DNA of 41,474 bases, taken from positions 1 to 41,474 of the IMG/VR virus record IMGVR_UViG_3300006109_000018, one strand, 5' to 3'. This stretch comes from a virus. Below are positions 1 to 41,474 of the stretch, piece after piece (position 1 is the stretch's first letter; each line of letters starts with the position of its first letter). The translations under genes were made by a program, and so were the position numbers. The notes below the pieces were generated by a model. It saw nothing but the letters and a program-made list of their open reading frames with translations, was not told the DNA's origin and made no database searches.

Positions 1-138
1 ATGCCCTAGTACTTCCCACATATGCCCTTCTTCGTCTTCGTCCCATAATTGGTTTAATTCCAGGCCAGCACGTCCGTATGAATAACCACTGGCATATGCT
101 CCCATTAAGTCAATTGTCTGTCTGCTAAATTTTCTCAT
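1..138 (-). CDS. Small hypothetical protein, partial (C-terminus outside window)
   Basis: This minus-strand reading frame starts at the ATG at 138 and is still open at base 1, so only the first 46 residues are visible. A good ribosome binding site (GGGAGA, about 6 nt upstream) decides the start. The visible part is acidic towards its end (DEDEEGH). It contains a SYGRAG segment that resembles the SYGRTM segment of the product at 611-916, so the two may be distant relatives. It is the most distal visible gene of the left minus-strand operon. Function unknown. Confidence 0.7.
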   Translation of the reverse strand, partial: MRKFSRQTIDLMGAYASGYSYGRAGLELNQLWDEDEEGHMWEVLGH

Positions 139-148
139 GCTATTCTCC

Positions 149-229
149 CTATTTAGTGAAATACCATACTAGCTGCGTTGTAATAAGTAATGCCAATAAA
201 ATCCAAAATGCGTCTAACCTAGTCATCAT
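149..229 (-). CDS. 26-residue single-pass membrane microprotein
   Basis: A 26-codon frame, MMTRLDAFWILLALLITTQ followed by LVWYFTK. It is almost entirely one hydrophobic helix (residues about 6-23) with a basic residue at each end, as expected for an inner-membrane microprotein. It has a strong ribosome binding site (AAGGAGA, 5 nt before the first ATG). Its start overlaps the stop of the upstream gene (226-441) as ATGA, which implies translational coupling. No family is recognised. Roles such as membrane signalling, superinfection exclusion or host membrane modulation are guesses. Confidence rests on the RBS, coupling and packing, since the frame is very short. Confidence 0.6.
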   Translation of the reverse strand: MMTRLDAFWILLALLITTQLVWYFTK

Positions 230-441
230 ACTGTCTCCTTAAGATTAGTCTCAATCCATGCTGCAATTAATTCGTCTATATCTTCGCTCTCCGGTGTAAT
301 AAGGCCGTCCTCAATAATGCGATTGGTAATGTCGGCCACTAGCCACCGGCTTTCAGCGCGCGGTAAATTTTTAAGGGAATCTCCAATTTGCCATGCGCAC
401 TCTATTGCAATTTCTAAATGTGAATAATTAGTTTTCATCAT
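226..441 (-). CDS. Hypothetical 71-aa early protein
   Basis: Small acidic, mostly helical product starting MMKTNYSHLEIAIECAW and ending IETNLKETV. No domain is recognised. Its start overlaps the stop of the 438-611 gene by 4 nt and its own stop overlaps the membrane microprotein at 149-229, so it belongs to the tightly coupled minus-strand operon. The second Met could equally be the start. Function unknown. Position in a block of tiny overlapping genes suggests an early host-takeover accessory gene, which is inference. Confidence 0.75.
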   Translation of the reverse strand: MMKTNYSHLEIAIECAWQIGDSLKNLPRAESRWLVADITNRIIEDGLITPESEDIDELIAAWIETNLKETV

Positions 442-611
442 GCCTCCAATTCTTTATATATCAATTTAACTAATGTTTGAATTTCTGCAAACATGGTGTC
501 GCATTCATAATTAGGCCGCTCATCTAAAGCCTCTTCTACTGAGGCCTCCACTAAATTAGAGTACTGATAATTAAGATCCGATACCATTGCTTTAATTTTA
601 TCTGCGTTCAT
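438..611 (-). CDS. Hypothetical 57-aa early protein
   Basis: The likely start is the ATG at 611 (MNADKIKAMVSDL), which overlaps the stop of the preceding gene as TAATG. A longer in-frame version from 653 would run back into that gene and is not favoured. The product is an acidic, helix-rich small protein (SVEEALDERPNYECDTMF, ending KELEA) with a single Cys. No family is recognised. Function unknown. Confidence 0.72.
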   Translation of the reverse strand: MNADKIKAMVSDLNYQYSNLVEASVEEALDERPNYECDTMFAEIQTLVKLIYKELEA

Positions 612-916
612 TATTTCACCTCGCTCATATATTCTGCCCATCCTTCGCCGCATTGCTTCGCAACAAAATCGAATGATCCCTTTGTACCGGCCTGTACCTG
701 GTCGCGTGATGGTATATAATTACCCCAATAGTCGCGCGCGTCATTTTGACCGAGCATGCAATAACCCTCGTTAATCGCGGCCATCATTGTACGGCCGTAT
801 GATCCCTGCATACCCCATAAACCAGTATTAATAGCTTTCTGTATGGCCTCATAATATTGCTGGGTTGTGGCCGTTGTATCGCCTTCAATAATATGCATTT
901 CGTCTAATGTAATCAT
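611..916 (-). CDS. Hypothetical 101-aa early protein
   Basis: Begins MITLDEMHIIEGDTTATTQQ and contains a Gly/Tyr-rich central part (WGMQGSYGRTMMAAINEGYC) followed by RDYWGNYIPSRDQ and a C-terminal FVAKQCGEGWAEYM segment. The SYGR motif is shared with the partial product at 1-138. Start and stop overlap the flanking genes (ATGA with 913-1230, TAATG with 438-611). No known domain is recognised and function is unknown. The aromatic-rich composition suggests a compact folded protein. Confidence 0.75.
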   Translation of the reverse strand: MITLDEMHIIEGDTTATTQQYYEAIQKAINTGLWGMQGSYGRTMMAAINEGYCMLGQNDARDYWGNYIPSRDQVQAGTKGSFDFVAKQCGEGWAEYMSEVK

Positions 917-1230
917 GCTTTCACCTCATAAATAGATTGATCTAAAACGGCCAATACCTCGGCCGGTGTTGCGTGTAATGTCATGCCGGTAATCTTGGCC
1001 ACTTCGTTATCAAATACAGTTCGGCCTGTTGCGCGCTCTCTTACATGTACGCGCTCCCATGCATTCCAATTGGCAATAGATCCATATTGCTCGCGTATTG
1101 CTCCGCCTTCGCTCTGATATCTATTTTCGATCTTGAGCGGATCAGAATAGGTATATTGGCCGCATGGTAAGCCGGCGCTGAGCGCCTCGCGCCGCGCCTG
1201 AGCGGCTATTGATTGGATAGATCTAGTCAT
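913..1230 (-). CDS. Hypothetical 105-aa early protein
   Basis: Starts MTRSIQSIAAQARREALSAG, a basic amphipathic helix, followed by a Tyr/Arg-rich middle (ENRYQSEGGAIREQYGSI, WERVHVRERATGRTVFDN) and a C-terminal helix (ATPAEVLAVLDQSIYEVKA). It overlaps both neighbours by 4 nt. No family is assigned. Part of the coupled minus-strand operon. Confidence 0.77.
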   Translation of the reverse strand: MTRSIQSIAAQARREALSAGLPCGQYTYSDPLKIENRYQSEGGAIREQYGSIANWNAWERVHVRERATGRTVFDNEVAKITGMTLHATPAEVLAVLDQSIYEVKA

Positions 1231-1373
1231 AATAATGCTCCCTCTAAATTATGCGCCTCTATTTCAGCGCGGGTAAAAATAGCGCGATATATGCCGGCAT
1301 GACGTAACAGAAAATCAGCATACCGGCGCGCCTCTTGGTACTGGTCAAAATAATGCCCGTTGCAATAGTACAT
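1227..1373 (-). CDS. Hypothetical 48-aa early protein
   Basis: The ATG at 1373 is preferred because it has a clear ribosome binding site (AGGAGG, 7-8 nt upstream). An extension to 1424 would overlap the membrane microprotein at 1385-1486. The protein (MYYCNGHYFDQYQEARRYAD...) is rich in Tyr/His/Arg and mostly helical. Its stop overlaps the start of 913-1230. No domain is recognised. Confidence 0.72.
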   Translation of the reverse strand: MYYCNGHYFDQYQEARRYADFLLRHAGIYRAIFTRAEIEAHNLEGALL

Positions 1374-1384
1374 AATCAAACCTC

Positions 1385-1486
1385 CTATAAACAATCGAAT
1401 AGTGCAAGAATAACGCCGCACCATATGAGCGCAATTAGGATATACCCTAATAGATCCACAATGTATGACAATAAAATTTTAAGCAT
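1385..1486 (-). CDS. 33-residue single-pass membrane microprotein
   Basis: Encodes MLKILLSYIVDLLGYILIAL followed by IWCGVILALFDCL: one long hydrophobic stretch with a single Lys near the N-terminus and two Cys in the second half. The start lies inside the end of the upstream gene (8-nt overlap with 1479-1772), with a G-run (GGGGG) about 6 nt upstream acting as ribosome binding site. It fills what would otherwise be the only gap in this otherwise continuously coding operon. Function unknown. A host-membrane-targeting peptide is possible. Confidence 0.6.
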   Translation of the reverse strand: MLKILLSYIVDLLGYILIALIWCGVILALFDCL

Positions 1487-1772
1487 GGTTTGCCCCCATA
1501 GTGACAATCTGAAAATGATCTAGGACAAATTGTTTAATATGGTTTAATTCATCTGCAATATTGTCGCCGTACTCATTATTAATAATGCCCTGGCCGTACC
1601 ATTGGCCGCGCGCGTCATGATAAGTTAATTCTATTGACTGGCCGCGCCAAGATATATCCATGGCCTTATGCCCGGCTGCCAGGTAAACCCCGGCCATTCT
1701 CATAATAAGCGCATGAGACGGCGGCCGCTTACTATTTAATTGAATGGCAGCGATCTTGTGCAATGTACTCAT
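1479..1772 (-). CDS. Hypothetical 97-aa early protein
   Basis: The start at 1772 (MSTLHKIAAIQLNSKRPPSH) has a purine-rich ribosome binding site (GGGGGG, about 8 nt upstream). The further upstream Met at 1787 lies within the previous gene. The protein has an N-terminal basic helix, a central strand-rich portion (DISWRGQSIELTYHDARGQW) and an acidic helix (EYGDNIADELNHIKQFVLDHF). No family recognised. Confidence 0.75.
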   Translation of the reverse strand: MSTLHKIAAIQLNSKRPPSHALIMRMAGVYLAAGHKAMDISWRGQSIELTYHDARGQWYGQGIINNEYGDNIADELNHIKQFVLDHFQIVTMGANHA

Positions 1773-1774
1773 AA

Positions 1775-1912
1775 TTAAACCCCCCAAATATGACTAGTTA
1801 GGCGGCTTTCAATTTTGCCGCCGGTAACCCTGGCGAATTGCTTCGCCTTGCGTATTGTTTTAAATGTCGCGTTTAACTCTTCGCCGCGATAACGATAAAA
1901 GACAATAAACAT
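1775..1912 (-). CDS. Hypothetical 45-aa basic early protein
   Basis: Frame MFIVFYRYRGEELNATFKTI followed by RKAKQFARVTGGKIESRLTS and HIWGV, 45 residues. The start overlaps the stop of the Gp88-like gene as TAATG, and the ribosome binding site (GGAGG) lies inside the end of that gene. The stop lies 3 nt before the next gene. It is strongly basic (many K/R) with a beta-alpha-beta flavour, so it could bind nucleic acid. No domain is recognised. Confidence 0.66.
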   Translation of the reverse strand: MFIVFYRYRGEELNATFKTIRKAKQFARVTGGKIESRLTSHIWGV

Positions 1913-2562
1913 TATGCGGCCTCCATTATGCGGATTACCTTGGCCATGCTCTTGCCATGCGCCATATAGGCGATGACTGTCGCGGCTTTGTCATAACATG
2001 CGCGGCAGCCGTTACAAGTGCCGCCATGCTCATAAGCGCGGCACAATGTCGCGCCGGCTGGCAATTGATCCTGGCCGCTTATGATTGTGGACGATGTCGC
2101 GCCAGGTATTACTTGGCCGCTTATACTATCTGAAGAGCGGCGAACGACTACATTCGGCAGCGCCTCCATTTTGGCAATGACTGGCGCGAATTTAGCAAAC
2201 TTATGCATTCTAGTAGGCATCCAATGTTTTACCCATGGTGTTGCCTCCATCACTTGCAACATTTTCTTAGCCAAATCAATCGAATACATGTCGCCGCTAT
2301 CAAACCATCTAAAATAGCGCGATGAGTCTAAGGCCTGGATCATGTCACTAACCCATTCGCCACGCTGCCAGTCTTCACGATTAAATTCGCGCGGCGCTTT
2401 GACATTCTTAAAACGATAATTGCCGGTTGTGGCATAGCAGCCGCGACACGCGTCTACTAAGCCGCCGTCCTTGGCCTTGCTGCCAGGGCATGTATCTAAG
2501 GCCTGTAAAGACCAAGACATAATGCCGTCTAGTTTGCTTGTCTTACTTAGTTTAATAGTCAT
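1912..2562 (-). CDS. Gp88-like cysteine-cluster phage protein
   Basis: A 216-aa product, the first gene of the minus-strand operon. The start at 2562 (MTIKLSKTSKLDG) follows AGAGGAAT at about 8-10 nt; an in-frame Met at 2580 and one at 2613 are alternatives. Two Cys clusters are visible. One is N-terminal: TCPGSK, then ACRGCYATTGNYRF and NVKAPR. One is C-terminal: LCRAYEHGGTCNGCRACYD. Between them lie RWFDSGDMYS, WMPTRMHKF and NVVVRRSSDS. The CPG...C..CYA..G.YRF..V..PR pattern and DSGD match my memory of the mycobacteriophage Gp88 family and the radical-SAM-like Gp37/Gp68 phage proteins. Metal or iron-sulphur binding is an inference from cysteine spacing. Biochemical role unknown. Confidence 0.72.
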   Translation of the reverse strand: MTIKLSKTSKLDGIMSWSLQALDTCPGSKAKDGGLVDACRGCYATTGNYRFKNVKAPREFNREDWQRGEWVSDMIQALDSSRYFRWFDSGDMYSIDLAKKMLQVMEATPWVKHWMPTRMHKFAKFAPVIAKMEALPNVVVRRSSDSISGQVIPGATSSTIISGQDQLPAGATLCRAYEHGGTCNGCRACYDKAATVIAYMAHGKSMAKVIRIMEAA

Positions 2563-2648
2563 GATGGTAATTCCTCTCATATAATGGCCGCTTAATTGCT
2601 GCCATGTGTACAATATAACGGGGTAATACTATATAGATACATAGGTAT

Positions 2649-2698
2649 AAACCCTAGGTTTGCAAACTAAAAACCCTAATAGGGTAAACCCTAATAGG
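2649..2698. repeat. AAACCCTAATAGG direct repeats upstream of the left operon
   Basis: Two exact 13-bp copies of AAACCCTAATAGG at 2671-2683 and 2686-2698 (period 15), plus a related AAACCCTAGG at 2649-2658. They lie just upstream of the first minus-strand gene, where its promoter should be, so they may be operator sites. No convincing sigma-70 promoter pair could be assigned. Confidence 0.6.
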
Positions 2699-2719
2699 TT
2701 GCCAGGTAATCGGGTAATC

Positions 2720-3090
2720 TGTTTATTCAAGTGCACCTTGCACCTAGGCTTCTCACGCGCGCCTAGATCACCACGCAGCCAGTGCACCAAATCAGTGCCC
2801 TTCTTAACTGCCACTCAGCCAGTGCACCAAACGAGGGCACGCAGCCAACACTCTAACCTGGCCACGCTGCCATTATGTTAGTAGGCACTTACTTACCACA
2901 ATGGCAGCGCGATAGTCTGGCCTATGTTAGTAAGTACTCACATCACCACGCTGCCACGTTGGCCTAAGTAGGTGAGTGCTTACTCACTAGAGTGCAGCGC
3001 TTAGCTATGTTAGTGAGTACTCACTATGGCTAAGTGGCTGGGCTGGCTATGTTAGTGAGTACTCACTATGGCTGGCTGCCAGGTTGCTGG
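2720..3090. repeat. Palindrome and iteron-rich control or origin-like region
   Basis: No gene is supported between 2563 and 3586. This part holds two identical 28-bp copies (3004-3031 and 3046-3073), each containing the perfect 16-bp palindrome TAGTGAGTACTCACTA. Degenerate relatives lie near 2878-2899, 2923-2944 and 2967-2990, about 40-45 bp apart. A second family (CACGCWGCCA and relatives) lies near 2774, 2850, 2863, 2904 and 2946, and a third (CAGCCAGTGCACCAAA) near 2777 and 2817. Such spaced dyads are typical of binding arrays for a dimeric regulator or a replication initiator. Which of the two applies cannot be told from sequence alone. Confidence 0.7.
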
Positions 3091-3232
3091 GTCGGTAATT
3101 TGCTATGGCCCTCCTTTTTAGCTTATAGGGGGGTTTTCTAAAAACCGATACCCCTAAATAAAGTACCCCCTACCCTGCCGGCCGGGCCCCTGAGCAACCA
3201 TGAGTTTGTGTATTTTTTTTTCACAATGTGGA
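3091..3232. other. Non-coding G/C-run spacer
   Basis: Between the palindrome array and the TGCCACACTT array. It carries runs of C and G (TAGGGGGGTTTTC at about 3126, TACCCCCTACCC at about 3163, GCCGGCCGGGCCCC at about 3176). No gene, tRNA or convincing promoter was found. Short open frames here read through the repeats and are not supported. Confidence 0.5.
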
Positions 3233-3546
3233 AAGTGTGGCAATTGCCACACTTCTGCCACACTTCTTCCACACTTTGCTGCAATGCAATAAGCCTTATA
3301 TATCAAAGACTTAACCCCTAATTGCCACACTTCCACACTTATTTTCTATTTTTATTTTTATTTTTTAAAAAAGAAAAAAGAATAGTAGAGTATCGACTTG
3401 GAAAAAACGAAACAAAGTGTGGCAATTTGTGCTTAATTTTTAAGCAAAACGCTTGTAACCTTTTGATTTTAAACTGGTTTTTTACTGCCACACTTTGCCC
3501 AAAAATGCGATTTAAAGTGTGGCAGAAGTGTGGCAAAGTGTGGCAA
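3233..3546. repeat. TGCCACACTT / AAGTGTGGCA array in both orientations
   Basis: About eleven copies of a 10-bp element. The left cluster (3233-3280) starts with a perfect 22-bp palindrome centred on AATT and continues with copies 11 bp apart. Two copies lie near 3324-3340, one at 3415-3424 and one at 3487-3494. A right cluster of three tandem copies (3514-3545) lies just before a T-tract. The 10-11 bp spacing places binding sites on one face of the helix, as in iterons or cooperative activator sites. The array ends about 30 bp before the first GCGTATTAGT element. Confidence 0.75.
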
Positions 3547-3570
3547 AAATTTTTTTTTTTGAAAAATTGT

Positions 3571-3586
3571 GCGTATTAGTGAATGT
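3571..3586 (+). promoter_or_regulatory. Phage promoter element 1 (GCGTATTAGT, no AGGGCG box)
   Basis: GCGTATTAGT at 3571-3580 is identical to the other five copies. Exactly 7 nt separate TATTAG from the ATG at 3587, as in elements 3 and 6. The upstream AGGGCG box is missing: the expected place (3550-3555) is a T-tract. The AAGTGTGGCA triple repeat ends just upstream and may replace the -35 function (inference). Confidence 0.62.
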
Positions 3587-3895
3587 ATGAATGATTATGT
3601 ATACCAAATCCAAGGTGCGTTGGAAAACGCCATCGGTGAGTTTAAAGGCTTGCGGGTTGTGGTATGCGACTTAAACAATCTGGAAATAGTAGATGTTCCC
3701 GCTGAAATATTAGATAAAGACACTTGTAAGTTTTTGCAGTTTCGTTTGCAGCTTACAGAAGACACCATCAATATTCAAAATTTACCAGCGGGTATCCAAA
3801 ACAAAATACGCGTTCCGTTAGGGAAATGGCTGGACTATTGGGTCCTAAAAAACTTTTATGGCAATTTTGGCAACAGAGAAGGTATTAACCCTTGA
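3587..3895 (+). CDS. Hypothetical 102-aa protein at the head of the packaging operon
   Basis: First gene of the rightward late region. The ATG at 3587 is preferred because it lies 7 nt after the TATTAG promoter box, the same spacing as at 9454 and 35106. A GTG at 3569 in frame lies upstream of the predicted transcript start. No Shine-Dalgarno is present, so leaderless translation is predicted. The product (MNDYVYQIQGALENAIGEFK..., then PAEILDKDTCKFLQFRLQLT) is a small mixed alpha/beta protein. It sits where a small terminase subunit is often found, but no helix-turn-helix is apparent. Its end overlaps the Hint gene by 38 nt in the +1 frame. Function unknown. Confidence 0.65.
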   Translation: MNDYVYQIQGALENAIGEFKGLRVVVCDLNNLEIVDVPAEILDKDTCKFLQFRLQLTEDTINIQNLPAGIQNKIRVPLGKWLDYWVLKNFYGNFGNREGINP

Positions 3896-4829
3896 TTATT
3901 GGAAACTAGCTTGCGATGTTCGTGCAGGAGACATAGTTTTTGATAGAACTGGAAAACCAGTTAAAGTTAAATTGGCTCAACAATACCGAGCCAAAAATTG
4001 TTACGAGGTGCAGTTTCACGACCACCTTACCGTAGCGGGTGATATACATTTAAAGCTTCCATTAGAAACTCCAAAATACCGAGCAAGGGTTCGGCAATAC
4101 AAGGGAGTTAGGAAATTTAGAAGACCATTACGACCCACACCAATCTCAGAATTGGTAAACTCGCCCCTCACCCACCGAAACAATCGCATGGTGTACTCGG
4201 TGCCCACTACGGGGGCCATTCAATTTCCCCATCAGACCTTACCAGTACCTCCTTTCATTTTTGGATTTTGGTTTTTTAATCGCAAAAAAGACGGGACTTT
4301 GAAACCGCCTGTAATTTTTGATGAATTTGTAAGGGAAAAGTTTAAAAGCCATGGGTATATCCCCAATAAAAAAGCGGCGTTTACCACAACGCCCACAGTA
4401 GTTTCACATTTAATCCCTTTGGTTCCAACAAAAATACCCAATAACTATTTGTTTTCTGATCCAGAGCAGCGTCAAGAACTGCTAAGTGGGATTTTGCATA
4501 GTAAAGCCAAGCAGTTTAATAAGAAAAACCAAATTTTTAGGTTTACTTGGAAGACTAAACACAGCGTCACCCAAGTTCAAAACCTAGCTGAGTCTTTGGG
4601 TTGCAAAACTAAAATGTTATACGACAGAACAAAAAAGTATTACACGTTGTTTATCAAAACTAAGTTACAATTAACGCAAGAACAAACCCCCGAACCTATT
4701 AAGGTTAGACAAACTTGGAGACTAGTTCGGGAAATTTATGAAATTGAACCACAAAACTGTGTTCACATCGAAACAGATGGCGAAGACAACACAATTTTAG
4801 TCGGGGAAGGATTTATTCCGTGTCTTTAG
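3858..4829 (+). CDS. Degenerate Hint (intein-like)/LAGLIDADG-relic protein
   Basis: A 323-aa protein with the order of an intein. It has a block A-like start (VLTLDYWKLACDVRAGDIVF, residues 9-28), a block B-like segment (LTVAGDIHLKL, about 57-67), two LAGLIDADG-like helices (PPFIFGFWFFN, about 131-141, and LLSGILHS, 208-215) and a block F-like end (CVHIETDGEDNTILVGEGFI). It lacks an N-terminal Cys/Ser nucleophile and the C-terminal His-Asn, ending IPCL. The acidic residues expected at the ends of the LAGLIDADG helices are Asn and Ser. Self-splicing and DNA cleavage are therefore unlikely, and it may be a domesticated intein. Its start lies inside the preceding gene and its end overlaps the terminase start by 10 nt. 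Confidence 0.75.
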   Translation: MAILATEKVLTLDYWKLACDVRAGDIVFDRTGKPVKVKLAQQYRAKNCYEVQFHDHLTVAGDIHLKLPLETPKYRARVRQYKGVRKFRRPLRPTPISELVNSPLTHRNNRMVYSVPTTGAIQFPHQTLPVPPFIFGFWFFNRKKDGTLKPPVIFDEFVREKFKSHGYIPNKKAAFTTTPTVVSHLIPLVPTKIPNNYLFSDPEQRQELLSGILHSKAKQFNKKNQIFRFTWKTKHSVTQVQNLAESLGCKTKMLYDRTKKYYTLFIKTKLQLTQEQTPEPIKVRQTWRLVREIYEIEPQNCVHIETDGEDNTILVGEGFIPCL

Positions 4830-6265
4830 ATCAAGAAAAACACAAACTTTTACAGAAGTATTTAGAGCAACGTAAACATTGGCCTAAAGAAAAATTTGAA
4901 CTAATGGCTTGGATGGCTAAATGGAAAGCCCAAGCACTTGACCACCAAAAAGAACCCGAAGATGGGGAGTATGATACGTTTCTTATGCTTGCCGGTCGTG
5001 GATCAGGCAAAACACACACTGCTAGCCATTGGATTGGCATTCGGGCTGCTACCTTTGACCGCACTCGCTGGCTTGTTACCGCCCCAACCTCTAATGATAT
5101 CCGTGCAACTTGTTTCGAAGGAGACTCCGGCCTTCTCAATATCATACCCAAAAGCCTTATCAGAGATTACAACAAGTCCCTCTTTGAGATTACCCTTACC
5201 AATGGATCCCTTATTCAAGGAATCCCCGCCTCCGAGCCAGAACGTTATCGTGGTAAGCAATATCATGGAGCCTGGTTTGACGAGCTGTGCGCCTTTGAGT
5301 ATATTGACGAAGCATACGATGGAGTACAGTTTACCCTCCGTTTGCGCGATCCTAGGATTCCACGAGTCCAGCAAATCATTACCACCACGCCAAAGCCAAA
5401 AGAGCTTATCGTTGACCTTAACGAAGGCAAAGTCGGTGGAGACGTCTTTGTCGCCAACGCGTCCTCGTATGACAATCGGGCGAACCTCTCCGAAACATTT
5501 TTTAAACAGCTAGAAACCTACGATGGCACCGATATTGGCCGCCAAGAGATTTATGGTGAGATCCTTGACCCAGAAGCTGCGGGTATTATCAAACGCAAAA
5601 TGTTTAAGATGTGGCCAGCCAACAAGCCAACTCCTACTTTGGAATATGTATTGGCTTCCTATGATCCGGCCACTAGCGAAAAAACTATAAACGACCCCAC
5701 TGCTTGCGAAGTTTGGGGAATTTTTGAACAAATTGACGGCGGTGTCTGCGCCATCTTGTTAGATTGCTGGGATGAACATCTTTCTTATCCAGAATTGCGC
5801 CGAAAAGTAATTGACGACTTTAAAGAAGTTGTTTACGGAGCAGATAACGAATTTGGCAAGGGGCGAAAAGCTGATTTAATTTTAATGGAAGATAAATCAG
5901 CTGGTATTTCTCTTATTCAAGAACTTAGAGGAGCTGGAGTTCCTGTCCAAGGATACAACCCTGGCAGAGCTGACAAGGTGCAGCGCTTAAACATTGTGGC
6001 CCCGCTTGTTGCCAAGGGCAAAGTGTTTATCCCAGAAGACCCAAACCAAAAAGGGGAGTTTGCTAGCTGGACAAAACGCTTTTTGCGCCAAGTGTGCTCT
6101 TTTCCCGAAGCTGGAGGGCATGATGACTATGTGGACGCCCTTTCTCAGGGTTTAAGGTATCTCAGAGATGCTGGCTGGTTACAACTTGACCCCCTGCCAG
6201 CAAGGGATTATGACTACGCAGATGATGATTCCCGTAAACGTTTTGCAAATCCTTACGCCCAATAA
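4820..6265 (+). CDS. terL: Terminase large subunit
   Basis: 481-aa DNA-packaging motor. The ATPase half has Walker A AGRGSGKT (58-65), Walker B GAWFDEL (150-156, catalytic Glu 155) and the coupling motif ITTTPKP (about 188-194). The RNase H-like nuclease half has SYDPAT (about 280), ILMEDKSAG (Glu357/Asp358) and GGHDDYVDAL (about 432-441). It pumps and cuts concatemeric DNA at the portal. The GTG start at 4820 has a good ribosome binding site (GGGGAAGGA, about 8 nt upstream) inside the Hint gene. No intein or break is present in the terminase itself. Confidence 0.96.
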   Translation: MSLDQEKHKLLQKYLEQRKHWPKEKFELMAWMAKWKAQALDHQKEPEDGEYDTFLMLAGRGSGKTHTASHWIGIRAATFDRTRWLVTAPTSNDIRATCFEGDSGLLNIIPKSLIRDYNKSLFEITLTNGSLIQGIPASEPERYRGKQYHGAWFDELCAFEYIDEAYDGVQFTLRLRDPRIPRVQQIITTTPKPKELIVDLNEGKVGGDVFVANASSYDNRANLSETFFKQLETYDGTDIGRQEIYGEILDPEAAGIIKRKMFKMWPANKPTPTLEYVLASYDPATSEKTINDPTACEVWGIFEQIDGGVCAILLDCWDEHLSYPELRRKVIDDFKEVVYGADNEFGKGRKADLILMEDKSAGISLIQELRGAGVPVQGYNPGRADKVQRLNIVAPLVAKGKVFIPEDPNQKGEFASWTKRFLRQVCSFPEAGGHDDYVDALSQGLRYLRDAGWLQLDPLPARDYDYADDDSRKRFANPYAQ

Positions 6266-6272
6266 AAAATTA

Positions 6273-6305
6273 TTAGGGCGGAATATCCCTTTTTAGCGTA
6301 TTAGT
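6273..6305 (+). promoter_or_regulatory. Phage promoter element 2 (AGGGCG-N18-TATTAG) before the portal
   Basis: TTAGGGCG at 6273-6280 and GCGTATTAGT at 6296-6305, with the AGGGCG and TATTAG starts 24 nt apart. It begins 8 nt after the terminase stop. About 40 nt of A/T-rich leader without a clear Shine-Dalgarno lies between the box and the portal ATG. Confidence 0.78.
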
Positions 6306-6344
6306 TAGAATAAGGGCCTTTTCAATTTTTATTTAATCTCATTT

Positions 6345-9188
6345 ATGGCAAATCCAATATTACCAATCCAAAACGGCGCAAATCTGCCAGGTTTAGAGCG
6401 AGAGGACGATATCGACCAGGCTAAACAGCAAGATGCTGAAATGGATGCCTATGAGGAAGCCCTAGGGTTAGATCCTGAAGATGTCGAGCAAGAAGTTATT
6501 GAACTTGAAGATGGTTCAGTAATTGTCAATTTCCAAGAAAAACAAAGCCCGCTTAAAAATCCAGAATTTTATTCCAATTTGGCAGAAGAGCTAGACGAAT
6601 CTACTTTAGACTCTTTGGCAAATGAATATTTAGATTACATCGACGTTGATAAAGAAGCACGTAGTCAGCGTGACAAACAGTACGAAGAAGGACTGCGCCG
6701 TACAGGACTTGGAAAAGACGCCCCTGGTGGCGCAACATTTGACGGTGCATCAAAAGTAGTACACCCTGTTATGGCAGAAGCTTGTGTTGATTTTGCCGCA
6801 AGTTCTACCAAAGAATTATTGCCATCAGATGGCATTGTCAAATCAAATATTAAAGGTAATGACAATTTAAGCAAGTTAGAAGTTTCTAACCGTAAAGTTA
6901 ATTTCTTAAATTGGCAATTGACAGAACAAGTTCCAGAATACCGCGATGAAATGGAACAGTTGTTAACACAGCTTCCCCTTGGCGGATCACAATTTTTAAA
7001 ATGGCGCTATGATGACGAACAGCGTAGGCCAACTTGTGAATGGGTACCAATTGATAATATTATCCTGCCGTATTCCACAACAAACTTTTACACATCTCAG
7101 CGAGTAGCTGAGCAACAAGACATTACAGAAGATACGTATCAACAACGTATTGATTCTGGATTTTACCGTGATTTGGAAAACGCAGCATATACTTCAGATG
7201 CTCCTTTAACAGACCAAACACAATCTGAAAAAGCCAACGCAAAAATTGAAGGCAAAGAAGAGCCTTCTAAAAATATTGACGGTTTGCGTAGAATTTACGA
7301 AATCACTTGCTTTTTACGTTTAGAAGATGATGACCTTACCGATGGAAAACGTGCGCCGTATATTTTAATTATTGATGAGACCAGCAACAAAGTGTTGGCC
7401 TTGTATCGTAACTGGGAAGCGAATGATGAGAAACTCGAAAAACTGGATTGGTATGTTGAATTCAAATTCATTCCTTGGCGCGGTGCTTATGCTATTGGCT
7501 TGCCCCATCTTATTGGCGGTCTCTCTGCTGCTCTCACTGGCGCTCTACGTGCTTTGCTTGATGCTGCTCATATCAACAACTCTCAGACATTACTTAAACT
7601 CAAAACTGGACGAGTTAGTGGGCAATCTGACAGGATCGAACCAACTCAAGTAGTCGAAGTTGAAGCCGGTCCGGGGGTCGATGATGTTCGCAAGATTGCA
7701 ATGCCAATGCCGTTCAATCCTCCATCATCAGTATTGTTTGATTTGCTTGGTTGGTTGACAAACGCAGCTAAAGGCGTTGTTACTACTGCAGAAGAAAAGA
7801 TTTCTGAAGCTAACAGCCAAATGCCTGTTGGCACAACCCAAGCCCTTATTGAACAAGGTGCTAAAGTATTTTCTAGTATTCATGCTCGCCTGCACCGCAG
7901 TCAAGCAATGTCGCTTAAAATTATTTCGCGACTCAATCATTGGTATTTGCAGGAAATGGACAATCAGTCCGGCGAAGAAATTGAAGTTCGTGACTTTGCT
8001 TATAACAATGACATTCGACCTGTATCAGATCCTAACATTTTTTCTGAAACACAACGTCTTGCTCAAAACCAAGCCTTGTTACAAATGGCAACATCCGCGC
8101 CTCCAGGGATGTTTAACGTTCAAGCAGTTTACAAACGTGTTTTAAAACAACTTAAAGTTCCAGACGCAGAAGAAATATTGCCAAATCCGTTAGGTGCTAA
8201 TGAGTCTAACCCAGCATTAGAAAACGTTTCTATGACCATGGGTAGACCCGCCGCAGCATATCCAGATCAAGACCATATTGCCCACATTAAAATTCACCTC
8301 GAATATGCAAATAACCCAGCTTATGGTGGCAACCCTGTTATTGGGCCTACTTTTGCTCCTCATGCTTTAGAACACCTTAAACAACATTTAACACTGCATT
8401 ACTTGCAATCTATGCGCGGGTATGTTGCGCAAGCAGCTGGTGGGCGCGATACATTGGAATTGCATCAAGAAAAACCATTGGATCAAGCGGCCCAACAAGC
8501 TTTGGCTTTGGCATCCCAAATGGTAAACCAAGACTCACAACAAGATCTTGGCCCATATGTACAACAAATTCAAGCGTTGGCACAAAAAGTTGCTCAAGCT
8601 CAACAGCAACAGCAACAAAATGCCGCATTGGCCGATCCAACCTCTGCTGCAATTATTAAAACGCAAATGGCCGAAACACAACGCAAAACACAAGAAGCCC
8701 AAGCTAAATTACAAGCAGAATTGCAACAAGCTCAACAAAACTATCAACTTAAAGTTGCAGAATTACAGCAAAAAGTTGCAGAACTACAGGCTAAATACAC
8801 AACACAAACCAGCATTGACAACCAACGTAATGCTACCGATATTGCTATGGCCAATATCAACAACGCAGCAAAAGAGCGTGTGGCTATGATTACAGCTGGC
8901 GCGCAAATGGATCAGCAACAAGCCCAGCTTGAGCATGAACAGAATTTGTCTGCAATTGATGCGGTTCAAGCAGCCGATCAAGATATCCGCCAGCATGGTA
9001 TTGCGTTGCAACAAGCCACATTTAAGGCTCAAGCAGATCAAGTGGCGCAACAAGCTCAGCAACAACATGATGCTGCTCTAGCTCAACAACAACACGAACA
9101 ACAAATGCAGCAACAATCGTTTCAAGAACAAAACCAAGCAACTCAACAACCAGAATCACAACAAACACCCCCTACAGGAGCACAATAA
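6345..9188 (+). CDS. Portal protein (long form with Q-rich coiled-coil tail)
   Basis: 947-aa portal forming the head vertex through which DNA is packaged. The N-terminal acidic region is followed by a conserved portal-like segment (GGATFDGASKVVHPVMAEAC, about 127-146; ELLPSDGIVKSNI) and the wing/stem domain (SGQSDRIEPTQVVEVEAG, AKGVVTTAEEKISEANSQMP). From about residue 720 the protein becomes a very Gln/Ala-rich coiled coil (AQQQQQQNAAL, QQAQLEHEQNLS) ending QQTPPTGAQ. Podoviral portals are often near 700-760 residues, so this tail is extra. It may be the helical barrel that projects into the capsid, as in P22. It lies directly after terL and is followed by a TAATG-coupled small gene. Confidence 0.9.
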   Translation: MANPILPIQNGANLPGLEREDDIDQAKQQDAEMDAYEEALGLDPEDVEQEVIELEDGSVIVNFQEKQSPLKNPEFYSNLAEELDESTLDSLANEYLDYIDVDKEARSQRDKQYEEGLRRTGLGKDAPGGATFDGASKVVHPVMAEACVDFAASSTKELLPSDGIVKSNIKGNDNLSKLEVSNRKVNFLNWQLTEQVPEYRDEMEQLLTQLPLGGSQFLKWRYDDEQRRPTCEWVPIDNIILPYSTTNFYTSQRVAEQQDITEDTYQQRIDSGFYRDLENAAYTSDAPLTDQTQSEKANAKIEGKEEPSKNIDGLRRIYEITCFLRLEDDDLTDGKRAPYILIIDETSNKVLALYRNWEANDEKLEKLDWYVEFKFIPWRGAYAIGLPHLIGGLSAALTGALRALLDAAHINNSQTLLKLKTGRVSGQSDRIEPTQVVEVEAGPGVDDVRKIAMPMPFNPPSSVLFDLLGWLTNAAKGVVTTAEEKISEANSQMPVGTTQALIEQGAKVFSSIHARLHRSQAMSLKIISRLNHWYLQEMDNQSGEEIEVRDFAYNNDIRPVSDPNIFSETQRLAQNQALLQMATSAPPGMFNVQAVYKRVLKQLKVPDAEEILPNPLGANESNPALENVSMTMGRPAAAYPDQDHIAHIKIHLEYANNPAYGGNPVIGPTFAPHALEHLKQHLTLHYLQSMRGYVAQAAGGRDTLELHQEKPLDQAAQQALALASQMVNQDSQQDLGPYVQQIQALAQKVAQAQQQQQQNAALADPTSAAIIKTQMAETQRKTQEAQAKLQAELQQAQQNYQLKVAELQQKVAELQAKYTTQTSIDNQRNATDIAMANINNAAKERVAMITAGAQMDQQQAQLEHEQNLSAIDAVQAADQDIRQHGIALQQATFKAQADQVAQQAQQQHDAALAQQQHEQQMQQQSFQEQNQATQQPESQQTPPTGAQ

Positions 9189-9412
9189 TGGCAAAAAACC
9201 CACAAGACGGCGGCGAATTAGGTTTCCGTAAGACATACAAAATGACTGGAACACCAGGAAATGCTGGCGGACCTGGCGAAAAAACAATTGACCAAGGAAC
9301 ATCTGGCAGCAAGCGTTCAAATAACGCAGTTTTAAACCAAAACAAGGTTAAATCTTCTAAAGTTGGACCAGATAAGAACTTAAATGACATCGGCGGCGGA
9401 AATTTCTACTAA
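9188..9412 (+). CDS. Hypothetical 74-aa Gly/Lys-rich protein
   Basis: Starts MAKNPQDGGELGFRKTYKMT and ends NLNDIGGGNFY; rich in Gly, Asn, Lys and Pro with no hydrophobic core, so probably disordered. Its ATG overlaps the portal stop (TAATG), implying coupled expression with the portal. Possibly a minor head protein. No family is recognised. It ends just before promoter element 3. Confidence 0.75.
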   Translation: MAKNPQDGGELGFRKTYKMTGTPGNAGGPGEKTIDQGTSGSKRSNNAVLNQNKVKSSKVGPDKNLNDIGGGNFY

Positions 9413-9414
9413 TT

Positions 9415-9446
9415 TTAGGGCGGATTTTCTTCTGCTAGCGTATTAG
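9415..9446 (+). promoter_or_regulatory. Phage promoter element 3 (AGGGCG-N18-TATTAG)
   Basis: TTAGGGCG at 9415-9422 and TATTAG at 9441-9446, 24 nt start to start. The next gene's ATG at 9454 lies exactly 7 nt after TATTAG, so the predicted transcription start falls at or next to the start codon (leaderless mRNA). Confidence 0.8.
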
Positions 9447-9453
9447 TGAAAAC

Positions 9454-9645
9454 ATGAAGGACTTTATTTCTGAAATTATTGCGCGAACGCGCGATGAGCA
9501 GGCAAAATTGGCGGAAACCCTCACCGCTGGAAATAATGTCAACTCTTTTGATGATTACCAGCGTTTAGTTGGTCGATTTGAAGGTTTTAAAGAAGTATTA
9601 GGCATTATTGACGAAATTTTGAGGGAAGACGAAGAAGATCTGTAA
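9454..9645 (+). CDS. Hypothetical 63-aa helical protein
   Basis: MKDFISEIIARTRDEQAKLA...EVLGIIDEILREDEEDL: a short, strongly helical acidic protein, probably a coiled coil. It has no Shine-Dalgarno; its ATG lies 7 nt after the TATTAG promoter box, so leaderless translation is predicted. It is the first gene of the GroES/scaffold/capsid transcription unit. No family assigned. Similar small helical proteins near portal genes can be head-assembly helpers (inference). Confidence 0.75.
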   Translation: MKDFISEIIARTRDEQAKLAETLTAGNNVNSFDDYQRLVGRFEGFKEVLGIIDEILREDEEDL

Positions 9646-9665
9646 AGATCATAGGAGATTGCCGG

Positions 9666-10106
9666 ATGGCATTTGATTTAAGTAGTAGGGACGAGCCAGA
9701 TACAAGATCAGAACTAGAATGTTTTCCTGAGATTGACCCTGGAATTGATGTTGCTGGGGACCGAGTATTGGTGCAGTTACGCCGAGAAAAGAACACTAGC
9801 AAAGGTGGCATCATACTAGTAGATGAAACCAAACAAACGTTACGTTTCAATGAGACTGTAGCTAAAGTACGCCAAATTGGCCCTCTAGCATATAAGTCGC
9901 CAGATAACCTTGAGCCTTGGATTGAAGGCCCGTGGTGTAAAGAAGGCGATTTGGTTAGAACAATTAAGTACGGTGGTGATCGTTTTGTTGTTAATCCGGA
10001 TGATGAAGGCGCCCCTGTGGTGTTTATCACAATCCAAGCACGTGAAGTCATTTCTCGCATTAAGTCTTTTGAGGCTGCGCAGAAAATGAAAGCGTTTGTA
10101 GACTAA
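9666..10106 (+). CDS. Phage-encoded GroES-like co-chaperonin
   Basis: 146-aa GroES/Cpn10-family protein. After a variable 25-residue N-terminus, IDVAGDRVLVQLRREKN starts the beta-barrel. The segment TSKGGIILVDE corresponds to the GroEL-binding mobile loop, whose hydrophobic GGI(I/V)L tripeptide is retained. Later strands include AKVRQIGP, EGDLVRTIKYGGDRFVV and a C-terminal strand. It would replace host GroES on host GroEL to fold the capsid protein, as T4 gp31 does. It lies between portal and scaffold, which fits that role. The ribosome binding site is AGGAG, 10 nt upstream. Confidence 0.85.
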   Translation: MAFDLSSRDEPDTRSELECFPEIDPGIDVAGDRVLVQLRREKNTSKGGIILVDETKQTLRFNETVAKVRQIGPLAYKSPDNLEPWIEGPWCKEGDLVRTIKYGGDRFVVNPDDEGAPVVFITIQAREVISRIKSFEAAQKMKAFVD

Positions 10107-10123
10107 CTTTGTAGAAAGTAAAT

Positions 10124-11128
10124 ATGGTAGAAAATAAAGATGTTCCTGTCAAGGAACTAGAAGATGGAAGTGCGCTGGTAGCACTTGAAATGGTACCAGA
10201 TCCTCTTGCTGATGCTGATGAAGAAACAGACGGCGGCAAAAAGAAAAAAGTTAAAGACGATGTAGAGTCCCATGATGAAGATCATGATGATGAACACGGC
10301 AATGAGCAAGATGATGAGCCAAACGAAGGCGAAACGGAAGAAGAGCGAGAGCAAATCCGTGAAGCCCGCAGAGAAGAACGCAAACTCAAAAAAGAATTAA
10401 AGAGACAGCGTGAGATTTCTGCAAAAAACAAAATTAGTGCTCTTGAGCGACGTAATGAAGAATTAGCAAGACGATTAGCTGCGGTAGAAAATACAGCTTC
10501 ATCTTACCAATTTGCACAACTTGATAAAGCCATCGAAGACGAGGCCACCAAAGTTGAGTATGCAAAAATGATGATGCTAAAAGCAGCTCAGGCTAATGAC
10601 GCAGCAGCGCAAATAGAGTATTTAGAGCAGTTGACAGACGCTAAACAGCGTTTGCAACAAGTTCAGCATTACAAGAAACAACAAGTTGAGACTGCACAGT
10701 CACCTAAGCAAAACGTTCCGAATCCTGTTACAACAGAGGTTCAACAAAATGCCACAAAATGGCTAAAACGTAATTCTTGGTATGACCCGCAGGCTCGAGA
10801 TACAGATAGTAGAATTGCCAAAGTAGTTGACCAAGAACTAGCAGCCGATGGTTGGGATCCTTCTGATCCTGAGTATTGGGATGAGCTAGATAGTCGTTTA
10901 ACGACTCGTTTACCACATCGGTATACATCAAAAGGGTCTTCAAGCAAACGTGCAAACCCATCGGCTTCTAGCCGTGTGGCAAATGCATCAGCATCAAAGC
11001 CTGGCACCATTACGTTAAGTCGTGATCGTGTTCAAGCAATTAAAGATGCTGGAGCTTGGGATGATGTAGAAAAACGAAACAAAATGATTCGTGCGTATCA
11101 ATCGTACGATCGTGCTAATAAAGGTTAA
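10124..11128 (+). CDS. Capsid scaffolding protein
   Basis: 334-aa acidic protein with a disordered D/E-rich N-terminus (DDVESHDEDHDDEHGNEQDD), a long charged coiled coil (residues about 75-125, REERKLKKELKRQREIS) and a basic C-terminal segment (ITLSRDRVQAIKDAGAW, then KMIRAYQSYDRANKG). This composition and position just before the capsid genes are typical of scaffolds, which guide capsid assembly and then leave. The basic C-terminus would be the coat-binding part by analogy with P22 (inference). No protease gene is seen next to it. Confidence 0.85.
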   Translation: MVENKDVPVKELEDGSALVALEMVPDPLADADEETDGGKKKKVKDDVESHDEDHDDEHGNEQDDEPNEGETEEEREQIREARREERKLKKELKRQREISAKNKISALERRNEELARRLAAVENTASSYQFAQLDKAIEDEATKVEYAKMMMLKAAQANDAAAQIEYLEQLTDAKQRLQQVQHYKKQQVETAQSPKQNVPNPVTTEVQQNATKWLKRNSWYDPQARDTDSRIAKVVDQELAADGWDPSDPEYWDELDSRLTTRLPHRYTSKGSSSKRANPSASSRVANASASKPGTITLSRDRVQAIKDAGAWDDVEKRNKMIRAYQSYDRANKG

Positions 11129-11691
11129 TGAAAATGGCAAATACAAGAATTAAACGTGACTTAGATGATCGCTTAGCCGATCGAGCACAAGAAGTAATGG
11201 AGCGAGCATTAACTGCAGCTCCCGATGATATCGCACGTCGTGAACGCCTTGAAGCGTTTAGAGACAAGTGGGCAAATAGTGCGTTGCCCGAATTGGAAAA
11301 CGGGATTATCCCTGGATTCCATTTATGTTGGTTGTCAACAACCAATACTTACGACAGTATCGACAAACGTATGGCATTGGGTTATGAGCCAGTTAAAGCC
11401 TCAGAATTAGGAATAGGCTTTGAAGGACTAGGCAAGATGAGCTCGGGCAAGTTTGAAGGCTGTGTTAGTTGTAACGAAATGGTTCTCTTCAAATTACCAG
11501 AGGACGTTTACCAAGAAGTGATGCGCATGCTCCATCTCGAGGATCCTCTCGAGCACCAACGCAATATTACGTCACAAGTTCGTGATACTGCGCAGGGTAA
11601 TAAGGGCGGACGTTCAGTCTTGGAAGGCGGGCTTTTGGAGATGGAAAAGGAAACCGCAAAAGCGAATAACAAAAACATTCGTTTCTCTTAA
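11128..11691 (+). CDS. Hypothetical head-region protein, 187 aa
   Basis: The start overlaps the scaffold stop (TAATG); a second Met at 11134 (MANTRIKRDL) is an alternative. The N-terminal half is helical and charged (LADRAQEVMERALTAAP), and the centre has GIIPGFHLCWLSTTNTYDSI and FEGLGKMSSGKFEGCVSCNE with a C-x2-C pair. The C-terminus is charged (EMEKETAKANNKNIRFS). It is conserved in position between scaffold and capsid genes, so a structural or assembly role is likely. No family name can be given with confidence. Confidence 0.78.
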   Translation: MKMANTRIKRDLDDRLADRAQEVMERALTAAPDDIARRERLEAFRDKWANSALPELENGIIPGFHLCWLSTTNTYDSIDKRMALGYEPVKASELGIGFEGLGKMSSGKFEGCVSCNEMVLFKLPEDVYQEVMRMLHLEDPLEHQRNITSQVRDTAQGNKGGRSVLEGGLLEMEKETAKANNKNIRFS

Positions 11692-11720
11692 CATTCTTCA
11701 AAACACAAAGGATAAAATAG

Positions 11721-12383
11721 ATGTCTACGACATTCCAACCTTTTGGTCTGAAGCCAGCTTACCACCCAAGTGGTTTAGATCGTGCAACCCAATTTGTTGG
11801 CACAAACAGCTTCCAAGCTGCTACTGACAACACATACAATGCACCATACGGTCTTACAACAGGTCAGGCTTTTTACCAATACCAACCAGTAGCAATTAAC
11901 ACTTCTGGTCAGTTAATTCCAGCTCCTACTTTAGCAGCAACAGGCCGCATGTTCGGCGTATTTGATGGCGTTGAGTTCACAGACTCACAAGGTCGTCGCT
12001 CTGTAGCTAAATGGGCTTCTAAAGCAACATTAGATGCTTCTACACAAATCATTTTCTGGCTCTTCACAGATCCAGCTATGGTTTATGAAGCTCAAGTAAA
12101 CGGTTCTGTTCTCCCAACAGCAATCGGTCAAGAGTATAACTTTGACGCAACCAACAATGCTACAACCGGTTATTCAATCGGCAACGGCGGCGCAGGTTTC
12201 TCGACAACAGCATTGGCAGCTACATCTGTAGCTCTCGGCGCTCAAGGTCAAGTTAAAGTGGTTGGACTCGGACGTGAAGTAGCTTACCCAACAGGTCAAA
12301 CAAATGCCTGGGGCGACACTTACACAATCGTTCAAGTTCAAATTGCTAACAGCCAAATCGTCGCTCCGTCGATCTCGGTTTAA
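11721..12383 (+). CDS. Putative head decoration/stabilisation protein
   Basis: 220-aa Gly/Ala/Thr-rich, beta-type protein (MSTTFQPFGLKPAYHPSG...). It contains GRMFGVFDGVEFTDSQGRRS, a central strand segment (TQIIFWLFTDPAMVYEAQ) and a C-terminal strand (DTYTIVQVQIANSQIV). It lies directly before the major capsid protein with good ribosome binding sites on both genes, and its codon usage (strong preference for a few codons) resembles the capsid gene, suggesting high expression. Placement suggests a capsid decoration protein. This is inference from order and composition. Confidence 0.68.
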   Translation: MSTTFQPFGLKPAYHPSGLDRATQFVGTNSFQAATDNTYNAPYGLTTGQAFYQYQPVAINTSGQLIPAPTLAATGRMFGVFDGVEFTDSQGRRSVAKWASKATLDASTQIIFWLFTDPAMVYEAQVNGSVLPTAIGQEYNFDATNNATTGYSIGNGGAGFSTTALAATSVALGAQGQVKVVGLGREVAYPTGQTNAWGDTYTIVQVQIANSQIVAPSISV

Positions 12384-12406
12384 TTAACGAAAGAAAGGAC
12401 TAAAAC

Positions 12407-13324
12407 ATGGCAACCCCAATGCGCAGTACCGACTTTCGTGCGGTAGTCGAACCGATTATCAACGAAGTCTTTGATGGTGTATACGAACAGCGCTCTGACG
12501 AGTGGAAAGGTTTCGTAGAACAGATCCAAGGTATCCCACGTAACTACCATGAAGAAGTAATGCTCTTCGGTATGAACGCAGCTCCTGCAATGCCCGATGG
12601 CACTCCAGTTAGCTACGATCAAGGTGGTACTTTGTACATCACCCGTTTCATCTACCAAATCTATGGCTTGGCATACGCTTTGACCAAAGTTTTGATGGAA
12701 GACGGCGATCACATCCGTATCGGTAGCACATTCGCTAAGCACTTGGCTCAATCTATGATTGAAACCAAAGAAACATTGTGCGCTAACTTGTTGAACTTTG
12801 CGTTCACAGCTGGCTACACAGGTGGCGATGGTGTTACATTGATCAACACAGCACACCCAATCGCTAACGGCGCAACTTACAGCAACCAGCTCTCAACAGC
12901 TGCAGCTTTAAGCCAAACTTCTGTTGAGCAAATGCTCATTCAGATCCGTTCAGCAGTTGACAACAACGGTAAGCGTATCCGTTTGAAGGCTGAGCAGTTA
13001 GTTGTTCCACCAGCACTCGAGTTCCAGTCAGAAGTAATTCTGAAGTCTGTTCTCCGTTCTGGTACAGCTGACAATGATTTGAACCCAATCAAATCAACAG
13101 GCATGTTGCCTAAAGGAACGCACGTGGTTACACGTTTGTCCTCTAGCAAAGCTTGGTGGGTTCAGACTGATGCTGAAAATGGCTTGATGCTCGTAATGCG
13201 TCGTCCTATGGAAAAAAGTATGGAGGGGGATTTTGAGACAGATAGCATGCGCTACAAAGCAACTGAGCGTTACAGCACAGGTTGGCACGATCCACGCAAC
13301 ATCTACGGCACAGCTGGCTTGTAA
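12407..13324 (+). CDS. Major capsid protein
   Basis: 305-aa protein beginning MATPMRSTDFRAVVEPIINE. Features consistent with an HK97-fold capsid subunit: an N-terminal helix, a DQGG...TRF hinge-like segment (about 68-80), a spine-helix-like region (FAKHLAQSMIETKETLCANL), the substrate-like 'NTAHPIANGATYSN', a P-domain-like part (VEQMLIQIRSAVDNNGKRIR, LVVPPALEFQSE) and a C-terminal GWHDPRNIYGTAGL. It follows the scaffold and decoration genes, has a strong ribosome binding site (GAAAGGAC) and has codon usage typical of a highly expressed gene. A strong terminator follows. Confidence 0.88.
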   Translation: MATPMRSTDFRAVVEPIINEVFDGVYEQRSDEWKGFVEQIQGIPRNYHEEVMLFGMNAAPAMPDGTPVSYDQGGTLYITRFIYQIYGLAYALTKVLMEDGDHIRIGSTFAKHLAQSMIETKETLCANLLNFAFTAGYTGGDGVTLINTAHPIANGATYSNQLSTAAALSQTSVEQMLIQIRSAVDNNGKRIRLKAEQLVVPPALEFQSEVILKSVLRSGTADNDLNPIKSTGMLPKGTHVVTRLSSSKAWWVQTDAENGLMLVMRRPMEKSMEGDFETDSMRYKATERYSTGWHDPRNIYGTAGL

Positions 13325-13352
13325 TCCAAATCCAGTAATGTTGTAAAATAGT

Positions 13353-13383
13353 AAAACAGCCACTTCACAAGAGTGGCTGTTTT
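13353..13383. terminator. Bidirectional intrinsic terminator after the capsid gene
   Basis: A perfect 12-bp stem (AAAACAGCCACT at 13353-13364 pairing with AGTGGCTGTTTT at 13372-13383) with a 7-nt loop. A-run on one side and T-run on the other allow termination in both directions. It would stop late transcription after the capsid gene and isolates the HNH gene. Confidence 0.88.
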
Positions 13384-13387
13384 CATG

Positions 13388-13393
13388 TATAAT
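13388..13393 (+). promoter_or_regulatory. Possible -10 box for the HNH gene
   Basis: TATAAT at 13388-13393 ends 6 nt before the HNH gene ATG, and no ribosome binding site is present between them. If used, the HNH transcript would also be leaderless. No good -35 hexamer is seen: the upstream region is the terminator stem. Confidence 0.4.
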
Positions 13394-13399
13394 ATTGGT

Positions 13400-13876
13400 A
13401 TGAAATTAATTTCACGACAACAGGCAATTGAGCAAAAGTTAACCAGATATTACACTGGTGAACCATGCAAACACGGCCATGTTGCAGAAAAATTATTAAG
13501 CAATAGAACTTGTGTTGAATGTTTATTAATTAAAAAACATGAAAGATCACAAAGACCAGATGTAAAAGCTTTAGATTTAAACAGATTAAATAAACACGAT
13601 AAAGCAAATCCACATAAAAAAGTAGCCCGTACTCGTAAGCGTCAAGCTGCATTATTACAAAGAGTTCCAAAATGGCTAACAGAATCTGAGCTTCGTATGA
13701 TCGAAGCCAAATACTCTTTAGCAGCCATGCTCACGCGCGAGACTGGCATTATTCACCATGTTGACCACATTATTCCCCTACAAGGCAAAAAAGTGTCCGG
13801 TTTACATGTGTTTTCTAATCTGCGGGTCATCCCTGGCACAGATAACGTAAAAAAGTCAAATAGCTACCAAATTTAG
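13400..13876 (+). CDS. HNH homing endonuclease with zinc finger
   Basis: 158-aa free-standing homing endonuclease. The N-terminal treble-clef-like finger has C23, H27, C38 and C41 (YYTGEPCKHGHVAEKLLSNR, then TCVEC). The C-terminal HNH domain has GIIHHVDHIIPLQ (His-His, Asp and His metal/catalytic residues), then LHVFSNLRVIPGTDNVKKSN. Such enzymes cut alleles lacking the gene and spread by repair. It lies between the capsid gene terminator and promoter element 4, and its stop codon TAG forms part of the promoter's TTTAGGGCG box. The A/T-rich codon usage differs from the capsid gene and suggests later acquisition. The start at 13400 (MKLISRQQAIEQ) is preferred; an upstream GTG lies inside the terminator. 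Confidence 0.88.
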   Translation: MKLISRQQAIEQKLTRYYTGEPCKHGHVAEKLLSNRTCVECLLIKKHERSQRPDVKALDLNRLNKHDKANPHKKVARTRKRQAALLQRVPKWLTESELRMIEAKYSLAAMLTRETGIIHHVDHIIPLQGKKVSGLHVFSNLRVIPGTDNVKKSNSYQI

Positions 13877-13904
13877 GGCGGATTTTTTGCCCGTTGCGTA
13901 TTAG
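13873..13904 (+). promoter_or_regulatory. Phage promoter element 4 (AGGGCG-N18-TATTAG)
   Basis: TTAGGGCG at 13873-13880 and TATTAG at 13899-13904, with 24 nt start to start. The box overlaps the stop codon of the HNH gene. It would drive the fibre/adhesin cluster after the terminator at 13353. Confidence 0.8.
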
Positions 13905-13909
13905 TAAGT

Positions 13910-14004
13910 ATGAGGAAGAATAATCCCATTCTGACCGCCGACCCTTCCCGGCAGGACGCACTCAGAGACAGCTTGGGATACCCACTGAGACCAAGGAACA
14001 GAAC
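13910..14004 (+). other. Leader before the fibre cluster, with a possible leaderless short ORF
   Basis: This 95-nt stretch follows promoter element 4 and is richer in G/C than its surroundings. An ATG at 13910, 5 nt after TATTAG, opens a 53-codon frame (MRKNNPILTADPSRQDAL...) ending at 14071 inside the next gene in another frame. It could be a small leaderless protein or just an untranslated leader that carries the ribosome binding site (AAGGAAC) of the 14005 gene. Evidence is weak either way. Confidence 0.35.
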
Positions 14005-14457
14005 ATGTCAACCACATTTACCGCGCCCATTCGCATCAACAAGCGCAATAACCCAACAAACAATGGCGTAATCGCCCCAGACAACACTGGCGCAGCAGAA
14101 TGCACAGTACAAGCCCCTATCGTTGGTGGCGTAGCTACAGTTGTTGTACTACCAGCTGGTTCAATCATCGCTAACGTACGTGACTATGTTACTACAGCGG
14201 CTGGCACACCTAGTGCAACAAACGTTACCGTTGCTGGTACAGCAGTTGGCACATTGTCCGACGCTGCTGGTGTAAACACAATCACTTTTGCTTCAGGTTC
14301 TGCTGCAGTTGCCCTTTTGGCAAACGTTGGTACATCTGACGTAGCAGTTAGCTATACAGCTGGCGCAAGCGCAGTTGGTACATTTAGCGTAACTTACACA
14401 CCACGTAACATCAACGGCACAATTACTCCATACGGTTCTGGTTTAACAAACTCCTAA
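14005..14457 (+). CDS. Hypothetical virion-associated 150-aa protein
   Basis: Ala/Thr/Val/Gly-rich beta protein (MSTTFTAPIRINKRNNPTNN, later VATVVVLPAGSIIANVRDYV and VTVAGTAVGTLSDAAGVNTI). It looks like a one-domain beta-sandwich and is the first gene after promoter element 4. No family is recognised. Its abundance-type codon usage and location before a set of fibre genes suggest a virion component such as a decoration or spike-base protein. Confidence 0.72.
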   Translation: MSTTFTAPIRINKRNNPTNNGVIAPDNTGAAECTVQAPIVGGVATVVVLPAGSIIANVRDYVTTAAGTPSATNVTVAGTAVGTLSDAAGVNTITFASGSAAVALLANVGTSDVAVSYTAGASAVGTFSVTYTPRNINGTITPYGSGLTNS

Positions 14458-14478
14458 TTTAACTCTTAGGGAGTAACC

Positions 14479-14784
14479 ATGCGTGAAATAATTGTAACGG
14501 CCGATAACACTGGGGCAACACCCCCAGTTGTGCTCGACCAATATATTTCCCCGTTTCAGGTAAACTATGCAAACTCGGGTTCTGGAACTGTTCAGGTTAC
14601 CACAACCAATCCATTTCCAGTTAGCACAACGGGTCAGTATATTGCCCCATCGTTTAACTGGATTTCAGCTCCAGCATCAGCACCAAACACAGCAACATAT
14701 TTAACACAGCCATATCGTGCTATTCGTCTGTCTGGTGCTACACAGGGTGATACGCTTACAGTAATCCAATCCGGAGGCATATAA
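14479..14784 (+). CDS. Hypothetical 101-aa structural protein
   Basis: MREIIVTADNTGATPPVVLD...PYRAIRLSGATQGDTLTVIQSGGI. The C-terminal pattern (aIRl...G..TLtViQsGGI) is similar to the end of the 106-aa product at 17791-18111 (VAVRFRITAYTTGTATLRVV, then QAGI), so the two look like paralogous small beta proteins in the fibre cluster. The ribosome binding site is GGGAG. The start is well set. Function unknown; probably virion-associated. Confidence 0.74.
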   Translation: MREIIVTADNTGATPPVVLDQYISPFQVNYANSGSGTVQVTTTNPFPVSTTGQYIAPSFNWISAPASAPNTATYLTQPYRAIRLSGATQGDTLTVIQSGGI

Positions 14785-15125
14785 TGCCAGTATACCTCGA
14801 TACTCGGGGTAACAGCGTATTATCTGTAGCAATATGCGACAGATGCTCCCGTAAGTTTGCCTATACAGAATTAATGCCCGATCCAAACTTTCCCGGTATG
14901 CGGGTTTGTAAGGACGATAAGGATAATTTTGACCCTTGGCGTTTGCCAGCGCGTCAAACAGAGAATATTGCGTTGCGTTTCCCCCGCCCAGATGTATCGG
15001 TTGCAACAGGCCCAATTGGTGGTAACTTACTAAACACAGGACCGTTGAACGGTAATGAGTTTTTTGTTACTCAGACTCCAGAGCAGGCCACAACCGCTGG
15101 TGAATCAGGCAACATAACAGAATAA
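14784..15125 (+). CDS. Hypothetical 113-aa protein with Cys pair and PWRLPARQ motif
   Basis: Coupled to the previous gene (TAATG). The N-terminal part has a possible zinc-ribbon half (CDRCSRKFAYTEL, then MRVCKDD), then DPWRLPARQTENIALRFPRP, a combination I recall from small proteins in phage structural modules. The C-terminal part (TGPIGGNLLNTGPLNGNEFF) resembles the beginning of the next fibre protein (ATGPLTGNELS), so the two may share an attachment segment. Function unknown. Confidence 0.74.
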   Translation: MPVYLDTRGNSVLSVAICDRCSRKFAYTELMPDPNFPGMRVCKDDKDNFDPWRLPARQTENIALRFPRPDVSVATGPIGGNLLNTGPLNGNEFFVTQTPEQATTAGESGNITE

Positions 15126-15129
15126 TAAA

Positions 15130-17781
15130 ATGGCCAATCAGAGCATATCACAACTACCAGTAGCAACAGGGCCACTCACTGGCAATGAGCTATCGGTTAT
15201 CGTGCAAAATGGGGTCACTAAACAGACTCAACTGCAAGCTATTGCCAATCTAGGCGGTCCAGCAGGCCCACAAGGTCCGATTGGCCCCCAAGGCCCACGT
15301 GGCTATGCAGCCACAATTCAGGTCTACTCGACCACAACAGGCCTACCCGGGACGAATGCGAGTGTCACCAACGCAGGCTCGATTAACGACGCCTACTTAG
15401 AGTTTGTCATTCCACGCGGCGATCAGGGCATCCAAGGTGCAACAGGCGCTACCGGCGCTACCGGCGCAACTGGTGCTACAGGCCCACAAGGCCCTCAAGG
15501 TATTCCCGGAGCTGGTGTACCGATTGGTGGAACAACTGGCCAAATTCTGTATAAAGTAAGTAATGCAGATTACGACACCAGCTGGGAAAATGTACCAGTA
15601 ATTGGCGTAACATCTTTTCAAACATCTTTATCTGGACTAACACCGTCTACCTCAACCACTGGCGCAGTAACCCTGGCTGGTACGTTGGGTGTGGCAAGCG
15701 GCGGGACGGGAGCTGTAACCCTAACCGGTTATTTGAAAGGTAATGGAACCAGCGCAATTACTGGTTCGGCTACGATCCCCACAACGGATCTCAGTGGCAC
15801 CATTTCAAATGCCCAGTTGGCGAACAGTGCTATCACAATTAATGGCACACCAACCAGCCTAGGCGGCTCGATCAACGTTGGTACAGTGACAAGCGTATCT
15901 GGTACAGCGCCAGTTGTTTCATCTGGCGGCGCAACGCCGACAATTAGTATGGCCGCTGCAAGTGCTTCTGTCAACGGCTATTTGACAAGCACAGATTGGA
16001 ACACCTTTAACAATAAGGGTAGCGGTTCTGTAACATCAGTATCCGGAACTGGCTCAGTAAACGGTATCACGCTTACTGGCACAGTAACAACTACAGGCAG
16101 CCTAACATTAGGCGGCACATTAAGCAATATCAGTAATAGCCAACTTTCAAACAGTTCGATCACTATTAACGGTAATAGTGTCAGTTTGGGCGGCTCGACA
16201 ACAGTTACAGCCACAGCAACAAACGCATTAACAATTGGTACAGGACTGTCTGGCACAAGCTACAACGGTTCTACACCAGTTACAATAGCGTTAGCAAATA
16301 CCGCAGTAACCCCTGGAGCGTACGGATCACCAAGCCAAACTCCACAGATTACTGTAAATGCACAGGGTCAGATTACTTCAATAGTAAACGACACAATTAG
16401 CATTCCTGCTAGTGCAATTAACACAACTATCCCAAATAGTGGATTGACAAACAGCGCTATCACTGTTGGTGGCACGTCAATCAGTTTGGGCGGATCTGGA
16501 TCATTCCCGTTAACAAACCTAACTGATGTAAACGTAAGCGGACCCGTGTTGGGTCAGCTATTAGGGTGGAATGGATCTAACTGGGTAAACGTATCAAATA
16601 ATCCAAGTGGTAGTGCTGGTCAAGGCATTAGTTTTTGGAATGCTACACCACTGATAACTGGTACGGGAACAAATAATACCCTACCAATCATTACATTAGC
16701 AACAACTCCAGTAACCGCAGGTGGTACACAGACAGCGTCGTCCAATCCTAATGCAAATACTGTTGCTGCAATTGGTTTACAATCTGCACCATTAGGAAGA
16801 ACAGTATTAGATGCAGGTCAATGGACGTTTGATATTTACATTGGTGTTAACTCTACCGCAGGTGGAAGAACCACCACCTTTACTAGAAATACATATCAAA
16901 TTACACCATCGTCTGCAACAGGTGTAACATTAACAACAAGCGGCGCGGGAACTTCTAGAACAGTAACGGCATCTGCCTCTTTCTTCAGCACAGCTGTAGC
17001 ATCTGCCACTAACACTGTAGCAGATTACTTAGAAACACCACAGGGTCTTTACCAGATTACGGCTAAGACTTCTAACACAGTTGTTACTATCGCCGTACCG
17101 ATTACTTACGTAAACGAGACATCTGTAAATGGTAGTCTTTGGCATAATTTGTTTGGAATAACATCACCAAATATTACTAATATTACGCCTAACTATGGTC
17201 TGTATGTAGTACAAACTACACAGCCAGCGTTTACAATTAACGCAACTGACTCTTTAGGCGGTATTGGATTTACCACTTCAACAGCAAATACAGTAGTAAC
17301 AGCTGCATATAACGGCACACAGTATTCATCTAATGTATTAACGCCATTAGTAACTTTGCATGATGGCCTTGGTGGTTTACAGGGTGGATCTGCAAATGAG
17401 TATTACCATTTATCAAATGCAGAGTATACAGGCACAGGAAGTGGCGTTTTTGTAAGAGCATCAAACCCAGTATTAACAGCGCCAAACCTTGATACGCCAA
17501 CGGCAGTAACATTAACAAATGCAACAGGCCTGCCATTAACAACTGGCGTTACAGGAATATTACCTGTTATTAACGGTGGTACAGGAGCATCAACCTTAAC
17601 AGGTTATGTTTATGGTAACGGCACGTCGCCAATGAGTGCCAATACAACAATACCAAATACGGCAATCACTGGACTTGGCACGATGTCAACGCAAAATGCG
17701 AACAACGTGAACATCACAGGCGGAACAGTTTCCGTGGCCACAGTGACTGCAACTACCGGTATTTTTGGCGGAACTTTCTAA
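15130..17781 (+). CDS. Large tail fibre / adhesin with collagen-like segments
   Basis: 883-aa fibre. The N-terminus (ISQLPVATGPLTGNELSVIV, residues 5-24) looks like an attachment segment. Two collagen-like Gly-X-Y stretches follow: residues about 43-58 (GPAGPQGPIGPQGPRG) and about 97-122 (GATGATGATG...GPQGPQGIPG). The long remainder is Gly/Thr/Ser-rich with repeated motifs such as SNAQLANSAITINGTPTSLG / ISNSQLSNSSITINGNSVSL and TGAVTLAGTLGVASGGTGA, suggesting a trimeric beta-rich shaft. It ends GIFGGTF, a terminus shared in style with other fibre genes here (GGSF, GGTF). Role: host receptor recognition (inference). Confidence 0.85.
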   Translation: MANQSISQLPVATGPLTGNELSVIVQNGVTKQTQLQAIANLGGPAGPQGPIGPQGPRGYAATIQVYSTTTGLPGTNASVTNAGSINDAYLEFVIPRGDQGIQGATGATGATGATGATGPQGPQGIPGAGVPIGGTTGQILYKVSNADYDTSWENVPVIGVTSFQTSLSGLTPSTSTTGAVTLAGTLGVASGGTGAVTLTGYLKGNGTSAITGSATIPTTDLSGTISNAQLANSAITINGTPTSLGGSINVGTVTSVSGTAPVVSSGGATPTISMAAASASVNGYLTSTDWNTFNNKGSGSVTSVSGTGSVNGITLTGTVTTTGSLTLGGTLSNISNSQLSNSSITINGNSVSLGGSTTVTATATNALTIGTGLSGTSYNGSTPVTIALANTAVTPGAYGSPSQTPQITVNAQGQITSIVNDTISIPASAINTTIPNSGLTNSAITVGGTSISLGGSGSFPLTNLTDVNVSGPVLGQLLGWNGSNWVNVSNNPSGSAGQGISFWNATPLITGTGTNNTLPIITLATTPVTAGGTQTASSNPNANTVAAIGLQSAPLGRTVLDAGQWTFDIYIGVNSTAGGRTTTFTRNTYQITPSSATGVTLTTSGAGTSRTVTASASFFSTAVASATNTVADYLETPQGLYQITAKTSNTVVTIAVPITYVNETSVNGSLWHNLFGITSPNITNITPNYGLYVVQTTQPAFTINATDSLGGIGFTTSTANTVVTAAYNGTQYSSNVLTPLVTLHDGLGGLQGGSANEYYHLSNAEYTGTGSGVFVRASNPVLTAPNLDTPTAVTLTNATGLPLTTGVTGILPVINGGTGASTLTGYVYGNGTSPMSANTTIPNTAITGLGTMSTQNANNVNITGGTVSVATVTATTGIFGGTF

Positions 17782-17790
17782 GAGGATATT

Positions 17791-18111
17791 ATGGCAACGC
17801 CAATGACAACTTCCCTAAGTGCAGCAGGAATCAGTGCAGTCGTTCCGCTGGACTTAAATATTACCCCGATTAACGTCGGTTTAGCAGTAACTTTAACACC
17901 CGGTGCAGTAATGACATACACCGTGGAGCACACATACAACAAGATCACAGACCAAGCATCTATTGACGCAGCAACATGGTTTCCATTTTTGTCAAACGTG
18001 CAAACATCTGCTGACGGATTTTATGCGTATCCTGTCGTGGCGGTTCGATTTAGAATTACAGCATATACAACGGGGACGGCAACATTACGTGTAGTTCAAG
18101 CTGGTATCTAA
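17791..18111 (+). CDS. Hypothetical 106-aa structural protein
   Basis: MATPMTTSLSAAGISAVVPL...TATLRVVQAGI. A beta-rich small protein, probably paralogous to the 101-aa product at 14479-14784 by its C-terminal pattern. It is preceded by AGAGGATATT as ribosome binding site and placed between fibre genes. Probably a virion or fibre-associated protein. No family name. Confidence 0.72.
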   Translation: MATPMTTSLSAAGISAVVPLDLNITPINVGLAVTLTPGAVMTYTVEHTYNKITDQASIDAATWFPFLSNVQTSADGFYAYPVVAVRFRITAYTTGTATLRVVQAGI

Positions 18112-18114
18112 CAA

Positions 18115-18390
18115 ATGGCTCAACAATATTTTGCCAGAGTTTACGGCTCAGTCTATGGTACACCCACAGCATCAGGGTTTACAGCTGTTGCAGAATCATA
18201 CGAATTTTCAGTTCCCAATAACACTTGGGTTATAGAGCATAATTTAAACACTACTCGTTATATGTTAGATCTGTTTGACACTAACAATAAAAAGTTTTTT
18301 GCTTCTACTCAAGCTACGTCGGAGAGTGAAATCGTCATTAATTTAACCGAGGCAATGTCTGGTCGCGCTAACGTGATCTTCATTGTATAA
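18115..18390 (+). CDS. Small protein made of the HNL-type adhesin module
   Basis: 91 aa. After a 30-residue lead, residues about 34-91 (NNTWVIEHNLNTTRYMLDLF ... EIVINLTEAMSGRANVIFIV) form a compact beta module with the signature W.I.HNLNT....D..N. Similar modules end the 618-aa fibre (THTISHNLNTS) and lie near residue 75 of the 663-aa fibre ([11 protein letters not shown]). The module is common in phage fibres in my memory. Here it stands alone, so it may be a separate spike or connector. Function inferred. Confidence 0.74.
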   Translation: MAQQYFARVYGSVYGTPTASGFTAVAESYEFSVPNNTWVIEHNLNTTRYMLDLFDTNNKKFFASTQATSESEIVINLTEAMSGRANVIFIV

Positions 18391-18407
18391 CAATTGAATG
18401 ACACTTT

Positions 18408-18614
18408 ATGGAATTTAAGATTGCAGTTCATAAGCGCGAGATGCATTTCGCTGCTTATATTAAAGCGAATGGTGGCGAGCTAATAGGATACAAGGACAAT
18501 ATGTTCCATTTCCTCAGCGATACACCGGAGGTAGATTGGCGAGTAAAACATGCTAGTTCTGATGCATTAAGAGTTGATCAGGAACTACTAGTGTTGAGAC
18601 GTTTTGTAGTTTAA
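18408..18614 (+). CDS. Hypothetical 68-aa protein
   Basis: MEFKIAVHKREMHFAAYIKA...LLVLRRFVV. A small alpha/beta protein with many charged residues and no signal peptide. No close ribosome binding site (upstream TGACACTTT), so it is probably coupled to the gene ending at 18390. No family recognised. In the middle of a fibre cluster it may be a chaperone or cofactor, but this is a guess. Confidence 0.66.
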   Translation: MEFKIAVHKREMHFAAYIKANGGELIGYKDNMFHFLSDTPEVDWRVKHASSDALRVDQELLVLRRFVV

Positions 18615-18667
18615 TTAATTGGGTCGTGTCGAGATAAATCTATAACAATTATTTGGAGTAATGACTC

Positions 18668-20524
18668 ATGGCGAATTTCCCAGTATTTCATGGCATAACC
18701 TTAGCGGCCAATGCCTATGTCGAGAACTTGAATCTCGAAATCCTCTCAACAGACCCAACACCGGTTGCTGCTGGTCGTGTTTGGTTCAATTCAGTTGAGA
18801 AAGTTGTAAAGTATTCTGCACTTGATAGCACTGGTGCTGTTGTAGTTAAGACAATCAGCGATGTTGACTCTGCTGCTGCTGCTCTTGAGACTGTTCGTGC
18901 TTCTTTAGCATCTGACATCTCTGCAGAAGCTTCTGCTCGTCAAGCTGGCGATGCTGCTACTTTGGCTTCTGCTGGTGTTTACACCGACGCTGCTTTAGTT
19001 ACAGCTAAGGCTTACACAGACGCTGCTAAAGCTGAATTGTTGGGCGGTATTCCTCCTTCAGTTCTTGACACAATCACCAAATTAGCTTCTGCATTACAAA
19101 ACGATCCCAATATCGTTAACGTAATCGAAGGTATGGTTAACACAGTTCAAAGCAATTTGGACGCTGAAGTAACCCGTGCAACAGCTGCTGAAGCTGCTAT
19201 TACATCAACAGCAACAAGCAACTACAACACATTGAATTCAGCTATTTCTGCTGAAACAACACGTGCAACTGCTGCTGAAGGTGCATTAGACACACGCGTA
19301 ACAAGCTTAGAAAGCCAAACAAACGGTAAGATTGGTAACCTCTCTGACCTAACAACTAACGATAAGTCAACTATTGTTGCTGCTATCGACGAAGTTAAGG
19401 CTGACGGTGTATCTAACGCTGCTGCGATCTCTGCTGAAGTTAGCCGTGCACAAACTGCTGAAGCTGGTCTGTCTTCTGACATTTCTGCTGAAACAACACG
19501 TGCTCAAGCTGCTGAAGCTGGTTTGTCATCTGACATTTCTGCTGAAGCTACTGCTCGCGCAGCTGGCGATGCTACAAACGCTGCTGCTATCTCTGCTGAG
19601 ACAACACGTGCTCAAGCTGCTGAAGCTGGCTTGTCTTCTGACATCGCTGCTGAAGCAACAGCTCGCGCTGCTGCCGTTACTGCTGAGCAGTCACGTGCAC
19701 AAACAGCTGAAGCTGGTTTAGCATCTGACATTTCTGCTGAAGCTGCTACACGCGCTGCTGCAGATACTGCAGAGTACAATCGTGCTACTGGCGTTGAAGC
19801 TGGCTTAGCATCTGATATTGCTGCTGAGACAACACGTGCTACTGCTGCTGAAGCTGGTTTGGCATCAGACATTGCTGCTGAAGCTACTGCACGCGCTGCT
19901 GCTGTAACTGCAGAAGCTACTGCACGTATCGCTGGCGATGCTACTAACGCATCTGCTATTGCTGCAGAAGCTACTCGTGCTCAAGCTGCTGAAGCTGGTT
20001 TGGCAAGTGATATTGCTACTGAAGCATCTGCTCGTGCTGCTGCTGTTTCTGCTGAGACAACACGCGCTCAAGCTGCTGAAGCTGGTTTGGCAAGCGACAT
20101 CGCTGCTGAGACAACACGTGCTCAAACAGCTGAAGCTGCTAACGCTGCTGCTACTGCATCTGAGGCACTCCGTGCTACTGCTGCAGAAGCTGCTATTGCA
20201 AGCGACTTGGCTGCTGAAGTTACACGCGCTCAAGCTGCTGAAGCTGCTGAAGCAACACGTGCAGAAGCTGCTGAAGCTGCTATTCGTAGCGACTACAATG
20301 CAACAATCTTTACATTTGAAGCTGTTTCAGCTGCTACAACTCACACAATTTCACACAACTTGAACACAAGTTTTGCTGAGATTTCTGTTAAAGTTCAGCG
20401 CGCTGATGGCTTGTACTACAACGACATCGTTTCCGTTCAAGAAGTTGACGCAAACACTGTTCGCGTATACTTGTCTACAGCCTTGAAAGTTAAGGCAATT
20501 GTACGTAACGCAGTAACATTGTAA
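18668..20524 (+). CDS. Coiled-coil tail fibre with 18/11-residue repeats
   Basis: 618 aa. The N-terminus (ITLAANAYVENLNLEILSTD) should attach to the virion. Residues about 60-550 are an almost unbroken Ala/Glu/Thr-rich helix. Inside it, units of 18 residues (AETTRAQAAEAGLSSDIS) alternate with units of 11 (AEATARAAAVT) and variants (AEATARIAGDATNASAIA). 11 and 18 are spacings that keep a hydrophobic stripe in long coiled coils. The C-terminus (residues about 553-618, THTISHNLNTS...) is an HNL-type module. This looks like a long rigid fibre rod with a small distal or connector domain. Confidence 0.85.
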   Translation: MANFPVFHGITLAANAYVENLNLEILSTDPTPVAAGRVWFNSVEKVVKYSALDSTGAVVVKTISDVDSAAAALETVRASLASDISAEASARQAGDAATLASAGVYTDAALVTAKAYTDAAKAELLGGIPPSVLDTITKLASALQNDPNIVNVIEGMVNTVQSNLDAEVTRATAAEAAITSTATSNYNTLNSAISAETTRATAAEGALDTRVTSLESQTNGKIGNLSDLTTNDKSTIVAAIDEVKADGVSNAAAISAEVSRAQTAEAGLSSDISAETTRAQAAEAGLSSDISAEATARAAGDATNAAAISAETTRAQAAEAGLSSDIAAEATARAAAVTAEQSRAQTAEAGLASDISAEAATRAAADTAEYNRATGVEAGLASDIAAETTRATAAEAGLASDIAAEATARAAAVTAEATARIAGDATNASAIAAEATRAQAAEAGLASDIATEASARAAAVSAETTRAQAAEAGLASDIAAETTRAQTAEAANAAATASEALRATAAEAAIASDLAAEVTRAQAAEAAEATRAEAAEAAIRSDYNATIFTFEAVSAATTHTISHNLNTSFAEISVKVQRADGLYYNDIVSVQEVDANTVRVYLSTALKVKAIVRNAVTL

Positions 20525-20530
20525 TATAGG

Positions 20531-20552
20531 AGAGGGGGAGCGATCCCCCTCT
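20531..20552 (+). other. Hairpin with GNRA-like loop between fibre genes
   Basis: AGAGGGGGA (20531-20539) pairs perfectly with TCCCCCTCT (20544-20552) around a GCGA tetraloop. No T-run follows, so it is a poor intrinsic terminator. The 5' arm contains the only purine-rich ribosome-binding candidate for the gene starting at 20559, so the hairpin could limit its translation or mark an RNA processing site. Confidence 0.6.
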
Positions 20553-20558
20553 ACTAGC

Positions 20559-20768
20559 ATGCAAAAATTACCCAATTTTAACTTTTCATCAATAACAACA
20601 GTACCTCAAGCATTAAAGAAGATCGAGTCTCAGGTTAGACAGTTAGCCCAGATTATCGACAATACCAAAGAATTTAGTGAGGATGACAAAGTGCAGTTAG
20701 TGGAAAACATTGACTGGCTTAAACGTTATTATGAACGTGCCGAGAAGGTGATTGCGCAGCATGACTGA
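20559..20768 (+). CDS. Small helical protein, putative fibre chaperone
   Basis: 69 aa, MQKLPNFNFSSITTVPQALK...NIDWLKRYYERAEKVIAQHD. Almost fully helical and charged, with no membrane segment. It lies immediately after one fibre and before another, and overlaps the next small gene by 8 nt. Size and position suit a fibre assembly helper (inference). No family recognised. Confidence 0.68.
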   Translation: MQKLPNFNFSSITTVPQALKKIESQVRQLAQIIDNTKEFSEDDKVQLVENIDWLKRYYERAEKVIAQHD

Positions 20769-20967
20769 TGCGGAGAGAATTTCAGAGTGGTTATATCGTG
20801 TCGCGGATGATATTAAAAAATTAAGAGCTGACTACGCAAGCAGTCACATCACTACAGAAGAGCTATTAAACAGAATACTGCAGAGTTATGACACTCTGAG
20901 CGTGATGAAAATGGTTGCCACTGGTCAGGCGTACATGCGTGGCATAACACCTCCAAAGGAATTATAA
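20761..20967 (+). CDS. Small helical protein, putative fibre-associated
   Basis: 68 aa from the ATG at 20761 (MTDAERISEWLYRVADDIKK), which overlaps the preceding stop. A TTG at 20752 is an unlikely alternative. The product is an amphipathic helical protein ending GQAYMRGITPPKEL. The fibre gene starts directly after its stop codon, suggesting coupled translation. Function unknown, possibly paired with the preceding small protein. Confidence 0.68.
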   Translation: MTDAERISEWLYRVADDIKKLRADYASSHITTEELLNRILQSYDTLSVMKMVATGQAYMRGITPPKEL

Positions 20968-22959
20968 ATGGAAACAAGAGTACTAAATGACCTATCGCTT
21001 TACGGCGCATTGGTTATGTCGAAAGACGAGTCGGGCTTCCCGGCTAACCCTGCTATTGGCACGATCATTATTAAAGATCAAGCTATTTATGCTTATATTC
21101 AACTAGGCGGATTAACAACATGGTATCCGTTCGCTAGCAAGACAAATTCATACGTACACAACCAAGGCGGCGCTGCCTCCATGTGGTTGGTGCAGCACAA
21201 TTTAGGCACTACTAACGTCTGGTACCAAATCAGACAGTCCAACGGAAACATTGTTTCTGCTGGTAAGACAGACATTGACATTAACTCGTTCTATCTATAT
21301 TTTACAGAACCAATTACTGGTACTGTAGTTGTAGTAGCACCAGATTCGATTGACGTGCCACAAGTTAGCGCAACAGCTATTGACGTTGCTAATGGTTCTG
21401 TTGTAATTGATAACTATGGTGTTAAAGTTCACGGCAACCAGGTATTAACTGGCGCAGACATTCAGCCACAGATTGATGCTTCTATTGCCGCTTTAGTAAA
21501 TGGCGCCCCAATGGCGCTTGACACATTAAAAGAAATTGCGGATCAGTTAGCAAACGATGAGTCCGCTGTTGCCAGTTTGACAACAACTGTTTCCAATAAG
21601 GCAAACAAAGACTTATCTAACGTCACCACATTGCCAGCTGGCGTAGTTGCTCAGCTCAAAGGCGATAAAGGTGACAAGGGTGACACTGGTTCGACAGGAG
21701 CACAAGGTCCTGCTGGTCCCAATGGTGCTAAAGGCGATACTGGTGCAACCGGCGCTCAAGGAATTCAAGGCGATAAGGGTGATACGGGCGCTCAAGGTCC
21801 ACAGGGTATCCAAGGACTTAAGGGTGATACAGGAGCCACAGGCGCTACTGGAGCACAAGGTATTCAGGGCTTAAAGGGTGACACTGGCGCAGCTGGTACT
21901 AATGGCACAAACGGCATGGACGGCGCAACTGGACCACAGGGCCCTCAAGGCTTGAAGGGTGATACAGGAGCTACCGGTGCCACAGGAGCAACTGGTCCTC
22001 AAGGTCCTAAAGGCGATACAGGTGCAGCTGGAATGGACGGCGCAACAGGCGCTACTGGTCCTCAAGGCCCACAAGGGTTAAAGGGTGATACAGGCGCAAC
22101 TGGCGATACTGGTGCAACAGGTGCTCAGGGTATCCAAGGCCCTAAAGGTGATACAGGAGCTACTGGTGCAACTGGACCGCAGGGCTTAAAAGGTGATACT
22201 GGCGCTACTGGTGCCACAGGTGCTCAGGGTCCTCAAGGAATTCAGGGTCCTAAAGGTGACACTGGTGCTACAGGTCCAGCTGGTACAGATGCAAGCGTAA
22301 CAACTACATCAATTGCTAACGCATTAGGGTATACCCCAACAAGCCCAACAGATGTAAGCTCTGCAATCCAAGCTGTTGTAGGAGCTGCTCCTGCTGCTCT
22401 GAACACATTGGCTAAGATTGATGCTCAGTTAGCAAGTGATGAGTCCGCAGCGGCTGCCTTGACTAATACTGTATCGGGCAAGGCTGATAAAGCTACTACA
22501 TTGTCTGGTTATGGCGTTACTGATGCTTATACTAAGACTGCGGTTGATAGCGCGTTAGCTCTTAAAGCAAACAGCAGTAGCTTGGCAACAGTGGCAACTA
22601 GCGGTTCTTATAATGATTTGTCTAACAAGCCAAGTTTGTTCTCTGGTGTATATACCGATCTGACAAGCAAACCCACATTAGCTACTGTGGCAACTAGCGG
22701 TTCATATACTGACCTGATTAACAAGCCAACCCTGTTTAGCGGTTCATATACCGATTTAACAAATAAGCCTACTTTGTTCTCAGGTGCGTATGCTGACTTG
22801 ACAGGAAAGCCAACTTTAGCTACAGTAGCAACTAGCGGCTCGTATACTGACTTGACAAGCAAGCCTACTTTGTTTAGCGGAGTTTTTGCCGATTTGACAA
22901 GTAAACCCACAACCTTATCTGGATACGGCATTACAGTTGTATCTGGCGGTTCATTTTAA
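20968..22959 (+). CDS. Collagen-like tail fibre with NKP repeats
   Basis: 663 aa. The N-terminal domain contains an HNL-type module (about 72-125, [20 protein letters not shown]). A helical module ([20 protein letters not shown]) precedes about 70 collagen-like Gly-X-Y triplets (residues about 231-440, [16 protein letters not shown] type). A second copy of the helical module follows ([20 protein letters not shown]). The distal part has seven repeats of (Y/F)xDLxxKP (e.g. [30 protein letters not shown]) and ends [13 protein letters not shown]. Collagen-like trimeric shaft plus modular tip, so a receptor-binding role is likely. Confidence 0.86.
21661..22290 (+). repeat. Collagen-like Gly-X-Y coding repeat
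   Basis: About 630 bp of imperfect 9-bp-based repeats (GGTGATACAGGAGC-type words) coding [16 protein letters not shown] units. Copies differ at third positions, which reduces slippage, but the unit order ([16 protein letters not shown]) is repeated, so length variation between relatives is expected. Confidence 0.85.
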
Positions 22960-22975
22960 TTAGAAGGAAATAAAT

Positions 22976-23698
22976 ATGGCACAATCGGGATACACTCCGT
23001 TAAGCTTGTACTACAGTGCAACCGCCACTAATGCACCTTTAGCAGCCAATTTGGTTGCTGGTGAGTTGGCGTTAAATACTGCAGATGGTAAGCTCTTTTA
23101 TAAAGACTCAAGCGGCAACGTACAGGTCATCGCTAGTAAAGCTGGTAGCGTCAACGTATCGTCCTTCTCAGGCGGCACGACTGGATTAACACCTAACACA
23201 GCAACCACTGGCGCTGTTACATTAGCTGGCACATTGGCGCAAGCTAATGGCGGTACAGGTTTTAGCACATACACCACTGGCGACACACTCTACGCTTCTG
23301 CAAGCAACACACTATCTAAGCTACCTATTGGCACAACAGGGCAGATTTTGTCGGTTGTTGCTGGTGTTCCAGCTTGGACTGCGGCTCCTGCTAGCGGTGC
23401 TTCTATTAGCAACGATACGACTACAGCTTCTAACCTGTATCCATTGTTTTCCAATGCTACTTCTGGCGCTCCTACAACAATCTACACATCAAACGCTAAG
23501 TACCTGTACAAGCCTTCTACAGGCGATTTGCAGGCAAGCCAAGTTGTTGCTAGCAACGGTATTGTAGTAAACTCTGCTACTGTATCAACTAGCTATACTA
23601 TCGCTTCTGGTAATAACGCAATGAGCGTAGGCCCTGTTTCTGTAGCGAGTGGACAGTCAGTCACAGTTTCCAGCGGTCAACGCTGGGTTATTTTATAA
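22976..23698 (+). CDS. Fibre/adhesin-like 240-aa protein
   Basis: Starts MAQSGYTPLSLYYSATATNA; residues about 25-50 (NLVAGELALNTADGKLFYKD) match a segment widely seen at the start of phage fibre and neck-appendage proteins. The middle has TGLTPNTATTGAVTLAGTLA and QANGGTGFSTYTTGDTLYAS, also found in the 883-aa fibre, and a C-terminal beta domain (YTIASGNNAMSVGPVSVASG, then SVTVSSGQRWVIL). The ribosome binding site is GAAGGAAA. Probably a short fibre or fibre part. Confidence 0.8.
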   Translation: MAQSGYTPLSLYYSATATNAPLAANLVAGELALNTADGKLFYKDSSGNVQVIASKAGSVNVSSFSGGTTGLTPNTATTGAVTLAGTLAQANGGTGFSTYTTGDTLYASASNTLSKLPIGTTGQILSVVAGVPAWTAAPASGASISNDTTTASNLYPLFSNATSGAPTTIYTSNAKYLYKPSTGDLQASQVVASNGIVVNSATVSTSYTIASGNNAMSVGPVSVASGQSVTVSSGQRWVIL

Positions 23699-23707
23699 GG
23701 AATCAAC

Positions 23708-24592
23708 ATGGCATCTTCAATTAACGCTTCAACTTCTGGCGCTGGTGGAGTCATCACCTCGGCAGACAATAGCGGAATCTTAAATATCCAGACTGCTGGT
23801 ACAACTGCAGTCACAGTAGACGCTAGTCAAAATGTAGGTATTGGTACTGCTAGTCCATCAGGAAGAAATGGCTCTAACAGAGTTCTTCAAGTTAGTACCG
23901 CAAATGAACCTGAAATTAAAATAGCAACTACTGGTGCAGGACAAAATGCATGGTTATCTTTTTCCCCAACTGCTAGTTCAGGCGATGCTTGGATTTCCAA
24001 TATTGTTGCTGGAAGTAATTTAATATTTGCCAATGGTGGATATACGACAGAACGGATGCGTATTGACTCTAGTGGTAATTTGTTGGTTGGTACTACAAGT
24101 CAAATTTTATCAAATACAAAGTTTAACCTTTCTAGTTCACAAGGGACTGCCTTAGGTAGTATGGGGTTTGTAAACACAGCACAACCTTCTAGAAAATGGC
24201 AAATTGGTCCTGATAATACTGGAAATTTTGTTGTTTTTAATGACTCAGCTACTGGTGTTTATATTGGTTATGGTGGAACATCATGGATTTCGTATTCAGA
24301 CGAACGCTTAAAAACTGATTTGAAACCTATTGAAAATGCAATAGAAAAAGTTGCATCATTACGTTCTGTTACAGGTCGTTATAAAACTGATGATGAAAGC
24401 AAAAGTCGTGCATTTTTAATTGCTCAAGATTTGCAAAAAGTATTGCCTGAATCTGTGGATGATAGCAACCCAGATAAATTGGGTGTTCAATACACCGATG
24501 TTATTCCACTTCTTGTAGCATCAATTAAAGAACAACAAGCCATCATCACTCAATTACAAGCCGATGTTGCAGCATTAAAAGGAACTAAATAA
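23708..24592 (+). CDS. Fibre with C-terminal S74 intramolecular chaperone domain
   Basis: 294 aa. The N-terminal fibre part (GVITSADNSGILNIQTAGTT, VDASQNVGIGTASP) is followed by an A/T-rich-coded middle and a typical peptidase S74 domain from about residue 195: SYSDERLKTDLKPIENAIEK, YKTDDESKSRAFLIAQDLQK, VLPE, VQYTDVIPLLVASIKEQQA. This domain helps trimerise the fibre and then cuts itself off; the Ser of SDERLK and the Lys three residues after its Asp-Glu form the expected catalytic pair. The C-terminal coiled coil (IITQLQADVAALKGTK) is usual for the family. Confidence 0.88.
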   Translation: MASSINASTSGAGGVITSADNSGILNIQTAGTTAVTVDASQNVGIGTASPSGRNGSNRVLQVSTANEPEIKIATTGAGQNAWLSFSPTASSGDAWISNIVAGSNLIFANGGYTTERMRIDSSGNLLVGTTSQILSNTKFNLSSSQGTALGSMGFVNTAQPSRKWQIGPDNTGNFVVFNDSATGVYIGYGGTSWISYSDERLKTDLKPIENAIEKVASLRSVTGRYKTDDESKSRAFLIAQDLQKVLPESVDDSNPDKLGVQYTDVIPLLVASIKEQQAIITQLQADVAALKGTK

Positions 24593-24593
24593 T

Positions 24594-25142
24594 ATGAGCT
24601 CAATCGTAATCTCAGGAGATACTAGCGGGGTAGTGAACTTAACTGTTCCTGCCGTAGCTGGTTCCAACACCGCAACCCTTCCTGCTGCTACTGGTACTGT
24701 AATGGTGTCAGGTAATATGCCAGCGTTTAGTGCTTATCAAAGCACATTGCAATCTATTTCAACAGGAACAGCAACAAAATTACAATTTCAAACTAAAGAA
24801 TATGATACAAATTCTTATTTTGATGCTTCTACAAATTATAGATTTACACCTTTAATTGCTGGCTATTATTATATTAGTGCAAGTGTTGGCTGGTCTGGTG
24901 GATTGACTAATGAAACATATATTAGTATTTATAAAAATGGTTCTGAATATAAAAGATTACAAGACATTGGAAGCACAACAGGTGGTGGCATAGGTTCTTT
25001 TTCAGGCGGTTCTTTAGTTTATTTTAATGGTTCTACTGATTATGTAGAAATATATGCGGCTCAATATACTGGTGGCTCAAAAAATACAGGCGCATCTTCT
25101 ACAAATACTTGGATTAATGGTTCTTTAATGAGGACAGCATAA
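24594..25142 (+). CDS. C1q/TNF-like adhesin tip protein
   Basis: 182 aa. The N-terminal segment (GDTSGVVNLTVPAVAGSNTA, LPAATGTVM) is a common fibre attachment motif. Residues about 50-182 (STGTATKLQFQTKEYDTNSY, FTPLIAGYYYISASVGWSGG, YISIYKNGSEYKRL) resemble a jelly-roll C1q/TNF-type trimeric domain, with the F.p..aGyY.i.a.v and i..ykNG signature. Codons of the tip are much richer in A/T than those of the N-terminus, suggesting a swapped receptor-binding module. Confidence 0.78.
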   Translation: MSSIVISGDTSGVVNLTVPAVAGSNTATLPAATGTVMVSGNMPAFSAYQSTLQSISTGTATKLQFQTKEYDTNSYFDASTNYRFTPLIAGYYYISASVGWSGGLTNETYISIYKNGSEYKRLQDIGSTTGGGIGSFSGGSLVYFNGSTDYVEIYAAQYTGGSKNTGASSTNTWINGSLMRTA

Positions 25143-25143
25143 A

Positions 25144-25305
25144 ATGACATTATTTGAAAAAATTATGGCTTTATATCCTAGTCTTACACAAAAAGATTTT
25201 ATGACTGTAATCACACTTCAAAACGATTCAGACGGCAAAGGCGACTACATTGCTAAATGGGAACATCCTACACTAGCTAAACCTACAGCGGAGCAACTTA
25301 AATGA
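25144..25305 (+). CDS. XkdW-like small tail-fibre-region protein
   Basis: 53 aa, MTLFEKIMALYPSLTQKDFM ... DSDGKGDYIAKWEHPTLAKP, ending TAEQLK. The YP.L...DF...I.LQ.DsDGkGdYI.kW.HP..pkPT.eQL pattern matches the small XkdW family found in tail-fibre operons. It starts 1 nt after the preceding stop and its own stop overlaps the next ATG (ATGA). The role is probably in fibre attachment or assembly, but is not established here. Confidence 0.75.
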   Translation: MTLFEKIMALYPSLTQKDFMTVITLQNDSDGKGDYIAKWEHPTLAKPTAEQLK

Positions 25306-25823
25306 GCATAACATTAGGCGGGACAAACCCCGCAGTCACATTCCCTGACGGGACTATTCAGAATACAGCAGCGGTTGTAAATGGATCAGTACCATACTCA
25401 GTATTGCCCACTGGTAGCGTATTGCAAGTGGTTCAAGCAACAACATCAACTCCAGCTTCCACTACTAGCGGATATATTACAACTGGTTTAAGCGTTTCTA
25501 TTACTCCAAAATTTTCCACTAGCAAAATACTTGTTATTGCTGGCATGAATGGTCTATACAACAATCAAGGAAGCGGAGTAGGCGTTGGTCTTGCTGTTTA
25601 TCGAAATACAACATTAATTCAACAAAATGCCGTATATACAAGTTATTTAAATTTATCTAATGCTTGTATTACATCTGCACCAGTTATGGCTTTGGATTCT
25701 CCAGCAACTACTTCAGCAACTACATATTCTATTTATTTTGCTAGAAACGGCAATGCTGGTACTACATCAGTACAAATAAATAACGATACTTCAATAATTA
25801 CAGTAATGGAGATTGCAGGATGA
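25302..25823 (+). CDS. C1q/TNF-like adhesin tip protein
   Basis: 173 aa. N-terminal fibre motif (ITLGGTNPAVTFPDGTIQNT) followed by VLQVVQATTSTPASTTSGYI, TGLSVSITPKFSTSKILVIA, GMNG and LAVYRNTTLIQQNAV, ending TSIITVMEIAG. This is a pattern I recall from phage fibre tips: a single beta jelly-roll domain. As in 24594-25142, the start has balanced base composition while the tip is A/T-rich, suggesting modular exchange. Overlaps both neighbours by 4 nt. Confidence 0.78.
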   Translation: MSITLGGTNPAVTFPDGTIQNTAAVVNGSVPYSVLPTGSVLQVVQATTSTPASTTSGYITTGLSVSITPKFSTSKILVIAGMNGLYNNQGSGVGVGLAVYRNTTLIQQNAVYTSYLNLSNACITSAPVMALDSPATTSATTYSIYFARNGNAGTTSVQINNDTSIITVMEIAG

Positions 25824-26068
25824 TTAATTTACACACAGCTATTTATGCACTTGACCCAGCAATCGTTACTATTCGTGGCGAAGTTGCTTATGACAAAGAC
25901 GAAAATGAAGTGTCTTATGACATGGCTGCTGCACAAGCCAAACTAGTAGAATTACAAGATGCCGAAACTGCTGCCCAAGAAGCTGCCGTAGCTGCTAAAC
26001 AGTCTGCTATGGACAAACTGGCTAAGCTAGGTTTAACACAGGCTGAAGTAGCTGCTTTGATTGGCTAA
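25820..26068 (+). CDS. Small 82-aa fibre-operon protein
   Basis: MINLHTAIYALDPAIVTIRG...YDMAAAQAKLVELQDAETAA...LTQAEVAALIG. A short beta N-terminus (YALDPAIVTIRGEVAYDKDE) and a long Ala-rich helix, ending with a small helical hairpin. This layout is frequent in short proteins at the end of phage fibre operons (tail-fibre assembly type). It overlaps the preceding stop by 4 nt and is the last gene before a terminator hairpin. Confidence 0.74.
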   Translation: MINLHTAIYALDPAIVTIRGEVAYDKDENEVSYDMAAAQAKLVELQDAETAAQEAAVAAKQSAMDKLAKLGLTQAEVAALIG

Positions 26069-26090
26069 ATAGCAACACCCGTGACGCAAT

Positions 26091-26121
26091 AAGACAGACA
26101 GCCTAACCCGCTGTCTGTCTT
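26091..26121 (+). terminator. Hairpin terminator after the fibre operon
   Basis: A perfect 12-bp stem (AAGACAGACAGC at 26091-26102 pairing with GCTGTCTGTCTT at 26110-26121) and a 7-nt loop. The T-run after it is weak, so termination may be partial. It separates the fibre operon from the lysis cassette. Confidence 0.75.
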
Positions 26122-26158
26122 CCCATACCCATAATAATTATAAACCCGGGACCTCAAC

Positions 26159-26389
26159 GTGGATTTACAAACTCTTATCAACACTATATTACCCCTTATC
26201 TGTGTCGCGTGTGGTTGGTTCTGTAAAGAGCTATGGACGGCGGTTCAGGTTCTTAAACTTGACCTACACGACCTTCGCACCCATATTGCTGAGAACTATG
26301 TCCACAAAGACGATTTCTCTGACCGCTGGGAAGAAGTATTAAAAGCTGTCCATCGCATTGAGGACAAGCTAGACGACCTAAGAGACTAA
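26159..26389 (+). CDS. Putative holin or lysis-cassette membrane protein
   Basis: 76 aa with a GTG start at 26159 (ribosome binding site GGGAC). One hydrophobic N-terminal segment (LQTLINTILPLICVACGWFC) is followed by a charged helical cytoplasmic part (LKLDLHDLRTHIAENYVHKD, ending RIEDKLDDLRD). This one-membrane-helix plus coiled-coil form resembles small phage proteins next to holins. It is the first gene of the lysis cassette and overlaps the next start by 1 nt. Holin or holin-regulator role inferred from position. Confidence 0.66.
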   Translation: MDLQTLINTILPLICVACGWFCKELWTAVQVLKLDLHDLRTHIAENYVHKDDFSDRWEEVLKAVHRIEDKLDDLRD

Positions 26390-26610
26390 TGAACACCATT
26401 ATCAAACAGCTACTCACCGGCAAGGACAACGAGACCTACGACCTAGGCCGTGTCGCCTGGCTCATAGGTTTGGTTGCTGTAATCGGCGTGGCTGCTTACG
26501 AAATGATACACGGCAATGTCAGCTTGCGTGAACTAGCTGAATCTATTGGCATTGTGTCCGGCGCAAGTGGTGTTTCGATCATGGCCAAAAAAGAGACAGA
26601 GCCGCAGTGA
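26389..26610 (+). CDS. Putative holin
   Basis: 73 aa, MNTIIKQLLTGKDNETYDLG, then a membrane helix (VAWLIGLVAVIGVAAYEMIH) and a second weaker hydrophobic stretch (LRELAESIGIVSGASGVSIM) before a charged tail (AKKETEPQ). Size, one or two membrane segments and place immediately before the spanins and endolysin fit a holin, the protein that times lysis by opening the inner membrane. No family name is certain. Confidence 0.7.
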   Translation: MNTIIKQLLTGKDNETYDLGRVAWLIGLVAVIGVAAYEMIHGNVSLRELAESIGIVSGASGVSIMAKKETEPQ

Positions 26611-27158
26611 TCTACCTTCTTTACATCATTTTAGTACCCATCAGCCTGGCTGTTACCCTATTAGCCGTATTGCTAGCCCCCATACTGCCCCTCTTTGCCT
26701 CGCAGCAAGAAGGGTGGAATGATAATCATTCTCAGTACGGCATGGGGCCTAGATTGCCTAATTGGCTGTCTTGGTTTATGACACCGGATAATAGCCTAGA
26801 TGGTGATGCAGCTTTTTACCTGTTAAACCCGCCATCTTACCTTTCACAGGTAAAATGGCTATTACGCAATCCGGCGTATAGTTTTGCACTACACTATTTT
26901 ATTCCCAATAATGCTGCCGTCTTTAATGGTGACAATCTAATTAAGGATAATGACAATGCAAAAGAAGGATGGCTTTTGGTCCGCGCTAACGGACTCTTTC
27001 AGTTTGTTTGGATTAGGCATATACCTAGCACTACTCGTTGTATTATGTTTAATCTCGGCTGGAATATTCGTGCATTGGTTGATCCGAATGTGAGCCCCAA
27101 ACCTAGCCCATATCAGGCTACCTTTGTGTTCTCACCACGTATCTCGGGGTTTAGATAA
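26607..27158 (+). CDS. Hypothetical membrane protein in the lysis cassette, 183 aa
   Basis: GTG start overlapping the previous stop (GTGA). The N-terminus is a long hydrophobic segment (IYLLYIILVPISLAVTLLAV, LLAPILPLF), followed by a soluble domain with WNDNHSQYGMGPRLPNWLSW, DNSLDGDAAFYLLNPPSYLS, WLLRNPAYSFALHYF and WLLVRANGLFQFVWI. The NPaY.f...f aromatic motif and size fit an uncharacterised family I recall beside spanins in betaproteobacterial phages. Membrane-anchored, function unknown. Confidence 0.75.
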   Translation: MIYLLYIILVPISLAVTLLAVLLAPILPLFASQQEGWNDNHSQYGMGPRLPNWLSWFMTPDNSLDGDAAFYLLNPPSYLSQVKWLLRNPAYSFALHYFIPNNAAVFNGDNLIKDNDNAKEGWLLVRANGLFQFVWIRHIPSTTRCIMFNLGWNIRALVDPNVSPKPSPYQATFVFSPRISGFR

Positions 27159-27631
27159 TGTGGAAAATACTTCTAAGCGGTATTAGTGGAGTCTACCTAT
27201 ACATCACCATTGCATCCTTGTCTATTGTGGCAGGTGGCTATGTGGGTTATAGCTGGACTTCAGACTATTACATTGCTAAAATAGAAAAGGCAAACGAACT
27301 AGCATTAAAGGAAAAAGATGACATTGAGCAAAAAGGTGACCAGCTGGTTGTGCAGTATATTGACCAAATTACCAAAGTATCAAATCACAATGCCGATCTA
27401 CAAAAACAAATCACTTTGGCTGTTGGGTCTAATCGGTGTGCTATTAGCAACGGCTTTGTGCGGGTGTTCAACGCCAGTGCGACTGGTGAGGCCTCAGCCC
27501 CCAGCAGCCTTGATGGTACCGCCAGCACCATTGACACAGCTACCCTCCTCTCCATTGCCATCGAAAACAACGAAAAATACCGCAAACTAGCGGATCAATT
27601 GACCCAACTACAGGCATTTGAATCACAATAA
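27158..27631 (+). CDS. i-spanin (Rz-like)
   Basis: 157 aa. N-terminal inner-membrane anchor (ITIASLSIVAGGYVGYSW, about 17-34) followed by a periplasmic coiled coil (KIEKANELALKEKDDIEQKG ... HNADLQKQI), then SNRCAISNGFVRVFNASATG, a segment typical of Rz proteins, and a helical end. With the nested Rz1 it would fuse inner and outer membranes at the last step of lysis. A second lysis gene is encoded inside it in the +1 frame. Confidence 0.85.
   Translation: MWKILLSGISGVYLYITIASLSIVAGGYVGYSWTSDYYIAKIEKANELALKEKDDIEQKGDQLVVQYIDQITKVSNHNADLQKQITLAVGSNRCAISNGFVRVFNASATGEASAPSSLDGTASTIDTATLLSIAIENNEKYRKLADQLTQLQAFESQ
27390..27590 (+). CDS. o-spanin (Rz1-like lipoprotein) nested in Rz
   Basis: 66 aa from the ATG at 27390. 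Signal peptide MPIYKNKSLWLLGLIGVLLA, then TALCGC with the lipobox Cys at residue 26 (LCG|C), followed by a Pro-rich mature part (STPVRLVRPQPPAALMVPPA). It lies completely within the Rz gene in another frame, the classical nested arrangement. An outer-membrane lipoprotein that pairs with the i-spanin. A longer frame from 27318 would spoil the signal peptide and is not favoured. Confidence 0.88.
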   Translation: MPIYKNKSLWLLGLIGVLLATALCGCSTPVRLVRPQPPAALMVPPAPLTQLPSSPLPSKTTKNTAN

Positions 27632-27647
27632 ACCCCAATTTGAGCCC

Positions 27648-27656
27648 TGTTATAAT
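27648..27656 (+). promoter_or_regulatory. Extended -10 promoter before the endolysin
   Basis: TGTTATAAT at 27648-27656 is an exact extended -10 element (TGnTATAAT) without a good -35. Start of transcription near 27663 would give a short leader with an AAGGAG ribosome binding site before the ATG at 27678. It resembles a host sigma-70 promoter, unlike the phage elements. Confidence 0.55.
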
Positions 27657-27677
27657 GGCACAGAGTAAGGAGTAAAA

Positions 27678-28199
27678 ATGAAAAAAGTAGTCGCTGTAGC
27701 ATTATGGCTGTTAGGTAGTTTTGCAATAATTCACTTTACAGACCGATTTACCCAGATTGAAGAAAACATTATGGCAATCGCTAAATCCACCCTAGACTTT
27801 ATCATCAAAGAAGAAGGCTCCCGTAATAAAGCCTATAAAGACTCTAAGGGTCTGCTTACCATTGGTGTAGGCCATTTAATCAAGGCAGACGAGCCTCACC
27901 TAAAAGACGCCGTTCTTACTGACGAGCAGGTAGAAGACCTCCTTAGAAGCGATTTAAAGTGGTGTAGCGAGGCCGTAGAGAGCTCGGTGAAGGTATCCCT
28001 TAGCCAGAACCAATACGACGCCCTATACAGCCTTTGTTTTAATCTTGGGGCCACAAATTTTAAAAAATCCACTGTTGTTAAAAAAATTAACGAGAATGAC
28101 TTAAAAGGAGCTGCAGACGCTTTTTTAATGTGGAACAAACCTGCTGTATTACAAAAACGCAGGGAACGTGAAAGAGCATTGTTTTTAAGTGGTATTTAA
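27678..28199 (+). CDS. SAR endolysin (GH24 lysozyme)
   Basis: 173-aa muramidase. N-terminal signal-arrest-release segment (VVAVALWLLGSFAIIHF, about 4-20). The catalytic triad E46-x8-D55-x5-T61 in KEEGSRNKAYKDSKGLLTIG has the spacing of T4 lysozyme (E11, D20, T26). Then GVGHLI, SLSQNQYDALYSLCFNLGA and a C-terminal MWNKPAVLQKRRERERALFL. It cuts peptidoglycan after release from the membrane. The ribosome binding site AAGGAG is strong; an internal Met32 could give a cytosolic form. Its last codons are duplicated at the end of the following homing endonuclease gene (see 28165-28198). Confidence 0.92.
   Translation: MKKVVAVALWLLGSFAIIHFTDRFTQIEENIMAIAKSTLDFIIKEEGSRNKAYKDSKGLLTIGVGHLIKADEPHLKDAVLTDEQVEDLLRSDLKWCSEAVESSVKVSLSQNQYDALYSLCFNLGATNFKKSTVVKKINENDLKGAADAFLMWNKPAVLQKRRERERALFLSGI
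28165..28198 (+). repeat. Duplicated endolysin 3' end, copy 1 (recoded)
   Basis: The 34 bp coding the tail RERALFLSGI match 28760-28793 at 29 of 34 positions. Every difference within the shared codons is synonymous (GCA/GCG, TTG/CTA, AGT/AGC, GGT/GGA). The flanking 5' codons are also similar at protein level (KRRERER versus NRRKRER). Confidence 0.9.
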
Positions 28200-28200
28200 T

Positions 28201-28794
28201 ATGCAACATTACGTTTATGCTCATACTAAACCAGACGGCACTATTTTTTATATTGGAAAAGGTAGCAATAAAAGGGCGTATCAAAAAACGGGAAGAAATC
28301 CACACTGGCATAACGTTGTTAATAAATATGGGTATTCTGTTGTCATTTTAGCTGACCAATTAACAGAAGTTGAAGCATTTAAAGAGGAAATTGATTTAAT
28401 TAAACATTTTAATGTTTTTGGATTTTTGGTAAATAAAACGTTAGGTGGTGAGGGAATTTCTGGGGCTAAACTACCAAAATGGCAACAAGAACGGGTAACC
28501 AAAGGTGTTCATCACACACAAACAAAAGAATATAGTCAAAAAAGAAAATCAATACAAAAAATTGCTGTTTTAAATGGTTCATGGATTTCCCCAATGCTTA
28601 ATCCAGAATACGCAAAAAAGCAATCAGAAACAAAGAAAAATGCTGAATTAATAACCTGCCCAAAATGCAAATTAACAAAAAAGAAAGGGTCTAATATGAC
28701 AAGATACCATTTTGATAATTGCAAACAGTATTTAAGCAAAGCCACAAAAAATAGAAGAAAACGTGAAAGAGCGCTATTTTTAAGCGGAATTTAG
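28201..28794 (+). CDS. GIY-YIG homing endonuclease with C-terminal endolysin-tail graft
   Basis: 197 aa from the ATG at 28201, which directly follows the endolysin stop. The GIY-YIG domain has YVYAH, FYIGKG, Arg25 (SNKRAYQ) and the Glu helix (LTEVEAFKEEIDLIKHF), then NKTLGGEGISGAK. NUMOD-like repeats and a Zn-finger-like end (ITCPKCKLTKKKGSNMTRYH, then FDNC) follow. The final residues RKRERALFLSGI copy the end of the endolysin (RERERALFLSGI). The A/T-rich codon use fits a mobile gene. No Shine-Dalgarno is visible; translation may be coupled to the endolysin. Its stop codon TAG is part of promoter element 5. Confidence 0.9.
   Translation: MQHYVYAHTKPDGTIFYIGKGSNKRAYQKTGRNPHWHNVVNKYGYSVVILADQLTEVEAFKEEIDLIKHFNVFGFLVNKTLGGEGISGAKLPKWQQERVTKGVHHTQTKEYSQKRKSIQKIAVLNGSWISPMLNPEYAKKQSETKKNAELITCPKCKLTKKKGSNMTRYHFDNCKQYLSKATKNRRKRERALFLSGI
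28760..28793 (+). repeat. Duplicated endolysin 3' end, copy 2 (probably ancestral)
   Basis: Second copy of the RERALFLSGI coding segment, now the 3' end of the GIY-YIG gene. Because it abuts promoter element 5 directly, as the ancestral endolysin end would have, this is probably the original and 28165-28198 the copy brought or created at insertion. Confidence 0.85.
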
Positions 28795-28822
28795 GGCGTA
28801 AACGCTTGATTTAGCGTATTAG
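28791..28822 (+). promoter_or_regulatory. Phage promoter element 5 (AGGGCG-N18-TATTAG)
   Basis: TTAGGGCG at 28791-28798 and TATTAG at 28817-28822, 24 nt start to start. It overlaps the stop codon of the GIY-YIG gene. The next ATG (28853) is 30 nt downstream with a GGGAC ribosome binding site, so this transcript has a normal leader. It drives the head-completion/nozzle region. Confidence 0.8.
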
Positions 28823-28852
28823 TAGATATAGGAATAACCTACAGGGACAGAA

Positions 28853-29542
28853 ATGGACGATTTTAAAAAACTACCAAAAATGCAATGTTTTAAAAAAGGC
28901 GGCTTGGTTCAGACGCAGGTAAGCAATTACACTAAGCGCGATCGTAAAGTCACTGATACTGCTGACATTGCCCAAGATAAAGCCATAGTGAAAAAGGCGA
29001 TTGCCATTCACGATAAACAAGAGCATCCTGGTGAGAAAACGGATCTGTCTACCTTGAAAAAAGGTGGCCGTGCCAAAAAGGCAGTCGGCACTGTCCGTAA
29101 ATATAAAACTGGTGGTTCAGTAGATAATGTTTATGGCGCCAAGAAAAAAGCTGGCGATCTAGATAACATCGAAAAAACCAAAGATATTAAAGCTACTAAA
29201 TTACAAAAAGGTGGCAAAGCTGTTAAGAAAATGGCTGATGGCGGTAGCACAGGTTTACAACAAGCTGCTATGCAAAATGCCCTACCTGGTGGAATTGGTC
29301 AAGGATCTGCCAATGATATGGAACGTCGTCGTATGCTGGAACGTGCCAAAAATGCTATGAAGTATCTTGGACCAGCTCAGCAATCTCAGTTTGTAAACCA
29401 AGGTGGTATGAACCCAGCACCCGCACCAGCTGCTGCGCCAGCTGCTATGCCTCCTGCTATGCCTCCTGCTGCGCCAGCCGCACCTGCAATGAAAAAGGGT
29501 GGTAAAGCTAAAAAGATGAACACTGGCGGGACTTGCTCATAA
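28853..29542 (+). CDS. Lys/Gly-rich repeat protein, hypothetical virion component
   Basis: 229 aa with several short Lys-Gly-Gly motifs ([58 protein letters not shown]), a middle Gln/Met region and a Pro/Ala-rich stretch ([20 protein letters not shown]). Strongly basic and probably disordered. Such proteins are common before head-completion genes of related phages in my memory; a DNA-binding virion protein is plausible but unproven. First gene after promoter element 5. Confidence 0.76.
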
Positions 29543-29709
29543 TGCCAATCAAATCCGAACAGCAAATGAAGGCAATGTACGCCGCAGCTGCCGGCAAATC
29601 AACTCTCGGCATACCAAAGAAGGTTGGTAAAGAGTTTATTAAGGCTGGCAAGGCTAAACCCAACTTGCCCAAAACAGTAATGAAAAAGGCCGCTGGTCGC
29701 GGACGATAA
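29542..29709 (+). CDS. Small basic 55-aa protein ([20 protein letters not shown] type)
   Basis: [20 protein letters not shown], then [20 protein letters not shown] and [15 protein letters not shown]. The start overlaps the preceding stop (TAATG) and the stop lies 1 nt before the next gene. Basic, helix-rich, with an LGIPKKVG(K)EF motif that I recall from short proteins in many podovirus structural regions. Function unknown; DNA or head binding is a guess. Confidence 0.75.
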
Positions 29710-29710
29710 C

Positions 29711-30778
29711 ATGGCATACTCTGGGACGACTGGTCAAACAACAATTAATGTTGACCAACTAATTTCTTTTGCGTTTCGTGATGCTGGTAAAACCGCTGAG
29801 GAAATAACGCCAGAATATGTTAACGCTGGTAAGCAAGCCCTTTTCTACAATCTACAAAACCTATCCAATTTAGGTGTCAATCTCTGGTTACTAGAGAACC
29901 AATTGTACGGTGCTGTTACAGCACAACAGCAGTTAGTTCTTCCAAAAACTACCATTGACGTCAGAGAAGCAAACTGGGTCTACATCGTTAACTCCGCAGC
30001 GTCTAGTTATCTTCCAGTTGACAATCCACAATCCCCCACAGTATTTGATCAGAATTTAAACCAAGTTGCTACGTCAACCGTTGGCGAGAATTACTTTGGT
30101 CTGACATACCCACAGCCACAGCCAGTGTTTTATGTTGGTTTTAATGGTTATGCTGCGCCAGGTACGACAACAACTTACAACTTTGCCTATGAGGTCAGTG
30201 ATGACGGAATTACTTGGACACTGATCCAACAATTCCCAGCGACCACATTGGCTGATCGCCAGTGGGCCTATTTTAATATTAGCACCACTCCCAATCATCA
30301 GTACTACCGTTTGCGTGAGACTGTGTTGCCCACGTTCTCAATACGTCAGATTGTATTTTCTACGAGCCAACAGGTCATTCCACTAGCGCGCCTAAACCGC
30401 GACGACTACTGGAATTTGCCAAACAAACAATTTCCCTCAGTGCGCTCATTGCAGTATTGGTTTGATAGAACCATTGAGCCATCTATGTACCTCTGGCCTG
30501 TCGCAAATAACGATTTTCAGATGTTTCAGCTAGTTGTTGAAAAGCAAATGGAAGACGTTGGTTCATTGACAAACCAAATCTATGTGCCAGACCGCTGGAT
30601 TAACTCTGTGCAAGCTACATTGTCTCATCGCTTGTCTATGCAAATACCCGGCGTTGATCTTGCACGTATCCAATATTTAGAGATGCAAGCTGAAAAACAT
30701 TTTATGATAGCGAGCAACGAGGAAAGAGACAAAAGTCCGATAATGCTGACCCCTAACGTGAGTTACTACACAAGATGA
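29711..30778 (+). CDS. Head-completion (P22 gp4-like) protein with inserted beta domain
   Basis: 355 aa. The N-terminal helical part (INVDQLISFAFRDAGKTAEE, YVNAGKQALFYNLQNLSNLG) and a C-terminal part (QVIPLARLNRDDYWNLPNKQ, YWFDRTIEPSMYLWPVANN, ending SVQATLSHRLSMQIPGVDLA) form the usual head-closure fold. Between them (about 110-215) lies a Tyr/Thr-rich beta segment (YNFAYEVSDDGITWTLIQQF, NHQYYRLRE) that resembles a discoidin-like domain. The protein would sit below the portal. Assignment from pattern and position; the inserted domain is unusual. Confidence 0.72.
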   Translation: MAYSGTTGQTTINVDQLISFAFRDAGKTAEEITPEYVNAGKQALFYNLQNLSNLGVNLWLLENQLYGAVTAQQQLVLPKTTIDVREANWVYIVNSAASSYLPVDNPQSPTVFDQNLNQVATSTVGENYFGLTYPQPQPVFYVGFNGYAAPGTTTTYNFAYEVSDDGITWTLIQQFPATTLADRQWAYFNISTTPNHQYYRLRETVLPTFSIRQIVFSTSQQVIPLARLNRDDYWNLPNKQFPSVRSLQYWFDRTIEPSMYLWPVANNDFQMFQLVVEKQMEDVGSLTNQIYVPDRWINSVQATLSHRLSMQIPGVDLARIQYLEMQAEKHFMIASNEERDKSPIMLTPNVSYYTR

Positions 30779-31395
30779 CCAACGCATACGTAATGACGTA
30801 CGACAATTTGGTATCCGATGTGCAAAATTACATGGAACGTAATGACGCGCAATTTGTCGCTCAGATTCCTAGCTTGATTGGCTTGGCTGAATCTGCTATT
30901 GCTGCTGAACTTAAAACTTACTTGCAGTTGACCGTTGTTGAAACAACACTAGCACAAAACCAAGTTATTGTTGCTAAGCCAGCACGTTGGAGAAAAACTG
31001 TTTCGTTAAAGTCAAATGGCAAACCTATTTTAATGCGCTCACAAGATTATGTAGCGCAGTACCAATCTGAGTCTACACCGGCCGTTCCTCTTTACTACGC
31101 AGAATACGACTACAACAACTGGGCAATTGCACCAGCTTCCGCTGCAGCAACTCCAGTGGAAATAATTTACTACAGCGAAATCCAACCGTTGGATACAACC
31201 AATCAGCAAAATCTATTTACTAGAGAAGCGCCGCAGGCGATGTTATTTGGAACATTACTCCAAGCACAGGGCTACTTAAAGGCTCTTGACAAGCTGCCTG
31301 TGTGGAAATCTTATTACACAGATGCACTAGCTGCTCTTAAGAAAGAGGACAATGCTCGTCGTGTGGATAGAAATACTACCGTCCAAGAGCCATAA
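30775..31395 (+). CDS. Head-tail adaptor (SU10-type)
   Basis: 206 aa. Starts MTNAYVMTYDNLVSDVQNYM with the signature y.nLv..v.ny..R.D..f...iP.lI.LAE..I (NDAQFVAQIPSLIGLAESAI). It then has a beta part (QNQVIVAKPARWRKTVSLKS, PLYYAEYDYNNWAIAPASAA) and a C-terminal helix pair (AMLFGTLLQAQGYLKALDKL). It matches the small adaptor proteins that form a ring between portal and nozzle in podoviruses such as SU10. Coupled to the preceding gene (ATGA). Confidence 0.78.
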   Translation: MTNAYVMTYDNLVSDVQNYMERNDAQFVAQIPSLIGLAESAIAAELKTYLQLTVVETTLAQNQVIVAKPARWRKTVSLKSNGKPILMRSQDYVAQYQSESTPAVPLYYAEYDYNNWAIAPASAAATPVEIIYYSEIQPLDTTNQQNLFTREAPQAMLFGTLLQAQGYLKALDKLPVWKSYYTDALAALKKEDNARRVDRNTTVQEP

Positions 31396-31398
31396 TAT

Positions 31399-32661
31399 AT
31401 GACAACATTTACTTCCCCCTTCACTGGTAATGTCGTTCAGCCCACCGACGTTTCATACTATGCTCTCAACTTTAGCTCCAACACTCAGCTCTACTGGCCT
31501 ACTGTTGTTAACCCTACACAGGTTCCTGCAGCCCGTATTATGGACTGTGTTGCTAGTGTTGATGGTCTTATCATTTTATTACCTGATGCGACACAAGGCG
31601 CCGTTGGTTCAGACATTCTTTTCCGCAATTTGGGAGCACATGCCTTTACTGTTACCGATGCTGCTGGTGCTGAGTCAATCACTGTTGCTGTTGGTGCTGC
31701 TAAGTACGTATATCTTACTAATAATACTACTCTGGGTGGTACTTGGTCAAATATAGCGTTTGGAGTTGGTACATCATACGCTGATGCAGTAACATTGCAG
31801 GGTGCCGGCTTGACTACCGTATCTGGTCAGCTAGCAACTACACAAAACGTTGTTGACATTACAGCTACACCAACACTAAACGACCTTAGCCGCGCTTCTA
31901 CATTTAACTGGAACGCTGGTGCTGGTGTAATAAACCTACCAGTACCAAGTACCCTTTCAACTGGTTGGTATATTGGTTTTAGAAATAGTGGTGGTGGTGC
32001 GCTATCCATTACTCCAGTTTCCCCAGCATTAATTAACGGACAAGCTGCCATTACAGCTAACCCAGGTGATTCTGGGTACGTCATTTACGACAGCAATACC
32101 GGTAACTTTATTACGGTTGGATACACCTCCCCATCAAACCTTACCTTTACTTCAGCAACATACGACGTTGATAATATCCCTGGGTCATCATTAAGTCTGG
32201 TATCTTTTGCGCCAATCATCCAAACCTATATTGCGCAAACAGGTTCACGTACAACCACATTAACGGTTACTTTACCAGCGATTACCCAGCTTTATGTTTT
32301 GGTTAACAACACCAATCAAACTGGCTATAACGTTAACTTTACTGTTTCTGGTAGCTCACAACCACCTTTAGTATTAGCTGCTGGGGCTATTGTAGTTGTA
32401 TTAAGTGATGGCTTAAATCTTTACGTACTAACTCAAAGCTCAACTGGCATTTACTATGCTGCCAATGGTACTGCAGCGTTACCATCTTTCTCATTTAACA
32501 ATGACACCCACACAGGCATGTACCTTGCTGGTACTAGTGTGCTTGGCTTATCTGCAAATAGCACGGAGATCATTAACATTGATAACTCCAATATATTACA
32601 GCCATTGGTCACAGTAAACGCAAGACTTGTAGCGCAACTAATTGACGGCGGAACGTTCTAA
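31399..32661 (+). CDS. Tail-fibre-like structural protein, 420 aa
   Basis: Thr/Gly/Ala-rich beta protein: MTTFTSPFTGNVVQPTDVSY ... PTLNDLSRASTFNWNAGAGV ... It ends with SFSFNNDTHTGMYLAGTSVL, LGLSANSTEIINIDNS and VARLIDGGTF-type residues. The TGmY...tsvLglsanstei.nid pattern recurs in phage fibre shafts. Positioned between adaptor and nozzle, it may be a fibre or spike attached to the tail hub. Function inferred. Confidence 0.74.
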   Translation: MTTFTSPFTGNVVQPTDVSYYALNFSSNTQLYWPTVVNPTQVPAARIMDCVASVDGLIILLPDATQGAVGSDILFRNLGAHAFTVTDAAGAESITVAVGAAKYVYLTNNTTLGGTWSNIAFGVGTSYADAVTLQGAGLTTVSGQLATTQNVVDITATPTLNDLSRASTFNWNAGAGVINLPVPSTLSTGWYIGFRNSGGGALSITPVSPALINGQAAITANPGDSGYVIYDSNTGNFITVGYTSPSNLTFTSATYDVDNIPGSSLSLVSFAPIIQTYIAQTGSRTTTLTVTLPAITQLYVLVNNTNQTGYNVNFTVSGSSQPPLVLAAGAIVVVLSDGLNLYVLTQSSTGIYYAANGTAALPSFSFNNDTHTGMYLAGTSVLGLSANSTEIINIDNSNILQPLVTVNARLVAQLIDGGTF

Positions 32662-34812
32662 ATGCCGGCTGATAATCAGCAACAAGATACCTCGCAATAT
32701 ACATCAATTTACAGCCTAGCAATACCGGCTGGGATTAAACGCGACGGTACAGTATTTCAAAACGACCAATATACTGATGGTGTATGGTGTCGTTTTCAGC
32801 GTGGTGACCCCAAAAAGATTGGTGGCTACAAAGCCATTTTTACAGCATTTAACGGTATCTACCGTGGCATGATTGCCATTCCATATAATGGTGTTAACTA
32901 TATTTTTGCTGGTAACGCAGAAACTTTAGATGTTTTTACTACTGGCACATCTTATGGTGCAGGTAGTGGTCCATTTGTTGTTAACTTTTTGCCTGGTTCT
33001 GTATTTGCCAATGTAACATCAAATACAACAACTCAAGTAGTTGTCCCCGGTAATGCAACAACTACTTTTGCACCAACTAAGACTTTTATTATCAGCCAAA
33101 CTGGTACACCAACAGTCTACACAATTAGTACTTCGGTTTACACAGGTAGTCCAACAAATACTACTACCATTACATTTACCCCTGCAGCACCAGCGGGAAC
33201 AATTAGTAAAATCTGGTTAAACAGCAGCATTTTTACACCCGATCCACAAAACGGCCCATATCGTAATGATTGGCAGTTTGACGCACAGTTTAGTCCACAA
33301 GGCGGTAATCTAGCGTGTTTTGCCCACCCAGGTTTAAACCTAGTTAATATTGACAATGGTGTGGCCACTCAGGTATTGGTTGGTAATGTGTTGCCAGATA
33401 ATGATAATGATTATTATTTCACTGGCCTTTGTGATAGTGAGGGCCAAAACCCCACCTACAAACCCATTAGCGTTGATGGTGGTGTGTGCGTATTGTATCC
33501 ATTTATTTTTGTATATGGCTCACATGGCTTCATTGCAAATAACAACGTAGATTCTACGTATACCAATCAAAACTTTTATGATTGGAACGGTCCATTAGCA
33601 AACCAAGTCAACGTGGCAAGCTCTAAAATCGTCAAGGGTTTGCCAATGCGTGGAGGTACTGCCTCGCCATCTGGCTTGTTCTGGGCTACGGACTCTCTTA
33701 TTCGTGTTTCCTTTAATTCACAAGCAACTCAGTTTTATTGGAATTACGATATTGTTTCAAGCCAAATCTCCATCATGTCTTCTAATGCAGTTGTGGAGAT
33801 GGACGGTATCTTTTTCTGGATGGGTGTTGACCGTTTCTATTTATACAATGGTAACGTCAAAGTATTACCAAACGATAAAAACGTAAACTGGCTATTTAAC
33901 AACCTTAATTACGAACAACGACAAAAAGTTTGGGCTACTAAGGTTCCAAGGTACAACGAGATTTGGTTTTTTTATCCCCGCGGTACAGCAACAGAATGTA
34001 CTGATGCTATTATCTACAACGTCAAAGATCAACTTTGGTACGATGCTGGTTCTGCAGTAGGTGCGCGTCGTTCTTGTGGATATACTACCGAGCTATTCCC
34101 AACACCTATTTGGGCTGGTTGGGAATATAATCCGCAGTATAACCAAGCACATTATGTTATTAACCACCCCGCTAGTTTACCAGCACCGGCTATTAATCAA
34201 TTTTACGTTGCTGGCGATTTGACACCGGTGTTTAGCCCTGGTAGCTATGTGTCATCTGATACCAATCCACAATCTGCTATTTATCGAGTTGTAACTAGCC
34301 AAAACATTTTTAACACCACCATTGGAACGCCAGGTGTTACATTAGTTACCGTTAATAAAACAATTTCTCCAAGCCCTATTGCTGGCGCAACAGTGTATAG
34401 CGTAACTGGCGGCTATTCAATTTGGCAGCATGAATTTGGTCTTAATATGATCACTTTAAATACTGAAGAGGCTATCTATTCTACTATTACAACTAGTGAT
34501 ATAAGCTGGTTAACTGGTAGTCCGTCGGGTGATAATTTGGTGGGTGTAAACCGCCGCATGCATCTACGCCGTATTGAGCCAAACTTTTTACAATCTGGTA
34601 CAATGGCACTAACCATTTTGGGTCGTAAGTTTGCTGGTGGGCAAAACGAAGAAAACTCTGGACCATACTATTTTACCCAAGATACTGGTAAAATCGACCT
34701 GCGTGTTGAGCACCGTTTAATTCGTTTAAAGTTTGAGTCTAACGAAATTGATGGTAATTTTGAAATGGGTCGAAATATGATTACGGCTGAGTTTGGGGAC
34801 GAAAGACCTTAA
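32662..34812 (+). CDS. Tail nozzle protein (P22 gp10-like)
   Basis: 716 aa, MPADNQQQDTSQYTSIYSLA... The N-terminal segment QYTDGVWCRFQRGDPKKIGG (about 36-55) is the hallmark W.R.R.G.p.KigGy of podovirus nozzle proteins. Then LACFAHPGLNLVNIDNGVAT, VCVLYPFIFVYGSHGF, a beta-propeller-like middle (MSSNAVVEMDGIFFWMGVDR) and YNEIWFFYPRGTATECTDAI. The C-terminal part contains an extra beta-rich stretch before MHLRRIEPNFLQSGTMALTI. It forms the DNA exit nozzle below the adaptor. Confidence 0.84.
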   Translation: MPADNQQQDTSQYTSIYSLAIPAGIKRDGTVFQNDQYTDGVWCRFQRGDPKKIGGYKAIFTAFNGIYRGMIAIPYNGVNYIFAGNAETLDVFTTGTSYGAGSGPFVVNFLPGSVFANVTSNTTTQVVVPGNATTTFAPTKTFIISQTGTPTVYTISTSVYTGSPTNTTTITFTPAAPAGTISKIWLNSSIFTPDPQNGPYRNDWQFDAQFSPQGGNLACFAHPGLNLVNIDNGVATQVLVGNVLPDNDNDYYFTGLCDSEGQNPTYKPISVDGGVCVLYPFIFVYGSHGFIANNNVDSTYTNQNFYDWNGPLANQVNVASSKIVKGLPMRGGTASPSGLFWATDSLIRVSFNSQATQFYWNYDIVSSQISIMSSNAVVEMDGIFFWMGVDRFYLYNGNVKVLPNDKNVNWLFNNLNYEQRQKVWATKVPRYNEIWFFYPRGTATECTDAIIYNVKDQLWYDAGSAVGARRSCGYTTELFPTPIWAGWEYNPQYNQAHYVINHPASLPAPAINQFYVAGDLTPVFSPGSYVSSDTNPQSAIYRVVTSQNIFNTTIGTPGVTLVTVNKTISPSPIAGATVYSVTGGYSIWQHEFGLNMITLNTEEAIYSTITTSDISWLTGSPSGDNLVGVNRRMHLRRIEPNFLQSGTMALTILGRKFAGGQNEENSGPYYFTQDTGKIDLRVEHRLIRLKFESNEIDGNFEMGRNMITAEFGDERP

Positions 34813-35064
34813 ATGAGTTTTCAGCAGTTTTTTCCTTGCCTTCCAGACTATATGAGCTGGGACGACTGGAATGGCAACTTGGCTATTTACTACGGTCAAA
34901 AGAACATTGAGTTTGCCTCCGAAGAGAATTGGCAATTAGGAGCATTTAACCTACTTAATTCTGAGGCTTTTGCTGTTTACCCCATTCCAGACCCTAGTAC
35001 ATACGGAACTTGGCAGGATTGGGCAAGGGAATTTACTGAAATAATTAATGGTCCAAGTCGTTGA
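34813..35064 (+). CDS. Hypothetical 83-aa Trp-rich protein
   Basis: MSFQQFFPCLPDYMSWDDWN...YGTWQDWAREFTEIINGPSR. Tryptophan- and aromatic-rich, with a W.DWN.NL..YYGQ and W.DWA motif pattern that I recall from small genes directly after nozzle genes. Its ATG follows the nozzle stop without a gap. Function unknown; probably a minor virion component. Confidence 0.75.
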   Translation: MSFQQFFPCLPDYMSWDDWNGNLAIYYGQKNIEFASEENWQLGAFNLLNSEAFAVYPIPDPSTYGTWQDWAREFTEIINGPSR

Positions 35065-35065
35065 T

Positions 35066-35098
35066 TTAAGGGCAAAAACTAGGAATTTTGCGTATTAG
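35066..35098 (+). promoter_or_regulatory. Phage promoter element 6 (AGGGCA-N18-TATTAG)
   Basis: TTAAGGGCA at 35066-35074 and TATTAG at 35093-35098, 24 nt start to start; the box differs at its last base (A for G). The next ATG (35106) lies exactly 7 nt after TATTAG, as at elements 1 and 3, with no usable Shine-Dalgarno. It drives the GNAT pair and the internal virion genes. Confidence 0.78.
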
Positions 35099-35105
35099 TA
35101 TAGGT

Positions 35106-35546
35106 ATGGAATACAGTAAAAAAGACCCTGACGGCAGACTATCTGTCCAAGAAATTATTAGACGTAGCCCAACAACGGCTTTGTTTGGTAGAGATTGGAA
35201 GCATGTATACGCTGCTATCCACCACCTTTTACAAGGCAATGAATACCGTTCTTTTAGGACAGGTAACACCTTGTTTTTATTGAAGATTTTGCAACCAGGG
35301 GTTGGTGAACTTTTTGTGTTTAGTGCTGATAAATATAAAGAGCTTTTAAATAATCTTAAAGAGTTAGCTCAAGCTTTAATTAAATCAAATTACACAAAAG
35401 TTGTTGGCGTTACTGATGACACAGAAACAATCCACGCAGTTAAGCAAATGGGCTTTCCTGTGGTGATTGAAAGATTTGGTAAAACAATTGGAAAATTACG
35501 CCAACAATACCAAATTACTGTAGATCTATCCAGTGCAAATTCTTGA
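35106..35546 (+). CDS. GNAT-like (degenerate acetyltransferase) protein
   Basis: 146 aa from the ATG at 35106, 7 nt after TATTAG (predicted leaderless); an upstream in-frame TTG at 35088 lies within the promoter. N-terminus MEYSKKDPDGRLSVQEIIRR, middle RTGNTLFLLKILQPGVGELF, then LNNLKELAQALIKSNYTKVV, GVTDDTETIHAVKQMGFPVV, IERFGKTIG. The end resembles the last helix-strand of a GNAT fold (a.kqmGF...), but the acetyl-CoA pyrophosphate loop is not recognisable. Overlaps the next gene by 14 nt. Function uncertain. Confidence 0.7.
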   Translation: MEYSKKDPDGRLSVQEIIRRSPTTALFGRDWKHVYAAIHHLLQGNEYRSFRTGNTLFLLKILQPGVGELFVFSADKYKELLNNLKELAQALIKSNYTKVVGVTDDTETIHAVKQMGFPVVIERFGKTIGKLRQQYQITVDLSSANS

Positions 35547-35979
35547 ATTTACACCGGATAGATTTGATGAATTGTTTGCTCTTGCCGAGCAAATGATCGC
35601 TGAAGCAGAGTTTAAAGACGCTGTTTTAGACAAAGACAAAATTAAAGATCTTTGGGTTATAGCAAACGGCGTTATTTATGTTGCCGAAAAAGATAATAAA
35701 CTAATAGGATTTATAGCCGGGATGATTCAACCGTACTTTTTTAGCCAAAGAAAACGCGTTACTGATATGGGCTTTTTTGTCCAGCCAGAACATCGCGGAT
35801 CTTTTGCGGCAATTAAGTTAATCAAAGCGTTGGAAAATTGGGCTAGAAAAAACAATGTTGTTGACGTTTGCTTAGGCCAAACAACAGAAGTTAAGCTTGA
35901 AGAAACACAAAAGTTTTATGCTCGTCTTGGTTATAAGACAGTTGGATTTAATACTGTTAAACATTTGGAAATAGTCTAA
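35533..35979 (+). CDS. GNAT-family N-acetyltransferase
   Basis: 148 aa, GTG start at 35533 inside the end of the preceding gene. GNAT motifs: strand VIYVAEKDNKLIGFIAGMIQ, then MGFFVQPEHRGSFAAIKLIK (the Q/RxxGxG/A-type acetyl-CoA loop, here PEHRGSFAA), helix ALENWARKN, strand VVDVCLGQTTEV and KFYARLGYKTVG. A small-molecule or protein acetyltransferase; the target is unknown. Placed at the start of the internal virion unit, it may act on virion or host proteins (inference). Confidence 0.85.
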   Translation: MQILEFTPDRFDELFALAEQMIAEAEFKDAVLDKDKIKDLWVIANGVIYVAEKDNKLIGFIAGMIQPYFFSQRKRVTDMGFFVQPEHRGSFAAIKLIKALENWARKNNVVDVCLGQTTEVKLEETQKFYARLGYKTVGFNTVKHLEIV

Positions 35980-38900
35980 TGTGCGGCGGTGGTGGAGGTT
36001 TTGATCCATTTAAAGCAATTGGAGATGTTGTCTCTGGGGCTGGCAATATTTTTAATGATATTGGCAAAACTATTAGCTCAGTAGTATCTACGATTGGCAA
36101 AACGGTAGAAAATATTGTACAAAATCCATTACCGACCATTGAAACTGTTGCATTAACCGCCGCCGGTGTTCCGTACCCAATTTCTGCAGCTGCAGTGAGT
36201 GCCGCTAATGGTGGCAATATTCAAAACATTGCTTTAAGTGCTGCCGCGGCTTATGCTGGAAACTATGCTGGCGGTCAAATTGGGAGTAATGTGCCGGGAA
36301 TAGAAAACTTAGATACAACTACACAGACTATTATTCAGCAAGCTGTTACTAGTTCCTCTGGCTCTGCGTTAGCTGCGGCTTTAAGTGGTAAGCCTTTAGA
36401 CCAAATTTTAACTGCAGGCGCTGCTGGAGCATTATCTGGTGCGGTTGCTGGTGAATTAAAAAATCAAGGTTTTGATGCAAAAGACTTAAGTACAGGATTA
36501 ATTACCAACGCAACAAATGCCGCAGCAAAAGCAATTATTGGCGGTAAGAGCATTGGAGAAGCCATTACTCAATCTAGTATTGTTGCTGGAATGAATTGGT
36601 CTTTACAAGGTGCTAGTGACCAGATTAAATCTGCTTATAATGATCTGTCTAGCCAAAGTGATACATTACAATCTGTAAACAACCAGTTTAATAGTTTAAA
36701 ATCAGAAGCACAAAACTTTTTTCAAAATACATTAGACCCAGCACAAAATATTGCTAAATCAAATTTTGATACCGCAAATGGTTTGTATTCGCAATTTAAT
36801 GATTTGCAAAGTCAGTACACTAGTAAGTTAGCAGAGTTTAATCAAGCTAAGAGTGACTATGCTAATTTGCAAAGCGGTGATCCTACAAGCTATGATAATA
36901 ACCCAGATTGGAAACCCCAAGGAGAAGGGTATGTTAAGTTAGGACCGCCGCAAGATGTGCCAGCTAGTTATGATCCAGAAACTGGTAGCTATACCCCCGC
37001 TACTACAGTACGAAATCCGCTTGTTATTGGCACGCATCAAGAATATGACGCAGATGCTGGGACGTATTATACAGTTAATGATTACGAAACAGTAACACCA
37101 CAATCTTTGATAGACAAAGCAACTGCTTTAGCACCTCAGATTAATGATATTGCTAATCAAGCAAACAGTGTAGCATCACAATATCAAACTGCTGCTGATA
37201 CTTACCAAAAAAGTTTAGATGCTGTAAATGCTGCTAAACCAACTTATGATGGCTATGTAAGAGATTTAACAACACTGCAAAATCAAGCAGCAGATGTTGC
37301 TAAATCAATTGACACAACTTCTCAAACATTGGGCGATTTAGTTGGTCAAGCTGCTGAAGCAGAACAAAGTGCGGCAGCTGAACAGTTACAAAAAGCAACT
37401 GAGATGGCTACTAATCAAATTATTGATCAAACCAATAATGATAAGTTAACTACGCCTGAAGCTAAGCAAGCCTACGCTGACGCTGTAGCTAACGGCACTA
37501 ATAGAGCTGATGCATTTACAAGTGCTCAAAACACGGATATTCATCTTCAAGTAGCTAACATGGATCCAGAAGCTCAAAAAGCTTTTAATAATCTGGTTGA
37601 TTCTGGACAAAACAATGTGGCTGCATTTAGCACAGCTTCAACAGTTGCTGGATTATCACCTATTGCTCAAACTGCTTTTAATAATGATTTTGCAGCTAAT
37701 AAGGATATTTCAACAGCAATTAGTACTGCAACAGGAGTTAATGGTTTAACACCTAATCAGCAAACTACTTACTCAGATATTTACAGTAAGACCGGATCAA
37801 CTACAAATGCTTTAGCCGCAGCGCCGACGCTAACCAATGCTTCTGATATTGCTAAAAACTCATATTATGAAGCGTTAAAGCAAAATAATGGCGATAATCA
37901 AATTGCGATTAGCACAGCCGCCGGTGTTAATACATTGCCTTCAGAGCAACAGAATTTTTATCAGTTTAATACTGACAATGGTTTGTCTACTACAGATGCT
38001 TTAAAGTACACACCAGATTTATCTAAAATGAGTACAACAGCATTACAGTCTTTTTATGAGCAAAAAAGTACTGGTAATACAACAACTGATGCTGCAATTG
38101 CTTTTGCTAATAAGGTCAATAGTTTAAATCCGGACCAACAGTTAAGTTATAGTAATGCTAAAGCAAACGGGCTGTCTGCTGATGCGGCTATGAATCTTGC
38201 ACCGACCATTGCAGGTAACACTGTTGCAGAACAAACAGCAGCAATTAATGCTATTAAGCAAGGATACACACCGGAGGGTGCTGATTTAATGTCAGCATTT
38301 GCAGCATTGGGCGATACCACTGGCGCTAAACTAACAGATGTTAACGCAGCTAATTTAGCTAAGTTAACAACGCCGGAAGCTAAACAAGCATATACAGAAT
38401 TAGTGTCTGGCGCTGGCGGGTCAAGTATATCCCCGGATAAAGCAATGGCTTTTGTGACGCAAGGTATCGACCCCATTACCGGTCAAAAAGTTGCCGAAAA
38501 TATTATTAGTGCATTAACAGGTAGCGGAACAGCGCAAGCCGGAGAATTACCTTCTGTGACTAAAACACCAGATGGTAAAGATTTAGTAGAAAGTGTATAT
38601 CGCCAAGATCCTACAACAGGTAAATGGGGAGAATATATTCCTGATGGTAAAGGTGGTTTTGTAAATACCGGTGCGCTTTTGGCGGGGGACTACACCGCGG
38701 GGCCATCTGGTTCTAAGTACGTCATAGATAAAACAGCAGACCAAAACGGTGTGCCAACCATGTCAATGACTCCTTATACCGGAGCTACAACAACCGCAGA
38801 TTCAACAGCAAGTGGTTCTTCTTCACAATATACAAAACCAATGCTAGATACCGCTTTGGCTGCAGGTGAAATTACTAAAGCTGAGTATGATCAATATTTA

Positions 38901-39929
38901 TCAAAAGCAACATTACCAGCGCCAACCCAAGATATTACTGGCGATGTGGCACAAACACAGACTTTACAAGATTATGTAAATCAATTAATTAGTAAGTCAG
39001 TTGTGCCCACTAAAACCGGCACAGGAACTGGAATAGCGTCCACTGCAGGTACTGGTGCAACAACTGCTAGCACAGGAGTAAGTACAGGTACAGGCACAGG
39101 AGTAGGTACAGGAGTAGGTACAGGAGTAGGTACAGGTACAGGTACAGGAGTAGGTACAGGAGTAGGTACAGGAGTAGGTACAGGTACAGGAGTAGGTACA
39201 GGAGTAGGCGATGGCACTGGCATCGGTGGAGTAGGTACAGGCACTGGCATCGGTGGAGTAGGTACTGGCACAACCCCGAGTAGAATGAGTTACAGCACTT
39301 GGAGTTCTACATATGGTCCTAATGCTAATATTGCAAACCAAACTGGCGGAATTACTAATTTAACACCTGGATTAACACAAGCAAATCAGAACTATACTTT
39401 AGCAGGCGAACCTATGATTAATGAACTATTATCACAAAACATACCGCAATTTGCCACAGGTGGCTCTCCAGGCATTAGTGATTTAAATGCCCCCGATAAC
39501 CCCCCAACTAGCGGTATTTCTTCTACACTTACCCCTGGTTTAACCAAAGCGCAGTTAAATTATATTTTGACTGGATTACCAGCACTTAATCCTGCAGGTC
39601 ATGCTGAAGGCGGTGAGATTGAAGGACATAACCCAACATTCTTTTCTGAAGGTGGTTTAGGCTCTATTGATAACCGTTATGTTAAAGGCAACGGAGATGG
39701 CACCTCAGATGAAGTACCTGCCATGTTAGCACATTCTGAGTTTGTAATACCTGCAGATGTGGTATCATCTTTAGGTAATGGTAGTAGTGATGCTGGGGCT
39801 AAAATCCTTGATGAATTTTTGAGAACAATTCGTGAACATAAACGTGCTGCGGACGCAAAAGAACTCCCGCCTGATAGTAAAGGTCCATTGGGATATTTAT
39901 TAGAAGCTAACAAGAAAGTGAAAGTATAA
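35979..39929 (+). CDS. Giant internal virion / tape-measure-like protein with 31-aa repeats
   Basis: 1316 aa. Start MCGGGGGFDPFKAIGDVVSG followed by hydrophobic helices (residues about 45-115, IQNIALSAAAAYAGNYAGGQ) and a coiled coil (about 205-310). Residues about 488-746 hold roughly eight units of 31-32 residues (e.g. LSPIAQTAFNNDFAANKDIS...). Residues about 1025-1095 are a Gly-Thr-Gly-Val linker. The C-terminus (FFSEGGLGSIDNRYVKGNGD, GTSDEVPAMLAHSEFVIPAD, VVSSLGNGSSDAGAKILDEF) is a motif I recall from the C-termini of phage ejection/tape-measure proteins. Probably ejected with DNA and contributes to the transport channel (inference). Confidence 0.8.
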   Translation: MCGGGGGFDPFKAIGDVVSGAGNIFNDIGKTISSVVSTIGKTVENIVQNPLPTIETVALTAAGVPYPISAAAVSAANGGNIQNIALSAAAAYAGNYAGGQIGSNVPGIENLDTTTQTIIQQAVTSSSGSALAAALSGKPLDQILTAGAAGALSGAVAGELKNQGFDAKDLSTGLITNATNAAAKAIIGGKSIGEAITQSSIVAGMNWSLQGASDQIKSAYNDLSSQSDTLQSVNNQFNSLKSEAQNFFQNTLDPAQNIAKSNFDTANGLYSQFNDLQSQYTSKLAEFNQAKSDYANLQSGDPTSYDNNPDWKPQGEGYVKLGPPQDVPASYDPETGSYTPATTVRNPLVIGTHQEYDADAGTYYTVNDYETVTPQSLIDKATALAPQINDIANQANSVASQYQTAADTYQKSLDAVNAAKPTYDGYVRDLTTLQNQAADVAKSIDTTSQTLGDLVGQAAEAEQSAAAEQLQKATEMATNQIIDQTNNDKLTTPEAKQAYADAVANGTNRADAFTSAQNTDIHLQVANMDPEAQKAFNNLVDSGQNNVAAFSTASTVAGLSPIAQTAFNNDFAANKDISTAISTATGVNGLTPNQQTTYSDIYSKTGSTTNALAAAPTLTNASDIAKNSYYEALKQNNGDNQIAISTAAGVNTLPSEQQNFYQFNTDNGLSTTDALKYTPDLSKMSTTALQSFYEQKSTGNTTTDAAIAFANKVNSLNPDQQLSYSNAKANGLSADAAMNLAPTIAGNTVAEQTAAINAIKQGYTPEGADLMSAFAALGDTTGAKLTDVNAANLAKLTTPEAKQAYTELVSGAGGSSISPDKAMAFVTQGIDPITGQKVAENIISALTGSGTAQAGELPSVTKTPDGKDLVESVYRQDPTTGKWGEYIPDGKGGFVNTGALLAGDYTAGPSGSKYVIDKTADQNGVPTMSMTPYTGATTTADSTASGSSSQYTKPMLDTALAAGEITKAEYDQYLSKATLPAPTQDITGDVAQTQTLQDYVNQLISKSVVPTKTGTGTGIASTAGTGATTASTGVSTGTGTGVGTGVGTGVGTGTGTGVGTGVGTGVGTGTGVGTGVGDGTGIGGVGTGTGIGGVGTGTTPSRMSYSTWSSTYGPNANIANQTGGITNLTPGLTQANQNYTLAGEPMINELLSQNIPQFATGGSPGISDLNAPDNPPTSGISSTLTPGLTKAQLNYILTGLPALNPAGHAEGGEIEGHNPTFFSEGGLGSIDNRYVKGNGDGTSDEVPAMLAHSEFVIPADVVSSLGNGSSDAGAKILDEFLRTIREHKRAADAKELPPDSKGPLGYLLEANKKVKV
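39076..39207 (+). repeat. GGTACAGGAGTA 12-bp minisatellite inside the giant virion gene
   Basis: Near-perfect tandem repeats of GGTACAGGAGTA with insertions of 6-bp GGTACA units, coding GTGVGTG... in the linker. The exactness at DNA level (few silent changes) implies recent expansion and likely copy-number variation. Confidence 0.85.
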
Positions 39930-40852
39930 TGGCTGGCTTAAACAACATCATATCGAATACATCGCAGCAAACCACTACGATGCCGAGCTGGTATGATGCA
40001 GCTCAACAAAACATTGTTAACCAAGCACAACAAGCTGCATCAGGTGCTCCGACACCTCAGCAAACTGTAGGTCAGCAAGCAGTTAATGCTTTGTCTGGAC
40101 CAACAAACGCTTTCACACAAGCTACTGGTACACTTCAAAATATTGCTGGCGGCGCTGCTAATCCTTGGATTACTGATGCATCTGGTAATGTTACACCTAA
40201 TACTCAAACAGCATTAGGTGGTTTGTTCCAAGCACAAAACCAAGAGTTAAATCAAGTACTCCCAACAACAATTGCGCCGCAACAAGCTGGCGCTGTTGGT
40301 ACTGGTCAGTTTGGTAGTTTGCGGGGTCAAACTGCAGTAGATACTGCTAAAGCAAATGCCCTTGCAAGCTTACAAGCACAACAAATGCAAGCTGCATTGC
40401 AAAATCAACAAACTGGTGTTGCAGCGGCTCAAGGCGCTGGCACAACAGCACAAGAAAACATTAATAATTTGTTGACAACTGGTCAATATCAACAAGCTGC
40501 GCCATTAACTAATATTTCTAATTTAGGTAAAATCGTTGGTGGCATTCAAGCACCTACTACTGTATCTAATCAAACTCAATTGTCACCATTAAATCAAATC
40601 GCTGGCTTAGTATCTGCCCTTGGCGGTCAAACTGGTGCAAGTGGCATCCTCGGGTCATTAGGTGTCCCTGGTGGTTTAACTGGGTTAATTAGTAGTATTG
40701 GTAGTGCTTTTGGTGGTAGTAGTGACAATTTGGGTGGTTACACACCAGCACAAACTCAGGCTGCTATTGACGCAACTACAGCTGCTAATATGGCTCCTGC
40801 TAATCCAAACCCAACAGCTCCAGACCCATCAACTATTATTAGCGATCAATAA
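39929..40852 (+). CDS. Internal virion protein, 307 aa
   Basis: Gln/Ala-rich product MAGLNNIISNTSQQTTTMPS, WYDAAQQNIVNQAQQAASGA, ALGGLFQAQNQELNQVLPTT, QFGSLRGQTAVDTAKANALA; the last third is a Gly/Ser/Leu-rich tail (GILGSLGVPGGLTGLISSIG, SAFGG). Helical middle with low-complexity ends. Its start overlaps the previous stop (TAATG). It shares the start MAGL(N/D)NI with the next gene. Probably packaged and ejected with DNA (inference from position and composition). Confidence 0.76.
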   Translation: MAGLNNIISNTSQQTTTMPSWYDAAQQNIVNQAQQAASGAPTPQQTVGQQAVNALSGPTNAFTQATGTLQNIAGGAANPWITDASGNVTPNTQTALGGLFQAQNQELNQVLPTTIAPQQAGAVGTGQFGSLRGQTAVDTAKANALASLQAQQMQAALQNQQTGVAAAQGAGTTAQENINNLLTTGQYQQAAPLTNISNLGKIVGGIQAPTTVSNQTQLSPLNQIAGLVSALGGQTGASGILGSLGVPGGLTGLISSIGSAFGGSSDNLGGYTPAQTQAAIDATTAANMAPANPNPTAPDPSTIISDQ

Positions 40853-40854
40853 TC

Positions 40855-41474
40855 ATGGCAGGCTTAGACAATATTAAAAGTTTTGAAACTGGTGGTTTTT
40901 CACAAGCTGAAGATACTGCAGATACGCAAGAAACTGGTGGTCTTCCATCAACCCCAATAGCAAAAGCCATACCTGCTAAAGGTCCTTATGCTTTAGCTAC
41001 TCCCACTGGGGGAGTTGGATATGATCCATCTCTTTTGGCTAAAATGGAAGAATTAGTTAAGCAAAAAGAAGCTGAACAAAGCGGGCTTATGTCTTCTTTA
41101 CAAGACGCTACAGCTTGGTGGTCCGGCGGTGCTGCTGGCCCTGGTGAAGCATTAGCGCGTCGAGCTGAACAGCGTGATAGACAGCAAGCTGAATTGTTTG
41201 GTATGAAAAGCCAATTATCACAAGCTAAAACAGCGCAAGAACGTGCTGCCGCTATGCAAGAAGCTAATCAAAATATATTTGCCCCTGCTACCGGTGCTGT
41301 AGGCGCTCCTGGTGCCCCTGGTGTTGCTAAAGGGCCTTATGACTTTTTGACTCCTTCAGCTAAATCTGAATATTTACGTATCAATAAGTTTGAAGGACCA
41401 CAAGCTGCTAATTCATATTTACAAAAAATTGTTGCTAAAAACCAAGAGCTTGAAGCTAGCGCCAATTTAAATCC
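40855..41474 (+). CDS. Internal virion protein, partial (C-terminus outside window)
   Basis: Open frame from the ATG at 40855 to the window end (206 codons visible, no stop). MAGLDNIKSFETGGFSQAED, LAKMEELVKQKEAEQSGLMS, then ATAWWSGGAAGPGEALARRA, EQRDRQQAELFGMKSQLSQA, and PYDFLTPSAKSEYLRINKFE. Charged helices around a Gly/Trp segment (WWSGGAAGPGEAL). Probably an ejection protein of the same module. Whether a transglycosylase domain follows cannot be seen. Confidence 0.78.
   Translation, partial: MAGLDNIKSFETGGFSQAEDTADTQETGGLPSTPIAKAIPAKGPYALATPTGGVGYDPSLLAKMEELVKQKEAEQSGLMSSLQDATAWWSGGAAGPGEALARRAEQRDRQQAELFGMKSQLSQAKTAQERAAAMQEANQNIFAPATGAVGAPGAPGVAKGPYDFLTPSAKSEYLRINKFEGPQAANSYLQKIVAKNQELEASANLN

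Follow-up and report, generated by a model that had tools for sequence, protein, structure and literature searches.

A GIY-YIG endonuclease gene between two copies of an endolysin gene end in a freshwater phage

The window, a stretch of 41,474 nucleotides covering positions 1 to 41,474 of the IMG/VR virus record IMGVR_UViG_3300006109_000018, belongs to a freshwater phage. Its endolysin gene is followed by a GIY-YIG endonuclease gene that ends, like the endolysin, in a lysozyme tail, and the two genes and the elements around them are arranged as follows.

27678..28199, + strand: endolysin, 173 aa, a P22-type lysozyme with an intact C-terminus (PF00959, E=5e-34; phrog_7 endolysin; 2anv)
28153..28198, + strand: copy 1, the functional endolysin end (KRRERERALFLSGI), a 46-nt direct repeat 78% identical to copy 2
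28201..28794, + strand: GIY-YIG homing-type endonuclease gene, 197 aa (phrog_314 homing endonuclease, E=2e-15)
28748..28793, + strand: copy 2 (NRRKRERALFLSGI), the in-frame endonuclease end, at the position of the endolysin end of relatives
28787..28824, + strand: terminator/promoter-like cassette containing promoter element 5 (28813-28823), recurrent and matched in L051
28853..29542, + strand: next gene, 229 aa (MDDFKK...), function unassigned, lying ~50-83 nt past the endolysin in nearly all relatives

The solved lysozyme 2anv can be aligned through the end of the endolysin ('...LLPRRRRERALFLS'), its own terminus being RRRRERALFLS. The C-terminal RRxRExxLFL segment is present in the endolysin, and R161, R162, R164, E165 and L168-L170 are invariant in 18 relatives. 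Because this tail is conserved in the relatives as well as in a solved P22-type lysozyme, its loss should be costly. Just 5' of the endolysin, two overlapping open reading frames in different frames (27158-27631 and 27318-27590) resemble a nested spanin pair, in which a lipoprotein-like frame (LLATALCGCS) is embedded in a membrane-anchored one. Putative tail genes at 21660-22290 and 19150-20290 contain long arrays of collagen-like GXY and alanine/glutamate-rich repeats.

The endonuclease gene starts one base past the endolysin stop (TAA-T-ATG) and has a G+C content of 32%, compared with 41% and 45% in its neighbours. The residues of the GIY-YIG motifs and the catalytic Arg, Glu and Asn (Y6, F16-Y17, G19, R25, E63 and N78) are invariant in an alignment of nine homologues. 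The protein has no Pfam match at E 0.01, and its match to solved GIY-YIG chains is short and weak. An intron or intein is ruled out, because no Rfam family reaches the gathering score in the window and the endolysin reading frame is whole and continuous; the gene is free-standing. Its product carries a C-terminal zinc finger (CxxC...HFDNC), after which the lysozyme tail forms the last 14 residues. Homologues with the same zinc finger stop at or soon after HFDNCK(Q), so that the last ~14-18 residues of the window protein appear to be an addition. Being in frame, basic and located at the end of the DNA-binding region, the tail RRKRERALF could be a recruited extension through which the endonuclease binds DNA, its lysozyme origin being incidental. 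However, the homologues with the same finger do without it, and most of its differences from the endolysin tail are synonymous, which fits a lysozyme tail and not a newly selected sequence. We assign such a recruitment a very low probability, the lowest of the explanations weighed here.

The duplication of the tail between the endolysin and the GIY-YIG gene is real. The initial annotation had noted two 34-bp segments, 28165-28198 and 28760-28793, with only silent differences, and codon comparison bears this out for these segments: their five mismatches (28178, 28179, 28181, 28190 and 28193) are all synonymous in a shared frame. The full direct repeat, however, extends over 46 nt (28153-28198 and 28748-28793), with 36 of 46 positions identical (78%) and a spacing of 595. 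Upstream of the 34 bp, the tails differ in two amino acids (K160 vs N184 and E163 vs K187), and so the silent character of the differences is limited to the 34-bp segment. Over the 14 codons and the stop, six sense codons and the stop codon have changed silently and two codons non-silently, the stop being TAA in the endolysin and TAG in the GIY-YIG gene. Chance similarity is ruled out by codon shuffling and by a search of the entire window. When the codons of the GIY-YIG gene were shuffled 3000 times, the highest 46-nt match reached 28/46, and the next-best match to the tail in the whole window, on either strand, is 27/46.

Copy 2 leads into a TTTAGGGCG...GCGTATTAGT cassette, which is probably a terminator plus a phage-type promoter. 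The GCGTATTAGT element is present in six copies in the window (3570, 6295, 9437, 13895, 28813 and 35089), compared with at most four in 100 shuffles, and five of the six lie inside a cassette of the TTTAGGGCG... type. The cassette recurs in similar form at 6269, 9411, 13869 and 35063. The copy at 28813 is the fifth of the six, in agreement with the earlier description of copy 2 as abutting promoter element 5. Relatives vary GCGTATTAGT to TTTTTTGCATTAGTATAAGTAGG.

Among 80 endolysin loci compared, the GIY-YIG insert is present in two, the IMG/VR contigs L002 and L003, which show the identical arrangement. Because their identity to the window is 100% over at least 6.6 kb and at least 14.6 kb, these contigs represent the same phage and are no independent cases; no second independent case at the endolysin was found among the 80 loci. 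An assembly artefact is countered by the recurrence of the arrangement in these two other contigs of the same phage. With the 2.8-kb region as query, the phages collection gave no match at the DNA level. The gene is patchy at this site, being absent from at least 70 related loci, in which the cassette located behind copy 2 in the window comes directly after the endolysin stop. In nearly all nuclease-free loci with downstream sequence, the next gene begins ~50-83 nt past the endolysin stop. L051 has CTTGATTTAGCGTATTAGTAGATATAGGAATAACCTACAGGGACAGAAATGGACGATTT right behind its endolysin, and this is the sequence found behind copy 2 in the window. A pattern search for the exact SGI-type ending gave two nuclease-free examples at an endolysin end, L057/L192 and L194, which read ...AGCGGTATTTAGGGCGTAAAT... 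into the promoter. L057, a relative of the window phage, also carries, in the interval from the same promoter to the next gene, an HNH/endonuclease VII-like gene (L057:3641-4177) with no accompanying repeat; this is a second nuclease in this short interval.

Because the endolysin–cassette junction is uninterrupted in the relatives, the nuclease gene is an insertion, and copy 2 occupies the old position of the gene end. A location of the GIY-YIG gene inside the ancestral endolysin–promoter junction is well supported by these comparisons. The core of the initial proposal, that a mobile gene inserted near the end of the endolysin gene, is supported in the same way. As it had anticipated, the endolysin 3' ends of at least 70 nuclease-free loci run directly into the promoter. 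Had relatives matched copy 1 and shown no trace of copy 2, this would have spoken against it; instead, the tail–promoter junction of the relatives is the copy-2 junction.

It is likely that a free-standing GIY-YIG homing gene entered the 3' end of the endolysin gene, that the two tails are two alleles of this end and that the lysozyme was thereby kept whole. Copy 1 has a tail of the KRRE class and copy 2 one of the NRRK class, and since the copies fall into different classes, they look like two alleles and not like a recent duplicate. This argues against a history in which unequal recombination first duplicated the endolysin 3' end locally and the endonuclease gene was inserted between the copies later, in an unrelated event. 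Such a history would fit the direct orientation of the copies and the frequent recombination of the tail region, but a doubled tail without the nuclease gene is found in none of the fetched relatives, and the coupling of a nuclease with a doubled gene end recurs elsewhere. We regard unequal recombination as highly improbable.

A first survey of ~40 endonuclease loci, which covered the C-terminus of the preceding gene alone, gave no other case. A survey in both directions, which covered the upstream and downstream flanks of 45 loci with endonuclease relatives, the window phage included, revealed a mirror arrangement at the start of the following gene in three other GIY-YIG loci, L229, L249 and L233. 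In this architecture, the nuclease gene is immediately preceded by a truncated start of the following gene, which ends in a stop codon of its own, and the complete gene starts at the nuclease stop (ATGA overlap) and spells this start differently.

L229:1974-2760: tail fibre gene; 26 codons, in a 30-codon stub; 14 silent and 2 non-silent codon changes
L249: 75-aa gene, function unassigned; 29 codons; 14 silent and 9 non-silent codon changes
L233:2437-3250: 64-aa gene (MKYIVLM...); 12-codon stub; 7 silent and 2 non-silent codon changes

The flank scores are 119 for L229, 108 for L249, 51 for L233 and 59 for the window, and cross-paired flanks of named-phage loci, used as a control, reach a top score of 51 in 182 pairings. 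Because the score of L233 equals this control value, the L233 case rests on its relatives and not on the score. No doubled gene ends were found in 14 related endonuclease loci from named phage records. The scores of L205, L207, L209, L121 and L246 were discarded as reflecting composition, paralogous tail-fibre modules or zinc-finger repeats.

The direction of replacement can be resolved from sequence comparison in two of these other gene systems, the L249-type gene and L233. For the L249-type gene, a control panel of 79 further loci provided 50 distinct nuclease-free alleles. Two loci of the panel gene, L271 and L297, have a stub and a replacement start as well, but with an HNH enzyme. The L271 enzyme belongs to phrog_374 and has clear homologues in L297 and in L318, which carries the HNH enzyme and a replacement start without a stub. 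The start of one and the same 75-aa gene appears to have been invaded by GIY-YIG (L249) and HNH (L271, L297, L318) genes, with replaced starts in all four loci and stubs in three of them. The stubs of L249, L271 and L297 show 2, 3 and 5 mismatches in 57 nt to the nearest of the 50 nuclease-free alleles, compared with 13, 14 and 10 in 57 for their functional starts (13 for L318). The functional starts of L249 and L271, which accompany unrelated nucleases, differ from each other at 8 positions, while they differ from their own stubs at 22 and 18 positions, respectively. Consistently, the nuclease-free L337 has 2 mismatches of 36 to the L233 stub and 11 to the L233 functional start. A GIY-YIG gene also precedes the same 64-aa gene as that of L233 in L343/L344:778-1540, and a search for a stub there found none. 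Since it is the stubs, and not the functional starts, that match nuclease-free alleles, the functional end arrived with the nuclease in the L249-type gene and in L233, the stub being native. The mirror cases suggest that, in some phages, the homing gene itself supplies the replacement end of the gene that it splits.

In the tail-fibre gene, SLQ is followed by P in the four loci that bear a nuclease (L365, L368, L371 and L372, the last starting within the nuclease gene), and the 20 loci scored as nuclease-free by this motif have G, T or A at this position. L396, which has SLQP, starts at the contig edge. The SLQP start variant lies behind a GIY-YIG gene in L229, L106/L368, L107/L371 and L372 and is absent from nuclease-free loci with upstream sequence. 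The tail-fibre stub is known only in L229.

By analogy with these mirror cases at gene starts, it is most likely that the functional copy in the window came with the endonuclease and that the displaced copy is the old gene end. The initial annotation had taken copy 1 to be recoded and copy 2 to be the original, a distinction that the relatives do not settle. The 33-nt core of copy 1 (up to TTTTTA) shows 3 mismatches to its nearest nuclease-free alleles, L004, L012 and L047, and that of copy 2 shows 4 mismatches to L038, L039 and L041. Neither tail in the window appears clearly foreign, and copy 1 looks like an ordinary allele with no visible recoding. The expected resemblance of the relatives' tails to copy 2 is seen in L057, the one close relative that favours this copy (of 45 positions, 7 mismatches to copy 2 vs 13 to copy 1), but not in L004, L012 and L047, which are nearer copy 1; the L194 tail has 11 mismatches of 45 to copy 2 vs 10 to copy 1. 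In the endolysin-body tree, the window groups with L004 (KRRE), then with L012 and L051 (KRRE) and L057 (PRRK), and among the relatives whose endolysin bodies are closest, most have a tail of the copy-1 class. Since tail classes are shuffled among endolysin bodies by recombination, this tree is indecisive as an arbiter of the foreign tail. Because the break may fall anywhere within the repeat, the tail may also be a hybrid.

The place of copy 1 among the relatives bears on another explanation, in which a fusion of the nuclease gene and copy 2, formed beforehand in a phage with an NRRK-type tail, inserted at the native endolysin stop or immediately behind it, copy 1 being the native tail that was never replaced. 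The grouping of the endolysin body with L004, L012 and L051, which have the copy-1 tail class, speaks for this order of events, as does the difference of only 3/33 nt between copy 1 up to TTTTTA and L004. However, copy 2 runs into the native cassette just as the endolysin end of the relatives does, and its last codons (AGC, TAG) match those of the SGI-ending L057 and L194 better than the last codons of copy 1 (AGT, TAA) do. In addition, the mirror cases at the L249-type gene and at L233 have the native copy in the displaced position. We consider an arrival with prefused copy 2 unlikely.

If the homing gene entered the endolysin 3' end and brought the functional copy with it, the enzyme would cut the vacant end of the endolysin gene, and double-strand-break repair from a carrier would copy the nuclease gene together with a compatible gene end, leaving the old end behind. 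The inserted unit would be ~595 nt long and bounded by two lysozyme-tail alleles. Copy 1 would complete the lysozyme that precedes the endonuclease gene; copy 2 would adjoin the old terminator/promoter and be read as the C-terminus of the endonuclease, with which the old tail in the window happens to be in frame. Because doubled tail alleles surround the insert, the lysis gene would stay whole and the junction with the downstream promoter would be kept. The occupied allele may be protected from recutting by the sequence difference between the tails or by separation from the remaining recognition site. The duplication, the ancestral junction, the family of the nuclease and the recurrent replacement of gene ends alongside nuclease genes are seen in the sequences; for the window, we infer mobility, the cutting site, the identity of the foreign copy and immunity.

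A replacement gene end would explain how a free-standing homing gene that uses neither intron nor intein can reside within a gene needed by the phage, and it could also confer immunity to cleavage. Such elements, if real, could target conserved, essential gene ends. Lysozyme, tail-fibre and other genes would have their ends exchanged among phages, with recognisable short stub reading frames left behind, and the stub/replacement pairs would serve as ready-made predictions of the target site versus the resistant site. Synthetic home-and-rescue gene drives are engineered systems in which a homing nuclease carries a recoded piece of its target gene. The arrangement in the window is natural, and its likeness to these drives is one that we infer only. 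Whether phages carry natural 'home-and-rescue' elements, that is, homing genes from two or more unrelated superfamilies (GIY-YIG and HNH) with a respelled 5' or 3' end of the target gene, which would keep the target working and immune while the old end stays as a stub, is in our judgement an evenly balanced proposition.

T4 Seg and other free-standing phage homing endonucleases resemble the window system in that a GIY-YIG gene lies beside an essential gene, with no intron or intein. The nrdA gene of phage Aeh1, which contains mobE, is reportedly split into two cooperating parts (genes in pieces), whereas the upstream gene of the window is whole and only its end is doubled. Like the window insert, mobE is described as a homing gene inside an essential, still working gene (cited in PMC2988022). 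The Seg genes are described there as located between genes and cutting at a distance, unlike the window insert, which lies inside a gene end. A text search of this review for 'duplicat' gave no match, duplicated gene ends being absent from it. In the excerpted text of an article on nuclease genes at phage recombination boundaries (PMC10448857), duplications are mentioned only in nuclease coding sequences and DNA-binding repeats. No report of phage nuclease genes with replacement gene ends was found in the accessible part of the open-licence literature.

The initial annotation had not regarded the arrangement as a standard one, but a precedent exists in the mORFs of fungal mitochondria, which are described in atp6, atp9, cox2 and nad3 (Beaudet et al. 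2013, PMC3630166), the first case being atp6 of Allomyces macrogynus. According to that article, the mORFs, like the window gene, are endonuclease reading frames located near the 3' end of a gene, between two copies of that end. A divergent C-terminal segment, whose differences are largely synonymous, completes the upstream gene; the native C-terminus is found 3' of the reading frame, and in one case, atp9, the endonuclease is of the GIY-YIG type, as in the window (PMC3630166). The window differs from them in that it belongs to a phage and not to a mitochondrion and in that the endonuclease reading frame continues into the tail at the native position. In related phage loci, moreover, the arrangement is found at the 5' ends of genes and also with HNH enzymes. 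As far as the accessible open-licence literature shows, the architecture at gene 3' ends is known from fungal mitochondria, and its presence in phages is unreported.
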